The notes below the pieces were generated by a model that did no database searches, was not told the DNA's origin, and saw nothing but the letters and a program-made list of their open reading frames with translations. This document shows, in pieces, positions 1 to 64,000 of a stretch of 64,000 bases of DNA. Made by a program: the position numbers and the translations under genes. Within the stretch, counting starts at the first letter, position 1. Every line of letters begins with the position of its first letter. Source of the DNA: Bifidobacterium sp. ESL0800. Lineage in GTDB: Bacteria > Actinomycetota > Actinomycetes > Actinomycetales > Bifidobacteriaceae. Location of the stretch: positions 930,001 to 994,000 of the forward strand of contig NZ_CP113913.1 in assembly GCF_029395355.1 (NCBI RefSeq), given 5' to 3'.

Positions 1-1044
1 GCCAAGTTCATGCAGGCTGGTTTTCAGGCCCAACATCTTAAAGTGGCGTTCAAGCGTATCTGCCAGAATGCCAGCGCACTCCTGTTCCGTGTTGTCATAA
101 GGGTCGGCGTCAAGTGCCCTAACCGCCATCTGCGCGTAACGCTGCGGGCTGCGGCGCGCGACGTAACGGATGATGGAAGGCAGGATCGCGGCGATCCCCT
201 CGCCGTGTATCACGTCGAATTCTCCGCCGATCTCATGCTCGATGCGGTGGGTCGTCCAATCGTTTTCTGAACCTGTGGCCAGGTAGCAATGGTTGAACAT
301 CAGCGTCGAAAGCCAGTGCAGCTCGGTTCGCGTCGTGAGGTCATCGGGATCGGCAGCAAAACGCCTGCCCTGCACCAGAGCGGCACGGAACCCGCCTTCC
401 AGAATCCGATCGGCCGATTCGAGATGGTCGCGCAGCGTGAAATACGGCTCCAGGAATCCTACGGCAAGGTCGGCCACGGCCGCCGCTTGATAACGATAAG
501 GCGCCGTACGCGAATACTCGGGGTTCACGATGGAGAACTTCGGAATGATAAGTCTGGTCTCCAACGCCTCCTTGTCCTCGCCTTGCTGGAGGACGGCGCA
601 ATCGGAGACTTCCGAACCACTGCCGGGAATCGTCGAAATCACGCCAACCGGCAACGTTTCCTTCGGTTCGGCGGTTCCATCGAACAGATCCCATACATCA
701 CCGCCGTAAGGCACGCCGACGCCAACCGCCTTGGCCGTGTCCATTGAGCTTGCACCGCCCGCCGCGAGGACGAAATCGACCTTCTCCTTGCGGGCCAGGC
801 CGATCAGGTCACGCACGAGTCCGATACGAGGATTCGGCACGACGTCCCCGTTTTCGACCAGCCGCGCGCCAATCGCCTGCGCGGCATCGACAACTCGGTC
901 GCGGATACCGAGGTCGAAGACGTAATCACCGCTGTAAACCAGCATGACGGAAGTCGCATGGTATTGGCCCAAAAGACGTTGGAGCTGCTGCTCGGCCCCC
1001 ACACCGAACACGAGCTCATTGGGAGTGCAATAGGTGAAAACCAT
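1..1044 (-). CDS. Iron-containing alcohol dehydrogenase (3' end outside window)
   Basis: The reading frame opens with ATG at 1044 and stays open to base 1, so at least 348 codons are present and the C-terminus is cut off by the window edge. The protein begins MVFTYCTPNELVFG, typical of the Fe-ADH/butanol dehydrogenase (YugJ/BdhA) group. A nucleotide-binding AAGGASSMDTAK motif lies in the first third. A His-rich metal site follows (HRIEHEIGG, then VIHGEG). Family members reduce aldehydes with NAD(P)H in the cytoplasm, using a bound divalent metal. In a fermentative organism this would serve redox balance; the substrate cannot be told from sequence. It is divergent from the formate/nitrite transporter, sharing a 444-bp intergenic region. 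Confidence 0.88.
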   Translation of the reverse strand, partial: MVFTYCTPNELVFGVGAEQQLQRLLGQYHATSVMLVYSGDYVFDLGIRDRVVDAAQAIGARLVENGDVVPNPRIGLVRDLIGLARKEKVDFVLAAGGASSMDTAKAVGVGVPYGGDVWDLFDGTAEPKETLPVGVISTIPGSGSEVSDCAVLQQGEDKEALETRLIIPKFSIVNPEYSRTAPYRYQAAAVADLAVGFLEPYFTLRDHLESADRILEGGFRAALVQGRRFAADPDDLTTRTELHWLSTLMFNHCYLATGSENDWTTHRIEHEIGGEFDVIHGEGIAAILPSIIRYVARRSPQRYAQMAVRALDADPYDNTEQECAGILADTLERHFKMLGLKTSLHELG

Positions 1045-1488
1045 GACCTGCCCTATCTTTCTTTCCTTTTCCGTCCGTCCGCGGTCTCAAGACCTGTGTC
1101 CTCAACACACACGGCGAACAACCTCATGAATCCGCCGCATGCATGGAATCCAGCGACGTTAGCAACCGAGTGTAACGACCTACGTTCAGCGCTCGCAAGC
1201 CGAACGATATACGCAGAATCGATAGTCGTTTATCAATCGACGCGGCCGCAGGTAAGAAAGCGTTCATTGGGGATTATTGTTTTTTCTGTTATATGAATTT
1301 TTATCACTATATGGACATACGAGGCTTTGAGTCTTTTGCCTGGACTGTGTGATTCATCACAAAAACATTGTGTTCTTCGTTACAAAACGCCGAATTCCGG
1401 TAAACCGCGAAACAGGAGCGGGCCATAATGAAACCACGAACTTTCATCCTGGGATCAAACAGACAGACAAAGAACACAAGAGGGAACC
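1045..1488. other. Divergent intergenic region, dehydrogenase / FNT transporter
   Basis: 444 bases without a credible gene. It must hold promoters for both flanking genes. It is AT-rich from about 1270 to 1320, and contains a 14-bp palindrome at 1348-1361, listed separately. I could not place a convincing -35/-10 pair. Confidence 0.6.
1348..1361. promoter_or_regulatory. Palindromic operator candidate TGTGATTCATCACA
   Basis: A perfect inverted repeat (TGTGAT, two bases, ATCACA) lies 128 bases before the FNT start codon. The half-site resembles those of CRP/FNR or Rex regulators, but the spacing is two bases shorter than a CRP or Rex consensus. A redox regulator would fit the flanking fermentation genes. 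The site assignment is inference from palindrome and context only. Confidence 0.35.
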
Positions 1489-2376
1489 ATGGGCAAATTA
1501 TCCGAACTGAAAACAACCATTTCCGAAGTCGAAGAGACCGCCGACGAGACCAAGCCGCTCTTCCCCGGCCGCGCGTTCATCTCGACGGTGCTCGACGCGC
1601 TCGACAGCAAGGAGACGATGACCGGCAAGATGATCGGCCGCTACATCCAGCGCGCCGCTATGGCCGGCATCCTCGTGGGCGTGTTCTTCGCGGCCTTCTG
1701 GGTGATCATGGGCGCGACCTCCAAAGCCGATCCGGGACTGGCCGTGGCCGGCAAGGTGATCGCGGGCATCACCTTCGGCTGGGCCCTCGTGCTCATCTAC
1801 TACACCAACTCCGAGCTGCTGACCTCGAACATGATGGTCGTCAGCATCGGCGCCTACCACAAGCGCATCGGCTGGGGCGAATCGTTGAAGCTGCTGGGCC
1901 TGTGCCTGCTGGGCAACCTGCTGGGCGCGCTGATCGTGGCCATCATCCTGCGCTTCTCCACCATCATCTCCGGCTCGTCGTTCGACGCGATGCTCGCCGC
2001 CGCAACCACCAAGCTCAACTACCTGAACTCCGGGTTCGGCGTGGCCGACCTCTTCGTGCGCGCGATCTTCTGCAACTTCTGCATCAACATCGCCATGCTC
2101 ATGGTCTACAACGGCAAACTCACCAATGACTTCACCAAGTGCACCATCATGGTGGTGGCGGTCTTCGTCTTCACCTTCTGCGGTTTCGAGCACTCCGTGG
2201 CCGACTCCGCGATGTTCCTCATCTTGGGAATGCACGGCGTGATCAACGCGGGCAAGGCGATTCTGGTAATCATCGTGGCCATCCTCGGCAACATCGTGGG
2301 CGGCGGCATCCTCATCGGTCTGAACTTCGCGACGATGAACGACGAACGCGGCATCACCGCCGAAAGCGGCAAGTAA
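1489..2376 (+). CDS. Formate/nitrite transporter (FNT) family channel
   Basis: 295 aa. FNT proteins are pentameric inner-membrane channels that move formate, nitrite or related small anions. The signature NSELLTSNMM lies at residues 107-116, and the pore motif GFEHSVAD places the central histidine at about residue 234. Hydrophobic segments from about residue 55 onward fit the six-helix fold. The roughly 50-residue hydrophilic N-terminus is longer than in E. coli FocA. The start is chosen because AGAGGGA lies just upstream of ATG 1489; an upstream ATG at 1428 is in another frame. Formate is the likely cargo, since bifidobacteria make it through pyruvate formate-lyase, but nitrite cannot be excluded from sequence. 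The threonine aldolase gene follows on the same strand. Confidence 0.9.
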   Translation: MGKLSELKTTISEVEETADETKPLFPGRAFISTVLDALDSKETMTGKMIGRYIQRAAMAGILVGVFFAAFWVIMGATSKADPGLAVAGKVIAGITFGWALVLIYYTNSELLTSNMMVVSIGAYHKRIGWGESLKLLGLCLLGNLLGALIVAIILRFSTIISGSSFDAMLAAATTKLNYLNSGFGVADLFVRAIFCNFCINIAMLMVYNGKLTNDFTKCTIMVVAVFVFTFCGFEHSVADSAMFLILGMHGVINAGKAILVIIVAILGNIVGGGILIGLNFATMNDERGITAESGK

Positions 2377-2479
2377 GCCACAAACCGCTGTTCGTCGCCC
2401 TGTCCACAATACAACGAGGGCATAGTCACAGGTCGGATTATGGTTAAACCATATTCACTGACTGCAACATTGGAGCGAC

Positions 2480-3505
2480 ATGCTGAATTTTGTCAACGAT
2501 TACTGCGAAGGCGCCCATCCCGCGATTTTGAAGCGGATGGAAGAGACCAACATGGAGCAGCTGCCCGGCTACGGCTCGGACAAGTACTGCGACTCCGCCA
2601 AGCAGAAGATCCGCGAGGCCTGTGGCTGCCCGGACGCCGACGTGTGGCTCTTGGTCGGCGGCACGCAGACCAACCAGACCGTCATCGACACCATCACCCC
2701 CGCATACGCCGGCGTCGTCGCCGCAAGCAACGGACACGTCAACGTCCACGAGGCCGGGGCCATCGAGTCCACCGGCCACAAAGTGCTGACCCTCCCGAGC
2801 CACGAGGGCAAGATCGACGCGGAGGACCTCGAGCAGTATTGCAAGGACTTCTACGCCGACGGCAACTACACCCACATGGTCTTCCCCGGCTGCGTCTACG
2901 TCTCGCACCCCAGCGAGTACGGCACGATGTACACCAAGGACGAGCTTGAAGCCATCGCCGAGGTCGCGCACCGCTACGACATGCCGCTCTTTCTCGACGG
3001 CGCGCGCCTGGGCTACGGGCTGACGGCGGAAGGCACCGACCTGACGCTCGAGGACATCGCGCGCATCACCGACGTCTTCTACATCGGCGGCACCAAGGTC
3101 GGCGCCCTCTTCGGCGAGGCGGTCGTCTTCACCAAGCACAACACGCCCAGGCACTTCCTCACGTTGATCAAACAGCACGGGGCGCTGCTGGCCAAGGGCT
3201 GGCTGCTCGGCCTGCAGTTCGACACGCTGTTCACCGACGGGCTTTACACGAAGATCGCTCGCAACGCCAACGAGAAGGCCGACCAGATCCGCGAGGCGCT
3301 GAAGGCCAAGGGCTATCAGCTCGCCTACGAGAACCCGACCAACCAGGTCTTCGTGGTGATGGACCAGCCGACGATCGAGCGGCTGGGCGCCGAGGTCAAT
3401 ATGGACTTCCTCGAGAAATATGACGACACGCATTCGGTGATGCGTTTCTGCACCAGTTGGGCGACCACGCAGGAGCACACCGACCAGCTCATCGCACTGC
3501 TGTAG
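2480..3505 (+). CDS. Threonine aldolase family PLP enzyme
   Basis: 341 aa, the usual length for low-specificity L-threonine aldolases (LtaE/GLY1 family, fold-type I PLP enzymes). These split threonine or allo-threonine to glycine and acetaldehyde in the cytoplasm. The PLP-binding lysine is K206 in YIGGTKVGA, and the conserved aspartate is D173 in FLDGARLGYG. The N-terminal GYGSDKYCDSA stretch replaces the usual E/GYGxD active-site motif. Start ATG 2480 is preceded by GGAG. It lies 103 bases after the FNT gene and may be cotranscribed with it. Glycine made here could feed PurD, encoded 11 kb downstream. Other beta-eliminating lyases share the fold, so substrate specificity is inferred. Confidence 0.87.
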   Translation: MLNFVNDYCEGAHPAILKRMEETNMEQLPGYGSDKYCDSAKQKIREACGCPDADVWLLVGGTQTNQTVIDTITPAYAGVVAASNGHVNVHEAGAIESTGHKVLTLPSHEGKIDAEDLEQYCKDFYADGNYTHMVFPGCVYVSHPSEYGTMYTKDELEAIAEVAHRYDMPLFLDGARLGYGLTAEGTDLTLEDIARITDVFYIGGTKVGALFGEAVVFTKHNTPRHFLTLIKQHGALLAKGWLLGLQFDTLFTDGLYTKIARNANEKADQIREALKAKGYQLAYENPTNQVFVVMDQPTIERLGAEVNMDFLEKYDDTHSVMRFCTSWATTQEHTDQLIALL

Positions 3506-3554
3506 CGCCGCCGTTCCTATGGCTCGTGATTTCCATTGCGTCTTTGCCCGGATT

Positions 3555-3691
3555 GCAGAGATAATCACACTTATGCCTCTACTTTCGTGATTATCTCTGT
3601 AGCCCGACCTCATGTGCAGAGATAATCACACTTTCTGGGCCATTTTCGTGATTATCTCTGTAATCCAGCTACGAATGCAGAGATAATCACA
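3555..3691. repeat. Tandem 61-bp repeat with hairpins (2.2 copies)
   Basis: Three copies of GCAGAGATAATCACA start at 3555, 3616 and 3677, exactly 61 bases apart. In the first two, the inverse GTGATTATCTCTG follows after an 18-base loop, giving perfect 13-bp stems (3556-3568 with 3587-3599, and 3617-3629 with 3648-3660). The third copy has only the left arm. The element sits between the convergent threonine aldolase and glycosyltransferase genes and may end transcription from both sides, although no T-tract follows. Confidence 0.75.
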
Positions 3692-3725
3692 TTCTGCGGC
3701 AGCATCACGATTGCAGCAACGACAA

Positions 3726-5048
3726 TCACCGTCGTCCCGGCACTGCAGGCTGCCGCGTCTTCTGCGCATCGGCGATGGCCTCGCGCTCCATGGTGACGAA
3801 CCAGTGGACGCTCTGCGGCAACGCATATTTTTCGCGTGCTTCCTGCGCGTATTTCGGCCCCCACTCGGCCAGCTCCTGCGGATGTTCGATCCACCAGTCG
3901 ATGCGGCGGGCGAGCGCCTTGGCGTTGCGGGCCGGAAACACCGAGGAGTCCGTCAGCGCGAACTGGCTGGCCGCAGAAAGCGGCGAATCGGCGATGACCG
4001 GCACCAGGCCGGAGGCGATGCCCTCGAGCACACTCAACGATTCAATGTCGACGATCGAGGGATGGACGAGCAGATCGGCTGTGCGCAACAGGTTCGGCAT
4101 ATCATCGTTAGGATGGAAGCCGATATGCGCTTTTCGCGGCAACAAACGTTTGGCAAGCCGGCGAAGATGGCGCTGCAACGGACCGGTGCCACAGATGGTC
4201 AGGTCGATCTGCGAGGCGTGCCGGCTCAACGCCACGGCACGGATCAGCGTCTCATGGTCTTTTTCGTGGGTGAGTCTGCCGGAAGCGACAATACGAAACG
4301 CACACTGCAAACTGCGAGCATTTTGAACCGATGTTCCGACTCCATCGCGTTCGTTGGTTTCATCTAGCGTGCCATCGCCGCCTTTGATCAAGCAATCATT
4401 CAAAGGTTCAGCGAAACCCCCTAATCCCTTTCCCTGATTATCGGACTTGGTATCTGCTGAGTGGAAACGGCTTGAATACCCGTTGGAGATGACATGGAGC
4501 CGCGCCCGATAGCCATGGGCCCGCAGCTGCCGGGCGATCATGTCGCTGGGCGTGTGGATATGGCCGATATGACGGTAGAGCCAGAAGTCGAACAACCAGT
4601 AAATCAGCGACGGGACACCGGGGATATAGCGCAATGGACCGGCGGAATACGTGACGTTTTCAGGCTGTAAGTGAAAGCCGGCGGTTACGGGAATTTCCAT
4701 GGATTGGGCGACAGCCAGCGCATGCCTTCCAAACTTGAACGGCATATAGATATGTACTACATCAGCGTCTTCGAAAGCCTTTCGAAAAACCGCAGCATCG
4801 GGCTCCGCGAACTGCATCTGCTGTTTGGCCGCAAGCCACGAGACGAACGGCAAGTGGTGGACTTCGACAGGATAATCCGGCGCGCCGACGCCAACTAAAC
4901 GAACGTGATGACCTTGATTCTCAAGTTCCCGAGCATACTGCAACGCCGAATTCGAGGTGCCGTTGCCGCGGTTGCCCACAGAGTCAACGACCAATGCGAT
5001 GGTCAGTGGTTTGTCGACATCGGTAGCGGAGTTTTGGGAATCGGGCAT
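3726..5048 (-). CDS. Glycosyltransferase family 4 (GT-B fold)
   Basis: 440 aa. The N-terminal Rossmann half begins LTIALVVDSVGNRGNGTS, with the glycine-rich loop of GT4 enzymes that bind a lipid or sugar acceptor. The C-terminal donor-binding half contains RIVASGRLTHEKDHETLI, ICGTGPL and the ESLSVLEGIASGLVPV loop, which contacts the nucleotide sugar. GT4 enzymes retain the anomeric configuration and often build cell-envelope glycolipids or polysaccharides. No transmembrane helix is evident. The residue 198-245 region looks like a low-complexity insertion between the two halves. ATG 5048 has AGGA about eight bases upstream. It is a single-gene unit between the threonine aldolase (convergent) and purT (divergent). 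Donor and acceptor are unknown. Confidence 0.82.
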   Translation of the reverse strand: MPDSQNSATDVDKPLTIALVVDSVGNRGNGTSNSALQYARELENQGHHVRLVGVGAPDYPVEVHHLPFVSWLAAKQQMQFAEPDAAVFRKAFEDADVVHIYMPFKFGRHALAVAQSMEIPVTAGFHLQPENVTYSAGPLRYIPGVPSLIYWLFDFWLYRHIGHIHTPSDMIARQLRAHGYRARLHVISNGYSSRFHSADTKSDNQGKGLGGFAEPLNDCLIKGGDGTLDETNERDGVGTSVQNARSLQCAFRIVASGRLTHEKDHETLIRAVALSRHASQIDLTICGTGPLQRHLRRLAKRLLPRKAHIGFHPNDDMPNLLRTADLLVHPSIVDIESLSVLEGIASGLVPVIADSPLSAASQFALTDSSVFPARNAKALARRIDWWIEHPQELAEWGPKYAQEAREKYALPQSVHWFVTMEREAIADAQKTRQPAVPGRR

Positions 5049-5290
5049 AGTTCAATCCTAACGCTGTTGAGTGGTTCACAACTCTAGAACCACCTCAAAT
5101 GGACGTTGTCAAAGATATATCGCATCCTTCGTTTTCGACTTATGGGCAGTTCAGCCAAACACCGGCAGATAAGCGGCATACTTTCAGAATCATTGACACG
5201 CGCAATATCAACCAATATCAGCTCCATCCATTCACTGATGGTTCGCGGACAATGAGCTCGTTCGGGGCCATCCCGTGCGACAATGAAATC

Positions 5291-6565
5291 ATGAGCACTG
5301 AAACTGCATCATCATCCGTCGATTATCCGCTTGGCAACCTCACCACCAACAGCCAAACCCGTGTGCTGCTGCTTGGTTCCGGAGAGTTGGGACGCGAAAT
5401 CGCCATCGAATTGACGAGGCTTGGGGCGTTTGTCATCGCCGCAGACAGTTACGAGCACGCGCCGGCCATGCAGATCGCACAGGAAACCCACGTCCTGGAT
5501 ATGACCGACGCGGCGGCGTTGGATGCATTGATCGCTTCCGCCCATCCTTCGATCATCATCCCCGAAATCGAGGCCATTGCAACCTCGGAATTGGCAAAAG
5601 CCGCAACAGACAACATCCAGGTCGTCCCCAGCTCGCGAATCGCGGCGATCTGCATGGACCGCGAAGCCTTGCGAAGACTGGCACATGAGACGCTCGGTCT
5701 GCCGACCACTCCGTATCGTTTCGCGAGCTCGTTCAATGAACTGAAAACCGGGGTCAAGGCCGTCGGCTATCCGTGTGTGGTCAAACCGGTGATGAGTTCT
5801 TCTGGTCATGGCCAATCCGTGATTCGTTCCGGCAAGGATATCGAGGCGGCTTGGCAGAAAGCTCAAAGCGAACGGAGAGACGCGAAAGACGGCGGTATTT
5901 CGCGCGTCATCGTCGAGGCGTTCGCCCCGCTGGATTACGAACTGACGATGCTCACCGTCTCCTCGTCCGCCGGTATCGTGGTCTGCTCCCCCATCGGGCA
6001 ACGTCAGGTTGACGGCGATTACCGCGAATCGTGGCAACCGGCGCAGGTCAATCCGGCAATCCTCGAAAAGGCACAGGCCATCGCCCGCAAAGCCGTGGGC
6101 GGACTGGTCGACATCGCGCACGAAAACCACGAGCATGGCTGGGGTGTCTTCGGCGTGGAACTATTCGTGCTGAAGAACGGCGAAGTCCTGTTCAACGAGG
6201 TCTCTCCCCGCCCGCACGACACCGGCATGGTGACGATGATCTCCCAGCGTTTGAGCGAATTCGCATTGCACGCCCGCGCTGTGCTGGGCATCCCCGTCAC
6301 CGAGGACAGCGTTGCACTCGCTTTCAAAGACGGCGAGGTCGCCGCCAGCCATGCCATCGTGGTCAGCGGAAACGGATCTGTGACTTTCTCCAATATTCCA
6401 CAAGCTCTGTCGCAACCCGATACCGACCTGCGCATCTTCGGCAAGCCGACCGTCAACGGTCACCGTCGCATGGCCGTCGCCCTCGCCACCGGATGCAATG
6501 AAGCCGAGGCACGGCAGAAAGCCGCACAAATCGAAACAGCCCTGCACATCACGATCGGCCGGTAG
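5291..6565 (+). CDS. purT: Formate-dependent GAR formyltransferase (PurT)
   Basis: ATP-grasp enzyme that uses formate and ATP to formylate GAR to FGAR, the third step of purine synthesis, replacing folate-dependent PurN. The N-terminal RVLLLGSGELGREIAIEL loop, the central SSSGHGQSV ATP-grasp segment and the late LFNEVSPRPHDTGMVT motif are all diagnostic. The frame is open from 5099, but family alignment from memory puts the start close to the RVLLLGSGE strand. I therefore chose ATG 5291 (424 aa); ATG 5252 is an alternative. Neither has a good Shine-Dalgarno sequence, so the start is uncertain. purC lies 312 bases downstream. PurT needs formate, which makes the nearby FNT channel notable. Confidence 0.93.
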   Translation: MSTETASSSVDYPLGNLTTNSQTRVLLLGSGELGREIAIELTRLGAFVIAADSYEHAPAMQIAQETHVLDMTDAAALDALIASAHPSIIIPEIEAIATSELAKAATDNIQVVPSSRIAAICMDREALRRLAHETLGLPTTPYRFASSFNELKTGVKAVGYPCVVKPVMSSSGHGQSVIRSGKDIEAAWQKAQSERRDAKDGGISRVIVEAFAPLDYELTMLTVSSSAGIVVCSPIGQRQVDGDYRESWQPAQVNPAILEKAQAIARKAVGGLVDIAHENHEHGWGVFGVELFVLKNGEVLFNEVSPRPHDTGMVTMISQRLSEFALHARAVLGIPVTEDSVALAFKDGEVAASHAIVVSGNGSVTFSNIPQALSQPDTDLRIFGKPTVNGHRRMAVALATGCNEAEARQKAAQIETALHITIGR

Positions 6566-6877
6566 TCCAACCGACCGGCAGGCAACCGATCAATAAGCCG
6601 ACAATCGACAGAGCGATTCCACCCGTCAGAATCATCTGTCTATGTCCGTCGCAACCATCACCTTTCGAATAATTCAAGCGGGATGTAACAAAAAATTTAC
6701 AAAACACTTTTTCACCGCAAAAATCCGGAATTTCGAAATCCGTTCGTATCAATAAGGCACCGTACATCGCATTTTCGAATGAGACAAACGGCATATTTGT
6801 TGGCTGCGCTTGTTATATTGCATGTGTAAGTTCACCTCATTCAATCAATCTCGTTACTCTACGGGAAGGTCGATTTA
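6566..6877 (+). promoter_or_regulatory. purT-purC intergenic region with purC promoter candidate
   Basis: 312 bases without a gene, and clearly more AT-rich than the flanks from 6660 to 6850. The best promoter signal is an extended -10, TGTTATATT at 6811-6819, about 59 bases before the purC start; no good -35 accompanies it. I saw no purine-riboswitch-like fold. Confidence 0.4.
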
Positions 6878-7627
6878 ATGGAGAAACTGGATATGCTCTA
6901 CAAGGGCAAAGCCAAAAAACTCTATTCAACTAATGACCCAGATGTGCTGTGGGTCGAATATATGAATCAGGCCACTGCCGGCGACGGCGCGAAAAAGGCC
7001 CAGATTCAAGGCAAGGGAAGCCTCAACAACCGCATCACTACGGTGCTGTTCCGGCTTCTTGAAGCCGAGGGCGTCAAGACGCATTTCATCAAGCGTCTGA
7101 GCGATACTGAACAGCTCAATGAGAAAATCACGATGTTCCCGCTTGAGATCATCATGCGCAACACCGCTGCCGGTTCGTTCTCCAAGCGTTACGGCATCAA
7201 GGAAGGCACCGAGCTCAAGCGCCCGATTCTCGAATTCTGCTATAAGTCCGACGAACTGCACGACCCGTTCATCGGCATCGACGGCATCGTGGCGCTGGGT
7301 CTGGCCACGGACGAGCAGATGGCCGAAGTATCTCGCCAGGCCCGCGACATCAACGAGAAACTGACCAAGATCTTCCGCGACATCGACGTGCAACTCGTCG
7401 ATTCCAAGATCGAAGAGGGCATCAATCCCGACGGCGAAATCGTGCTGGCCGACGAGATCACCCCCGACACCTGCAGGCTCTGGGACTTGAAGGACGGGTC
7501 CGGACAGGTCGAGCATCTCGACAAGGACCTCTTCCGCAGAGACCTGGGTGACATCATCCCCGCCTATGAGGAAATATACGGACGCTTGATGAAACTCGCG
7601 GACCGCCGTGGAGTCAAAGTCGAATGA
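6878..7627 (+). CDS. purC: SAICAR synthetase (PurC)
   Basis: 249 aa, the standard bacterial length. It joins aspartate to CAIR with ATP, giving SAICAR. The start [16 protein letters not shown] is the family N-terminal nucleotide loop. [16 protein letters not shown] and [14 protein letters not shown] are the two PurC signature blocks. ATG 6878 is preceded by GGGAAGG with suitable spacing. An intrinsic terminator follows the gene at 7633-7670, so purC may be transcribed largely apart from purL. Confidence 0.97.
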
Positions 7628-7632
7628 CCTAT

Positions 7633-7670
7633 CGCTCGTGCACTATGATTATTGGTGTACGAGCGTTTTT
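7633..7670 (+). terminator. Intrinsic terminator or attenuator between purC and purL
   Basis: Left arm 7633-7643 (CGCTCGTGCAC) pairs with right arm 7655-7665 (GTGTACGAGCG), 11 bp with one G-T wobble and an 11-base loop. Five T residues follow directly at 7666-7670. It starts six bases after the purC stop codon and lies 75 bases before the purL start. Confidence 0.75.
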
Positions 7671-7744
7671 GGTTGTTCCGCATTTCCTTGCTTTTTATCC
7701 ATTTTTCACTTTCCCCTTCTTACCAGCAGTGCTAAGGACCATCA

Positions 7745-10700
7745 GTGCTTTCAACAGTTTTTCGCGTATATGTAGAAAAGAAATCCGGTTTCGACGTCGA
7801 AGCAGCCAACCTCGCCCGTGAGTTACGGGACGTTCTGGGGCTCACCGGGCTCGAGCGCGTTCGCATCATCAACCGCTACGATGCCCAGGGCTTGGATTCC
7901 GAGCTTTTCGTAGCAGCCATTCCCACAGTGTTCAGCGAACCTCCAGTGGATACGGCGACGCGGGAATTGCCGGAGTTGGCCGACGCACAGGTCTTCGCCG
8001 TGGAGTATCTGCCCGGTCAGTTCGACCAGCGGGCGGAATCCGCTAGCCAGTGCATCCAGCTGTTGAGCCAAGGGACAAGGCCAGAGGTACGGACGGCGAA
8101 AATCTATGCGCTCTATGGCGAGCTTAGCGACGACGATGTCGAAGCCATCAAACGCTACGTGATCAATCCGGTCGACGCGCACGAAACCGGGCTGGGCACG
8201 CGCGAGACGTTGGAAACCGCGGTCAAGGTTCCAGCCGATGTCGAAATCATCGACGGGTTCAACGAGCTTGACGACGCCGGATTGCAGCGTTTCATCGCCG
8301 AACGCGGGCTGGCGATGGACCTGGGTGACGCGAAGTGCTGCCAGACCTACTTCCGCGGCGAACACCGCGAGCCGACCATCACCGAAATCAAGGTGATCGA
8401 CACCTACTGGTCCGACCATTGCCGCCACACCACTTTCGGCACCGAGCTGACGAAAGTCGATATCGACGACACCGTGGTCAAAGCCGCGTTCGAGCGTTAT
8501 CTCAAGGTACGTGAAGATCTGGGACGCACCAATAAGCCTGTGACTTTGATGGATATGGGCACCATCGGTGCGAAGGAACTCGAGGCCAAAGGCGAGCTCA
8601 ACGGGCTCGACAAGTCCGAGGAAATCAATGCCTGCACCGTCAAAATCAAGGTCGACGTCGACGGCGAACCGGAAGACTGGCTCTTCCTCTTCAAAAACGA
8701 GACGCACAACCATCCCACCGAAATCGAGCCGTTCGGTGGGGCCGCCACCTGCATCGGCGGTTGCATCCGCGACCCTCTGAGCGGGCGTGCCTACGTCTAC
8801 CAGGCCATGCGCGTCACCGGTGCCGGAGACCCGCGCGTTCCGGTTTCACAAACATTGGAAGGCAAGCTCCCGCAACGTAAACTCGTCACCACCGCAGCGC
8901 AGGGCTATTCCTCATATGGCAACCAGATCGGGCTGGCGACCGGAGAAGTCCACGAAATCTACCATCCCGGTTATGTCGCCAAGCGCATGGAGGTCGGGGC
9001 CGTCGTCGGCGCCGCGCCGGCGGCCAACGTGCGACGTGAAACACCGACACCCGGCGACAAGATCATCCTTTTGGGCGGACGCACCGGACGCGACGGCATC
9101 GGCGGGGCCACCGGCGCTTCCAAGGCGCAGGACACCGAAAGCCTCACCGAATCGGGAGCCGAGGTGCAGAAGGGCAACGCGACCGTCGAACGCAAGCTGC
9201 AACGCCTCTTCCGCCGTCACGATGCCAGCGTGCTCATCAAGCGCTGCAACGATTTCGGCGCGGGCGGCGTGTCCGTGGCAACCGGCGAAATAGCCGACGG
9301 TCTCAAAATCGACCTTGACAAGGTGCCCAAGAAATACGAGGGCTTGGACGGCACCGAACTGGCGATTTCCGAGTCGCAGGAACGCATGGCCGTCGATGTG
9401 GCCGCCGAGGACGTGGACGAATTCCTGGGTTACGCACGTGAGGAGAACCTCGAGGCCACGGTCATCGCCACCGTCACGGCCGAACCACGGATGACCATGG
9501 ATTGGCGCGGCAAGCGCATCGTCGATCTTTCGCGCGAATTCCTGGCTTCCAACGGTGCAGCGAAACATCAGAATGTGCATGCGCTGCCGGCTGAGAATTA
9601 TATGGTTCCCGAAGACTGGAAATCCGGAGACCTCAGGCAACGGCTGACCTCGCTGGTCAGTGACATCAACGTCGCCGGCAACAAGGGCCTTGCCGAACGT
9701 TTCGACTCCACCATCGGCGCCGGCACCGTGCTCATGCCGTTCGGCGGTCGCAAGCAGCTGACGCCCAGCCTTGCCATGGTCGCCAAACTTCCGGTGCCGG
9801 GCGGCAAAACCACCACCGCCAGCGCGATGGCCTGGGGCTTCAACCCGTATATCACCGAGCGCAACCAGTTCGCCGGGGCCTATCTGGCCGTGGTGGAATC
9901 GGTCTGCAAGCTCGTCGCGACCGGCTTTACCCGCGAGAACGCTTATCTGAGTTTCCAGGAATATTTCGGCAAGCTCCATGAAGATCCGAATCGTTGGGGC
10001 AAGCCCGCTGCGGCATTGCTCGGCGCACTGAGCGCTCAACTCGACCTCAAAGTCGGGGCCATCGGCGGCAAAGACTCGATGAGCGGCAGCTTCGAGCAGG
10101 ACGGCAAGGAAATGGACGTGCCACCGACCTTGATTTCCTTCGCCGTGTCAACCGGGAACATGAACGGTGCCGTCTCGCCGGAATTCAAGGGTGCTGGGCA
10201 TCGTATCGTACGTATCGCGCCGAAACGGTACGGATATGGCAAGGCTTGCGAGAACACGAGCGAAAGCGAAAACGCTTACCGTCTTATCCCCAACCCAGGC
10301 GATCTGCTCGAGACGATGGCATTGGTCGAGCGTCTGAACGCCACCAATCAGGCGCTGGCAATTTCGACGCCCGGTTATGGTGCGAGCGCCGAAGCATTGT
10401 TCAAGATGACGTTGGGCAACCGCGTCGGTATCAGGCTCGATGATGTTGTGGGTCTGGATGCATTGTTCGAGCCTGAATACGGCTCGTTTATCGTAGAACT
10501 CGCCGACGGTGCCAAGGTGCCGGAAGGCAACGACCGAGTGGCTGTCACAGCCATCGGAGCAACGACGGATGCCTATGAATTCACAGCCGCCGGCGAAACC
10601 GTTGACCTCGATAATTTGCAGGACGTCTGGGAATCCGCGATGGAGGAAATCTTCCCCTATCGCAGCAAGACAAGCCGCCATGCAAGCGAAACCGAAACAC

Positions 10701-11605
10701 GGCCCGAAACGGAAACCATCAGTTACCGCAAGGGACGGCAGGCTTTTTATGTTGGCAATCCGTTGAAGGCCAAGCCTCGCGTGCTTATTCCGGTATTTCC
10801 CGGCAACAATTGCGAGTATGACGCTGAGGCGGCGTTTGCAGCGGCGGGCGCCGACCCGCATACGCTGATCGTCAACAACCTCTCCCCCGAAGCCGTCGCC
10901 GTTTCATCTCGTCAGCTGGCCGACGAAATCAAAGCCAGCCAAATCATCATGATTCCCGGCGGATTCTCCGGCGGCGACGAACCGGACGGATCGGCGAAAT
11001 TCATCACCGCGTTCTTCCGTGCCCCCGCTGTGACCGATGCCGTGCGTGACCTGCTGGGCAACCGCGACGGTCTGATGCTCGGCATCTGCAACGGGTTCCA
11101 GGCGCTGATCAAGCTTGGTCTCGTGCCTTACGGCGATATCGTCGAGCCAAGCGAAAACCAGCCGACGCTGACCTTCAACACCATCGGCCGCCATCAAAGC
11201 CGCCTGGTACGCACTCGCGTCTCCAGCAATCTGTCACCGTGGATGTCCGGCAGCAAGGTCGGCGATATCTACACCATCCCGATTTCACACGGCGAAGGAC
11301 GGTTCGTTGCCACGCCCGAACAGATCAGACAGCTTGCCGATGCCGGACAAATCGCCGCACAATATGTGGGCGAAAACGGCAATGCCAGTATGGATCTGGC
11401 CGACAACCCCAACGGTTCCATGGCCGCACTCGAGGCGCTGACCAGCCCCGACGGACGGGTGCTCGGCAAAATGGGCCATTCCGAACGTCGCGGCGACGGG
11501 CTTTACCTCAACGTTCCTGGCCACGAGTTCCAGCCGATTTTCGAAGCCGGCGTGCGCTATTTCACCGGCAAAGATACCAACAGAGCGAACGAAAGGAAGG
11601 CCTGA
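7745..11605 (+). CDS. purL: FGAM synthase, single-chain form (PurL)
   Basis: 1286 aa, the large PurL type that fuses the PurS-like N-domain, the two-lobed AIR-synthase-like synthase and a C-terminal glutaminase. It converts FGAR, glutamine and ATP to FGAM. The [15 protein letters not shown] motif near residue 318 belongs to the first synthase lobe, and GGKDSMSGS marks the second. The class I glutaminase nucleophile is the Cys of [10 protein letters not shown], about residue 1115. Many actinobacteria use separate PurS, PurQ and small PurL proteins; here one gene does all. The start is GTG 7745 with AAGGA upstream; the next residues, VFRVYVEKK, are the conserved N-terminus. purF begins one base after the stop. 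Confidence 0.97.
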
Positions 11606-11606
11606 G

Positions 11607-13163
11607 ATGTCATTCGAACTCGAAGACGTTCACGAGGAATGCGGACTGTTCGGCGTCTGGGGCCACCCCGATGCGGCTCGATTGACTTATTTCGGACTTC
11701 ATGCGCTGCAGCACCGCGGGCAAGAAGGCGCCGGCATGGTATCCTGCGACCACGGCAAGCTTATCGGCCATCGCGGGCTCGGGCTGCTGACCGAAGTATT
11801 CCACGACGAACACGAAATCGAACGGCTCACCGGCGATCGCGCCATCGGCCACGTGCGCTACGCGACCAGCGGCACAGGCGGCATCGACAACATCCAGCCG
11901 TTCATCTTCTCCTTCCACGACGGCGACATCGCGCTGGCACACAACGGCAACCTCACCAACTGCATCGCACTGCGCACCCAGCTTGAAAACGAAGGCGCCA
12001 TCTTCCACTCCAATTCGGACACCGAGGTGCTGATGCACCTGATCCGCCGCTCGAGCAAACCGACGTTCGTCGAAAAACTCAAGGAAGCCCTGAACATCGT
12101 CCATGGCGGATTCGCCTATCTGCTGATGACCAAAAACGCGATGATCGGGGCGCTCGACCCGAACGGCTTCCGCCCGCTTTCGCTGGGACGGATGAGCAAC
12201 GGGGCCTATGTGCTGGCCAGCGAGACCTGCGCACTGGACACTGTGGGCGCCGAGTTGGTCCGCGACATCAGGCCCGGCGAAATCGTTGTGGTGGACGACA
12301 ACGGTTATCGCATCATGTCATACACCGACAAGACCCAGCTGGCGATCTGCTCGATGGAGTTCATCTATTTCGCCCGTCCGGATTCCAACATCTACGGCGT
12401 CAACGTGCATTCCGCCCGCAAGCGCATGGGTGCACGCCTCGCCCGTGAAGCGCCGGTCGACGCCGATATGGTCATCGGTGTGCCGAACTCCTCGCTTTCC
12501 GCCGCCTCCGGCTATTCCGAAGCCAGCGGACTGCCCAACGAGATGGGGCTGATCAAGAACCAATACATCGCCCGCACTTTCATCCAGCCGACGCAGGAAC
12601 TGCGCGAACAGGGCGTGCGTATGAAGCTTTCGGCCGTTCGTGGCGTGGTCAAAGGCAAGCGGATCATCGTCATCGACGACTCCATTGTGCGCGGCACCAC
12701 CTCCAAGCGCATCGTCCAGCTGCTGCGCGAGGCGGGCGCGGCGGAAGTGCACATGCGCATCAGCTCCCCGCCGTTGAAATACCCGTGCTTCTACGGCATC
12801 GACATCTCGACGACCCGTGAACTGATCGCCGCACGGATGAGCGTCGAGGAAATTCGCAAGCATATCGGCGCTGATTCCTTGCAATTCCTGAGCCTTGATG
12901 GCCTTATCGAATCCATCGGCCTCAACGCCGACGCACCCTACGGGGGCCTTTGTGTCGCCTATTTCAACGGCGACTACCCCACCGCCCTGGACGATTACGA
13001 AGACGAATTTCTCGCTTCGCTCAAACCGGAGGAACGCGAGCGGCTGCCGCATTTCGCCAAATACGAAAGCCAATACCGGGGCAACGAATACCGCAACGCG
13101 GAATCGTCAAAGCAGAACGGCCAAATTATCAGCACCACCACAGCCACCACAAGGAGGGCATAG
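11607..13163 (+). CDS. purF: Amidophosphoribosyltransferase (PurF)
   Basis: 518 aa. It catalyses the committed step, moving glutamine nitrogen to PRPP to make phosphoribosylamine. The predicted N-terminal nucleophile is C12 ([12 protein letters not shown]), implying removal of an 11-residue propeptide. The PRPP loop is [12 protein letters not shown] in the C-terminal phosphoribosyltransferase domain. The last 35 residues are a hydrophilic Asn/Gln/Thr-rich tail. ATG 11607 has AAGGAAGG upstream and overlaps none of purL. purM follows after one base, so purL-purF-purM form a tight operon. Confidence 0.97.
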
Positions 13164-13164
13164 C

Positions 13165-14250
13165 ATGCCGAAAGCATACGAACAAGCGGGAGTCAGCGTC
13201 GAGGCCGGTTACGAGGTCGTCCGGCGCATCAAATCGCACGTCGCACGCACCAACCGTCCTGGCGTGGTCGGCGGCATCGGCGGTTTCGGTGGGCTTTTCG
13301 ACTTGGCGAGCCTCGGCTACAAGGAGCCGATGCTGGTCAGTGGAACCGACGGCGTGGGCACCAAGCTCATGGTCGCCAAGATGGCCGGCAAACACGACAC
13401 CATCGGCATCGACTGCGTGGCGATGTGCGTCAACGACATCGCCGCCCAGGGCGCGCAACCGCTCTTCTTCCTCGACTATATCGCCTGCGGCAAGAACAAT
13501 CCCGCACTTCTGGAGCAGGTCGTTTCCGGCGTGGCCGATGGCTGCGTTCAGGCGGATTCGGCGCTGATCGGCGGCGAAACGGCGGAAATGCCGGGCATGT
13601 ATGCACCCGACGAATACGATCTGGCCGGATTCGCGGTCGGTGTGGCCGAGAAATCCGCTATCGTCGACGGCTCGGGCATCCGTGAAGGTGACACGCTGAT
13701 CGGTCTGGAATCCTCGGGAGTCCATTCCAACGGATTCTCGCTGGTACGCGAGGCCCTGTTCGGCGAGGCCGGCTACAGCGTCGACACCTCTCTTGCCGCC
13801 CTTCCGGAATTCAAGGACTCTAAGAACGGACACGCCGATGATGACCATGCGACAACGCTTGGCGACGTCCTGCTCACCCCGACGAAAATCTACGTCCATG
13901 CGTTGAAGCCGCTGTTCGCCGCAGGGCTGATCAAAGGTGTCGCGCACATCACCGGCGGCGGGTTCATCGAAAATATCCCCCGTATGATTCCTGACGGCCT
14001 CGCCGCCTCGATCAAGGTCGGCACATGGAATATTCCGCCGATTTTCGACGTCATCGAACGCGCCGGCGGCATCGAGCACGCCGAAATGTTCAACGTCTTC
14101 AACATGGGCATCGGCATGGTCCTGGCCGTCGACTCGCAAAACGCGCAGAAAACGCTCGAGACGCTCGAAACCGTCGACGAGACCGGTCATATCATCGGCT
14201 CGATCGTTCCGGAGGCGCGCAACGGACATGGACGGGTGCAGTTCCAGTAG
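13165..14250 (+). CDS. purM: AIR synthetase (PurM)
   Basis: 361 aa. It closes the imidazole ring of FGAM with ATP to give AIR. The N-terminus [27 protein letters not shown] and the [10 protein letters not shown] segment are diagnostic. [13 protein letters not shown] is the conserved C-terminal block. ATG 13165 was chosen because a perfect AAGGAGG lies at 13151-13157; the frame is open further upstream only as overlap with purF. A short insertion around residue 215 ([12 protein letters not shown]) is family-variable. A 10-bp inverted repeat begins at its stop codon. Confidence 0.97.
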
Positions 14251-14306
14251 CGTATGCCGTAAACCGTTCATCTGTCATCTATTTATGATCGCTTTTCGGC
14301 ATACGC
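14250..14306. terminator. Inverted repeat after purM
   Basis: GCGTATGCCG (14250-14259) pairs perfectly with CGGCATACGC (14297-14306) across a 37-base loop. It begins at the last base of the purM stop codon. No T-tract follows, so it could slow or process the transcript rather than end it; purD lies 124 bases further on. Confidence 0.45.
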
Positions 14307-14429
14307 GGTCGATTACGCAGAATTCCGTTCGTCTATACTTGACAGTGAATTCATGAAAACGTCCACGAGCCAATCAATAACGAATCGGCAATACAATTTC
14401 CACTGGCGGAATCTTAAAAAGGAGACGAA

Positions 14430-15764
14430 ATGGGTATGAAGGTTTTGGTCATCGGATCGGGAGCGCGCGAACACGCCATCGCGGCCACGCTGCTCAAAGG
14501 TGCAAGCGTGGACGAAGTCACCGTCGCCCCCGGTAATCCCGGCATGGAGCTCGACGGCATCCGCACCACCCGCATCGACCCTTCCAACCATGCGGCCCTG
14601 ATCGAGTTCATGCGCTCCAGCAACTACGACTGGGCACTGGTCGGCCCCGAAGTCCCGCTGATGCACGGCATTGTTGACGATTTCCGCGAAGTCGGTCTCA
14701 AAGCATTCGGCCCCACCCGTGCCGCGGCCCAGGTCGAAGGCTCCAAAGATTTCGCCAAGCAGCTTATGGCCCGCCACGCCATTCCGACCGCAGCCTACCG
14801 CACTTTCACCGACTACGAAGCCGCGGCCGCGTATGTTATGGAGCACGGGGCGCCCATCGTCGTCAAGGCCGACGGACTGGCAGCCGGCAAAGGCGTGACC
14901 GTGGCGCTCGACACCCAGACGGCGCTTGACGCCCTCGAAGACATCTTCGTCGAGCACCGTTTCGGCAACGCCGATCTCAAAGTCGTGCTCGAAGACTTCC
15001 TCGAGGGCCAGGAGTTCTCGCTGATGAGCTTCGTCAACGGCACCGCGTTCTGGCCGATGCCGATTTCGCAGGACCACAAGCGTGCCTATGACAGCGACAA
15101 AGGCCCGAACACCGGTGGTATGGGAGCCTATAGCCCCGTCCCCCAAATCAGCGACGAAACCGTCACAACCGCCATTGACACCATTGTGCGTCCCACCGTC
15201 AAGGCGTTGGCTGAAGAGGGCACGCCGTTCACCGGCATCCTCTACGCCGGGCTCATCGCCACCGACGACGGTCCGAAAGTCATCGAGTTCAACGCCCGCT
15301 TCGGCGACCCCGAGACGGAGGCGGTGTTACCGCTCCTGACCAGCGATCTGGGCGCAGGCATCAACGCGATTCTGAACGACGAGACGCCCACCTTCACCTG
15401 GCGCACGGACACCACGGCGCTTGGCGTGGTCTTGGCCGCCGACGGCTACCCCGGCAATCCCAAGAAAGGCACCCCGGTTCCGGCTATCGACACCGATGCG
15501 GAATCCCACATCTATTATGCCGGCGTGAAAACATCCAAGCATCCCGAAACCGTCGAATCCGCCGATTCAGCCTCGCCGACAACCAGCTTGGTCTCCTCCT
15601 CCGGCCGTGTTCTGGTCTACGAAACGCTCGCCCCGACCCTCAAGGCCGCCCAAACCAAAATCTACGACACCCTGGACGCCTTGGATACCACTGGTTTCTT
15701 CTACCGCCACGACATCGGCGCCAAGGCTTTGCAGGCCGTCGTTGAAGATGACAAAGAACAATAA
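14430..15764 (+). CDS. purD: GAR synthetase (PurD)
   Basis: 444 aa ATP-grasp ligase joining glycine to phosphoribosylamine, the second step of purine synthesis. MKVLVIGSGAREHAI is the N-terminal signature; VVKADGLAAGKGV and FNARFGDPE are the ATP-grasp and metal-binding blocks. ATG 14430 follows AAGGAG by five bases; MGMK gives a second possible ATG two codons later. It is separated from purM by 179 bases, so it may have its own promoter (TATACT at 14334-14339 is a candidate -10). It uses glycine, which the threonine aldolase of this region would supply. Confidence 0.97.
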   Translation: MGMKVLVIGSGAREHAIAATLLKGASVDEVTVAPGNPGMELDGIRTTRIDPSNHAALIEFMRSSNYDWALVGPEVPLMHGIVDDFREVGLKAFGPTRAAAQVEGSKDFAKQLMARHAIPTAAYRTFTDYEAAAAYVMEHGAPIVVKADGLAAGKGVTVALDTQTALDALEDIFVEHRFGNADLKVVLEDFLEGQEFSLMSFVNGTAFWPMPISQDHKRAYDSDKGPNTGGMGAYSPVPQISDETVTTAIDTIVRPTVKALAEEGTPFTGILYAGLIATDDGPKVIEFNARFGDPETEAVLPLLTSDLGAGINAILNDETPTFTWRTDTTALGVVLAADGYPGNPKKGTPVPAIDTDAESHIYYAGVKTSKHPETVESADSASPTTSLVSSSGRVLVYETLAPTLKAAQTKIYDTLDALDTTGFFYRHDIGAKALQAVVEDDKEQ

Positions 15765-16089
15765 ATACGAGACCATACGGTATGACTACAACGCTTGGCC
15801 ATGCCGCAACCATCAAATCCACCATCATACGAACCGTTCCCCGCAAGCAACAACACCGTGAGGTTCAGCGATGGCCCGAACGTCATATAGCGCCATCCTG
15901 TCCACAGGAGCGGGTCATTCACGCAATTTCGATGACAAGCGAAAGCACGAGCCCAATACCGTCATTGCCAAACCAAAGCATAGAGACAACAGAAAGGCTG
16001 CTCAGTCATCCTTGGCAATGTTTGCACAATTAGTGGAATTCCAATATATTATTGAAATATCCGATGTTGGAAAACGGCAATCATTGAAG
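15765..16089 (+). promoter_or_regulatory. Intergenic region with strong promoter for the ABC exporter
   Basis: 325 bases. A near-consensus promoter is visible: TTGCAC at 16022-16027, a 17-base spacer, and TATATT at 16045-16050. Its start point near 16057 rules out translation from the upstream ATG 15871 for transcripts made here. Nothing else recognisable. Confidence 0.65.
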
Positions 16090-16905
16090 ATGGGCGTGGC
16101 AATGCAGAGAAATATCAAGAGTTCAGACAGCGACGACGGGCACGCCGTCTCCAACCATGCGCCGTCGTCACACCGGCCGCGCGAATTTGTGAGCATCCAT
16201 AACCTGCGCAAGGTCTACGCGGTCGACGACGACAAGGTGGTCGCCTTGGCACGCATCAATCTGGAAATCCCTCGCGGGCAGATCTGCTGCATCTTCGGGG
16301 AATCCGGTTCAGGCAAATCGACGTTGCTCAACCAGATGGCCGGCATGGAGAAACCGACGAAAGGGTCGGTGCGTATCGGCAGGGACAACATTTCGACGAT
16401 GAGCGAACGCGAACTGGCCGTGTTCCGCCAACGACACATCGGTTTCGTCTTCCAGTCCTATAATCTGCTCCCCCACCTGACAGCAGTGGAGAACGTGGCG
16501 ATGCCGCTGATGTTCTCCGGGGTCGGCAAGGCCGAACGCGAAGCCAAGGCGAGCAAGATGCTCAAACGCGTGGGGCTGGGCAAGCGCCTCAAGCATTTCC
16601 CCTCGCAGATGTCGGGAGGCCAGCAGCAGCGCGTGGGCATCGCCCGTGCCTTCATCGCGCATCCCGAGGTCGTTTTCGCCGACGAACCGACCGGCAACCT
16701 CGATTCCAAAACCAAGGTCGAGGTGATGACCATGATGCGCACCTTCGCCCGACATTACCGCCAGACGCTGGTGCTGGTGACGCACGACGAACATATGGCG
16801 GCATACGCGGACCGTGTCGTCACCCTGCTTGACGGCCATATCGTCAGTGACACCGCCAACCGTTCCTCCGATTTCGCTACTGCAGACTCCGGACATCCGC
16901 AGTAG
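16090..16905 (+). CDS. ABC transporter ATP-binding protein (MacB/LolD type)
   Basis: 271 aa from ATG 16090. Walker A is GESGSGKST, the Q-loop FVFQSYN, the signature MSGGQQQRVGIAR, Walker B VVFADEPTG and the H-loop LVTHD. This set matches the MacB/LolD family, which powers export or lipoprotein release through FtsX-type permeases. The frame is open from 15871, but that stretch is rich in rare residue combinations and lies across a strong promoter, so 16090 or 16102 is more likely. The first 35 residues before FVSIHNLRKVY are variable. It is followed by the membrane-anchored partner (88 bases) and the permease, forming a three-gene unit. The substrate is unknown. Confidence 0.9.
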   Translation: MGVAMQRNIKSSDSDDGHAVSNHAPSSHRPREFVSIHNLRKVYAVDDDKVVALARINLEIPRGQICCIFGESGSGKSTLLNQMAGMEKPTKGSVRIGRDNISTMSERELAVFRQRHIGFVFQSYNLLPHLTAVENVAMPLMFSGVGKAEREAKASKMLKRVGLGKRLKHFPSQMSGGQQQRVGIARAFIAHPEVVFADEPTGNLDSKTKVEVMTMMRTFARHYRQTLVLVTHDEHMAAYADRVVTLLDGHIVSDTANRSSDFATADSGHPQ

Positions 16906-16993
16906 CGATAGCAGTGACACATCAGACGCAACGAAGCAGACAACCACACCACCATAGGGGCAGACGAAAACGCAACCAGACAAAGGAGTCATC

Positions 16994-18403
16994 ATGAACA
17001 ACCGCAACATTCCATCGTTTGAGCAGACAGCAGCAGAAGCCCAAGGCATAGCCGCCGACGCCACGGCACATCAATCACTGCGCAATATCCACGCCGTCAA
17101 TACCATCCATGCCATCCACTCCATCGTTCATCCCCTATCGGCGCATCACCCTACTCGCCTCGTTTCCGCCTTACTCGCCATCGCCACCGCGCTCTGCCTG
17201 ATCTTGGGCCCAGCCCTGCTGATGCCGCAACACCACGCATATGCCGACGAGACGGAAGCGAGCGCAACCAAATCCGGCAGCGACAACAGCGGCGGCCCTG
17301 TCAACGAGCCGATGGCCGGACCCGTGCCGAACATCATCATCACCAACTTCACCTATGGCGACGGATCGATACCGGTCGGCGGCAATTTCAATCTCGGCTT
17401 CACCTTCCAGAACAAGGGCCAGGTGGCCGTGCAGAACATGGTCGTCACCGTCGACGGAGGCGACATGCTGACCATCGCGGGAGGTACCAACACTTTCTAC
17501 GTCGACTTCCTCGCAGCGGGATACTCACTGACCGAAACCGTGCCGATGCAGGCGCTGGCCGACGCCAAGACCGGTGCTCAGGGCGTCTCGATCCACTTCA
17601 CCTATGAATATGTCGAAAACAACCAGCGTTCCTCGGCTTCCGCCGACATCAAAGTATCGGTACCGCTCAGCCAGCCCGACCGCATGCAGTTGAATACCCC
17701 GACCATCCCGGAGACCACACGCCGCGGCGAGGAGACCACCATCACCCTGGCCTATGTGAATAAAGGCAAAGGCGACGTCTCGAACCTCGAAGCCACCTTG
17801 GAGGGCGAAGGGTTCAAGGCCGCCACGCCCACGCAGTACCTCGGCAACGTGGCCAGCGGAGCCAACGGCAGCATCGGCTACCTCTTCACGCCAGAGCGCA
17901 TAGGCAAACTTGACGCCAAGCTCAAGGTCTCCTACGAGGATTCCAACGGCAAACCGCAGAGCAAGGAGTTTCCGGTCAGCCTGCAGGTAGAGGCCCCGGC
18001 TCCGCCGCCAGAGGCCATGGCCTCCCAGGAAGCGCATGCACCCAATCCGCTTCCCTTCCTCATTATCGGCGTCGCCGTACTGGTGCTCATCATCGCGCTG
18101 ATCGTCATATTGGTGCACCGCCATCACAAGAAAAAAGCCAGGCTCGCCGCCCTCGCCGATGACGATGACGACGACGACGATTGGGACGGCGAATCCGCCG
18201 ATACCACGTTCGCCGCTCTGCCACCGGCAAATACGCAAGGAGCCAACGGCACACCGACACAGGTGATACAGCCTGTCGCCGGGAACGGTACGTCTCCGGT
18301 ATCGTCCAACGCGGATAGCGTTATCTTAAAACCCGCGGATACGCAGGAGCCACAGACTTCAACATCCGCACAAAGCCTTTCAAGCCGCGATGAGGACCAA
18401 TGA
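16994..18403 (+). CDS. Secreted, C-terminally anchored protein of an ABC exporter
   Basis: 469 aa. A long N-terminal region (about 54 residues, His-rich) precedes a hydrophobic signal segment at about 56-78, ending AYA at 82-84, a possible signal peptidase site. Two repeated beta-rich modules follow, each with the pattern of CARDB/COG1361 domains (NIIITNFTYGDG...; TIPETTRRGEETTITLAYVN...). A single helix at about 355-374 is followed by HRHHKKK, so the protein is anchored with its C-terminus inside. The cytoplasmic tail carries eight Asp in a row, then a Pro/Thr/Gln-rich stretch. ATG 16994 has AAGGAG upstream. It lies between ABC ATPase and permease, where Gram-negative systems place a MacA-like adaptor. 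The role is inferred. Confidence 0.7.
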   Translation: MNNRNIPSFEQTAAEAQGIAADATAHQSLRNIHAVNTIHAIHSIVHPLSAHHPTRLVSALLAIATALCLILGPALLMPQHHAYADETEASATKSGSDNSGGPVNEPMAGPVPNIIITNFTYGDGSIPVGGNFNLGFTFQNKGQVAVQNMVVTVDGGDMLTIAGGTNTFYVDFLAAGYSLTETVPMQALADAKTGAQGVSIHFTYEYVENNQRSSASADIKVSVPLSQPDRMQLNTPTIPETTRRGEETTITLAYVNKGKGDVSNLEATLEGEGFKAATPTQYLGNVASGANGSIGYLFTPERIGKLDAKLKVSYEDSNGKPQSKEFPVSLQVEAPAPPPEAMASQEAHAPNPLPFLIIGVAVLVLIIALIVILVHRHHKKKARLAALADDDDDDDDWDGESADTTFAALPPANTQGANGTPTQVIQPVAGNGTSPVSSNADSVILKPADTQEPQTSTSAQSLSSRDEDQ

Positions 18404-19866
18404 TGAAAGCTAGCGACATCGTACGACTCGCGGGCCAGAATCTCAAACGCCGCAAATCACGAACCGTACTCACCGTACTCGGTGTGATCGTAGGGTCATG
18501 CTCCATCCTCATCATGATTTCGCTGGGGCAGGGTATGAGCGCCCAAAGCGAGCAGATGCTCAAAGCCATGGGCGACATGACCCTCATCTCGGTATCCAGC
18601 GAATCCCAAGGCGATTCGAGTTCCGGCCAAGGATCTTCGTCGCCCAACGGATCTGGCAGTGCGCCGAAAATCACCAAAAGCACCGTCCGTAATTTCCGCG
18701 ATATCGACCATGTCGTGGCGGCGACCCAACAAGTACAACTGGAGCCACTCGTCAACGTCTCTACTGGCTCGGGCCGCTACACCACCGATGAATACAGCAA
18801 CGTCGTCTTCGAGGGCATCGACATGGCGCAGCTCAAGGCCATGGGTTTTCAACTGACCGCGGGGCGGGAACCATTGAGAAGCGGCGAGGTGCTGGCGGGC
18901 AAATACACGGCGTATGCGTTCAAAGACAAGTTCCGCACTGCGGGCGAGGAAAGGCGCATGTCCCCAGAGATGGGCTGCGAATACAACGAGGCCACCGGCA
19001 AATGCGAACCCTCCGACGACCAGCCGTTCTTCGATCCGCTGAAAATGAGCTATGAGGCATCAAAATCATCGGGTGACGACTCCGGCGCAGACGCGAAAAC
19101 AACCGGCATGGACTCTGCCCCGACGTCGAGCTCCAACGCCAGCGCACCGACAAACCGCATCTACAAATTCAACGCGGTAGGCTCTTTGAAACGCAACGTC
19201 GCCGCCGGCAACTCCACCGACATCGGCTTCCTGATGGATCTGCAGGACCTGGAGAAACTCCGCAAGACACTGGACGCAACCGGCGAGGCCATACCCGCCT
19301 CTTCGAGCGCGTTGGTCAAGGTCGACAGCATCGAAAACGTCAAGCAAGTGCAGGATGAGCTGAACGCCGAGGGCTTCGGCACCAGCTCCAGTGAGGACTC
19401 ACGCAAAGCGGCGCAGAAGGAATCGAATCTGATGCAACTGGCCCTAGGCAGCATCGGCGCAGTGGCGTTCCTCGTGGCGGCCATCGGCATCGCCAACACC
19501 ATGATCATGTCGGTGACCGAACGCACGAAAGAAATCGGCATTATGAAGGCGCTGGGCTGCTCCGTGCGCGACATACGCCTGATGTTCCTTGCAGAGGCGG
19601 CGTCGCTGGGCATACTCGGCGGGCTGGTCGGCTGCGTGCTGAGCGGCCTGGCCTCGCTTGGCATCAATGTCATCGCCAAAAACGCCGCCGGTCCAATGAT
19701 GATCGGCGACGGACAGGAAGCGTCCACGAACCTTTCCATCATCCCCTGGTGGCTTTACGTGGCGGCCGTCGTCTTCTGCGCCGTCATCGGCCTGATCTTC
19801 GGGTTCGGTCCGGCGAACAAGGCCGTGCGCATCCCCGCCCTCGACGCCATCAAGAATCAGGAATGA
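18400..19866 (+). CDS. ABC transporter permease (MacB/FtsX type)
   Basis: 488 aa. It starts inside the stop codon of the previous gene (ATGA overlap), which shows translational coupling. An N-terminal helix (TVLTVLGVIVGSCSILIMIS) is followed by a large extracellular MacB periplasmic core domain with a Ser/Gly-rich insertion around residues 68-85. Three C-terminal helices follow, near residues 350-375, 400-430 and 450-475. The sequence NTMIMSVTERTKEIGIMKALG is the FtsX/MacB hallmark, whose longest run here is 20 residues or so. With the ATPase at 16090 it forms a complete mechanotransmission-type exporter. The substrate (peptide, lipid or drug) cannot be told. Confidence 0.9.
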   Translation: MMKASDIVRLAGQNLKRRKSRTVLTVLGVIVGSCSILIMISLGQGMSAQSEQMLKAMGDMTLISVSSESQGDSSSGQGSSSPNGSGSAPKITKSTVRNFRDIDHVVAATQQVQLEPLVNVSTGSGRYTTDEYSNVVFEGIDMAQLKAMGFQLTAGREPLRSGEVLAGKYTAYAFKDKFRTAGEERRMSPEMGCEYNEATGKCEPSDDQPFFDPLKMSYEASKSSGDDSGADAKTTGMDSAPTSSSNASAPTNRIYKFNAVGSLKRNVAAGNSTDIGFLMDLQDLEKLRKTLDATGEAIPASSSALVKVDSIENVKQVQDELNAEGFGTSSSEDSRKAAQKESNLMQLALGSIGAVAFLVAAIGIANTMIMSVTERTKEIGIMKALGCSVRDIRLMFLAEAASLGILGGLVGCVLSGLASLGINVIAKNAAGPMMIGDGQEASTNLSIIPWWLYVAAVVFCAVIGLIFGFGPANKAVRIPALDAIKNQE

Positions 19867-20006
19867 TCGATGAAAAATATGCCGATGCCATGTTGTAAAG
19901 ACGTTTCATGAGTTGGAGGTTGGAATAAACTTTCTCGGGCGTAGACTTGGCCGGGCATAATCCTAGATTTTGCCTTCGCGCGGATAATTCGCGCTCACTT
20001 CGCCTA

Positions 20007-20029
20007 CGGATAGTCCACAGGACTATCCG
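20007..20029. terminator. Hairpin between convergent genes
   Basis: CGGATAGTCC (20007-20016), loop ACA, GGACTATCCG (20020-20029): a perfect 10-bp stem between the permease and the LTA-synthase-like gene. There is no long T-tract, so termination strength is uncertain. Confidence 0.5.
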
Positions 20030-20038
20030 CTTAACGGC

Positions 20039-22264
20039 TCAGCCCATAAACCCGACGTCTTTAAGATACCCCTTGCCGGCGGTGACGTCGTATTGAATCA
20101 GCTTGTAGTCGTGCATCAGCTGCTTGGTCGCTTGGTCGAAGTCGCTCGCGGCCATCGGGTGCCCCTTGGCATCGAGGTAGATCGGCTGGCCTTCGGGGAT
20201 GCGCGACCAACCCTGGATCTGGTTGACCACGGGCGGCTCCATCGCGGAGACCTTGCCATGCAGACGGGTGAGGAAGGCGAGGAACGGGGTGACCTTGGCG
20301 TTGGTCTGCTCGGCGGCCTGCGCCATGAAGAAGTTCGGAGAGGAATAGTTCCCGTCCGGGCTCTTATAACCCTGACGCCCGCTCGCCTTGTTCGACCAGA
20401 TGAAGTAATCGGTGGTATGCAGGGCCAGCGAGTTCTTCTCATCGGCCGAAGCGGTCTTGTAGATGCCCGGCAGGTGGTCGCCGTAGAAGACGACGGTGAC
20501 CGGCTTCTTGAGCGAATCCATCTGACGAAGGAACTTGGCAGTGGCCTTGTCGGTGATGTTCGCGCCCTTGGCGTAGGTGTTGATGGACTTGTTCTCGTCG
20601 GCTCCGAGCGGCTGCGAGGAATCGGTGGACTTCGCCTTGAACGTATTGCCCTTGTACCAGTTGTGATACGGCATATGGTTCTGCATCGTCGCGAGCTGAA
20701 CGAATTCATTCGAAGAGTTCTTCTTCATCGCTTCGTAGACGCTCTGGTAGGCCGAGGCGTCGGAGACGTAAGGCGAGGAGTCGATCTTGCCACGGTGGGC
20801 GATGACCTCCGGCGGTTCCAGCGAATAGAAGTGCGAGAAACCGAACTTCTTGTAGTTGTTGGCACGCAGATACATCGACGGCTCGTAGGGGTGGAAGGCC
20901 ACGGAGTGCTCCTTGCTCCCCCACAGCTGGTTGACGGTCGGCGTCCACTTCTCACCGGGGACGAGCTGCTGGTACGGGCTGGTCAGCGAGGCGTCGAAAT
21001 TGGCCATCGACATCCCCGTCAGGCTCATGTATTCGAGGTTCGCGGTGCCGCCGCCGTAACCGGAAGATAGCATGTAGCCGCCGGTCGTGTGCTTCTTGAT
21101 TTCGCGGGTATTGGGAATCGGATCATGGTTGAGCTTGATGCCCGGCACGCGCGACGGGTCGGAATACGACTCGGAGAGGATGAAGACGACGCTGCCGTCG
21201 CTCATCTTGCCGGTACGCGTCTTGTTGATCTTGGCGGCTTCGGCGAAATAGCGCTTGGCGACCTGTTTCATCGTCGCCTCGCTGTAGTCGCTCGGCTGGT
21301 CCATCACCTTGGGATGGGCCTGCCCCAAGAAGGAGACCAAGGGGCCGTTGCGCTGCGCGTCATAAACGGAATCCCACATCGAGGGGATATAGCCCATGGT
21401 CTTGGCGAAGGCATTGGTGAAGGTATTGATCTGGCCGACCTGATAGCTGAAACCGGTGACCAGAAGCAACGGCACGACGATAAGCACGATACGCAAGCCG
21501 GCGCCAAGGCTTTTGCGTTTGATACTGCCGTTGCCGCTTTTGGCGTCGAGCTTGGCATCGTTCTTATCCGCACGATCCGCACTCTGGCCATGTCCATGAC
21601 TTTCGGCGACACCGCCGGAGCGAGGTGCGAAACCGAATACCTTGCCATGCCGCATATCGAAATGGTTCAGCACCGCAAACAAGACGACAACCAGAACCAT
21701 CGCGACCACGACCGCGGCGATCAGCCCGCCTGAACCGGAAGGGATGAAGCTCATCAATGAACCGGCGTCCCCGTTGGAGACGAAGCTCAGATCCGACGGA
21801 AGAATCGTCTCATAACGAACGTCGACCTTGAAATGCTCCACCACCGCAATCAGGATCACCAAGACGAGCATGACGGCAGTGGCGATCCAGAAACGGTTGA
21901 ACACCATGATCACGGCAAGATAGATGAACCCCAGCAACAGCAGATTCAGAACGAAGACGAAATTGCCCTTCTCCCACATCTTGGAGACCATGCCCCACAC
22001 GCCGGTCAGGGGGCTTGAAAGCTTCACACGGGTGTCGCTTTGGGAAACACCCTGCTGCAAAATGAGGGCCATGACGATGTCGAAAACCAAAAACAGCAGT
22101 GCATAGGCCCAGGCACGAATATGCAACCTCTTGGATTTCGTTTTCGCGCTATCAGACGAATGCCCGTCGGCGCTTACGACGTCATCGCGCACAGACGATA
22201 ATCCATCGTGGATATCACGTGAATTTTTTTCTTCAGTGTTTTCCGTTTTTCCGTCCTTATTCAT
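20039..22264 (-). CDS. LtaS-type phosphoglycerol transferase (sulfatase fold)
   Basis: 741 aa. A hydrophilic, disordered N-terminus of about 48 residues precedes five predicted helices (about 52-72, 103-122, 125-143, 181-200, 258-275). A large extracellular sulfatase-like domain follows. Metal and nucleophile signatures are E365 in FILSESYSD and T407 in GYGGGTANLEY, where T407 is the expected catalytic threonine. FYGDHLPG provides later metal ligands. Enzymes of this group move glycerol phosphate from phosphatidylglycerol onto an acceptor. It could build a lipoteichoic-acid-like polymer or decorate a glycan; which one is not clear. It is divergent from the aminoacyl-PG hydrolase gene. Both use phosphatidylglycerol-derived substrates. 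Confidence 0.85.
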   Translation of the reverse strand: MNKDGKTENTEEKNSRDIHDGLSSVRDDVVSADGHSSDSAKTKSKRLHIRAWAYALLFLVFDIVMALILQQGVSQSDTRVKLSSPLTGVWGMVSKMWEKGNFVFVLNLLLLGFIYLAVIMVFNRFWIATAVMLVLVILIAVVEHFKVDVRYETILPSDLSFVSNGDAGSLMSFIPSGSGGLIAAVVVAMVLVVVLFAVLNHFDMRHGKVFGFAPRSGGVAESHGHGQSADRADKNDAKLDAKSGNGSIKRKSLGAGLRIVLIVVPLLLVTGFSYQVGQINTFTNAFAKTMGYIPSMWDSVYDAQRNGPLVSFLGQAHPKVMDQPSDYSEATMKQVAKRYFAEAAKINKTRTGKMSDGSVVFILSESYSDPSRVPGIKLNHDPIPNTREIKKHTTGGYMLSSGYGGGTANLEYMSLTGMSMANFDASLTSPYQQLVPGEKWTPTVNQLWGSKEHSVAFHPYEPSMYLRANNYKKFGFSHFYSLEPPEVIAHRGKIDSSPYVSDASAYQSVYEAMKKNSSNEFVQLATMQNHMPYHNWYKGNTFKAKSTDSSQPLGADENKSINTYAKGANITDKATAKFLRQMDSLKKPVTVVFYGDHLPGIYKTASADEKNSLALHTTDYFIWSNKASGRQGYKSPDGNYSSPNFFMAQAAEQTNAKVTPFLAFLTRLHGKVSAMEPPVVNQIQGWSRIPEGQPIYLDAKGHPMAASDFDQATKQLMHDYKLIQYDVTAGKGYLKDVGFMG

Positions 22265-22564
22265 CGGTTTTCCTTCAGTCGATCACGTTTCATTGCGGCA
22301 TCCAAATCCCGCACCCCTGTATCCATCGTCCCCTTCAAAGCAAGAACAATAGCCATAAAACCTCATATTCCGGCTCTCGCAAGAAACGCCGGAAGAAAAA
22401 CCATAGTGTTTCCTGCAGCGTTTTCAACAATCATAACGACACGATACTATATCCCCTTTTGAACGCTCTGCGGCAAATCCGCAATCATTCTTGCGGCTGA
22501 TTGCTCTTGGCGAAGTCATGAGTCTAGAATCATGACGGTATATTTTAACGCAACAGGGGAAATG

Positions 22565-23953
22565 ATGGACTGGTTTTTCAACATTCAACTGACCAAGGGC
22601 TGGCTGCCTACCTCGATGCTGATAGCTACCATCGTCGGTATTGCCCTCCTTGTCATTCTCAAATCCAAGGACGGCTGGCTCGAACCCCTTTTGAAACAAC
22701 TCGGATGGGGCGTCGTCGGCGGCCTGGTCGGACGTGTCGTCGTCTGGCTGCTTTCCGACGTCTTCATGGTTTTCGGCGTCAGCCTGGGCAGCCTTGTGGA
22801 AACCAGCATCACCTACGGGCTTGCCGTGGTCTCGGCGCTTATCGCCGCGTGCATCGATTCAGGGAAGATCCGCAGAGTCATCGCCATCATCACCATCGTT
22901 CTGGCGGTGGTCACCTGCGCGTTGAAAGTCGACGGCATCTACGGCGAATACACCACCATAGGATCGGTCTTCGGCCACAACCAATTCTCCAAACTCGATC
23001 CAGGCACGGTCGGCAAAACAGACGGCAAAGCCGACAACACCGTCGAAAAGTGGAAAAAGCTCGGCAAGGAAGGCAAACTTCCGACGATGCCCAAGAAAGG
23101 CGCGGTGCATTCGGTCGATATCCCCGCCACCCTTTCGCATTTCAAGGCCCGCACGGCCAACGTCTACCTTCCGCCTGCAGCGCTGACGAAAAACCCACCA
23201 AAGCTGCCGGTCATGATCGTCATGGCCGGCCAGCCGGGCACGCCGGACCGCTTCTTCAGCGCCGGGGTACTCGGGGCTAAGCTCGATGCCTACGCGGCCA
23301 AGCACTATGGTCTGGCCCCCATCGCCGTCTCCCCTGACCAGAACGGGTCGCTGACCCACAATTCCCTGTGCGCCGACACACCAAAAGGCAATGCGGAAAC
23401 CTATCTGACCCGCGACGTGACCCGCTGGATCAAGTCCAACCTTCCCGTAGAGCAATCACCAAGCAAATGGCTGATCGGCGGATTCTCACAAGGCGGGACC
23501 TGCGCCACCCAGCTAGGACCTGCACACCCCGACCTCTACGGCCATATCTATTCCGCGGGAGGCGAGATCGAGCCGACCGCCGGATCGCACAAAAGCACGG
23601 TGAAGAAATATTTCGCCGGCAACGAAAAAGCGTTCGACAAGCATGTCCCGATCAACATCATCGAACGCCACTCGCCTTCGAAACAGACATGGTTCTCCGC
23701 AGCGGGCCAGGTCGATTCGAAATCGCAAAAGAACCAGAAGGCCATCTCGAAGGCGGCCATGAAGGCAGGGATGGCGGTGACCACGGTGGTCGTGAAAGGC
23801 ACGGGACACGACTGGCACACCGTCAACGCCGGCATGAGTGCCCAAATCGACCTGTTCGGCAGCGAAACCGGTCTTGGCAAAACCGGCAAAAGCATCGATT
23901 CCTATCCTATGCTGGAAGTGGTCGCGGCCAATACCAATACATTCGGCGATTAA
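22565..23953 (+). CDS. Membrane alpha/beta hydrolase, likely aminoacyl-PG hydrolase
   Basis: 462 aa from ATG 22565 (GGGGA upstream); ATG 22532 would add 11 residues but lacks a ribosome binding site. Four hydrophobic segments fill residues 1-130. A soluble alpha/beta hydrolase domain follows. The nucleophile elbow is IGGFSQGGTCA and the catalytic His lies in GTGHDWHTV. Actinobacterial and enterococcal hydrolases with this architecture, sited beside aminoacyl-phosphatidylglycerol synthases, remove the amino acid from the lipid. The next gene here is exactly such a synthase (91 bases downstream), so the same role is inferred. An esterase with another substrate, such as an antigen-85-like acyltransferase, is possible. 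Confidence 0.72.
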   Translation: MDWFFNIQLTKGWLPTSMLIATIVGIALLVILKSKDGWLEPLLKQLGWGVVGGLVGRVVVWLLSDVFMVFGVSLGSLVETSITYGLAVVSALIAACIDSGKIRRVIAIITIVLAVVTCALKVDGIYGEYTTIGSVFGHNQFSKLDPGTVGKTDGKADNTVEKWKKLGKEGKLPTMPKKGAVHSVDIPATLSHFKARTANVYLPPAALTKNPPKLPVMIVMAGQPGTPDRFFSAGVLGAKLDAYAAKHYGLAPIAVSPDQNGSLTHNSLCADTPKGNAETYLTRDVTRWIKSNLPVEQSPSKWLIGGFSQGGTCATQLGPAHPDLYGHIYSAGGEIEPTAGSHKSTVKKYFAGNEKAFDKHVPINIIERHSPSKQTWFSAAGQVDSKSQKNQKAISKAAMKAGMAVTTVVVKGTGHDWHTVNAGMSAQIDLFGSETGLGKTGKSIDSYPMLEVVAANTNTFGD

Positions 23954-24044
23954 ATGTTATTACAAAACAATTAAATCCATCATAATGTTATTATCAAATC
24001 AGTTATGCTGATCAAACGAGACGAAGAACGAAAGTCATTAAAGC

Positions 24045-26822
24045 ATGCAGAATCACGAAGATCGGAAAAACAAAAAGACCGGAAGGGGCGGACCCTCAAG
24101 TTGGACGGTGCTTGGTCATGATCTCCTAAGCTGGACACGCAGCCATCTTTTCGCCATCATCGTCGCCGCAGTGTTCCTTGTCGTCAATGTCTGCGACATG
24201 GTCTCCTCGGCCATACGGCACCTGCACGCTCCGGCCTATGGACGTAGCCTCAGCCTCACCGAAATCCTCTTCGGACGCATGCCGGGCGGCGGCAGGCCGC
24301 ACGACCCCTTCCAGCAGCCCCTGCACAGCCAGGACATCATTCCCTGGCTGACGAAGATCCTGCGTTCCGCGGTGTTCGTGCGCAGCCCCCTGATGCTCAT
24401 CATCTATACCTTGCTGATTGTCGTCATCCTTTCCGTGGCGCAATCTCGGCTCGGAGCCCTGAAGACGACGTTTGCCGCACTGTTCAGCGCAGTCGTCGGA
24501 TCGACGCTCGGGATTCTGGTCTGTGTTCTTGTCGACATGGCCATGCATGACTGGCAGAGCATGGAGCGCCTGCCCGTCCTGCTTTCCCCGTTGACCATCA
24601 TCATCGGAGCATTGATGGCGGAAAGCGCCTATGAATCCGTACTGTGGAGGCGGCGCATCCTGCTGCTCGGCTACACCGTCATCGGTACGCTGCTGCTTTT
24701 CAGCGGCAATCCCGGCGACTATTGCACGCTCGGAGCCGCGATTGTCGGCCAGCTCACCGGTCTGTTGATGCACGGCCCGGTCAAAGACCACATCGCGTGG
24801 AGCAACAGCACCGATTATGAGATCCGTCGTCTCTTCGCCTTCGCCCAGCTGGTGCTGGCTATCGGACCTCTGCTGGCGCTGACCTCGACCTCGCATCTGG
24901 GGCCATTGACCACATTCGGCCTTTTCACTTCCTCCATCTGGGGCGATTCCTCGCTGCTCACCTCCTGCAGCGTCAACCAATCGGTGACGAGCTGCCTGCG
25001 TCTGGTCGCGTCCCGACAGCATTTGGCGATAGCCGGCCTGTGGCTGCACCTGTTGCTGCCCATTGCCGCCCTTGCCTTGGTGGCATGGGGACTTTACCAC
25101 GGACGCAGGCTGGCCGCGTGGGTGAGCATCGTGCTCAATGGCGCCGCCGTCGTATTTGCCGTGGTCTACTATGTCATCTTCCCCTTCACTCTTACGCCAT
25201 TGACCCCGAGCATGGCCAGCCGCTACAACTTCATGCCGGCTTTCATCACCACTGCCCTGCCGCCGCTGGTGCTGATCATCCTGATGATTCGTGAGCTGCC
25301 GCATTTCAGCGTTTCGACCGGTTCGTCCAGGGTCCGCGCCGGCATTGCCGCCATAGTCGGCATGCTGCTGGTCACCAGCTGCGTCTATATCGGCTTTGCC
25401 GTGTCGGCTCCCGAGGACTTCAAGCCACGCCCGACCGTCAAGCTGTTGATGATAGACATGCTTCGCCGGCTTTTGCCCACCGGCTTCGGCGGCCGCAAAC
25501 GCACCACGCTGATCGCGCCGCAAACCGAGTTGGCGGCATTGGTAAGCGAAGGTCTTACCGTCGTCTTTTGGCTGACGGTGCTTATCGTCTTCATCCTCTG
25601 GTTCCGCGACAACGTCACCCCCGACGAACGAGACCGCAAGAAGGCCGAAACGCTGGTCGCCCTCGGCGGTGAATCCATGAGTTTCATGACCACTTGGGAA
25701 GGCAACCACTATTGGTTCTCCTCCACCGGCCGTTCCGCCATCGCCTACCGCGTGCTGCACGGCATCGCCCTGAGTGTCACCGGTCCCTTCGGAGACGCGA
25801 GCGAATACACACAGGATCTGCGCGAATTCACCAAGTTCTGCGACACAAAGGGCTGGTCCCCTTCCTTCTATGCCGTCCACGACGACCAACGCGAGCAGCT
25901 CGAAAAAATGGGCTGGTCCTCCATTCAGGTCGGCACCGAAATGGTCATCGACCCCAACAAGTGGGCGACGCGCGGCAAGAAATGGCAGGATATCCGCACC
26001 GCCATCAACAAGGCCAAGCGCGACGGCATCACCGACGTGCTGACCACCTACGACCAGGCCGGTTTCAATATCGACCAGCAGATCGTCGATATCTCCGAAC
26101 AATGGGCCCAGTTGAAGGCGCTGCCGGAAATGAAATTCACGCTCGGCGGCATCGAAGAACTGAGAGACGACCGCGTGGCGCTGCTGTATGCCATCGACAC
26201 GCAGGGCACGGTTCTCGGCGTCACCAGCTGGCTGCCCACCTACCGTGATGGCCGAGTCATCGGATGGACGCTCGATTTCATGCGTCACCGCACCGACAGT
26301 CCCAACGGCATCATGGAGTTCCTGATCGCCCGCATGGCCGAACGCCTGCGCGACCAAGGATTGGCGGACCCGGCCAACGCCATCGAATTCATGAGCCTTT
26401 CGGCCGCTCCTCTGGCTGGCATGGGTGAGAAAGCCGCCGTTGGCGCAGACAAGGCGGTCGAAGGCGATCAATCCGGGAAAGCAGAGGATCCGTCCGAAAC
26501 CGGACAATCCGAGAATACGAATGATGACAACGCCGAAGCCAAACCGAAGACGGCATCACCCAGCGGAACGGAGATCATCGAACACGCGTTGCAGATCGCG
26601 GCCGACGTGCTTGAGCCTGCCTACGCTTTCAAGTCACTGTTCTTCTTCAAGAAGAAGTTCCAGCCCAGCCCGGCCCCGATCTACATCTGCTATCCGGATT
26701 CGGCCAAGCTCGCGCAGATCGGCATCGCCGTGGTCAACGCATACGTGCCCGAGCTCAAACCGAAGCAGGTCGTTGAAATCGTGAAATCCATGACTTCACC
26801 GGATAAAAGCAACAAAAAATAG
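24045..26822 (+). CDS. mprF: Aminoacyl-phosphatidylglycerol synthase/flippase (MprF-like)
   Basis: 925 aa. Numerous hydrophobic helices (residues about 25-540) form a flippase-like membrane domain, followed by a cytoplasmic DUF2156 domain, the aminoacyl-tRNA-dependent transferase of MprF. Key stretches are FSSTGRSAIAYRV, LSVTGPFGD, GTEMVID and GWTLDFMRHR. The closing AYAFKSLFFFKKKFQP is the conserved end of the domain. MprF adds lysine or alanine to phosphatidylglycerol, lowering surface charge and protecting from cationic peptides. A stretch of about 45 acidic, polar residues (about 794-838) interrupts the transferase domain before its last block, which is unusual. ATG 24045 has only a weak AAAG upstream. 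Amino acid specificity is unknown. Confidence 0.85.
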   Translation: MQNHEDRKNKKTGRGGPSSWTVLGHDLLSWTRSHLFAIIVAAVFLVVNVCDMVSSAIRHLHAPAYGRSLSLTEILFGRMPGGGRPHDPFQQPLHSQDIIPWLTKILRSAVFVRSPLMLIIYTLLIVVILSVAQSRLGALKTTFAALFSAVVGSTLGILVCVLVDMAMHDWQSMERLPVLLSPLTIIIGALMAESAYESVLWRRRILLLGYTVIGTLLLFSGNPGDYCTLGAAIVGQLTGLLMHGPVKDHIAWSNSTDYEIRRLFAFAQLVLAIGPLLALTSTSHLGPLTTFGLFTSSIWGDSSLLTSCSVNQSVTSCLRLVASRQHLAIAGLWLHLLLPIAALALVAWGLYHGRRLAAWVSIVLNGAAVVFAVVYYVIFPFTLTPLTPSMASRYNFMPAFITTALPPLVLIILMIRELPHFSVSTGSSRVRAGIAAIVGMLLVTSCVYIGFAVSAPEDFKPRPTVKLLMIDMLRRLLPTGFGGRKRTTLIAPQTELAALVSEGLTVVFWLTVLIVFILWFRDNVTPDERDRKKAETLVALGGESMSFMTTWEGNHYWFSSTGRSAIAYRVLHGIALSVTGPFGDASEYTQDLREFTKFCDTKGWSPSFYAVHDDQREQLEKMGWSSIQVGTEMVIDPNKWATRGKKWQDIRTAINKAKRDGITDVLTTYDQAGFNIDQQIVDISEQWAQLKALPEMKFTLGGIEELRDDRVALLYAIDTQGTVLGVTSWLPTYRDGRVIGWTLDFMRHRTDSPNGIMEFLIARMAERLRDQGLADPANAIEFMSLSAAPLAGMGEKAAVGADKAVEGDQSGKAEDPSETGQSENTNDDNAEAKPKTASPSGTEIIEHALQIAADVLEPAYAFKSLFFFKKKFQPSPAPIYICYPDSAKLAQIGIAVVNAYVPELKPKQVVEIVKSMTSPDKSNKK

Positions 26823-26850
26823 GCGCTTCCCAAAACCTAACGGCACGTAA

Positions 26851-26892
26851 AAGGGATAGCGGCGAGTCATTATTGGCTGACTGCTATCCCTT
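26851..26892 (+). terminator. Terminator-like hairpin after mprF
   Basis: AAGGGATAGC (26851-26860) pairs with GCTATCCCTT (26883-26892). Inside the loop AGTCA (26865-26869) pairs with TGACT (26878-26882), extending the stem. It starts 28 bases after the mprF stop codon. Confidence 0.6.
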
Positions 26893-26981
26893 ACATTCAA
26901 AGGTTCATATTCGAAGCCGTGCAAATGATAAAAGACAGACAGCCGCGTAGAGGAATACAAGAAACTTCTACCAATGCGTCT

Positions 26982-27103
26982 GTCTGTTTGTCACTTTTTA
27001 CGTGCTTGCTTCGCTGCCTATGTAAAAGATGACATTTATTGCTGCTGTTTGTCATCTTTTACATAGCCCGATTCAGCAAGCACGTAAAAAGTGACAAACA
27101 GAC
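26982..27103. repeat. Long nested inverted repeat (29 bp + 16 bp stems)
   Basis: Outer arms 26982-27010 and 27075-27103 are perfect 29-bp complements. Inner arms 27018-27033 and 27051-27066 are perfect 16-bp complements around a 17-base loop; a 7 x 8 base internal loop separates the stems. The arms share a degenerate core, GTAAAAAGTGAC outside and GTAAAAGATGAC inside. Such length exceeds normal terminators. It may be a miniature palindromic mobile element, a cruciform or a stable RNA. Confidence 0.8.
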
Positions 27104-27199
27104 GAGCAAGACAACGTTCAAACTCATCGTCATTCCATCAATACACCAGCAGACGAAAACGGGACGACATCTCCGACATTGCCACATGCCGAATCGGTT

Positions 27200-27664
27200 T
27201 TAGTCGTTTTCCGCACCTTCCAATCGCAGGCAATCCGCGCACAGCCCGAAGACTTCGAGGGTGTGCGAGCTGACGGTGAAACCGTGTTCTTCCGCGACTT
27301 TGTGGACCCATTGCTCGGGAGGTTCGATCTCCACCGTCTTGCCGCAGTTCTCGCAGACCAGATGATGGTGGTGCTCGCCGTCCTTGCAGATACGGAACAT
27401 CTGCTGATCGTTCAAGTGGATGGTGTCGGCCCTGCCGTCGTCGGCCAGCGCATTGAGCTGCCGATAGACGGTGGAAAGGCCGATCCCCTGACCGTCCTCG
27501 CTCAAAATCCGATAAAGGTCCTGTGCGGAAACGAAATCATCGCAAGCGTGAAGCGCCTTCAACACGGCGTCCTTCTGCCAGGTGTGCTGGCTGCCGCGTC
27601 TGCCACCGCGGGAAAGCATCCTCCGCGCAGAAGGCTTTCCATCATGCCGCTCGTAGGCTGTCAC
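27200..27664 (-). CDS. Fur/Zur-family metal-responsive repressor
   Basis: 154 aa. The N-terminal winged helix includes LSTVYRQLNALADDG, the Fur DNA-recognition helix. The dimerisation half has a His cluster (HHHHLVCENCG, residues 98-108) and two CxxC pairs, C104/C107 and C142/C145, which bind a structural zinc. Length and motifs fit actinobacterial Zur or Fur. The first 25 residues are basic (RRMLSRGGRRG), an extension not usual in Fur. It lies between mprF and purK; no metal transporter is adjacent, so the metal is undecided. Zur is a reasonable guess but not proven. Confidence 0.88.
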   Translation of the reverse strand: MTAYERHDGKPSARRMLSRGGRRGSQHTWQKDAVLKALHACDDFVSAQDLYRILSEDGQGIGLSTVYRQLNALADDGRADTIHLNDQQMFRICKDGEHHHHLVCENCGKTVEIEPPEQWVHKVAEEHGFTVSSHTLEVFGLCADCLRLEGAEND

Positions 27665-27781
27665 TATTCAAGACCTCTTTCATCACCACTGCTTGCCGGA
27701 CGTAATCGCCCTCGTAAAACCGAAGAACGCCTTATAACGCACTCTGCATTTTACTCACATTTCTCCGACTTGAAAAGGAAA

Positions 27782-27845
27782 ATTACGCTACTCTCATCGA
27801 TTCAGATCGATTCAGATCGCTTCAAATCGATTCGAGTAGCGTAAT
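27782..27845 (-). terminator. Terminator-like element with four 10-bp direct repeats in its loop
   Basis: ATTACGCTACTC (27782-27793) and GAGTAGCGTAAT (27834-27845) are perfect 12-bp inverted repeats. Between them lie four tandem 10-bp units of ATCGATTCAG type (27796-27835). ATCGATT and AATCGAT inside add seven more base pairs. On the minus strand the stem is followed by TTTTCCTTTT, so it should end purE-purK transcription, whose stop codon is 52 bases upstream. It also lies upstream of the Fur-type gene, so the repeats may bind a protein. Confidence 0.6.
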
Positions 27846-27897
27846 ACATAATATGATTCTTCCTTGATCCAACGTCAATATGGAAAAGTCACGTTGT

Positions 27898-29070
27898 CTA
27901 TTGCCGCAGATCATCCCAGCAGCCGGTGGCTTCAAGCTCGTCGACCGTGCGCTGCGTGTCGTCGGTCAAAACCGTGATGTGCCCCATCTTGCGGTCCTGG
28001 CGCACCTCGGCCTTGCCGTAGTCATGGACGCACCACTCGGGGTGCTCGCCGATCAGCGCGCGCGTCGGAGCGACGTGCTGGCCCAAGACATTGGCCATCA
28101 CGGCTGGGCTCAGGAGCTTCGGCTGCGGCAGCGGCCAGCCTGCGATGCCACGGATATGGGCGTCGAACTGGTCGATGGAGCAGGCCTCGATGGTGTAATG
28201 GCCGGAATTGTGCGGACGCGGGGCAAGTTCGTTGACCACCACGCGGCCGTCCTTGGTAATGAACAGTTCGATGGCCAAGGTGCCGGCCAGCTCGAACCCT
28301 TTGGCCAGACGCAGCGCGAGCGCCTTGGCTTCTTTGGTAATCTCGTCGCTGACCTTAGCCGGCGCGATGGTCAGGTGCAGGATGTTGTGGCGGTGCTCGT
28401 TGCGCACGATGGGGAACGTGACGAAATCCTTGCCGTTGCCGGAGATTAGAATCGAGGCCTCGAACGCGAAATCGACGAAGCCTTCCAAGACGGATGGCGG
28501 GAACGTTCCTTCCTTTTCGTCGCGCTCATGGACCTTCGCCAGATCTTCGGGGCCATGCAGAACGACCTGCCCGTGGCCGTCATAGCCGCCGCGACGGGTC
28601 TTGAGCACTGCGGGATAACCGATTTCCTCGATGGCCTTGTCGAGTCCCGTAAGGTCGTCGACCTGACGCCAAGGTGCGGTGGCAGTGCCGTGATCGTTGA
28701 TGAACTGCTTCTCGAAGACACGGTCCTGCGTGACACGCAGCAGGTCGGTGCCTTGCGGCACGGCGACGCTGCCACGCACCTCATCGATCGCGTCGGCGTC
28801 CACGTTCTCGAACTCGTAGGTGAGCACGTCGCTGCGTTCGGCCAGTTCGCGGATGGCGGCCTTGTCGTCGTAATCGGCGGTGACCTGAAAATCGGCGACC
28901 TGGGCGACCGGGCAATCCGGCGTCGGGTCGAGCACGCCGATACGGAACCCGTGATAGCGCGCGGAAAGCGCCATCATGCGCCCGAGCTGCCCGCCTCCGA
29001 TGATACCGATGGTCGCGCCCGGCATCAACTGCTTGATCTTCCCGTTGGTCTCTTCAGACAAGCTCGGCAT
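27898..29070 (-). CDS. purK: N5-CAIR synthetase (PurK)
   Basis: 390 aa ATP-grasp enzyme that carboxylates AIR with ATP and bicarbonate to N5-CAIR. The N-terminus [18 protein letters not shown], the [17 protein letters not shown]-binding loop and [17 protein letters not shown] are diagnostic. The frame is open 15 codons further, but ATG 29070 is preferred: the upstream part ([15 protein letters not shown]) is unlike PurK, and GGTGGAAG lies before 29070. It overlaps the purE end by 17 bases, so the pair is translationally coupled. Confidence 0.96.
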
Positions 29071-29551
29071 TGGATGCTTCCACCTTCCCCTTCGACGCCT
29101 CACGATAATCGTCAAGCGCTTTGGCTAATTTTTCGTCGTTGATGCTTAGGATGCTCACGGCCAACAGGCCGGCGTTCGTGGCCCCGGAATTGCCGATGGC
29201 CATGGTCGCCACCGGTACGCCGCCGGGCATCTGGACGATGGAAAGCAGAGAGTCCACGCCGGAAAGCGCGTGCGATTTCACCGGTACACCGATGACCGGC
29301 AACGTGGTCTGCGCGGCGACCATACCCGGAAGATGCGCAGCTCCCCCGGCCCCGGCGATGATGACCTTGACGCCGTTGCTGCGAGCATTGTGCGCAAAAT
29401 CCGCCATCAACTCAGGCGTGCGATGAGCGGAAATGACTTGTTTGGAATAGGAGACATTGAACTGGTCGAGGGTAAGGCAGGCGTGACGCATCGTCTCCCA
29501 ATCGCTTGCCGAACCCATTATCACTGCTACTTGTGGCGTATGAGCTGCCAT
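29054..29551 (-). CDS. purE: N5-CAIR mutase (PurE)
   Basis: 165 aa. It converts N5-CAIR to [18 protein letters not shown] is the N-terminal phosphate/nucleotide loop, [11 protein letters not shown] the active-site histidine loop, and [13 protein letters not shown] the third signature. ATG 29551 is chosen from the GGAGG eight bases upstream; the 47 extra codons further up are in frame but unlike PurE. It lies first in the purE-purK unit; these two genes are 14 kb away from the main purine cluster and on the opposite strand. Confidence 0.97.
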
Positions 29552-29710
29552 TGATACCTCCGGTATCCTTGGGGACAAACCCAGTCCCCACTCTACGCGA
29601 CAGCTACGAAAAAGCTGGAGGACCCGACTGCATACGAAACATGCGATTTCATCAAAAATGCCACCGGCGACTACCGATGGCATCCAAGGCATGAGTCTGC
29701 TGGCTTATGA

Positions 29711-30019
29711 CTATCGAACGAGCTCGATCTTCTCGGCTCCCGGCTTCTTCGAAGGCTTGTAGAGCACGAAACGATGGCCGATGACCTGCACCAGCTCGGC
29801 GCCGATCTGGCCGGCCAAGGTCTCGCCGACCTCTTTCTCGTCGATCGGGCAGCCGTCCTGCACCACGACTTTGAGCAACTCGTGCGATTCGAGCGTCTCC
29901 GAAGCCTGCTTGACCGCGGCGTCAGTGACCCCGTTCTTGCCGATCCACAGCAGCGGCGAGAGTTTGCTTGCCAGCGCCTTCAACTGTTTGATCTGTCGTT
30001 TGTTGAGTTTCGTTGCCAT
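29711..30019 (-). CDS. yhbY: YhbY-type CRM-domain RNA-binding protein
   Basis: 102 aa from ATG 30019 (AAGGA nine bases upstream); a TTG two codons earlier is less likely. The whole protein is one CRM domain: LNKRQIKQLKALASKL, the GxxG-type loop PLLWIGKNGVTDA, and GHRFVLYKPS at the end. YhbY associates with pre-50S ribosomal particles and assists large-subunit assembly. It lies between purE and the tRNA-Arg gene, all on the minus strand. Confidence 0.93.
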   Translation of the reverse strand: MATKLNKRQIKQLKALASKLSPLLWIGKNGVTDAAVKQASETLESHELLKVVVQDGCPIDEKEVGETLAGQIGAELVQVIGHRFVLYKPSKKPGAEKIELVR

Positions 30020-30090
30020 TGCCAAATCCTTTATTCCGATAGTTCACTGTTCCCGCTTTGCCACCCACGACACCGCGGCACTTACAAAAG

Positions 30091-30164
30091 TGACCCCGGC
30101 GAGATTCGAACTCGCGACCTACAGATTAGAAGTCAGTTGCTCTATCCAACTGAGCTACGGGGCC
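30091..30164 (-). tRNA. tRNA-Arg (anticodon TCT)
   Basis: 74 nt on the minus strand. The acceptor arm pairs GGCCCCG with CGGGGTC (one G-T wobble), followed by discriminator A; CCA is not encoded. The D arm contains AGCTCAGTTGGATAGAGC, the anticodon loop is CTTCTAA and the T arm is GCGAGTTCGAATCTCGC. The anticodon stem ACTGA/TCTGT has one T-T mismatch in the middle. The TCT anticodon reads AGA and AGG codons, rare in GC-rich genes. Confidence 0.95.
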
Positions 30165-30292
30165 AAACACCAAGTAGATATTGTAGCAGTACAGCCGAAT
30201 GAGCGTTTTCGCCCTGCGATTTGCGTTCGGATAGCAGACGCGAATACCGGCAGCCTCTTTGTTAGACTGGAATCATTACTTCAGGAGCCAGG

Positions 30293-31555
30293 ATGAGCAA
30301 CAATACCAAGGCAAAGTCAACCGCGACACAAAGCCAGCATTCGTTGCCTGTCAAGCCTGCATCATCTCGTTTCCGCGCCATGTTGAGCGCACCGGCACGC
30401 GAGTTTCCCAGATATTCGATGCTGATTTTCGCTTTGGGATTCGTCTTTCAGTTCCCCGATTCCGCGTATATGGGCCGTCGCCTGCTGTTGTGGGTGCAAC
30501 CGACACTGGCGCTTTTGCTCTATGTCGCCATGCTCAAGGCTCCCCGACTGGTCTGGCAACGCGTTGCGGCCTTGGCTTTAATCGCCGTGTGCATCTGGGC
30601 GTCGCCGTTTATGCGTCACGGCGGGCAATTGCTGACCTACGTCGTCGAGGCGGAAGCCTCATTGCTCTTCGGACCACTTTTCGGCTACGTCGCCATTGCG
30701 GTGTCGGCTCCGTTGATGTGGGCACTGACCCCGATTTTGAATGACCTATCCGGCAACCACAGCATGTATTTCCTTGTTATGGCGCTCTATATACTGCTCG
30801 CCGGTATTCTGTTCATGGTCTATACCACCCAATCAACGAAGCTGCAGCGGGCCAACGCACAGCTCGCGCACGACGTCGAGACCATCGAGTCGCTGACGCT
30901 TTCCCGTGAGCGCGCCAGCATGGCCAGCGAAATGCACGATTCCATCGGCCAACGCTTGACCGCCATGCACTACGCCCATGAGTCCGCGCTCAACGCCGCG
31001 GCCGCCACTGAAAACCTCACCGACGAAGAACGAGCAAAAATCAACAAGCCTATCGCAAGAGCCGACGCCATCGCCAAGGATGCCTTGTCCGAAGTCCGGC
31101 AAATGGCACGGGCGCTCGACCCCTCGGCGTTGGGCCAGACACTCACCAACGACTCCATCGAGGCGATGGCCCATTCCTTCGCCGACGCCGGCCTAGACAT
31201 GCACACCGACATCATCGGCAGCGTAAACCTACTGGATGCCGATATACAAACCCTGGTATTCCGGGCCATGCAGGAGACGCTGACCAATGCCGTCCGCCAC
31301 GCCCACGCCACCAAAGTCAATCTGACGCTCATCGTCAGTGGGGAAGAAACGACACTGAGCGTCGAGGATGACGGACCAGGCATCGATGTCGACGACATCG
31401 ATCACGGCTTCGGTCTCTCGGCACTTGAAAAGCGCGCCCGACAAGCCGGAGGAACGCTCATCCTCGGCGAATCACAGGAACTCGGCGGTGCCAGCGTGAC
31501 CCTGACGGTTCCGCTGACAGGCGATGCGGAAGCGGAAAGGACGGCACACAAATGA
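30293..31555 (+). CDS. NarL-type sensor histidine kinase
   Basis: 420 aa. About five hydrophobic segments lie in residues 40-178, followed by a short coiled stretch (STKLQRANAQLAHDVETIES) and a HisKA_3 dimerisation domain. The phosphoacceptor is H215 in EMHDSIGQRL. The HATPase_c domain contains ETLTNAVRHAHAT (N-box), VEDDGPGID (G1) and GFGLSALEKRAR (G2). No sensory domain outside the membrane is obvious, so the membrane segments themselves may sense the signal. ATG 30293 follows AGGAG. It overlaps the response regulator by four bases (ATGA). Confidence 0.92.
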   Translation: MSNNTKAKSTATQSQHSLPVKPASSRFRAMLSAPAREFPRYSMLIFALGFVFQFPDSAYMGRRLLLWVQPTLALLLYVAMLKAPRLVWQRVAALALIAVCIWASPFMRHGGQLLTYVVEAEASLLFGPLFGYVAIAVSAPLMWALTPILNDLSGNHSMYFLVMALYILLAGILFMVYTTQSTKLQRANAQLAHDVETIESLTLSRERASMASEMHDSIGQRLTAMHYAHESALNAAAATENLTDEERAKINKPIARADAIAKDALSEVRQMARALDPSALGQTLTNDSIEAMAHSFADAGLDMHTDIIGSVNLLDADIQTLVFRAMQETLTNAVRHAHATKVNLTLIVSGEETTLSVEDDGPGIDVDDIDHGFGLSALEKRARQAGGTLILGESQELGGASVTLTVPLTGDAEAERTAHK

Positions 31556-32253
31556 CGGACGCTTCACCAATGGCCGGAACGAACAAGCTCATTCGCCTGC
31601 TGATCGTGGATGATCAGGAGCTCATTCTGACCGGCCTTGCCGAACTCGTTTTCTTCATGCCCGACGTCGAAATCGCGGCACAGGAGCTCAGCGGCAAAGC
31701 AGTGCTCGCGTTGGGCAAAGCCACGCTCGATTCCATCGACGTCGCGCTCATCGACGCGCGTATGCCGCAGATGAGCGGCACGGAACTCATCTCCCGGCTG
31801 CACGCCGATTATCCCGGCATCAAATGCATCCTCTTGACAGCCTTCGACGAGGATGACAACCTTATCGCCTCAATGAAGGCCGGGGCCGTGGGTTATCTGC
31901 TCAAAGACGTCTCCACTTCCGAGCTGAACGCCGCCATCCATACCGCAGCTGCTGGCGGAAAGGTCATCGGCGCCAGCGCCACGGCACATGTCATGCGTCT
32001 TATCACACAGTCCAATAATGATGGCAACAGCGACGATAACAACAATGGAGAAAACACACGAACTTCGGCTCTGACACCACGGGACCAGCAAATCGCCTCG
32101 TTCGTGGCCCTTGGCATGACCAATTCCGAAATCGCCTCAAAACTGTTCCTCTCGACCGGAACCGTGAAGAACCATGTCAGCCGCATTTTCTCGGCTCTGA
32201 ATGTCCGCAACCGCACCGAACTGACCGCACTACTCAACGGAACGCTGGACTAG
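31552..32253 (+). CDS. NarL/FixJ-type response regulator
   Basis: 233 aa. The receiver domain has acidic residues D20/D21 (LLIVDDQEL), phosphoacceptor D68 (LIDARMP) and the KDVS lysine. A linker of about 20 Asn/Asp-rich residues (NNDGNSDDNNNGE) is longer than usual. The C-terminal LuxR helix-turn-helix contains LTPRDQQIASFVALGMTNSEIA. It is cotranscribed with the kinase. The convergent BceAB-like transporter at 32.3-34.5 kb is a likely target because such systems are often adjacent, but no operator was identified. Confidence 0.93.
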   Translation: MTDASPMAGTNKLIRLLIVDDQELILTGLAELVFFMPDVEIAAQELSGKAVLALGKATLDSIDVALIDARMPQMSGTELISRLHADYPGIKCILLTAFDEDDNLIASMKAGAVGYLLKDVSTSELNAAIHTAAAGGKVIGASATAHVMRLITQSNNDGNSDDNNNGENTRTSALTPRDQQIASFVALGMTNSEIASKLFLSTGTVKNHVSRIFSALNVRNRTELTALLNGTLD

Positions 32254-32268
32254 TACCCCGATACGGAC

Positions 32269-32296
32269 GGGATAATCGGGACATTCCGATTATCCC
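32269..32296. terminator. Bidirectional hairpin between convergent genes
   Basis: GGGATAATCGG (32269-32279), loop GACATT, CCGATTATCCC (32286-32296): a perfect 11-bp stem between the response regulator and FtsX permease genes. No T-tract is present. Confidence 0.6.
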
Positions 32297-32314
32297 CTGA
32301 ACATCAGCCATGCA

Positions 32315-33745
32315 TCATTCCCCGATTGCGGAGGCGATGATGCGCACGGAGTCCTGATACCGGGTGGCCATTCCCTGAACGCCCGTGGCCACGGCCCCTA
32401 CGACAACAGCGATGACGAGGATGCCGAGCCAACCGGCCAGTTGCAGGTTCGGCACGCAAGCACCCACCAGTTTCAACAGGCCGGAATCAATGGAAAGCAA
32501 CGCCACATTCGTGATGATGAAGGCGAGGAAAACCGCGCTTGCCGCCATGATCGCGCCGTCCAGGAACGACAGAACCCGCAGCTGGCCGACCTCGGCACCG
32601 GCCACGTAGGTCAACGCGGCGTCGATCCTGCGTTCGCCGGCCGAAATGCAGAGCCCGGCCACGACGCCGGCCAACGCCACCACCAGCGCGGGCGCCAAGA
32701 TGGCGAGGATCCTGTCGAGCCCTGCGGCCTCATACCCTTTGACTCCCGGCGCGACATGGTCCATGGTCGAGGCGGATGTGGATATCGCGCTGGATACCGT
32801 CATCGTCATGGCCAGTCCGATCACCAAGGGCATCACCGTGCCGCTTTGCCGGTCGATACGGCCGCTCGACTGCTGCCCGGCCAGCCTCCAGGTGGCAGAC
32901 GGCACAGGAATGGACGTCCACCATGAGGTGAACCGTCCCAGTACGGCAGGCGCGGCCAAAGCCAGCGCGAACACCATGAGGAACATGCCGCCAATGACGG
33001 TCAGCAGCAGCATGGTCCCGGTCGAATCGGAAACGGCCTTGCCCGCCATGATCGCGGCGCGGCTCGCACGCTTCAGCGTCATACTCGACAGGGAGAGCAG
33101 CATCGCAGCCGCCGCCAGCAGCAGCACGACAAACGTCCAACGGCGGGCACCAAGGTGACGCGGCGGATTCTGCGACTGCCGCAACGCCTCGATCGGGCTG
33201 ATCCGTGCCATGGAACGCATGGTGAACACCGTACCGACCAGCACCGTAACCCCGCCGAACTCCGCCCCCTTGACCAAGGCCGAATACACGCCCGTACCGT
33301 CGTAGGGCAGAAAACTCCCCGTGTCCTGCAAAATCGGCAGGTAGAACCAATAGAAACACCGAGCAACAGGCGGCACCAAGACGAACGCCACCACGTTCGC
33401 CATCACGAACAAGACCGCGACTACCACGATCGTACGTATCAGCAGCTGGACCGGCGTGGCGCCCTGAAGCACCAACAGCGCCAGTTGACGTCGACGCTGT
33501 TTCAAGGCCGAGGAGACCACCCAGAGCACCACGAAGACGAACATCACAATCAGAAAGAACATCGGCAAGTCGATCATGTCGGCGATGGCATGACGGGTGC
33601 CGGTGCAGCCGGCATCGCAGGCCCGCTTCAGCGATTCCTGCAACGCCATGAAGAGCGACAATGTGTACTGGCCCACAATCAGCACCAAGCCAACCGCACC
33701 CCAGACCAGCGGCGCGGCTTTCAAGTCCTTCAATATGCCTTTCAT
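32315..33745 (-). CDS. ABC transporter permease (FtsX/BceB-like)
   Basis: 476 aa with about ten hydrophobic segments, arranged as two FtsX-like halves. The first half ends in RMARISPIEALRQSQN, the cytoplasmic turn typical of FtsX permeases. ATG 33745 overlaps the end of the ATPase gene by four bases. With the ATPase it forms a transporter of the type that exports or detoxifies cell-wall-active peptides. The absence of one large extracellular loop separates it from classic BceB, so peptide sensing is not assured. Confidence 0.83.
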   Translation of the reverse strand: MKGILKDLKAAPLVWGAVGLVLIVGQYTLSLFMALQESLKRACDAGCTGTRHAIADMIDLPMFFLIVMFVFVVLWVVSSALKQRRRQLALLVLQGATPVQLLIRTIVVVAVLFVMANVVAFVLVPPVARCFYWFYLPILQDTGSFLPYDGTGVYSALVKGAEFGGVTVLVGTVFTMRSMARISPIEALRQSQNPPRHLGARRWTFVVLLLAAAAMLLSLSSMTLKRASRAAIMAGKAVSDSTGTMLLLTVIGGMFLMVFALALAAPAVLGRFTSWWTSIPVPSATWRLAGQQSSGRIDRQSGTVMPLVIGLAMTMTVSSAISTSASTMDHVAPGVKGYEAAGLDRILAILAPALVVALAGVVAGLCISAGERRIDAALTYVAGAEVGQLRVLSFLDGAIMAASAVFLAFIITNVALLSIDSGLLKLVGACVPNLQLAGWLGILVIAVVVGAVATGVQGMATRYQDSVRIIASAIGE

Positions 33746-34518
33746 GCGTTCACTCCGTTACGGGAATCGTCGAGCCGTGCAGCCGGCGCGATCCTGCCGT
33801 CACGCACCTCGACAATCCGATCGCATTGTCTCGCGATTTCGGGGCTGTGAGTGACCATCACGACCGTTTTCTTGGGGTCGCGCGCCACGTCGCGCAGCAC
33901 CTCGATCACCTTCCGGCCGTTGCCTTGGTCGAGCGCACCGGTCGGTTCGTCGGCAAAAATGATGTCCGGACTGGTCAAGAGCACCCGGGCCAGCGCCACG
34001 CGCTGCTGCTCGCCGCCCGACAGCTCGGTCACGCTAGACTTGCGCTGAGCGCCCAGGCCGAAATAGTCCAGTATGCTCTGCGCCTTCTTGCGCGGGAAGC
34101 GCGAAGCACGCAGCGTGAACGGCAGGGCGAGGTTCTCCTCCACGCTCATGCTGGCCACCAGATTGTAGGACTGGAAGACGAATCCCAGATGGTTGCGTCT
34201 GAATCTGGTCAGCTTCGTGGGTTTCATACCGCCGATCTGCGTGCCAAGCAGCGAGACCGAACCCTGCGTAAACCTCTCCAGACCTGCCAGACAGTAGAGC
34301 AACGTCGACTTGCCGGAACCGGAAGGACCGACGATGGCCGTCATCTGGCCGGGGTAGGCGCGAAAATCGATGTCCTTGAGAATCGTGACCGAGTCGCCCT
34401 TGCGCGGCGAGACCGTCATCGTCAGTCCGTTGGCCATCACCGAGGGTGCTGATCCGTCCGTCCGCTGAGACCCTGTATCAACGGAAGATTGATATATTGT
34501 AGTACGTTGTGTATTCAT
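33742..34518 (-). CDS. ABC transporter ATP-binding protein (LolD/BceA type)
   Basis: 258 aa from ATG 34518, preceded by GAGGA; an in-frame start at 34536 would add six residues. Walker A is GPSGSGKST, Q-loop FVFQSYN, signature ELSGGEQQRVALAR, Walker B IIFADEPTGALD and H-loop MVTHS. The GALD after Walker B is typical of BceA/LolD-type ATPases serving FtsX permeases. The first 25 residues are variable. The permease overlaps its stop by four bases. Confidence 0.93.
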   Translation of the reverse strand: MNTQRTTIYQSSVDTGSQRTDGSAPSVMANGLTMTVSPRKGDSVTILKDIDFRAYPGQMTAIVGPSGSGKSTLLYCLAGLERFTQGSVSLLGTQIGGMKPTKLTRFRRNHLGFVFQSYNLVASMSVEENLALPFTLRASRFPRKKAQSILDYFGLGAQRKSSVTELSGGEQQRVALARVLLTSPDIIFADEPTGALDQGNGRKVIEVLRDVARDPKKTVVMVTHSPEIARQCDRIVEVRDGRIAPAARLDDSRNGVNA

Positions 34519-34745
34519 GGTTTCATCCTCACACATCTCACGATGCCGTGCCCAGTGCCGAAAGTCATTGTTTTCCCCTAGGCCGTAGCTATATCAAATT
34601 GGAAATGATCGATGTCCGGCACGTCAATTGGAGATACAAAGAATGGCCGAGCAATGCGACACAGCGACTACGCAAGTCCAGGAATATGGCGGAATTGCAA
34701 TGGAAACCTGCTATTCGTGTCGCAAAGCCACGATAAACTCGAGTC

Positions 34746-36002
34746 ATGCATACGGACGAGGGAATGCCCCATACAGATGACCACAACGAAGCCCGGCAGG
34801 CCACCGAGCCGTTTTCTGCGGCGCTTCCCTTCGACCATCGTGTGAGTGTGAATCAAAACCTGACCTTCGAATATGCGAAACCTGCGTTCGCTTCGGCCGG
34901 CATCGAATGGTGCGACGAAAACCTGGTACGACTGCATCTTTTCGATGCCGAAAAGCAAGCCACCAACACCGCTCTCCTGCTTTCCGAGCAATGCCCTTAC
35001 CTTGTCAAATGTGCGGTCTTCGACGGCGAGACCAAATCGAAGCTCACGGAACGGCAGAACGTTTCGGGCTCTCTCCTGAATCAAATCGACGCCACAATGA
35101 TGTTCCTCAACCGGCACAACCCTGAAAACGCGTGGCCGCAGACCGCCCTGCGCGAATCGCTTGTCAACGCCGTTTTGCACCGCAATTACGACAAGAACGG
35201 GCCGATTCTCATCAGTATCTTCGATTCGAGCATCGAAATCGTCTCCCCCGGCGGTCTGGTGGACGGTTTTGAGGTCAACGACCTGTTGAACGGGGTCAGC
35301 GAATCACGCAACGCGTGGCTTGCAGACGCATTCGAAGCCCTGCACTTAAGCGAGAACTGCGGCACCGGGGTGCAGCGAATCCTTGATGCCTATTCGCAGA
35401 GCCTTTCCAGCCCGCAGCTGCGTGTCGGCCCTGGATCGGTGGCGATGATTCTGCCCAAGCCGGTGCCCGACTCCGTATGGCCGGAGCAGACAGACGACGA
35501 AAATGCCGAAAGTGCCGAAAACGGCACTTCGAATGGCGCTAATCATGATTCCGGCAAGGAATCAGGCAGAGCCAAACGCTATACGTTCCCATTGGGCGGC
35601 CCGCATCTGTTCACCACGAATCCGGCCGAAGCGCTCAGCGGAAGCCGCGTGTTGGACGTGGCGCCTCTCCCCTCCGTGGTTTTTGCGGGTGAGAAAGCAT
35701 GGAAGCTTCTTAACGGCGATTATGGTTCCCAGAAATCGGACTCGTTGCCCGGCAATGTCAAAGACGAATTGCGCGCATGGGCCAAAGGTGCGGAAACGGA
35801 CCAATTGCAAATCAACACCCTTGAGGAGATCACCATGCATCTGATCTCAAAGAGAAAGAGCGCGATGAGTCTCAAGGAAATCCAAAGCCAATTGGGCACC
35901 AATTCCGGAGCAATGACCGACGTGCTCAAAGGCCTCACCGATCAAGGAAAGCTGCAAAGCATCACTTCGGCGGGAACAACAAGATACTCGTTGCCTTACT
36001 AG
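34746..36002 (+). CDS. HATPase_c_4 / winged-helix regulator (truncated Schlafen-AlbA type)
   Basis: 418 aa. The core TALRESLVNAVLHRNYDKNG and IEIVSPGGLVDGF form an HATPase_c_4 (RecG-like ATP-binding) domain, and LSENCGTGVQRILDAY is its conserved end. The usual N-terminal Schlafen/AlbA_2 DNA-binding domain is not recognisable; only its tail (LHLFDAEKQATNTALLL, YLVKCAVFDG) remains after a short unrelated N-terminus. A low-complexity Asn/Glu/Ser stretch (about 245-275) leads to a C-terminal winged helix (MSLKEIQSQLGTNSGAMTDVLKGL). Proteins of this class act as transcriptional regulators. No ribosome binding site is clear at ATG 34746; ATG 34764 is an alternative. It stands alone. Confidence 0.68.
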   Translation: MHTDEGMPHTDDHNEARQATEPFSAALPFDHRVSVNQNLTFEYAKPAFASAGIEWCDENLVRLHLFDAEKQATNTALLLSEQCPYLVKCAVFDGETKSKLTERQNVSGSLLNQIDATMMFLNRHNPENAWPQTALRESLVNAVLHRNYDKNGPILISIFDSSIEIVSPGGLVDGFEVNDLLNGVSESRNAWLADAFEALHLSENCGTGVQRILDAYSQSLSSPQLRVGPGSVAMILPKPVPDSVWPEQTDDENAESAENGTSNGANHDSGKESGRAKRYTFPLGGPHLFTTNPAEALSGSRVLDVAPLPSVVFAGEKAWKLLNGDYGSQKSDSLPGNVKDELRAWAKGAETDQLQINTLEEITMHLISKRKSAMSLKEIQSQLGTNSGAMTDVLKGLTDQGKLQSITSAGTTRYSLPY

Positions 36003-36160
36003 TGGCGAATTCGTAGTCTCACGCGTATTGTTTTACCTTGGCTGTCACGGCAATTCAGCGAAAAAATAGAGACAGACCAGTCGGCGGCACGAAATATGAA
36101 ACCCTATTGAATCAAGAAGCCGGACACCCGTGATTCAGCATTGCCGCAACATACCATCAG

Positions 36161-37357
36161 TCAGTTGATGATCAGCGCCAGTCCGAGCAGCACAGCCAAA
36201 AACAGGACGTTGACGACGGTATAGACCAGCAGATAGCGGCCTTTCTTGTCCGGATACTTGCGTGCGATCTGCTGATAGGAAATGAGCGAGGCCATCGAGG
36301 CGATCAGCGTGCCCAACCCGCCGAGGTTAGTGCCGATAATCAGCTCACGCCACTGGCTGCAGAACCCGGAAAGCAGGATGGAGGTAGGCACGTTGCTGAT
36401 GATCTGGCTCGAGGCGACGGCGACTTCCATCGGATGCTGGTTGACTATTGAGGCCACAAAATTCGAGAACTCCGGAACACGGCGCATGTTGCCGATGAAA
36501 ATGAAGAACATGACGAACGTGAGCGGCAGACTCCAGTCGACCTTGAGGAACGCATGACGGTCGCAGACCAGGAACGCGCCGAACACCAAAACGCACATCA
36601 ACCACAGCGGAATCGAACCACCGACCGTGAAAATGCAGATAAGGAACAGGATGGCATAAACTATCGCCCGCCAACCTCCGTAGCCTGCACCGTAGTTGAG
36701 CACACGGATCTCATCCGGCTTCCCGTCGCTTTGCGGCGCGAACAGCGATTGCTCGATGCCCTTGTGCCCAAGCCCTGCAAAATCCGCCTGGCTGCTACGG
36801 CAACGGAACATGACGAGGATGACGGCCAGCAGCATGATCGCGGAAGCCAACGAGAACGGCCCCATGACATTGAGGAACTCCGAGGTCGGCATCTTGGAAA
36901 CGGATTTGAGATACAGGTTATGGGCGTTGCCGACAGGGGTCAACATGCTGCCGGTATTGGCACCGATGGTCATCAATGTGGCGACGAGAACGGCCTTGTT
37001 CTCCATTTTCGCCATTACCAGCACCGAAATCGCGAACGGGATGAACGTGACCAGAGAGACGTCGTTGGTGATGAAAATCGCCGAGAAGAACGTCAGGGAA
37101 ACCAGCGCGATCACCAACGCGCTTTCGGTATGCACATGCTCGAGCAGCTTGGTGCCGATGATATGGAAGACGCCGATGCGCTGGAAGCCGCAGACCACGA
37201 GCATCAGGCAGACAAGCTGGGAAATGGTGTTCATGTGGATATAGCCAAGGTACTGACGGTCCGGTGGAACGATAAAACAGGAAATGATGGCGAGTATCGT
37301 CGCCACCACCAAGATGGTGTCGTTTTTCAGTTCCTTGACGATCCACTTGCGCATCAA
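36161..37357 (-). CDS. SLC13/ArsB-type ion transporter permease
   Basis: 398 aa with about ten hydrophobic helices. The motif FITNDVSLVTFIPFAI and the repeated ISNVPTSILLSGF fall at the two hairpin positions that bind substrate in the ion transporter superfamily (ArsB, NhaD, CitMHS, DASS). MTIGANTGSMLTPVGNAHNL is typical of ArsB/NhaD-like members. The substrate could be a dicarboxylate, Na+/H+ or an oxyanion, and no neighbour narrows it. No arsR or arsC gene is nearby, which speaks against arsenite export. Confidence 0.8.
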   Translation of the reverse strand: MMRKWIVKELKNDTILVVATILAIISCFIVPPDRQYLGYIHMNTISQLVCLMLVVCGFQRIGVFHIIGTKLLEHVHTESALVIALVSLTFFSAIFITNDVSLVTFIPFAISVLVMAKMENKAVLVATLMTIGANTGSMLTPVGNAHNLYLKSVSKMPTSEFLNVMGPFSLASAIMLLAVILVMFRCRSSQADFAGLGHKGIEQSLFAPQSDGKPDEIRVLNYGAGYGGWRAIVYAILFLICIFTVGGSIPLWLMCVLVFGAFLVCDRHAFLKVDWSLPLTFVMFFIFIGNMRRVPEFSNFVASIVNQHPMEVAVASSQIISNVPTSILLSGFCSQWRELIIGTNLGGLGTLIASMASLISYQQIARKYPDKKGRYLLVYTVVNVLFLAVLLGLALIIN

Positions 37358-37768
37358 TACACCAGCCGAACCGGAAGGCGGAAATATCCGACATCATAAC
37401 CGCGTCTCATCGATGCAGTCCTATCAAAAAACGCCATTGCCACATGGCACACCCAACCATCACCATCATCCAGTTTCCCCATCCATCACAGAGCCGATAC
37501 AACGGCCGACGAAGACACATGCCGGCAAGAACCTAACCTTCACGGCAATGCGTGCATTCGTTCTCTTAATTCCTATTGTATGGGTATTTCAGAGTGGAAA
37601 AGTACGAAAAAACAGGCTTTTAGCGACCATTCCAATTTGCGACACGCAAAAACACGGGCAAAATCCAAGATTTCATTGGTCTCTTTTGTGTGATACAAAA
37701 GCGACCAAAATTTTTAAAAAAATCGAAGAAATTTATTGCGGCTTGTCGTATTGTGGGCGGCAGCGCAC
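37358..37768. other. Intergenic region between dnaG and SLC13 genes
   Basis: 411 bases, AT-rich between 37560 and 37740, without a credible gene. It must contain the promoter of the SLC13 gene. A strong hairpin at 37676-37708 is listed separately. Confidence 0.6.
37676..37708. terminator. Strong hairpin downstream of dnaG
   Basis: TTGGTC-T-CTTTTGT (37676-37689) pairs with ACAAAAG-C-GACCAA (37695-37708), 13 bp with one central mismatch and a 5-base loop. AAAATTTTT follows on the plus strand. It lies 61 bases beyond the dnaG stop codon. The T-tract is on the side opposite to the dnaG transcript's exit, so it fits a plus-strand terminator better; which transcript it ends is unclear. Confidence 0.5.
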
Positions 37769-39880
37769 TCAGGCGACGGCGTTGCCATAGACCTGGGCCT
37801 GCAAATCCTTTCTGGCGGTCTCCATATTGGTGATCTCCCCCAAAATCCTGATTTTCTCTTCACCGTCAGGCATCTGCGCCATCTTACGCTTGGCCGCACC
37901 GATTCGGCGCATATAGCCCACATCGAGCAGCCGGGCGGTCAGTTCCGCAGCGTAGCGCTGTTCCTCCGGGGTCGGCGCACGGAGCTGGGCGGCGGCCGGA
38001 TTGGGCACATCGGCGCCATTGACGGCCACCCCTCCGGTATTCGCATCGTTGGCATTGCCGTTCTGGTCGTCTCCACCCGGCAACGGCAGCGGCATGACGG
38101 CCAGCTCGTTGATGACCTGCTCAAGCATCGGCCCGCCTGCCTTGGTGAGGTTGTGCATCCAAAGCCCCTGCGGCGTGGCGTTGTCGGGCAGACCGCCGGC
38201 TGCGGCGATCGCCTGGAAGAGCGTTCGGAAAACCGGGGTCATGAAATCGGCAAGGGTGAGACGTGCGAACGCGTTGCCGTTGATGGCGCGTGGCACCTGA
38301 ATGAGCACGGCCATGAACTGCTGCTCGCAGATGAACACCGCATCGTCCACACGGAAGTATGCCTGGTCTGCGGCATCCCTGTGTTGCAAGGCCTTGCGTG
38401 CGGCCGGGTTCGCATAGCCGTTTTCATCGTTGCGTCTATACGCATCAAAGCCATTGCCGCCACGGCGCTTGGTCGCATACGCGTCGTCGTCGCGCACGTG
38501 CAGCCGCCGCCTGGCGCTGTTGACCTCATGTCTGACGATGTCTAGATCGACGCCGATGCGTCGGGTCGCCTTGCGCGTGTAGATGTCAAGCAGTGAACGG
38601 TCACGGATCTGGGCGATCAGCGGCGCCGCGGCCTTAACCGCGCCCATCTGGCCGGTGGTATACGAGGTGTCGAAGCGGTTGATGGCGGTGTCGATGACGA
38701 AATCATACAGCGGTTTGGCATGGTCGATCAGCGAGCGAACCGCCTCGTTGCCTTGCTGGATGCGCAGGTCGCAGGGGTCGAGGTTGTTGTCGGCGACGGC
38801 CACGAATGTCTGCGAAAGGAATGCGGAATCCAAACCGAAGGCATGGATGGCAGCCTTCTGCCCCGCCGCATCGCCGTCGAACGTGAAGACGATACGCGAG
38901 CTCAGGGATTGGCCTTCGACCTTCAGCGGCCCGACGAGCTGGACGGCTCCCAAAGAATCGTCGGAGATGAGACGACGGATGATTTTGGCGTGCTCCTCGC
39001 CGAACGCGGTGCCGCAGGTGGCCACGGCGGTGTCGATACCGGCCAGATGGCACGCCATGACGTCCGTGTATCCTTCGACGATGACCGCCTGGCGTTTTTT
39101 GACAATGCTGGATTTGGCGAGGTCGATGCCGTAGAGCACCTGGGTCTTGCGGTAGAGCTGGGTATCGGGAGTGTTGATGTACTTGGCGTTGATGTTGTCG
39201 TCGTCATAGAGCTTGCGGGCGCCGAAACCGAGCGTGCGGCCCGTGGAGTCACGGATGGGCCACGTGGCACGGCCGCGGAAATAGTCGTAGATGCCGCGCT
39301 GACCCTGGCGAGCCAAACCGGCGTCGAGCATCTCCTGCTGGGTGAACCCTTTGCCCGCCAAGTGCCGGACAAGATTATCCCAACCTTGGGGAGCGTATCC
39401 GCAGCCGAAACGCTGGCAATCCGCCTGGCTGAAATTGCGGCCACCCAAGAGCTTTCGAGCCGCAAGCGCCTCAGGTGTCATGATCTGGGAGACGAAGAAA
39501 CGCTGGGCCTCCTCATTGGCCTCAAGCAGACGGGCGCGTTTCGAGCCACGATGTTCTTCCCTGCTGCCGTCGCTTTTCTCGTAATGCAGTTCGATATGGT
39601 ATTTGTCGGCCAGAAGTTCCACAGCCTCGCGAAAATCGATGTTCTCACGGTGTTCGACGTAGGCGAAGACGTCGCCGCCGAGCCCGCAACCGAAGCAATG
39701 CCAGACACCCAGCGAGGGCCGGACGCTGAAACTGGGCGTTTTCTCATCATGGAAGGGGCACAGACCCATGAAGGTACCGGTGCCCGCGGCCTTGAGCGTC
39801 ACCGTCGAGGAGACGATATCGTAGAGATCCGCCGTGGCACGCACCTTTTCCACGTCCGCTTTGAGAATCATTCCAGCCAT
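37769..39880 (-). CDS. dnaG: DNA primase (DnaG)
   Basis: 703 aa from ATG 39880; the frame is open 20 codons further, but MAGMILKADVEKVR is the normal DnaG start and AAGGTGG precedes it. It makes RNA primers for replication. The N-terminal CHC2 zinc finger is CPFHDEKTPSF with WHCFGCG. The TOPRIM catalytic core contains IVEGYTDVMA and FTFDGDAAGQKA. The C-terminal third, which binds DnaB, carries a Pro/Asn-rich insertion (GGDDQNGNANDANTGG). Length is somewhat above the usual 600-650 aa, as in other actinobacteria. dgt lies just upstream on the same strand. Confidence 0.97.
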   Translation of the reverse strand: MAGMILKADVEKVRATADLYDIVSSTVTLKAAGTGTFMGLCPFHDEKTPSFSVRPSLGVWHCFGCGLGGDVFAYVEHRENIDFREAVELLADKYHIELHYEKSDGSREEHRGSKRARLLEANEEAQRFFVSQIMTPEALAARKLLGGRNFSQADCQRFGCGYAPQGWDNLVRHLAGKGFTQQEMLDAGLARQGQRGIYDYFRGRATWPIRDSTGRTLGFGARKLYDDDNINAKYINTPDTQLYRKTQVLYGIDLAKSSIVKKRQAVIVEGYTDVMACHLAGIDTAVATCGTAFGEEHAKIIRRLISDDSLGAVQLVGPLKVEGQSLSSRIVFTFDGDAAGQKAAIHAFGLDSAFLSQTFVAVADNNLDPCDLRIQQGNEAVRSLIDHAKPLYDFVIDTAINRFDTSYTTGQMGAVKAAAPLIAQIRDRSLLDIYTRKATRRIGVDLDIVRHEVNSARRRLHVRDDDAYATKRRGGNGFDAYRRNDENGYANPAARKALQHRDAADQAYFRVDDAVFICEQQFMAVLIQVPRAINGNAFARLTLADFMTPVFRTLFQAIAAAGGLPDNATPQGLWMHNLTKAGGPMLEQVINELAVMPLPLPGGDDQNGNANDANTGGVAVNGADVPNPAAAQLRAPTPEEQRYAAELTARLLDVGYMRRIGAAKRKMAQMPDGEEKIRILGEITNMETARKDLQAQVYGNAVA

Positions 39881-40050
39881 AACTATCCACCTTACCGTGT
39901 GCCGTGCATGAGGGCAATCACAACGAATGCACCAAGGCAAAAATCAAGATTTCTTGATAACAAGACGCTGAAAAGACAGATATCGGCAAGCGCGAGGCTT
40001 CGACGCCGAACTGTTTCACCTTATCGGTTCAAAACAGGCTACCAGCAGCT

Positions 40051-41367
40051 TTAGCAGATCAGGGAGTGCAGGGTCATCGCCGAGCCGTCAGTCAAACTGG
40101 CCACCTGGTCGATGGCCACGCGCAGCCGCTCGTCGTCGTTGGTGGATTCGTTCCAGTCCTCGAGAAACACGGTTTCCAGCGCGTCGGAAGGTCGTGGGGA
40201 ATCGGCCATCAGCACGTCGACCAGGTCGGCGACGATCTGCTGTTCCTGGTCGTGCAGGGGCTCGCGTTCGCGCGGTGCCATGACGAAGTAGACGGCGATG
40301 CCCTTGAGCGCGACGATCTCGTAATTGGTCTCGTCGGGAATGACGATGTTGGCGCTGTAACGGGTCAACCTGCCCTGCCCGTACTTCTCTCGGGTCGCCT
40401 GTTCGACGGAACCGGCGAACCGGCCGATCAGCGAACTGGTGATGTTCTTCAACTGTGCCAGTGCTTGCCTCGAACCGTTGAAATGCGAGGGGAACATATG
40501 TCGTTTCATCAAGCGGTGCAAGGCCTCTAGCAGTTCGTCCGGATCCCATTGCTGCCCGTACCATTCACGGGTCATCTCCACCACGCCGTCAAGCACGCGT
40601 GGGTCGGCCAAGGCCAGCGGGTTGAAGGTGCCGGTGGCGATGGCGTCCTCGACGTCGTGGACGCTGTAGGCGATGTCGTCGGAAAGGTCCATGACCTGGC
40701 ATTCCATCGGCTTGGCGTCTTTCGGCGCTCCGGTCTTGAGCCAGTTGAACACGTCGACGTCATCCGGATAGACACAGAATTTCAGGCTGCGCTCCCCTTT
40801 CGGGTGTTTCGAGGCCTCGGCAAGCGTCCACGGGTATTTCACCGCGGCATCCAGCGAGGCGCGCGTCAGGTTGACTCCGGCGGAACGACCGTCGGCGCGA
40901 AAGACCTTCGGCTCGAGCCTCGTCAGCAGGCGCAGGGTCTGCGCGTTGCCTTCGAAACCACCGATGCCGGAGGCGATATCGGCCAGTACCCGCTCCCCGT
41001 TGTGTCCGAAAGGCGGATGCCCCAAGTCGTGGGCGAGACAGGCGCAGTCGACCACATCCGGGTCGCAGCCAAGCATGGAACCGATCTGCCTGCCGATCTG
41101 TGCGACCTCAAGCGTATGTGTCAGCCGGGTACGTGCGAAATCATCGGTGCCGGCCACCAGAATCTGGCTTTTCGCGCCAAGCCTGCGCAAAGCCGAGGAA
41201 TGGATCAGACGCGCACGATCGCGCTGGAAGGCGGTACGGGATTGCGATTTCGGCGGTTCGGGAGCCCAACGCTCCTCGTCGAACGCGTCATAGCCCTCGT
41301 CCTGAAGCACTTGTTCGCCATCTGCGGTTTCCATCACACGCCTCGCTCCCTCAAACCATGCCATCAA
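40051..41367 (-). CDS. dgt: dGTP triphosphohydrolase family (Dgt)
   Basis: 438 aa HD-superfamily enzyme that hydrolyses dNTPs to nucleosides and triphosphate. Metal ligands are H84 (TRLTHTLEV) and H113-D114 (LAHDLGHPPFGHNGE), followed by a distal D in SDDIAYSVHD. The conserved entry sequence is SRTAFQRDRARLIHS. Start is ambiguous: ATG 41367, 41364 or 41334 (METADGEQ); the last has GAGGCG upstream. The dgt-dnaG arrangement is common in actinobacteria and suggests cotranscription linking dNTP control with replication. Confidence 0.95.
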   Translation of the reverse strand: MMAWFEGARRVMETADGEQVLQDEGYDAFDEERWAPEPPKSQSRTAFQRDRARLIHSSALRRLGAKSQILVAGTDDFARTRLTHTLEVAQIGRQIGSMLGCDPDVVDCACLAHDLGHPPFGHNGERVLADIASGIGGFEGNAQTLRLLTRLEPKVFRADGRSAGVNLTRASLDAAVKYPWTLAEASKHPKGERSLKFCVYPDDVDVFNWLKTGAPKDAKPMECQVMDLSDDIAYSVHDVEDAIATGTFNPLALADPRVLDGVVEMTREWYGQQWDPDELLEALHRLMKRHMFPSHFNGSRQALAQLKNITSSLIGRFAGSVEQATREKYGQGRLTRYSANIVIPDETNYEIVALKGIAVYFVMAPREREPLHDQEQQIVADLVDVLMADSPRPSDALETVFLEDWNESTNDDERLRVAIDQVASLTDGSAMTLHSLIC

Positions 41368-41495
41368 TCCAAGCCGCCAAGCCGGTTACGCAAGCATGGC
41401 CAATCGAATCCGTCGCTATGTATCCGATGATAGCCCACATCAGACGGCCAACCAATGAAAATTACGGAATCGACCGAGCTTTATGACGGAACAAA

Positions 41496-41533
41496 ACAAG
41501 CCGCCTGCCAAGTCTGGATGGCAGACGACTTGT
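41496..41533 (-). terminator. Terminator of the NCS1 permease-hydrolase operon
   Basis: On the minus strand ACAAG pairs with CTTGT and CTGCCA with TGGCAG (41505-41510 with 41519-41524), separated by a 4 x 4 internal loop, and T-rich CTTGTTTTGTT follows. It lies 112 bases beyond the hydrolase stop codon. Confidence 0.55.
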
Positions 41534-41645
41534 GTTATCGCCGAACACGCCTGAAACAGCAGTTTGAAGCGATATCTTTTATCCTCTTACGATAGACATC
41601 AGATACCCGGATTCCGCCGTTACCGGAGCTATACGCTGGCGACAA

Positions 41646-42206
41646 TCAGCCTAGCAATTCCTTGGTGTCGGTCACGGTGATCAACGGCGTGAACAGCTTC
41701 ATCGTCTCGATGGCCAGCTTCTGGTTTTCCGGGGTGCTGCCTGCGCACGCGTCTTCGACCAGCCGGACGGCGACGCCGTCATCCGCCGCGGCCAATGCAG
41801 TCTGAAGCACGCAGCAATCGGTGGCCACCCCGCACACCGCGATTTTTTTGGCACCTTGGACGGCCTTTTTCAGCTCATCGCCCCACTTGCCGAACGTCGT
41901 CCTGCTCACCACAGGATGGCCTTTGGCAAGCTCGGCCGTCTCATCGGTGAAGTCGTACATCGGGTCGTCCGGCGGCACGAGGAACTGCGGCCAGTCCTTG
42001 AAGTAGTCGACCCACGCGTCCCTCGGCTTGTCCGGCGCGATGTAGCGGGTGTAGGCCACCCGATCGCCGTAGGCCTTCGCAAGACGCTTGAAAGGCTCGT
42101 CAGTGGCATAATACGAGCCGTCGGCACACGCCCAGGTCGACCAATCGCTTTGTGCAAACACCTTCTGGCGGTCCACGACCACCAGCCATTCATCCTTGTC
42201 AACCAT
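41646..42206 (-). CDS. Isochorismatase-like cysteine hydrolase
   Basis: 186 aa. The catalytic triad of the nicotinamidase/isochorismatase fold is visible: D12 (VVVDRQKVF), K107 (TFGKWGDE) and C132 (GVATDCCVLQTAL). Family members include nicotinamidase, ureidoacrylate and N-carbamoyl amidohydrolases. It abuts the NCS1 permease with a one-base overlap (TGATG), so the two are coupled. An imported nucleobase, hydantoin, vitamin or related amide is the probable source of substrate, but which is unknown. Confidence 0.85.
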   Translation of the reverse strand: MVDKDEWLVVVDRQKVFAQSDWSTWACADGSYYATDEPFKRLAKAYGDRVAYTRYIAPDKPRDAWVDYFKDWPQFLVPPDDPMYDFTDETAELAKGHPVVSRTTFGKWGDELKKAVQGAKKIAVCGVATDCCVLQTALAAADDGVAVRLVEDACAGSTPENQKLAIETMKLFTPLITVTDTKELLG

Positions 42207-43651
42207 CAGTTGGCTCCTTCCTGTCGTTTGATGTCACTGCGTTGGAAAATCAGGGTTCCGAGCAGGCCGACCACAAGGGCCACGAACACGCCGAGATTGG
42301 CTTGCGCCCACATCCCGTCCTTGCCGCCGAACAGGCCGAGCAGGTAGCCCTGCCAGTTCAGCCAGCTCGCCGCCGAATTGACCACGAGCCCCCAGCCGAG
42401 AACCGTGCCTACCGCGAGGATCACCAGCGCCTTGACGTTCCATGCGCCGTAACGGCCTGCGGGGTCGTAGAGATCGGTGCTGTCGTAATCGCGCTTGCGC
42501 ATCAGCACATCCGCCACGAACATGCCGGTCCAGACGGCCATGGGCACACCCAGCGTGATGAGGAAGCCTTGGAACGGGCCGATGAACGTGTCGGAGAAGA
42601 AGGTGACGTAGATGACGCCGATGACCGTGAGCACGGCAGTCAGCGCGGCCGCAAGCGTGCGCGGCAGTTTGATGCCGAAGGACAGCAGGTCGAGACCGTT
42701 GGAATAGTTGTCCATGATCGCGCCGCTCATCAGTCCGAGTACCGCCACCAGCGTGAACGGCACCAGATACCAGGTCGGCAGGATCGAAGCCATCGCGCCG
42801 ACGGGGTCAAGGCCGACCTGCTTGTCGAGATTAGAGTTGGAGACCGCGAGCAGCAGACCGTAGACGATCAGCAGTACGTTGGCGATCGAGGCGCCGAATG
42901 TCGTCCATGCCACGATGCCGGCGTTGGATGACTTGCGCGGCAGATAGCGCGAATAGTCGGCGGCGACGTTGACCCAACCCAGTCCGAAACCGGTCATGAC
43001 GAACAGGCAGCACCCCAGCATCGCGGGCAGACCGCCGGCGCGGGCGGAGCCGACTCGCGAAAAATCAATGTTGCCCCATCCCAGAATAAAGAATCCGATG
43101 GTCACGATGCCGGTGACGATGGTGATGACCTGCTGGCATTTCATGATGAGGTCATAGCCGAAGATGCCGGCGACGACCACCAGTCCGACGACCACGATGG
43201 TCGAGATAAGCTTGGACGCGCTGGCGTTGCCCATGCCAAGCTTCTGCAGCGTGGAAGACATGGCCAGCACCGCCGTCACCGTCAGCGAGATCTCCCAGCC
43301 CAATGTCGCGATCCACGACATGGCCGCAGGGACCTTCGCGCCTTTGACGCCGAAGATGGCGCGGGTGATCACCATGGTCGGCGCGTTGCCGCGCTTGCCC
43401 GCGATGGAGACGATACCCACCAGCAGGAACGAGACCACGACGCCGATGATGGTGGTCAGCCCCGCCTGCCAGAACGAAATCCCGAAACCGAGCGCCCACG
43501 CCCCGTACGACATGGCCAGCACCGAGATGTTGGCCGCAAACCAAGGCCAGAACAGGCTCGAGGGCTTGCCCTTGCGTTCCGATTCGTCGATGACGTCGAT
43601 GCCTTGAGCCTCGACGCTCAGCGATGAACCCTTCGCTTCATCACTCATCAT
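42206..43651 (-). CDS. NCS1-family nucleobase:cation symporter (CodB-like)
   Basis: 481 aa with twelve predicted helices. The N-terminal WFAANISVLAMSYGAWALG corresponds to the conserved first helix of NCS1 carriers, which import cytosine, purines, allantoin, hydantoin or thiamine-related compounds with H+ or Na+. GFGLGWVNVAADYSRYLPRK is the other hallmark, in helix 6. ATG 43651 has AGGAAGGTG upstream. It is the first gene of a two-gene operon with the cysteine hydrolase. A perfect palindrome 206 bases upstream (43857-43877) is an operator candidate. Confidence 0.9.
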   Translation of the reverse strand: MMSDEAKGSSLSVEAQGIDVIDESERKGKPSSLFWPWFAANISVLAMSYGAWALGFGISFWQAGLTTIIGVVVSFLLVGIVSIAGKRGNAPTMVITRAIFGVKGAKVPAAMSWIATLGWEISLTVTAVLAMSSTLQKLGMGNASASKLISTIVVVGLVVVAGIFGYDLIMKCQQVITIVTGIVTIGFFILGWGNIDFSRVGSARAGGLPAMLGCCLFVMTGFGLGWVNVAADYSRYLPRKSSNAGIVAWTTFGASIANVLLIVYGLLLAVSNSNLDKQVGLDPVGAMASILPTWYLVPFTLVAVLGLMSGAIMDNYSNGLDLLSFGIKLPRTLAAALTAVLTVIGVIYVTFFSDTFIGPFQGFLITLGVPMAVWTGMFVADVLMRKRDYDSTDLYDPAGRYGAWNVKALVILAVGTVLGWGLVVNSAASWLNWQGYLLGLFGGKDGMWAQANLGVFVALVVGLLGTLIFQRSDIKRQEGAN

Positions 43652-44095
43652 TCACCTTCCTGTTTCTCTTCGCCCGGCTATCTGCCAGGCAAAGGCCGTG
43701 TGGAATCACACAAGCACTTTTTGAAACCAGCCCTCGCTACGAAGCGGAAGCGAGACGGGGCACATGGCCACATCTCTGTCAGGTTTCATACAATCTTTCC
43801 TCTTTTTACATAGTCCCATCGGCTATCCGGATATGATAAAAAAGTTTATTGTCACCTTATAGTCATTAAGACTATAACTAAGGATACAGAAACGCAATCG
43901 CAAATCAAGCCCCGGCATTTCATCGTTTACGGACTTTGACTTCCACAAGCTCGTTCTAGGCCAGCCATCGTGTTCTAACGAGCCCTATGCCTTGTCTTCA
44001 TTGACTTTCAGCCCAGCTTGGTCGATATGAATAATCGGTGGCCACTGCAACCCCAGCGACCACCGTGCGAAAATCCGTAGATGTTGTCTATAACT
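43652..44095. other. Intergenic region upstream of the NCS1 operon
   Basis: 444 bases without a credible gene. AT-rich from 43790 to 43890, which should contain the NCS1 promoter. Includes the palindrome at 43857-43877. Confidence 0.6.
43857..43877. promoter_or_regulatory. Palindromic operator candidate upstream of NCS1 permease
   Basis: TTATAGTC (43857-43864), ATTAA, GACTATAA (43870-43877): a perfect 8-bp inverted repeat. On the minus strand GGTGACAATAAAC follows directly, with GTGACA resembling a -35. Binding by a transcription factor is inferred from symmetry and place. Confidence 0.4.
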
Positions 44096-45454
44096 TCACA
44101 GCAACGACTTGGAGTTGAGTTTGCTCATATCCTGCGGATCGAGCACTTCCGAGGCATGCAAATAAAGCCGCGGGATGCGCGTGCGCAGGCAGGTGAAGAT
44201 CTCGTAGCTGATGGTGTCGGCGGCACGCGCCCAATCGTCCGCGGTCGGCTCGGCGTAGTCCTCACCGCGGCCGGGCCCGAAGAGTTCGACGGTGTCCCCT
44301 TCGTGCACGCCGAGTCGTTTGGCATCGCCGTGCAGGTCGAGGATGAACTGGTCCATGCATACACGCCCGGAGACGCGCATCAGCTTGGGTCCCTCGGCGG
44401 TCATCACGCGCACCGGACCGCCCGGCTTGAGCGTATGTTTCGCGCCGGCCTCGTCGAATCCGGAGGCGGAACGGTGGATGCCGTCGGCATAGCCCAGCGG
44501 CACAATGGCCGTGCTGGTCGCCTCGTCGGTGATGTAGGTGCGTCCGTACGAAATTCCATGTCCCGCCTCGACACCTTTGACCGTAGCGAGCTGCGCTTGC
44601 AAGGTCATGGCCGGTTTCAAATCGTAATTTGCGGGCGTCCCCATCGCCGGATCGGCTTCATAGCCGTAAAGCCCGATGCCCGGACGGGTCAGCTCGAAGC
44701 GCGTTTCCGGTCGGGAAAGCGTGGCCGCGGTGTTCGCGATATGGCGGATGCGCGGCGGGATTCCGGCCTTTTCCATCCGCGCGGTGAACTGCTTGAAGCT
44801 TTCGAGCTGCTGGTCGGTCGCCTCCACGAATTCGGGGACATCGGGCGCGTCGGCCACCGAAAAATGACTCCACTGCCCCACAACGTCGAGCACACCCTCG
44901 TGGGCGAGCGGCACCAGCTTGTCGAGCGCGGCCTGAAAACCGGCTGCCGTGAAGCCGTTGCGGCCGAAACCGGTGTCGACCTTGACGTGCACACGTGCCG
45001 GCATGCCAAGCTTCCGAGCGGCGGCGGCCACGGCGTCGATGCCGTCGAGCGAACCCACCGAAATGTCGATGTCACTGGCGATGAGCTCGATGAGCGGGGC
45101 GTTGCGCCCGTTGTACATCCACGTGAGAATATGGCAACGGCTCGAATCGATACCGGCCATGCGCAGCAACAGGGCTTCACGCGGCTGGGCGGTGCCGAGC
45201 CATGTCGCGCCTCCCGCGAGCGCCGCCAGCGCGGAAGGAATAAGCCCGTGCCCATATCCGTCGGCCTTCACTACACCCATCACGGCGGTGCCGGATTTCG
45301 GCCCGCCGACGACCTCGACCAAGTGACGCATGTTGTCGCGCATCGCCTTGAGGTCGACGATGGCCTGCCCCGGGTAACGTCGCAGCGCGGCGGCGTAGTT
45401 CGATTTGCCAAGTGCGGAAGAGTAAGGCCATTCGGGCAGTGCGTTCAAAGTCAT
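44096..45454 (-). CDS. alr: Alanine racemase
   Basis: 452 aa PLP enzyme making D-alanine for peptidoglycan. The PLP lysine is K63 in VVKADGYGHG. The barrel continues with ARVHVKVDTGFGRNG and ends in the beta domain with GRVCMDQFILDL and EIFTCLRTRIPRLY. It is longer than the usual 370-390 aa because of a 28-residue N-terminal extension and several loops. The start ATG 45454 has no perfect Shine-Dalgarno sequence. It is flanked by long intergenic regions and probably monocistronic. Confidence 0.96.
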   Translation of the reverse strand: MTLNALPEWPYSSALGKSNYAAALRRYPGQAIVDLKAMRDNMRHLVEVVGGPKSGTAVMGVVKADGYGHGLIPSALAALAGGATWLGTAQPREALLLRMAGIDSSRCHILTWMYNGRNAPLIELIASDIDISVGSLDGIDAVAAAARKLGMPARVHVKVDTGFGRNGFTAAGFQAALDKLVPLAHEGVLDVVGQWSHFSVADAPDVPEFVEATDQQLESFKQFTARMEKAGIPPRIRHIANTAATLSRPETRFELTRPGIGLYGYEADPAMGTPANYDLKPAMTLQAQLATVKGVEAGHGISYGRTYITDEATSTAIVPLGYADGIHRSASGFDEAGAKHTLKPGGPVRVMTAEGPKLMRVSGRVCMDQFILDLHGDAKRLGVHEGDTVELFGPGRGEDYAEPTADDWARAADTISYEIFTCLRTRIPRLYLHASEVLDPQDMSKLNSKSLL

Positions 45455-45721
45455 AGTTCATATTGTCGCGCGCCAAAGTGATGAAGGCAAACAGGCGATA
45501 CGGAACAATCACATGGACACGCGGAGGCGATGATGACCGAACAAGTCCGTGGGGTTTCGGTACACCGCAAATACCTGCCATCCATTGGCATGCCCATTCA
45601 CATCGCATCGGACACACGACATCGAGAATATGGCACGAAACCGAACCGCAGGCGGTTTTATGAGCGTTGGCACAACATATAAAGCATATCCGAAAGTTCG
45701 GCTATAGCCTTCAATGCAGCC

Positions 45722-46321
45722 TCACCTATCGTGACGCTGGTACACAATGCGCGTGTTGCCGCGATCGCCCATGTCGCTGACCGTAATGATTCCGCAACGC
45801 CGATATCCCGATTCCTCAAAGACGTGCTGCATCGCCTTGTTGTCCGGGTGGGTGTCGCAGCGTACGTTTTTGTATGCCGCCGCCGCCCATTGCATGCACG
45901 CTCCCCCGCTATGACCTTTCAGCCCAGATGAAGCAAGGCGGTGCATGGTGGCGTATTCGTCGTCGTCCAGCCAAGCGCCTTCGGTCAGGTGCGCATAGGT
46001 CGGCTCCACACCAAGAAACATCGCGAAATAGGCGAGTATACGTTCGGCGCCGCCCTCACCTTCGGCATCGACCAGCAGCATGCCGTTGCCGCCGCGAATA
46101 TCCTCGTGGATCAGTTCGGCGGGAGGCCAGCTTTTGCCCCACTGGTTGGGGTTACCGGTGCGTCGCATCAGTTCGCGGGCCCGCTCGAAGATAGCCATGA
46201 TTACATCGAAATCAGCTTCGCTAGCCCGACGCACGCGCATGGAACCGGTCAGAATTCCTGCCGTTTCCGCAGTTGCTTCCGTGAGATCGCTCCCAGTATG
46301 CCTCTTGTGTTCTTCAGCCAT
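45722..46321 (-). CDS. GNAT-family N-acetyltransferase
   Basis: 199 aa. The GNAT core begins at about residue 28 with MRVRRASEADFDVIMAIFERA. Later KGHSGGACMQWA is the acetyl-CoA loop (GxxA-type), and DNKAMQHVFEESGYRRCG is the typical end of GNAT domains. The first 27 residues are hydrophilic, so ATG at about 46240 (MRVRRA) may be the true start. Substrate unknown; the neighbours (alr, luxS) give no lead. Confidence 0.8.
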   Translation of the reverse strand: MAEEHKRHTGSDLTEATAETAGILTGSMRVRRASEADFDVIMAIFERARELMRRTGNPNQWGKSWPPAELIHEDIRGGNGMLLVDAEGEGGAERILAYFAMFLGVEPTYAHLTEGAWLDDDEYATMHRLASSGLKGHSGGACMQWAAAAYKNVRCDTHPDNKAMQHVFEESGYRRCGIITVSDMGDRGNTRIVYQRHDR

Positions 46322-46747
46322 TCCGTACCCCTTTTCAATAACTGATTATCATACTGACAGTCAACAAACAGTGGCGTGCATCAAATTGTTACGAACCAAG
46401 AAGGCCGTCAACTGGCAGTTTGTGCTGAATGGAATACGCACGAAGAAGACCGATCGCGCAATTTTCGAGACGCTTGGAAAGCGCAGTCTTCATCCGGTTT
46501 GTTCATCACAAACCAAACGATATGGTTGTACATCGTTAAGTCCACTAGAAACATGTACGAACCGTCCCATGCTCTCGCCCTGCCTGCCCTGAACAACAAA
46601 TACCGGGTTTCCAGAGCAACAGATTTATGGAACAGCGGCAGAACAGAATGACGATATATGCAAGAAAGCGGCATCGACGCCAATCGCCGGATACCGCTTT
46701 CGATTGTGTTTCGATTTCAATCCGCCTTCGCTCAGCGGATGTCGGAA
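46322..46747. other. Intergenic region between luxS and GNAT gene
   Basis: 426 bases. Two 91-codon open frames overlap on opposite strands (46376-46651 and 46408-46683), but neither has a ribosome binding site or a recognisable domain. It may be a decayed gene. The luxS-proximal end has a hairpin at 46664-46701. Confidence 0.55.
46664..46701 (-). terminator. Hairpin downstream of luxS
   Basis: GAAAGCGG (46664-46671) pairs with CCGCTTTC (46694-46701) across 22 bases, 47 bases beyond the luxS stop. No strong T-tract follows on the minus strand. Confidence 0.45.
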
Positions 46748-47236
46748 TCAGACCACCTTGCGCACGTAAGGATCGGAGCTGATGCCCTCGTCGAGGATCT
46801 TCTTGCACCATTCCTTGGCGGTGAACAGGCTGTGGTCGCGGTAGTTGCCGCAGCTCTTGATGTCCGTGGCCGGCACGTCGTCCCAAGTCGCCTTGTAGGC
46901 AATGAACTCGAGGGATTCCTTGAGCGCCTTGGCGACGTCCTCGGTGCTGTGCTCGCCCCAGGTCAGCAGATGGAAGCCGGTACGGCAGCCGAACGGTGAG
47001 CAGTCGATGTAGCCCGGGATGCGCTCGCGCAGCAGCACCGCGATGGTGTGCTCGATGGTGTGCAGGCCGCCGGTCGGGATGGCGTTCTCGTTGGGCTGCA
47101 CCAGGCGCAGGTCGTAATTGGAGATGACGTCGCCCTTCTCGCCGGTCTCGGTGTCGATAAAGCGCACATACGGCGCCTTCACCTTGGTGTGATCGAGCTT
47201 AAAGCTCTCCGGTTCCGGCTTGTTTTCGTCTGCCAT
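46748..47236 (-). CDS. luxS: S-ribosylhomocysteine lyase (LuxS)
   Basis: 162 aa from ATG 47236, chosen because GAAAGGA lies eight bases upstream; a TTG five codons earlier overlaps that ribosome binding site. LuxS splits S-ribosylhomocysteine to homocysteine and DPD, the precursor of autoinducer-2. Zinc ligands are H59 and H63 ([11 protein letters not shown]) and C129 (KSCGNYRD); C84 in PFGCRTGF is the catalytic base. The CRISPR array ends 165 bases upstream and is read in the same direction, so pre-crRNA transcription could run into luxS. Confidence 0.97.
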
Positions 47237-47401
47237 GTTGGTTCCTTTCAATAGGTACGGATTACCTTTACCTTAATGCGTCGTCGCTATATTTCTCTTT
47301 CGCTTCAGTGTTTCCTATTACGCGAGTTTTATCAGATCCCTTACTTCACACTCCCGCAAAAAACAACACGGCAAGCAGCAGCTGGAGCTGATGATTGTAG
47401 A

Positions 47402-50400
47402 ATTTCAATCCACACCCCGTGAAGGGGCGACCCGGAAAAGGACCGCGACGGCATCACCTACCGCAAATTTCAATCCACGCCCCCCGTGGAGGGGCGACCC
47501 GAACCGCTCAAAGACCCTGAGACTGGCGAGATTTCAATCCTCGCCCCCAGTAGGGGCGACCTCGGTCTGACCGCCACGCCCGCGTGGGCCGACATATTTC
47601 AATCCACGCCCCCGTGGAGGGGCGACGGCTGCAGGCCGCGACCATGCGCCTCCGGCCGGAATTTCAATCCACGCCCCCGTGGAGGGGCGACTCATTATTT
47701 GGGGTGATTTGACGTGATTTACGATATTTCAATCCACGCCCCCGTGGAGGGGCGACACTGTACCTGGCCACGCCGGTGTTCAGCGTGCAATTTCAATCCA
47801 CGCCCCCGTGGAGGGGCGACCTCGACGAGGCGAAGCTCTGCTACCAGCACGGCATTTCAATCCACGCCCCCGTGGAGGGGCGACGTTCTGACGTTCCATC
47901 TTGTAGGCGCACATCTGCTGATTTCAATCCACGCCCCCCCCGTGGAGGGGCGACATGCCACGCCTTTGTTGAGGTCGCGTGGGTTTAGTATTTCAATCCA
48001 CGCCCCCGTGGAGGGGCGACCGGAGGATTTCGACCTGTTTCCATGAGCCTGACACATTTCAATCCACGCCCCCGTGGAGGGGCGACGACGCTGACCGGAT
48101 ACCCTTTCTCGTTCGACGCATTTCAATCCACGCCCCCCGTGGAGGGGCGACTTCGTACCGTAGTCGTTACCGTAATCGACTTGCTATTTCAATCCACGCC
48201 CCCCGTGGAGGGGCGACCCGACCCAATAAGCCAGGTAAGCATCAAAGGAAGATTTCAATCCACGCCCCCGTGGAGGGGCGACAAGCGGGCGACTTCGGGT
48301 ACACCGGCGACGATTGATTTCAATCCACGCCCCCCGTGGAGGGGCGACCGAAGCGTTCGCCGAACGGCGTGTCCTGTACGTTATTTCAATCCACGCCCCC
48401 CGTGGAGGGGCGACTCGTGACCATCGTCGCGGCCTTGTGCCGCTTCCTATTTCAATCCACGCCCCCGTGGAGGGGCGACGATGGTGGCGATCATACGTGC
48501 TGGCATTTCGCGGATTTCAATCCACGCCCCCCGTGGAGGGGCGACCTTACCTGACGTTACTTGACCGAGCTTTTCTGGACATTTCAATCCACGCCCCCCG
48601 TGGAGGGGCGACAACTGTTCCATCTGATAGTAAACGACACTTACGCATTTCAATCCACGCCCCCCGTGGAGGGGCGACCCGTGCGATGGTTCGTCTGCGT
48701 GACGGTTCGATATTTCAATCCACGCCCCCCGTGGAGGGGCGACTTCAGAACTGTTGCAGTCCGACAATTCGATCCTATTTCAATCCACGCCCCCCGTGGA
48801 GGGGCGACTCAAGAACGCCATCCGCTGGAACATCAGCAAGCTCATTTCAATCCACGCCCCCCGTGGAGGGGCGACCATTACCAGTCGGCACACCATCGGT
48901 CGTCTGATATTTCAATCCACGCCCCCCGTGGAGGGGCGACACGATAACGTGTATCCGTATGTCAAGACCATCAGTATTTCAATCCACGCCCCCCGTGGAG
49001 GGGCGACTCCGGCCCACGTTCGCCTACCATGACCATTCCGATTTCAATCCACGCCCCCCCGTGGAGGGGCGACATTATAGCTTAGAACATGCCGAGATAG
49101 GCGCCGAAATTTCAATCCACGCCCCCCGTGGAGGGGCGACATGGTTTCGCTCCTTTAAAGGTCAGCGCTCTTTTATTTCAATCCACGCCCCCCGTGGAGG
49201 GGCGACGAGTCACTTCAAGCGATGTCCAAGGATTGATCGAATTTCAATCCACGCCCCCCCCGTGGAGGGGCGACAATCTCGGCACGGACGAAAGCAGGTA
49301 GAAATGGATTTCAATCCACGCCCCCCGTGGAGGGGCGACGCCCAACGGAAGAAGACGTGTCATCGGAGCGTTATTTCAATCCACGCCCCCCGTGGAGGGG
49401 CGACCACCGTCCTCATGGCTCGACAACGAGCAATGGCTTATTTCAATCCACGCCCCCCGTGGAGGGGCGACACCGCCGCCGACACCACCGGAAGGATTGT
49501 TTAAATATTTCAATCCACGCCCCCCGTGGAGGGGCGACCGCCTTGAGGGCCGTGTCCAGCATGGGCGTTTGAATTTCAATCCACGCCCCCCGTGGAGGGG
49601 CGACCTTGTGCAAGTACCCAGTGGTGTTGGTGGCGAAATTTCAATCCACGCCCCCCGTGGAGGGGCGACGTTATCAGCCAAACGGACTGATAGAACGGGA
49701 TAATTTCAATCCACGCCCCCCGTGGAGGGGCGACATGGACACAACCGAACTCGTAGAGGCCATGCGTATTTCAATCCACGCCCCCCGTGGAGGGGCGACG
49801 CGCCTTGAGGGCCGTGTCCAGCATGGGCGTTTGAATTTCAATCCACGCCCCCCGTGGAGGGGCGACTCTTGAGGTCGAGCGGGCGCGACTGCGCATCCAT
49901 ATTTCAATCCACGCCCCCCGTGGAGGGGCGACCCCCTGATTTATCATCGTTGTGAGCGAGGTGATATTTCAATCCACGCCCCCCGTGGAGGGGCGACCCC
50001 CTGATTTATCATCGTTGTGAGCGAGGTGATATTTCAATCCACGCCCCCCGTGGAGGGGCGACTGTCCACCATATCGGCAGGGAGGCTCACAAACTTATTT
50101 CAATCCACGCCCCCCGTGGAGGGGCGACCTGGAATCGGTGGAAGTATTTATGTGACTTAGCATTTCAATCCACGCCCCCGTGGAGGGGCGACTCGTGCAG
50201 TATTTGGATACTTTGCATGCTCGTGATTTCAATCCACGCCCCCCGTGGAGGGGCGACCGTTTGCCTATGCTCCGTGTCTGCGATGTTCGGTATTTCAATC
50301 CACGCCCCCCGTGGAGGGGCGACGTCTAAAAACGCGGCCAAGGCCGTGGGGCTGAGTCAATTTCAATCCACGCCCCCCGTGGAGGGGCGACAAACACCTC

Positions 50401-51186
50401 GCCGCCAACAAGTAAGGGAGAACCCATTTCAATCCACGCCCCCCGTGGAGGGGCGACGAGCCCGATCCGTCATTATGCCTACAGGGGCCAGATTTCAATC
50501 CACGCCCCCCGTGGAGGGGCGACCGGCTGCCCTCGCATTGCACCGCACTTGCAAACTATTTCAATCCACGCCCCCCGTGGAGGGGCGACCACAGTGCCGT
50601 TGACGTTCGTGATCTTATCATTCAGATTTCAATCCACGCCCCCCGTGGAGGGGCGACTCAGCTTCTCCGCGTCCAATGTTCTCTTCGGAGTATTTCAATC
50701 CACGCCCCCCGTGGAGGGGCGACGACAGACTTCCCTTGGCAATAACAGCAGTACCTTTATTTCAATCCACGCCCCCCGTGGAGGGGCGACCTCGGCTCGG
50801 GTTTCCTTGATCTGGTCAAGCCGATTTCAATCCACGCCCCCCGTGGAGGGGCGACCAGGGACGCGCTCACCGGTGTCGGCAATGGCATGATTTCAATCCA
50901 CGCCCCCCGTGGAGGGGCGACATTAAAGTTTTGCTTACGGCAAATGGTCTGAATCAATTTCAATCCACGCCCCCCGTGGAGGGGCGACAAGAATCCGCCC
51001 GTGACCGATTCAAACAAGGCTGATTTCAATCCACGCCCCCCGTGGAGGGGCGACCCGCAGGCCCCACGGGCGGGCGCACGGTGAGGGTATTTCAATCCAC
51101 GCCCCCCGTGGAGGGGCGACAACGCACGTTATCGGTATTGGATGATTTGTCCACATTTCAATCCACGCCCCCCGTGGAGGGGCGAC
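47402..51186 (-). CRISPR. Type I-C CRISPR array, 58 repeats and 57 spacers
   Basis: Hand count of 58 repeats. On the plus strand each unit begins ATTTCAATCCACG, continues with a C tract and ends GTGGAGGGGCGAC. In crRNA orientation (minus strand) the repeat starts GTCGCCCC and ends ATTGAAAT, the type I-C 3' handle. Spacers are 32-36 nt. Most repeats are 32 nt (six C); ten are 31 nt, one 33 nt and two 34 nt, all differences falling in the hairpin loop. Repeats 1 (47402) and 3 (47531) are degenerate, 30 nt long, at the distal end. The leader end is at 51186, next to cas2. Spacers at 49539 and 49800 share 34 bases; those at 49933 and 49998 are identical. Confidence 0.98.
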
Positions 51187-51190
51187 TGCA

Positions 51191-51215
51191 ATTTTGGAAT
51201 CAAAGATTCCAAAAT
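51191..51215. repeat. Leader-end perfect hairpin
   Basis: ATTTTGGAATC (51191-51201), loop AAA, GATTCCAAAAT (51205-51215): 11 bp, perfect, ending four bases from the first repeat. On the minus strand it would be the 5' end of the pre-crRNA if the promoter at 51225-51233 is used. Confidence 0.8.
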
Positions 51216-51224
51216 GCGAACATC

Positions 51225-51233
51225 AGTATAGCA
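51225..51233 (-). promoter_or_regulatory. Candidate array promoter, extended -10
   Basis: On the minus strand TGCTATACT matches an extended -10 (TGn plus TATACT). The predicted start near 51218 is about 30 bases from the first repeat. The -35 is weak. It is the best promoter signal found in the leader. Confidence 0.5.
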
Positions 51234-51368
51234 ATTACCATACCTTGACGTTCAGCACGGTCATCTGAAAAGCCTTGGACAGCAATTTCCTGTCCAAATC
51301 ACTCTTTAATTATCAGCCGACTACCAGAATCAACGTTCCAGAAAACGATAATCTGGAAATTCTTTCAT

Positions 51369-51418
51369 AAAAAAGGTGCGAACCTACGGTAAAATACTGA
51401 GCTCTTCACTCTCGCACC
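51369..51418 (-). terminator. Intrinsic terminator of the cas operon
   Basis: On the minus strand GGTGCGA pairs with TCGCACC (51412-51418 with 51375-51381) and six T residues follow (51369-51374). The loop is about 30 bases. It lies 76 bases after the cas2 stop, and would separate cas and array transcripts. Confidence 0.65.
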
Positions 51419-51493
51419 ACTCACACTACCTTATGTCGCAGCTTACAGTTTCAAAACCTCAAACTGCCGAAAATCGAAGCGACAGCAAAAGAC

Positions 51494-51784
51494 TCAGACC
51501 ATCATGATCCCATCCGACGGTAAATGCCTTTGTCGCCCGACCTGCTCGATCCGATTCGAATATTTCGCTCCCAGATTGTAAAATCTCAGGCTATCGCATT
51601 CGACATCAATAATCTTCACCAATTCATTCTTCAACACCAACAAGTCTGAGGGTGAGACCAGGCATTCAAAGACGCTGTTCTGCACACGCTGCCCGAATTT
51701 GACGCACGCCTTCGCAACAAGTCGCAGCCGTCTTCTGCCCTGCGGAGTCTCCGTATTCACATCGTAGGCAACAACCACCATCAT
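51494..51784 (-). CDS. cas2: Cas2, spacer integration protein
   Basis: 96 aa, ferredoxin-like fold typical of Cas2. The first strand MMVVVAYDVNTET contains the conserved aspartate; RRRLRLVAKACVKFG and VQNSVFECLV follow. With Cas1 it forms the integrase complex that inserts new spacers at the leader end. It is the last gene of the cas operon, 12 bases after cas1, and the leader begins at its stop codon. Confidence 0.97.
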   Translation of the reverse strand: MMVVVAYDVNTETPQGRRRLRLVAKACVKFGQRVQNSVFECLVSPSDLLVLKNELVKIIDVECDSLRFYNLGAKYSNRIEQVGRQRHLPSDGIMMV

Positions 51785-51796
51785 CGCGAAGTCATC

Positions 51797-52828
51797 TCAC
51801 TTCCACATCAACGGCGGGTAGGCATCCAGATCTCCCCGAAGCGTCCGTACGAGCAGCAGCGCTTGCACATACGGCACCAGTCCCCACGTCATTTTCTCGT
51901 TCAAAAAAGGATGTGTCAGTTCCTCCATCTTACGTTTCTGCCAAGCCGTAAGAACCACTTTGCGCCCTTTATCGTTCAGGAAGATTCCGCCATTTTCGCG
52001 TTCCTCGAAATCCGCAGGTTTGATCGCCCCGGTGTTCACCATGCTCAGCACGAACCGATCGGCTACCACCGGACGCAATTCCTCCATCAGATCCAGCGCC
52101 AGTGAAACCCTACCCGGCCGATCAACATGCATGAAACCGACATATGGGTCGAGCCCGACACCTTGCAACGCTGCGGTACAGTCACTAGTAAGCAACGTGT
52201 ACACAAATGAAAGCAATGCGTTCAAACGATCCAAAGGCGGTCTTCGGCTTCTGACCTCAAAGAAGAAATCGTCTTTATTGCGTAGTATCAAATCGTCAAA
52301 CGCAAAGAAATAATCCTTCGCGGCATTTCCTTCCAATCCTCGTAACTCATCGATACGGGAACATCCACCGATCTGGCCAAGTGCAGAGTGCAACGCCGCG
52401 CTCTGCCCGGCCAGCCGTTCCACATTCACCCTCATAGCATGGTCTCGTTTCGTCCGTTCGAGGACCCAACGGCAGTTGAACACCTTCCCAGCGATAAAGG
52501 ATTTCGCTATCGGCAGGCTACGCTTTTCATCATCCGCAATCCGAAACTGTTGCCGGCGCAACAGCACATTTCGGTTCTTCTCCCCGAGAATCGAACAATA
52601 GTACCTGCCACGCGGAGAGAAAAACGAGACCGCGACTCCAAACTCGGCGCATTTGCCCATCAACGCCGGCGAAGCACCTTTGTAGCTGAAACAGAGAATC
52701 TGTTCAATCGAACGCAATGGTATGGACGCCAGCCGCTCATCCTTGTTCTGCACGACCACATTGTCGTCCTTCAACGAAAGGTATGCATCTTCAGAGAGAA
52801 CAAATAACGTATTTAGCAATTGTCGCAT
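51797..52828 (-). CDS. cas1: Cas1 integrase
   Basis: 343 aa, the type I-C Cas1 form. Sequence begins RQLLNTLFVLSEDAYLSLKDDNV, whose opening strand pattern is the N-terminal beta domain. The active-site helix domain includes EGNAAKDYFFAFDDL (metal-binding Glu) and GFMHVDRPGRVSLALDLMEE (His and Asp/Glu ligands). With Cas2 it cuts the leader-repeat junction and joins protospacers. All three metal-ligand regions are intact, so adaptation may be active. It starts 14 bases after cas4. Confidence 0.97.
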   Translation of the reverse strand: MRQLLNTLFVLSEDAYLSLKDDNVVVQNKDERLASIPLRSIEQILCFSYKGASPALMGKCAEFGVAVSFFSPRGRYYCSILGEKNRNVLLRRQQFRIADDEKRSLPIAKSFIAGKVFNCRWVLERTKRDHAMRVNVERLAGQSAALHSALGQIGGCSRIDELRGLEGNAAKDYFFAFDDLILRNKDDFFFEVRSRRPPLDRLNALLSFVYTLLTSDCTAALQGVGLDPYVGFMHVDRPGRVSLALDLMEELRPVVADRFVLSMVNTGAIKPADFEERENGGIFLNDKGRKVVLTAWQKRKMEELTHPFLNEKMTWGLVPYVQALLLVRTLRGDLDAYPPLMWK

Positions 52829-52842
52829 GAACTATCTCGCCC

Positions 52843-53562
52843 TCACTTTCCACCAGCAGCATCGTCGCTTATGCATTGCTGAATATAGGCTTTTGCAGAC
52901 TGCTTTCGGCCCAATTCCGGCAGACAAAGATTCCGCAACGAACAGGCATTGCACGACTTAGTGCGCCTAGCCTTGGGAGTATACCCACGTTGGTACATCT
53001 CGTGCATCTGGCAGGTCAGATTCACCACCTGATCGCGCAATGCGTCGTCAAGCTCCACCACCTCACGCCGTTTCGTCTCACGGTAGAACAACGCGCCCTC
53101 GGCAATGTCGCAGGCCAGCATCTCCTCCAGACACATTGCCTCGGCACACAGCTGCAACCTGTCCTCGTCTTTCGTCTTAGCGTGGCCATGTTTATACTCG
53201 ACTGGATAGGGTTTCCACTTGCCTTCGCGGCCATGCAGTGCGACGCCGTCGTCATCCTTGTGGAATTCGACGACATCGCAGATTCCTGTTATACCGACCT
53301 TCCGAGAAAACACGCGTAGGCTTCGTAGGATAAGCAGATCACCACGAGTCTCGGAATTCCCATAATCGTCGACTCGCTGATGCTCAATCTGGCCTGCCGT
53401 AGTACGCTCGTTCTCCTGCCATAGTTGCTCAATATGGATCAACGCCCACTGACGCTTGCAGAAGGCATAATGCTGAATGCCCGAAAGGGCCAGCCAATCA
53501 TCCTCGGGATAATCGGTTGACCCGTTCAGCAACTCACGGTAGCTCATTATGCTCACGGTCAT
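52843..53562 (-). CDS. cas4: Cas4 nuclease
   Basis: 239 aa from ATG 53562 (GGTGG upstream); GTG 53598 and ATG 53547 are other starts. The RecB-type nuclease core has YPVEYKHG, with the conserved Glu and Lys of the PD-(D/E)xK site. The iron-sulphur cluster ligands are one early Cys (YAFCKRQW) and three C-terminal ones (SCNACSLRNLC). Cas4 trims protospacers and fixes PAM orientation before Cas1-Cas2 integration. It is separated by only a short gap from cas7 and cas1. Confidence 0.95.
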   Translation of the reverse strand: MTVSIMSYRELLNGSTDYPEDDWLALSGIQHYAFCKRQWALIHIEQLWQENERTTAGQIEHQRVDDYGNSETRGDLLILRSLRVFSRKVGITGICDVVEFHKDDDGVALHGREGKWKPYPVEYKHGHAKTKDEDRLQLCAEAMCLEEMLACDIAEGALFYRETKRREVVELDDALRDQVVNLTCQMHEMYQRGYTPKARRTKSCNACSLRNLCLPELGRKQSAKAYIQQCISDDAAGGK

Positions 53563-53607
53563 GATGCGACGCCACCTATAGCAGGAATCACTCGGCACAT
53601 GGCGTAA

Positions 53608-54465
53608 TCACTGCCCATCGAGAATTTCATACTTTAGTCCTGAAATCTCGTCTGTGTTCACCTCGACCTTGACCTTATCGTTATTCGTATCCACTTTCAC
53701 CGAACGATGCACCTTCGCCGAAGAGTATTGGCCAGCCTTGCAGTCATGGGTAAACCAGACGACCTTCAATACCTCCATCGAACCCGAGGGACGCGCCGAA
53801 CTCTCGTCATTGACGAACAAAGTCAATAATGTCTTCTTGATTATTTCAGCATCTTCCTGGGAGAATCCGGTCTTTTCAGCAAGCTGAGGGCTGATGCTGC
53901 CCTTGGTCACGTAAACAGCCTTGCCCGAAATGCGGTACTTAGTGCCCATCGTGTCACTGGACTTCTTGCCATCATCCGTCGTTTCGCTATTCACTGATTT
54001 CGTGATCTGCACGCTATCGATGGCAACCGGCTCAGTAGAGAAAGCGGATTGAATCGACACCGGTCCACGGACCCCGATCGACACCCCCTCTGCCCCGGTA
54101 TCCTTCTTTTTAAAGGCAAATACCTGGCCGAAAGCACGCACATCAAACCACTGCTGACAAACCTTATCGAAAACCACGTCTCTGTTCTTCTGATCCTCTT
54201 TCGGAAGACCCTTAAGGAAATTGCCCAGCCTCTCGGATAAAGATTTGGCGCCATCATCAGCACGTTCTTGCATGCGGACGAAGATATTCTCACCCTCGTC
54301 CTGTGCACGATTGCGCATCTTACGCTTGATGGCCACATCGGATATCTCGCCTAAACCATCAGCAGTGGTCCTTGGACGATTGCCGCCCAGTGGATCACCA
54401 TTGGGATTGGCGTTTTCGACCCCCAAGACGACTACAAAATCAATCTTATTCTGCAAACTTTGCAT
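53608..54465 (-). CDS. cas7: Cas7 (Csd2), Cascade backbone
   Basis: 285 aa. It opens LQNKIDFVVVLGVENANPNGDP, the RAMP/Cas7 N-terminus of the Csd2 group, and keeps the glycine-rich GVRGPVSIQSAF segment. About seven copies coat the crRNA spacer in the type I-C complex. A perfect AAGGAG lies just upstream of ATG 54465, the strongest ribosome binding site in the operon, which fits its high stoichiometry. A 45-base gap separates it from cas8c. Confidence 0.97.
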   Translation of the reverse strand: MQSLQNKIDFVVVLGVENANPNGDPLGGNRPRTTADGLGEISDVAIKRKMRNRAQDEGENIFVRMQERADDGAKSLSERLGNFLKGLPKEDQKNRDVVFDKVCQQWFDVRAFGQVFAFKKKDTGAEGVSIGVRGPVSIQSAFSTEPVAIDSVQITKSVNSETTDDGKKSSDTMGTKYRISGKAVYVTKGSISPQLAEKTGFSQEDAEIIKKTLLTLFVNDESSARPSGSMEVLKVVWFTHDCKAGQYSSAKVHRSVKVDTNNDKVKVEVNTDEISGLKYEILDGQ

Positions 54466-54510
54466 TATTACTCCTTAATTGCTGTTGTTATTGCGTTATT
54501 GCTTATTCCA

Positions 54511-56400
54511 TCACTCGGATTCATTCAGCGGTTTCTTCTGCAGCTTCCTACGCTCGTGCGAATATCCCAGCAGATACAACGGCTGCAATGGTCGGTTGTC
54601 TTCATATTCGCCATCCTTAAATAACGACATGACCTCGTCAATGTCATTCTGAAACCACTGACTACCCTTGAGCGACTTTATATAAGGAACAAGCTGATCC
54701 ATGATGTTGCCCCACGTCGTGTAAGGTCTGGCGACGAAATTCGTCATAAGTTTCACTGCAGTCGTGGGCCTATCCGCCTTCTGTTTCCACAGCACGCCGC
54801 CCTCCAGATGATCCGCGAGCGCCAACAGTCGCCCATAAAGATAGTCCCTATCCTGACGTTGCTCATCCAATTCCACAGTTATTTCCTTCCCACTTTGTAT
54901 ATAGATTTTCTTCCAGATACTGCACACGACTTCAACGTCGTATCTCCATTTATTCTCCTTGTCGTAGCTGGTTGGACGGATGACGTTATTGAACGCCGCC
55001 TGCGCGAATTCACGCGGTAATGCCGAATTGCTGAACATCGATTGGATCAGTTGCTTCTGCACCTTGGTCTTCAAACGTGTATATGATGCGCCACTTCTTT
55101 CACCTGATCCATATACACAGTTGACGATGTCGAGATAGGAAGGAGCACCAAAATATTCCACCGGTCTCACGTGCTCAGACTCGTTTGTTTTGGCTTCCTG
55201 CGATGCAGACTCAAAGCGAATCAACGGCCACGTGGAATCCTCATGCCATTTTGCGATGCACTCCAGATAGTCTTTCTCAAGAAACTCCTGGTAGAACGTG
55301 AGACTTAGCCGACCCGAAGTCGCCGCATCAAAAATCGCGATGACGACCATCCGCGAATGGTCCCGCAACGTATCCGGCGAGCCGAATCCTCTGACTATCT
55401 GTCCAAACTTTCTGGCGTAATCGCTTCCGGTGTCCAGCCGTAGCTGACTGATACGTTCGGAATCGGTCAGATGCTCTTCAGCCGACTGCTCGACCTCATA
55501 TGAGTTGCCAAATGGAAGTGTCACATCAGGCATACCGCCAACGGCCCAGATCGTTATCGCTTGCTTATCGGTCAATGTACCATTATTCCTAATCAGCCAC
55601 TTTAAAGCGGCATGAACTTTTTGAGACGTAACCGAATCAATCCTGCTTGCTTCATCCACAGAGACAAAACGTCCATAAAACACGAAATTATGTTTACCCG
55701 CATCATTGGTTGAAATCAGTTTCGCGTTACCAGCTGTCCCAACGATATTCTTGGGATAATTCCCAGCCTGCCTATGGAAGTCGCCACCCAAGGCATCTTT
55801 CCCATCAGCCATCGTATCGTCGCTCTGCCGAGCTATCCACAATTCCCAAAGCCGTTTGTCTTCCCAGACGTTCTTCTCATCATCCTCCGGGATTCGTACC
55901 GAAAAGCGCACTCCGACCTTTTCCTCACCCTTGGGAAGCTTGACGAATCCATCTTCCTGAGATTCGTAGATATGCCGATCACACGCATCCTCGACAACGC
56001 TATGGCGACTCAAGTACTCATAGATCGCGTTGAGTTTGGGGTTATCGCCCTTCCAACTACTCAGTTGGCTCATATACGACTCAAACGCCTTCGGCTCCAA
56101 GGTGCTATCCACATATTTCAGTTGATCGCATAACGGATGAGGCTTCGGATCCATCCCAGACCGTCCCATCGACGCCTCAGTGCAAGGAGCGATAATCGTG
56201 ACAACATCCTTGTCCCTGGTGATGCTGATGCAATTGCCCTGGGCATCAAGCGTGACGTGCAAATTCGTTGGAATCGTTGTATGGAACAAAGGCAGCAAGG
56301 TTTTTTTGATTTGTGGATTGCCCTCCTTGTCCAGTGGCGCAACACCGGTTTTGTCTTGAATGGATCCATAGGTTTGCAACAGATTCGACCAAAGACTCAT
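54511..56400 (-). CDS. cas8c: Cas8c (Csd1), Cascade large subunit
   Basis: 629 aa, the Csd1 family length. The N-terminus [21 protein letters not shown] and the middle [34 protein letters not shown] are typical. Cas8c recognises the PAM and contacts the target strands. In other I-C systems a small subunit Cas11c is translated from the 3' end of the same gene. Here an internal AAGGAG at 54955-54960 lies in frame-neutral position 27 bases before GTG 54927, which would give about 138 residues. The start overlaps cas5c by four bases. Confidence 0.96.
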
Positions 56401-57110
56401 GATGCCTGCCCCTCTGCTTCGGCAAGGTTCCGGCCAATTTCGAACTTCCGAATCGGCTGATTCCCTCGAATGATATGCGAGTCAAGATCCGAAGAATCCG
56501 GACGCGGAAATTCAATGACACCATCGCTCATCACCGGCCGCCAAAATTGCGCTGTGAAATCATGATCGGGATTTTCGTCTGGATAGATGAACGAATGGAA
56601 CATGTATCCCATATCCATCTGGCCATATCCATCGTAGAAGCTCTCACCAGAACCAAATTCACACGGTTCCACGTAACCTTGACATTCACGGGTGCCGAGA
56701 AAGATGTCGCGTCTACCTCCAAGTTTTACGGCTCTTTTGGCGATGTTATGATGCTTGTTCTCGTTGCGATCGGCCGCAAGATCCTCGCGCTGCTCATTCC
56801 ATTCAAAATGCGCAAGCACCTGATAGCGCACATTCTTCAGATAGGTGTAGTACGACAAGTCATTACCGCCTTTGTATTTGATGGGGCGGATACCTTTGCT
56901 CTCGGTCTGGATACGGTTCATGACGCGAACGGCATCTATTCTCCAAATCAGCGTCGGCTTCCAGTAGACGCTTTCGGTAATGCCTTTCAACGCCTGATAG
57001 GTAGGAACCTGATAGGAGAATTTTTCACCTCCCGTCCGTGTCGCGACCTCTGAGAACAAGGCATAGGGTCCAAATACCTCGAATTCTATGGAATTGCGAT
57101 ATCGCTTCAT
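56397..57110 (-). CDS. cas5c: Cas5c, crRNA-processing nuclease
   Basis: 237 aa RAMP protein. It begins [21 protein letters not shown] and continues [20 protein letters not shown], both typical for Cas5d/Cas5c. In type I-C, which has no Cas6, Cas5c cuts the repeat RNA at the base of its hairpin. ATG 57110 directly follows the cas3 stop (TGA then ATG); the end overlaps cas8c by four bases, so the three genes are translationally coupled. [21 protein letters not shown] is the region expected to hold the catalytic Tyr/Lys/His-type residues. Confidence 0.96.
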
Positions 57111-59561
57111 TCAGCACCTCGATTCTTTATCGACCATTAGCAATGGCATCTCTATGTCGAGCACTACGCCATACCCTTCTTTATAGTGATCTTTATTCAA
57201 TTGCCACACATTGAAATCCTTATTGACAAGATCCAAAGCACCCTGCTTATCCAGCTTCTGAAACTCATAGTCAAAAAGCGATACCGAATAATCCTGTAGT
57301 TTCCGAAGGGCTTTGATTTGTTGCCGGATATCGCCATGACGCAACAAATCAATCCACTTATCACTGTCTTGGTAATAAACTACGACACTTTTGGTCATGT
57401 CGGGAATTACATGGAAATGGTCGCTGACTGTCTTGAACGACTGCGCCAGACAATGCGTATAGCTCTGATTATCCGCATGTTCGGAATACAATGCTCTCGC
57501 CGAACGATTGACCGACAGCAAATCATAAGCTGTCTTCTTGCCGGGCATAGGATAATCCATTCTGCCGCCCTTGCTACGTTCATGGAAATATTCTCGGTAG
57601 AACGCGTCAAGCATATCTTTGGATTGCAGGTCTGCCTTAGGATAATCATGCAGCAACCCCAGAGTAATCTCCTTCCCTATAGCTATGTCCTGAAGCTTGC
57701 TCAGTCCAGACTCGTTGGCGATTGGATAGACATAAACGTTCTTCGGGGTTTCCGACTCTCCACTACGATTGCAGCGTCCTGCAGCCTGCAGAATGCTATC
57801 CAACCCAGCCATCGCCCTCACTACGCAGGCAAAGGACACATCGACGCCGGCCTCGATAAGTTGAGTACTGATACAGATAACCGGCTTGCCCTTATAGGTT
57901 TCTCCCTTCCGGATGCAGTCGTTGACGGGATTTAAAAGGGTTTCCATCCTTTCAATTTGATCGCGTCGATGCCTGCCACACATCGACGTACTCAAATGAA
58001 TAACTTCGCATTCTTGTGCCCGTTGGTCTTCCATCACGCGTTCGTAGATTCTTCGAGCTTCGGATTTCAGGTTGACGATAGCCAGACAGCTTCCATCTTC
58101 CAACGCCAATTGAAGAACACGGTCGGCCACTTCTTCAACGGATTTTTCATCAGCCGATGCCACGATATTCGTTCTACGCAACCGTTCTCGATAGCCTTCG
58201 GATTCGGAAATCAAATCCGGTTCCTTGGAAATCAATAGATTCTTTCGCTCAGTCGACTCGAGAGGAGGCTGTGTAGCAGTACACAACAGAATGGTGGAAT
58301 TCAATATCTTCGCGAGGAAACTGACAACTTCATCGAACAAATGGATTGTATTGATTGGCAACGCCTGAATCTCATCGAAGACAATGACACTGTCCGCCAT
58401 ATTGTGGAACTTTCGCAAATCGGTACCGTGCGAAGACATCACCGTCTCCAAGAACTGCACCATGGTCGTCACGACAACCGGATTATCCCACCGCTGCGCT
58501 GCTTCTTGCCGTTTTTTCTCACGTTCATCGCGCTCCTGCTCGGACATCCCTTTTTGCTCGCCTTGATTGGCTGCGCTGGAATAGTGTTCCAATAACGTAT
58601 CGTCATCGTCAGCCAGATCGAGGAACTTTCTCAGGTCCCGTGATGTCTGAGTGGTAATGGACAAATAGGGAATCACATAGATGATATGCGATTTGCCTGT
58701 TTGCTGCGCATGGTGAAGAGCGAAACGGAACGAGGCCAACGTCTTCCCGCCGCCAGTGGGCACGGAAAGACGATAGATTCCAGTTGGCCTTGCACTGGAG
58801 TCAAGACACTGCTGCGAGATTCGAGCCCTGATCTGATTGACTTTTGATGTATTGTCGAACCCGCCAAGATGCGACTCGAATCGTTCAATAAGGTCAGTCC
58901 AGTCAGGTTTACGACTTTGTTCCTTTTCGCCTTGGTTGAAGCACGCAGTGTCCAATCGATCGGCATCAATCAGTCGTGAGTAAATATACTTGGTATAGAG
59001 TCCCATGGCAAAATACAACGAGTTCTGACGATGGGCACCACCGTAACCATTACTCATTGCTGCGTCTATGAATGTCTTGGAATCGGTTGCTGCGACATTA
59101 AAGGAGCTCTCCAAATCCAAATCCAGTTTTCTAAGGTTTTGCTTGACCTCGTCAAAATGATAACGTTCATCCCGTTGCCGAGCATCAGTCATTGTGTCGA
59201 AGAAACAACTGCTCCCATCCGGACTTAGATAATCAGGCAAATCACCGTGATGCTTTGCGATCACTCCTTCGAGAATTTCCTGCGTCAGCATCTGGTACTG
59301 ATCCTTGACGGGAAAATGAGCACTCACAAAAGCACCCTGCAACGCGTGGACGATATCACCTCTTTTAGCGTCGCCATGAATCAGATAGCTCTGGAAACAC
59401 TCTGTCGCCTTTCCGACGTCATGTAGATATCCAGCTAAAAATGCGATATCTTCAAATCTATCTTCGAAATGCTTTGAAAATTGAGCAGTATTTGACAGAT
59501 GCTCTTTCAACGTTTGCTTACGACTATGATCATCATTAATATGCGCGAGTAAAGCATCCAT
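57111..59561 (-). CDS. cas3: Cas3 helicase-nuclease
   Basis: 816 aa from ATG 59561, chosen because AAGGGG lies eight bases upstream; GTG 59570 is too near that site. The N-terminal HD nuclease is shown by GYLHDVGKAT. The SF2 helicase has Walker A SVPTGGGKT, motif II VIFDEIQAL and STQLIEAGVDVSF, with QAAGRCNRSGE as motif VI. Cas3 is recruited by Cascade to unwind and cut target DNA. All motifs are intact. It is the first gene of the operon, with a candidate -10 TATTCT at 59595-59600. Confidence 0.97.
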   Translation of the reverse strand: MDALLAHINDDHSRKQTLKEHLSNTAQFSKHFEDRFEDIAFLAGYLHDVGKATECFQSYLIHGDAKRGDIVHALQGAFVSAHFPVKDQYQMLTQEILEGVIAKHHGDLPDYLSPDGSSCFFDTMTDARQRDERYHFDEVKQNLRKLDLDLESSFNVAATDSKTFIDAAMSNGYGGAHRQNSLYFAMGLYTKYIYSRLIDADRLDTACFNQGEKEQSRKPDWTDLIERFESHLGGFDNTSKVNQIRARISQQCLDSSARPTGIYRLSVPTGGGKTLASFRFALHHAQQTGKSHIIYVIPYLSITTQTSRDLRKFLDLADDDDTLLEHYSSAANQGEQKGMSEQERDEREKKRQEAAQRWDNPVVVTTMVQFLETVMSSHGTDLRKFHNMADSVIVFDEIQALPINTIHLFDEVVSFLAKILNSTILLCTATQPPLESTERKNLLISKEPDLISESEGYRERLRRTNIVASADEKSVEEVADRVLQLALEDGSCLAIVNLKSEARRIYERVMEDQRAQECEVIHLSTSMCGRHRRDQIERMETLLNPVNDCIRKGETYKGKPVICISTQLIEAGVDVSFACVVRAMAGLDSILQAAGRCNRSGESETPKNVYVYPIANESGLSKLQDIAIGKEITLGLLHDYPKADLQSKDMLDAFYREYFHERSKGGRMDYPMPGKKTAYDLLSVNRSARALYSEHADNQSYTHCLAQSFKTVSDHFHVIPDMTKSVVVYYQDSDKWIDLLRHGDIRQQIKALRKLQDYSVSLFDYEFQKLDKQGALDLVNKDFNVWQLNKDHYKEGYGVVLDIEMPLLMVDKESRC

Positions 59562-59570
59562 CTCGATCAC

Positions 59571-59892
59571 CCCTTCGTAACCCCTTTACAAGCTAGAATA
59601 GCACGGTGAATTAATTTAATCACTCATCAGAAATATGCACAATTGGTACACCTTATCGACAATACACTTGTATACTCTGCATTCCCCTCAGCAACAATGC
59701 AGATTAAAAAATGTATGATTATCGTCATCGACTCCCTTGCCTCATAACGATCTATTTTTTCTCCATCCCTTTCAAATAATGGTTTGCTCCACGGCTTCAT
59801 TGGTGTTTGCGGCGGAAAACTAGTAGAGTGGCGGAGGGACGCAAAATGAGATTTTCGTCACAGAATGAAAAGGGTCAAAGGGAGAAAACGTC
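59571..59892. other. Divergent promoter region, cas3 and DsbA-like gene
   Basis: 322 AT-rich bases without a credible gene. For cas3 the minus strand shows TATTCT (59595-59600) as a -10. For the plus strand TTGGTG (59800-59805) and TAGAGT (59824-59829), 18 bases apart, are a weak candidate. No leader or repeat of a second array was seen. Confidence 0.5.
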
Positions 59893-61023
59893 ATGGCAAC
59901 AGACAATGGTCGGGCAAATGACGGTCAGAAGCCCAAAACGACAGATGTGAACACCACGAATATCAACGCCAACAATGGCGACAACGGTAATCCCAAATCC
60001 CAAAGGACCGATGAAGTTACGGATTCTCAGTCCCCGATAGCACAAACGAACGGCAGCACTACACAAATGAGCGACAATATCCACGACAACGTCGATGACG
60101 ATACCGACGACAGCACCGACGACGATACCAAAGCGTCCACAACACTCTTGAAAGAGAAGGCCCTCGATCTGCATGAGAAGATACAGCAACGCCGCGTTCT
60201 CGTCATCTGGTCAATCGTCGCAGCAGTTTTGGTGGTCATCATCGTCATCGCCGGCTGCTACGCCTTCTGGTTCAGCAGGCACGGCGAGGAACGCGACTAC
60301 CAGCAGCTCCAGGCGCTGGCGCAGAAGCCGAAGGGTATGACAAAACAAGGCGGTCTGCCCGCATTCAAAGCCAGTGACTACAACCCGAAGGCCCCAAGCG
60401 TTGACCTTTACGTCGATTTCTTCTGCCCGGGTTGCGCCACTGTCGAAAAAGGGCTTTCCACGCCGTTGGAAAAAATGCAGGAAGCCCGCCAAATCAATCT
60501 CTACATCCACCCACTCAACTTCCTCGATTCCAAGACGGAAAACAAATACTCCACCCGTTCGGCGAGCGCCTTCGCCTATATCGCCTCGCAGGAGCCAGAC
60601 AAATCGCTTGCTTTGTCAACGGCCCTGTTTGAAAAAGGCTACCAACCGAACAAAAACAACAACCGCAACGTCAGCAATCAGGAAATCATCGAACAGGCCT
60701 TGAAAGCCGGCGTCAGCAAGACGGTCGCTGAAAACTCGACAAAAGGCACCTACAACGATTACGTCGACAAGGCCACGAAATATACCACCGAGCGCAAGGA
60801 ACTCTACGTTCAGATGCAGGATAATTTCCGCTTCTCGACCCCGACCATCTGCATCAACGGCACCATGTGGCCCTATCGTCATCTTCATGTGATTCAAGAC
60901 ATTGAACCCACGCTCGTCCATTCGCTCGGCCTCCACCGCGAGCAGGTCGGCGACGCCAAGATTACGCCTTCGATAGGCTCGGACGGCAAGGCGCTTGCAA
61001 TACAGCAGAAGTATCTGTCATAA
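59893..61023 (+). CDS. Membrane-anchored DsbA-like thiol oxidoreductase, CPGC
   Basis: 376 aa. A highly polar N-terminus of about 100 residues (Asn/Thr/Asp-rich, DDDTDDSTDDDT) lies inside the cell. One helix follows at about 103-123, then an extracellular thioredoxin domain of the DsbA/Thioredoxin_4 group. The active site is C178-P-G-C181 (DFFCPGCATVEK), and the cis-proline loop is FSTPTICING. In actinobacteria such proteins introduce or shuffle disulphides in secreted proteins. The start ATG 59893 follows AAAGGGAG. It resembles the protein at 62767 along its whole folded part (shared LEKMQEARQINL/LEKLQEARQINL). Confidence 0.85.
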   Translation: MATDNGRANDGQKPKTTDVNTTNINANNGDNGNPKSQRTDEVTDSQSPIAQTNGSTTQMSDNIHDNVDDDTDDSTDDDTKASTTLLKEKALDLHEKIQQRRVLVIWSIVAAVLVVIIVIAGCYAFWFSRHGEERDYQQLQALAQKPKGMTKQGGLPAFKASDYNPKAPSVDLYVDFFCPGCATVEKGLSTPLEKMQEARQINLYIHPLNFLDSKTENKYSTRSASAFAYIASQEPDKSLALSTALFEKGYQPNKNNNRNVSNQEIIEQALKAGVSKTVAENSTKGTYNDYVDKATKYTTERKELYVQMQDNFRFSTPTICINGTMWPYRHLHVIQDIEPTLVHSLGLHREQVGDAKITPSIGSDGKALAIQQKYLS

Positions 61024-61096
61024 GCGAGTACGCGAAGACAAAACCTCGCTGATATCACCGCATATCCGTTTCGTCACGGAAGCGTCAGGCAAAGCC

Positions 61097-61138
61097 AAGA
61101 GGTTCCGCGGCAACAATGAAGTTACAGCGGAACCTCTT
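61097..61138 (+). terminator. Intrinsic terminator after the first DsbA-like gene
   Basis: AAGAGGTTCCGC (61097-61108) pairs perfectly with GCGGAACCTCTT (61127-61138), 12 bp with an 18-base loop, and TTC follows. It lies 74 bases after the stop codon. Confidence 0.7.
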
Positions 61139-61311
61139 TCATAGGGTTTTCATCGGTTCCATAGAGCTTTCATTGGGTTCCGAAGATCTCACAGAAGTCA
61201 GTCGGATTCCCCAATATTTAAGCTCTCTCAACCAATCCCACGGAACGTTTACCGTGCCAACCCTTCCTCGACGAAACCCACCACCAGCCGGATAACGCCT
61301 GCCACACACAT

Positions 61312-62361
61312 TCAGACAAGGCTTGCCAGCACATAGAGAACGGCTATGTGCGCGGGATAGAAGATGTAGAAGAAGTATTTGTCGCCCCGTCCTTTCGCAC
61401 CGTTGTAGAGCAGGATCGGAATGATGGCGAAAATCATCATCCACTGCGTCTGGCCAGCCAGGGCATACAGCCCCGCGACCACGGCGATGGCCGCACTCTG
61501 CCAGAGGGCGCTGTGCCTGACATTACGCAGCGCGTACATCACCGGGATGAGGAGCACCATGACGGTGTTCTCTGCCAGCAAAATCGCAGGATCGACCGCC
61601 GTCAGTATACGCAATACCCACATCATCACCGGGCTTTGCGTGCCGTCACCTTGAGCCATGAACGGGAGCAGAACGAGCGAAAGGAGGAACGGCAAGGCGA
61701 GCAACAGAATGCCTTCAACCGTTTTCTTCACACGGAAACCGCGGGTGACGGCGGCGGAATGCCTGCTCGCATATATCAAGTTCTGGTCAGGGACGGAACC
61801 GTTCTTTCCCGCTGCAGCGATATCGTCGCGGCCGAAAATGACACCGTGCACCGAGCCGGTGCGCTCATCGCCGCCACGCACCCCTGCTCCAAATCCCGAA
61901 GCGGCTTTGTTTCCGCGTTTTTTGAAGGCGGCTTCGAAGCAATCGACGGCAGCCATGAAAATCGTGCCGATAAACAGGTCGCGAAAGATGTTGTTGGCCA
62001 GTTCCGCCCCGTCATAGTTGACCACGTGCTGAAGCACCATGTCGAGCACGGCCATCAGGACCATGCACACGTAAAGCCTGATCATGTAGGTCTTTTTGCT
62101 GTGCGTGTGCGAGAAGCCGATGACACTGACGAAGAAGAACAGCGTGGCCACGGGCCGGCCGAACCAGTCGAGCCAGTTGGGCGCGCCCTGCGAGGCGAAC
62201 ATCTGGTGGACGTGGTCGACCACCATCAGCACCACGCCGATCATCTTGATGTCGAAGGTCGTCAGTCCGAAACGCCGTTGCCGACTCGAGCCGGACAATC
62301 CGGACAATGCCGTTTGTTTTGATTGATTCGTTACATCCATATTGCCGATATTGTTTTTCAC
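61312..62361 (-). CDS. TraX-family membrane protein
   Basis: 349 aa. LTTFDIKMIGVVLMVVDHVHQMF is the TraX family opening, with the DH pair in a first helix. About eight hydrophobic segments follow, and a polar, Gly-rich loop of about 60 residues (around 150-210) splits the protein. TraX acetylates F-pilin in enterobacteria; chromosomal TraX-like proteins in Gram-positive bacteria are presumed acyltransferases, with unknown acceptor. The start is GTG 62361 with AAGGA upstream; ATG 62340 is an alternative. It faces the first DsbA-like gene and is divergent from the second. Confidence 0.78.
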   Translation of the reverse strand: MKNNIGNMDVTNQSKQTALSGLSGSSRQRRFGLTTFDIKMIGVVLMVVDHVHQMFASQGAPNWLDWFGRPVATLFFFVSVIGFSHTHSKKTYMIRLYVCMVLMAVLDMVLQHVVNYDGAELANNIFRDLFIGTIFMAAVDCFEAAFKKRGNKAASGFGAGVRGGDERTGSVHGVIFGRDDIAAAGKNGSVPDQNLIYASRHSAAVTRGFRVKKTVEGILLLALPFLLSLVLLPFMAQGDGTQSPVMMWVLRILTAVDPAILLAENTVMVLLIPVMYALRNVRHSALWQSAAIAVVAGLYALAGQTQWMMIFAIIPILLYNGAKGRGDKYFFYIFYPAHIAVLYVLASLV

Positions 62362-62766
62362 TCAGCTATTCCTTATAGTCTGTACCATATATATAAAGGT
62401 TCTTGTTTGGTTTAAATGTTCTGCCTACCGATTTTCCCCTGGAGCATTATGCAGCTTGTATGTACAAAGCTCTTCACCGATATTCGAGAATACGCTATTA
62501 CGATCGCTTCGCCATCGTCCTTCAGGATGAAATTTAAGATGTAATATGTCAACGACCAGTAAAACTCTCTCCTCAAAACAGCTGAAAATCATTATCGCGT
62601 CTGTGCCTGTTACACGTTCACAACCCTCACATCAGTAGGCTTCCACGATATTTGTCTTGAGCGGACCACCGATTATCTCAACAAAGCGATAAACTTCAAA
62701 ATAGTGACGTAATCGACAATTCGGCGACTTTGAAAGACACTTGGAAAGGAATCGGGTGATCAGGAA
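62362..62766. other. Divergent intergenic region, TraX / second DsbA-like gene
   Basis: 405 AT-rich bases between divergent genes. No credible gene or repeat; a short 62-codon open frame at 62342-62530 lacks a ribosome binding site. Must contain both promoters. Confidence 0.55.
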
Positions 62767-63738
62767 ATGAGCGGTATCGGTAAACATTCCCGGTCGCGCG
62801 CTTCGTCAAAGCGTAGGATTCCATCCATCCTGACTTCCACGCCCCCGGACAGTGTCAGCGACGGCGAAACCCGTACACAATCCAACGGCGGCGTCATCGG
62901 ACGCAACCAGTTGATCATCGGAGGCATCGCCGTAGCCATCGTGATGGTGCTGGTTCTGGTCATCGGCATTTCCATCGGCATCAATCAAGGCAAGAAGTCG
63001 AAACAGACACTTCCCGAAACCCAAGCCCAGGCCTATGACGACCTGCAGCGAGTCAAAGACAAGCCGACCAATTCCACCGAAGAGGGCGGACTCCCCGCCT
63101 ACCGCGAGACGCAGCGCAATTCCGAAGCCCCGACCGTGGAAATCTATGAGGACTTCCTCTGCCCCTACTGCGGGGACTTGACTCGCGCGCTTGCGCCGAC
63201 ATTGGAAAAACTGCAGGAGGCGCGACAGATAAATCTGGAATTTCATATCGTCAATCTGTATGACACTCCTTCCACGAATCGGTATGCCACCCGGGCGGCG
63301 AATGCGGTGGCGTATGTATCCGAACACGATGCGAAACACGTGACGGCATTCGTGGGCGCATTGTTCGCCAAAGATTTCCAGCCCGACGCCGTTCATTACA
63401 AAGACGTCAGCGACAAGCAAATCGCAGCCCAGGCGCAAAAGGCCGGAGTAAGCCGTGATGTTGCCGAAGCCGCGGTCAAGGCACCGTATGCATCCTTCAT
63501 CAGCAAGGCAACGGTCTATGACACCAAGCGGAAAGAGCTTTTTACCGATATGAATGACAGCAAAGGGTTCTTCCCTCCGACAATCCGCATCAACGGAAAG
63601 GTCTCGAAACTCAACACCACCGACAACGACGGCAAAATCATCCAGCGGTTCATCACCAATCTGGGACTGCGGATACCGGATGTCGGAGTCCCCAGCGAGT
63701 TGCCGACAATCGGTCCGGACACTTCATACGAGGATTAG
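62767..63738 (+). CDS. Membrane-anchored DsbA-like thiol oxidoreductase, CPYC
   Basis: 323 aa. A basic N-terminus (KHSRSRASSKRR) and a polar stretch lead to one helix at about 49-70, followed by an extracellular thioredoxin domain. The active site is C132-P-Y-C135 (DFLCPYCGDLTR), and the cis-proline loop is FFPPTIRING, with proline instead of threonine before the cis-proline. It is a paralogue of the protein at 59893 but has a shorter N-terminus. The differing CxxC dipeptides suggest different redox strength. ATG 62767 follows CAGGAA. A strong terminator follows at 63825. Confidence 0.86.
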   Translation: MSGIGKHSRSRASSKRRIPSILTSTPPDSVSDGETRTQSNGGVIGRNQLIIGGIAVAIVMVLVLVIGISIGINQGKKSKQTLPETQAQAYDDLQRVKDKPTNSTEEGGLPAYRETQRNSEAPTVEIYEDFLCPYCGDLTRALAPTLEKLQEARQINLEFHIVNLYDTPSTNRYATRAANAVAYVSEHDAKHVTAFVGALFAKDFQPDAVHYKDVSDKQIAAQAQKAGVSRDVAEAAVKAPYASFISKATVYDTKRKELFTDMNDSKGFFPPTIRINGKVSKLNTTDNDGKIIQRFITNLGLRIPDVGVPSELPTIGPDTSYED

Positions 63739-63824
63739 GAATAAAAAGGCTTAGCACCATCATGCAACGGCGGTTCAATCGCACCTGAACGTTAGCTCTG
63801 TAATAAAGCGATTTTTACGATATA

Positions 63825-63874
63825 AAAAGGGTTGTGGTCAACCGATGATGACACCGGTTGACCACAACCCTTTT
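63825..63874. terminator. Bidirectional terminator, perfect 19-bp stem
   Basis: The arms 63825-63843 and 63856-63874 are perfect 19-bp complements around a 12-base loop, with A-rich and T-rich ends (AAAAGGG, CCCTTTT). It lies between convergent genes, the second DsbA-like gene and the partial gene at the window end, and should stop both transcripts. Confidence 0.85.
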
Positions 63875-63930
63875 CTCACCCTACCGAGCGTTGCCGCATT
63901 TCTGTTTTGCCACTAAAACAACGACGGCTG

Positions 63931-64000
63931 TTACTGTTTCGCGACGGTTACTTTCAGCTCGTCAGCGGATGCGTCGGCGTTGATCTCGAGCGTCGTGGCG
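63931..64000 (-). CDS. C-terminus of an unidentified protein (partial)
   Basis: Reading leftward from 64000, the frame ends at TAA 63931-63933. The last residues read ATTLEINADASADELKVTVA, then KQ and stop. This is a beta-strand-like C-terminal fragment, too short to identify. The location next to a strong bidirectional terminator and normal codon use support a real gene extending beyond the window. Confidence 0.5.
   Translation of the reverse strand, partial: ATTLEINADASADELKVTVAKQ

What the first reader, a model, noticed from the sequence alone, without database searches (positions are those of the whole stretch)
51187..51233. Leader-end hairpin at the first repeat
A perfect 11-bp palindrome ends four bases from the first repeat and would form the 5' end of pre-crRNA if the extended -10 at 51225-51233 is used. 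No IHF-type site was sought successfully; the palindrome could anchor Cas1-Cas2-Cas4 integration, protect the transcript or set its first cut.
Basis: partly seen in the sequence, partly recalled or inferred. Interest (0 to 1): 0.65.

Follow-up and report, generated by a model that had tools for sequence, protein, structure and literature searches.

The report
Hairpin starting the bifidobacterial CRISPR transcript
Just before this bacterium's CRISPR array lies a palindrome that would fold into a hairpin at the very start of the CRISPR RNA, and related bacteria keep such a hairpin at the same place although its letters have changed, so it is probably a functional RNA element that has not been described for this CRISPR type.

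Summary
The palindrome is real: 51191-51201/51205-51215, perfect 11-bp arms, 3-nt loop, 4 nt from the first repeat of a complete type I-C locus, unique in its 2.25-Mb genome. It is the window's version of a family-wide feature. In 24 non-redundant Bifidobacteriaceae I-C leaders the last 50 nt fold unusually well (mean z -2.70, against about -0.4 further upstream and -0.47 in I-E leaders of the same family). The arms covary: cognate arms pair far better than arms swapped between species. The hairpin's 5' base lies 12-13 nt after the first T of a -10 hexamer, i.e. at the predicted +1, whether the -10 is near -44 (short form, as here) or near -62 (long form). So the whole predicted 5' UTR of the pre-crRNA is one hairpin ending just before repeat 1. 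Best reading: a 5'-terminal RNA hairpin, most likely protecting the transcript's 5' end. The function is inferred; no transcript was mapped. Its 3' arm also holds fixed-position bases (CCA -11..-9, TGC -4..-2) that look like an integrase motif. A separate upstream block, helically phased at about 10.6 bp to the repeat, is a better candidate integration anchor than the palindrome.

The parts
51191..51215 (-). Perfect 11-bp palindrome, ATTTTGGAATC-TTT-GATTCCAAAAT on the transcribed strand
   Evidence: unique in the genome
51188..51217 (-). Predicted RNA hairpin (13 bp, one bulge, -13.8 kcal/mol) filling the predicted 5' UTR; its structure is kept across Bifidobacteriaceae I-C leaders
51187..51190 (-). 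Leader end TGCA next to repeat 1; the TGC of it is conserved by sequence (G -3 in 21/24, C -2 in 22/24 leaders)
51195..51197 (-). CCA within the 3' arm at -11..-9, conserved by sequence at fixed distance from the repeat (C -10 and A -9 in 21/24)
51218..51218 (-). Predicted transcription start (12 nt after the first T of the -10), +/-2 nt; not mapped experimentally
   Evidence: inferred
51225..51233 (-). Extended -10 promoter element TGCTATACT, first T of the hexamer at -44 from the repeat ('short' class)
51155..51186 (-). First (leader-proximal) CRISPR repeat, type I-C
   Evidence: the array runs 47467-51186 with 56 copies of the repeat core
51376..51417 (-). Conserved upstream leader block GTGCGA...TTCGCAC (inverted repeat, rigid 35/36 bp spacing), phased to the helix relative to the repeat; proposed integration-complex site
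51494..51784 (-). cas2, whose stop codon bounds the leader
   Evidence: TIGR01573
51797..52828 (-). cas1c, used to fetch the related leaders
   Evidence: TIGR03640, 456 bits, cut-off 385

Best explanation
It is a 5'-terminal RNA hairpin of the type I-C pre-crRNA. RNA polymerase starting from the extended -10 at 51233-51225 would begin at about 51218, so the transcript's first ~30 nt fold into the hairpin and the first repeat's own hairpin follows a few nt later. In relatives the same hairpin is either short (about 32 nt) or long (about 50 nt, up to -29 kcal/mol), from the predicted +1 to just before repeat 1. Shown by comparison: pairing is maintained while sequence changes, and the hairpin start tracks the predicted promoter. 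Inferred: selection acts on the RNA. Inferred, least certain: the hairpin caps the 5' end against 5'-end-dependent decay (the host has RNase J and RNase E/G homologues), stabilising the long pre-crRNA until Cas5c cuts it. Part of the 3' arm doubles as the leader-end DNA motif next to the integration site.
For: Leader-end folding: 24 non-redundant leaders, mean z -2.70, 67% at p<=0.05 against 13% of upstream windows; I-E leaders of the same family -0.47. On the exact predicted UTR all 22 classifiable leaders have z <= -1.9, 19 of 22 at p<=0.05, combined p 1.4e-19 (relatedness not corrected). Arms covary: cognate arms -14.5 kcal/mol against -7.7 swapped in the long class (p 5e-5), -9.7 against -7.2 in the short class (p 0.0025); on the transcribed strand three of four control pairings show no effect at p<0.05. 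Pair counts on the short class: 8 cells changed on both sides, 0/500 shuffles reach this. TANNNT lies 11-15 nt before the hairpin start, peak -12/-13, in 18/24 leaders (permuted mean 8.1, p 5e-5). Extending the leader from 33 to 51 nt gains 0.0 kcal/mol (short) against -13.7 (long), complete separation, p 4e-5. The two classes need two changes on the Cas1 tree. Composition-corrected folding favours the transcribed strand in 16/22 (p 0.0016). RNase J and RNase E/G homologues present.
Against: No TSS or RNA was mapped; -10 calls rest on a loose TANNNT motif, and a first attempt with 70-nt folds gave only a weak match (r 0.38, 52% within 4 nt, permutation p 0.003). The transcribed-strand advantage in raw energy is not specific: every leader window shows it, and the G.T over A.C excess in stems is not significant (36:12, p 0.10). 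Some relatives (L051 group, L057) have weak or displaced stems. Distant I-C leaders mostly lack it (15% at p<=0.05), so it is not required for I-C function. Fixed-position bases show that a DNA motif overlaps it. In the pair count the +1 slide has more doubly changed cells (13) than the structure itself (8), although far fewer cells pair (43% against 81%).
Confidence: 0.5

Rival explanations
1. DNA-level site: the palindrome is a recognition or bending element for the Cas4-Cas1-Cas2 integrase or a host DNA-bending protein at the leader-repeat junction, acting as duplex or extruded cruciform.
For: G at -23 (22/24), CCA at -11..-9 and TGC at -4..-2 keep their sequence and distance to the repeat in both classes. 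Integration happens at this junction, and a 10-bp leader was used to assemble the B. halodurans I-C complex (PMC6519985), so bases near the junction matter. I-F leaders carry conserved inverted-repeat motifs contacted by Cas2 (PMC12259127).
Against: Arm sequence and spacing vary widely while pairing is kept, which a fixed protein dimer site does not predict. The hairpin start tracks the predicted promoter rather than a fixed distance from the repeat. The upstream block phased to the helix already looks like the integrase or bending site.
Confidence: 0.25
2. Mutational by-product: imperfect inverted repeats are made perfect by template switching during replication or gap repair after spacer integration (quasipalindrome correction), giving covarying arms without selection.
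For: Close relatives (L003, L005) have the same palindrome with mismatches or G.T steps, as a correction event would give. Template switching that homogenises arms is documented (PMC8604942, PMC7202029, abstracts). The junction is repaired at every acquisition (general knowledge).
Against: Does not explain why the hairpin begins at the predicted +1 in both classes, why it persists across the family, or why I-E leader ends, repaired in the same way, lack it.
Confidence: 0.13
3. Operator: a palindromic repressor or activator site overlapping the pre-crRNA start.
For: Palindrome directly downstream of the -10.
Against: No second copy in the genome with up to 3 mismatches, and the sequence differs between species while pairing stays.
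Confidence: 0.05
4. Leader-repeat hairpin that blocks processing of the first repeat, as in II-A and Cas13 systems.
For: Same general place; such hairpins are established in II-A and type VI (PMC13187072).
Against: The hairpin is self-contained and leaves the repeat stem intact (probability 0.961 with UTR, 0.968 without). In class 1 systems the extraneous crRNA comes from the last repeat (PMC13187072).
Confidence: 0.03

Closest known systems
Leader-repeat hairpins of type II-A and type VI (Cas13) arrays (PMC13187072; Liao et al. 2022 as cited there)
   Same: A conserved hairpin in the transcribed leader next to repeat 1, found by structure conservation
   Different: There the leader pairs with the first repeat and blocks its processing to stop extraneous crRNA. 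Here the hairpin is self-contained, leaves the repeat free, and class 1 systems make the extraneous crRNA at the other end
RNA structures upstream of the first repeat in type II-C arrays (PMC12080349)
   Same: Enriched RNA structure directly upstream of repeat 1
   Different: In II-C these are Rho-independent terminators or pair with the ecrRNA guide. Here there is no U-run, and the stem starts at the predicted +1 of the array's own promoter
5'-terminal stabilising stem-loops of bacterial transcripts (ompA-type; general knowledge, not looked up)
   Same: Stem-loop at or within a few nt of +1, expected to hinder 5'-end-dependent RNases
   Different: Not known to me from CRISPR transcripts; stability not measured here
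Leader motifs phased to the helix in CRISPR adaptation (Santiago-Frangos et al. 2021, seen only as a reference in PMC12259127; paper not held)
   Same: The separate GTGCGA...TTCGCAC block is phased to the repeat
   Different: I-C block, GTGCGAA-N28-TTCGCAC; I could not check whether that paper covers I-C

Membership tests
Type I-C CRISPR-Cas locus | cas3-cas5c-cas8c-cas7-cas4-cas1-cas2 gene set with type-specific members | tested here: met
   Cas1c, Cas5c and Cas7/Csd2 over their cut-offs; Cas8c/Csd1 214.6 bits, just under its cut-off of 218.65; cas3 core, cas4 and cas2 over cut-off
Type I-C CRISPR-Cas locus | I-C repeat ending ...GTGGATTGAAAT, leader between cas2 and repeat 1 | tested here: met
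Leader-repeat hairpin (II-A/VI type) | Leader RNA base-pairs with the first repeat and disrupts its fold | tested here: not met
Leader-repeat hairpin (II-A/VI type) | Extraneous crRNA arises from the first repeat | not testable with these tools
   Literature places class 1 ecrRNA at the last repeat (PMC13187072); no RNA data here
Conserved structured RNA element | Folding stability above shuffled sequence across relatives | tested here: met
Conserved structured RNA element | Compensatory change of paired positions | tested here: met
   the +1 slide control is not beaten on every measure
Conserved structured RNA element | Selection specific to the transcribed strand | tested here: inconclusive
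   composition-corrected p 0.0016, but G.T against A.C p 0.10 and raw bias in all windows
5'-terminal stabilising stem-loop | Stem begins at or near +1 | tested here: met
   by promoter prediction only; TSS not mapped
5'-terminal stabilising stem-loop | Loss of the stem shortens transcript half-life | not testable with these tools
   needs experiment
Intrinsic terminator | G+C-rich stem followed by U-run | tested here: not met
   AT-rich stem followed by TTGCAGTCGC
Known Rfam RNA family | Match over gathering score | tested here: not met
   only sub-threshold matches, on the CRISPR repeats and array; none on the leader hairpin
IHF-type leader | IHF consensus site in the leader | tested here: inconclusive
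   one 1-mismatch match in the leader at 51311-51323; the match count in the window is at chance level

The most novel reading that the evidence does not exclude
A lineage of type I-C systems has turned the leader end into a dual-code element. The 3' arm is the DNA sequence read by the integrase, and a 5' arm placed exactly at the transcription start coevolves to pair with it. Every pre-crRNA then begins with a hairpin that protects it or tunes its amount. This would be a new class of CRISPR leader RNA element in class 1 systems, unrelated to extraneous-crRNA suppression.
Probability: 0.3. Interest if true: 0.7.

Novelty: new variant of a known kind. Interest (0 to 1): 0.55.

Why it matters
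Leader RNAs with conserved hairpins are described for class 2 systems, where they block the first repeat. A conserved hairpin that starts at +1 of class 1 pre-crRNA, and does something else, would show that crRNA supply in type I systems is set partly by the structure of the transcript's 5' end. It is directly testable in a bifidobacterium or in a plasmid reporter. The accompanying block phased to the helix makes I-C adaptation open to simple spacing tests.

Tried and rejected
Repeat insulation: the real UTR gives no better first-repeat folding than shuffled UTRs. Raw sense-over-antisense stability as proof of RNA: it also holds in control windows, so withdrawn. A first promoter-hairpin correlation with 70-nt folds was weak and was replaced by a hairpin start taken as the commonest over many window lengths. 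An operator with other genomic copies: none. Terminator: no U-run. Plasmid DNA relatives of the leader: none. Rfam: nothing over threshold. Searches were argument errors and one search returned no paper; they added no evidence. The literature searches found no description of a type I-C leader-end hairpin, but most subscription papers are not in the library.

Full report
Observation. The palindrome is at the stated place: arms 51191-51201 and 51205-51215, perfectly complementary over 11 bp with 3 nt between, four bases from the first repeat at 51155-51186. With up to three mismatches it occurs once in the 2,250,646-base genome. Only three perfect inverted repeats with arms of at least 11 and loops of at most 10 occur in the window. 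Genes 51494-59570 on the - strand are cas2, cas1c, cas4, cas7, cas8c, cas5c and cas3 of a type I-C system. The array reads on the - strand from repeat 1 at 51186 down to 47467 (56 copies of the repeat core), so the palindrome is the last part of the leader.

Relatives. Cas1 searches over the genus (20 of 112 genomes), family (32 of 189), order, phylum and two narrower groups, genome contigs and plasmids (regions) gave 65 distinct I-C leaders. A search with the I-E Cas1 family gave 25 I-E leaders of the same family as controls. Two further bifidobacterial I-C leaders at contig ends (L005, L007) were added by hand. After removing leaders more than 75% alike over the last 60 nt, 24 Bifidobacteriaceae I-C, 10 other close I-C, 27 distant I-C and 20 I-E leaders were compared.

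Structure conservation. The last 50 nt of Bifidobacteriaceae I-C leaders fold far better than dinucleotide shuffles (mean z -2.70; 67% at p<=0.05). Windows further upstream give -0.1 to -0.6, I-E leader ends -0.47, distant I-C leader ends -0.60 and the 10 intermediate I-C leaders -1.32. The stems differ in sequence: for example -27.9 kcal/mol in L009, and stems in L016, L059, L065 and L080 that share few letters with the window's. Arms taken from the same species pair much better than arms swapped between species: long class -14.5 against -7.7 kcal/mol, p 5e-5; short class -9.7 against -7.2, p 0.0025. On the transcribed strand three of the four control pairings show no effect; one, the upstream -75..-58 segment in the long class, has p 0.028. 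On the short-class alignment 81% of cells pair and 8 cells are changed on both sides, which 0 of 500 shuffles reach; the +1 slide, with 13 such cells but only 43% paired, is a weak point of that table.

Link to transcription. Leaders fall into two classes by the position of a TANNNT hexamer: 43-47 nt (short, including the window's TATACT at 44) or 60-64 nt (long) before the repeat. The hairpin's first paired base is near -31 in the short class and near -50 in the long class, i.e. about 12-13 nt after the hexamer's first T, where +1 is expected. With hairpin starts found without reference to the promoter, TANNNT lies 11-15 nt upstream in 18 of 24 leaders (8.1 expected by permutation, p 5e-5). 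Lengthening the folded leader end from 33 to 51 nt adds nothing (median) in the short class and -13.7 kcal/mol in the long class, with no overlap. On a Cas1 tree the two classes need two changes, so promoter and hairpin shifted together more than once. On the exact predicted UTR, all 22 classifiable leaders have z of -1.9 or lower.

RNA or DNA. Composition-corrected folding is stronger on the transcribed strand in 16 of 22 leaders (p 0.0016), but G.T exceeds A.C only at p 0.10. The raw-energy strand difference occurs in every leader window and was discarded. DNA-level constraint is also present: at fixed distances from the repeat, G -23, C -10, A -9, G -3 and C -2 are kept in 21 or 22 of 24 leaders. 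I therefore read the element as an RNA hairpin whose 3' arm overlaps a leader-end DNA motif.

Function. The first repeat's stem forms with or without the UTR (0.961 against 0.968 in the window), so the hairpin neither blocks nor insulates it. Extraneous-crRNA suppression, the role of leader hairpins in II-A and Cas13 systems, does not apply: class 1 systems make that RNA from the last repeat (PMC13187072). There is no U-run, so it is not a terminator. A stem at +1 is, from general knowledge, the classical arrangement that slows 5'-end-dependent decay, and the genome encodes homologues of RNase J and RNase E/G. Protection of the pre-crRNA 5' end is the mechanism I commit to, as inference.

Integration anchor. 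A TTCGCAC block is present in 29 non-redundant leaders whose Cas1 is at least 50% identical to the window's; in 27 of them a GTGCGA partner stands at a rigid 35/36 bp upstream (window 51376-51417). Its distance to the repeat ranges from 112 to 250 bp, yet follows the helical repeat: best period 10.55 bp, R 0.70, 0 of 2000 random sets as high. For 12 distinct distances the best period is 10.60, R 0.75, scan-corrected p 0.0008. That is expected of a site that must face the integration complex.

Verdict. A structure-conserved 5'-terminal hairpin in class 1 pre-crRNA appears undescribed in the papers I could search. It is a new variant of a known kind (CRISPR leader RNA hairpins), with function still inferred.

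Noticed in passing
51376-51417 (- strand) and the same block in other I-C leaders: Inverted-repeat block GTGCGA...TTCGCAC (35/36 bp apart, AAGCnCTCAT inside) shared by I-C leaders of Bifidobacteriaceae, Coriobacteriia and Bacillota; its distance to repeat 1 (112-250 bp) is phased at 10.55-10.60 bp. Possibly the main integrase or bending site of I-C leaders.
   Followed up: partly
51310-51316 (- strand CTGATAA), IHF-like 1-mismatch match at 51311-51323: A [TC]TGA[TA]AA element recurs at -101 to -156 in many bifidobacterial I-C leaders and resembles an IHF core; IHF-like matches in the window as a whole are at chance level.
   Followed up: partly
51275-51297: Second leader inverted repeat TTGGACAGGAA-A-TTGCTGTCCAA (10 of 11 paired); the same letters TTGGACAG...CTGTCCAA form the leader-end hairpin of relative L009.
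   Followed up: no
distant I-C leaders, e.g. L138 (Nitratidesulfovibrio vulgaris plasmid): Instead of one block they carry two GGTTCGCG copies at about -142 and -53 from the repeat.
   Followed up: no
L037 (Oscillospiraceae), L039 (Eubacterium), L096, L101: Leader-end hairpins also occur outside Bifidobacteriaceae, e.g. 12 perfect bp abutting the repeat in L037, with TAATTT 13 nt upstream of the stem; possibly independent origins.
   Followed up: partly
L051, L054, L062, L064, L066: One branch of the family seems to have lost or rearranged the leader-end hairpin (small stems instead); a natural test group.
   Followed up: no
63825-63874: Perfect 20-bp inverted repeat with 10-nt loop beginning AAAA and ending TTTT, probably a bidirectional terminator.
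   Followed up: no
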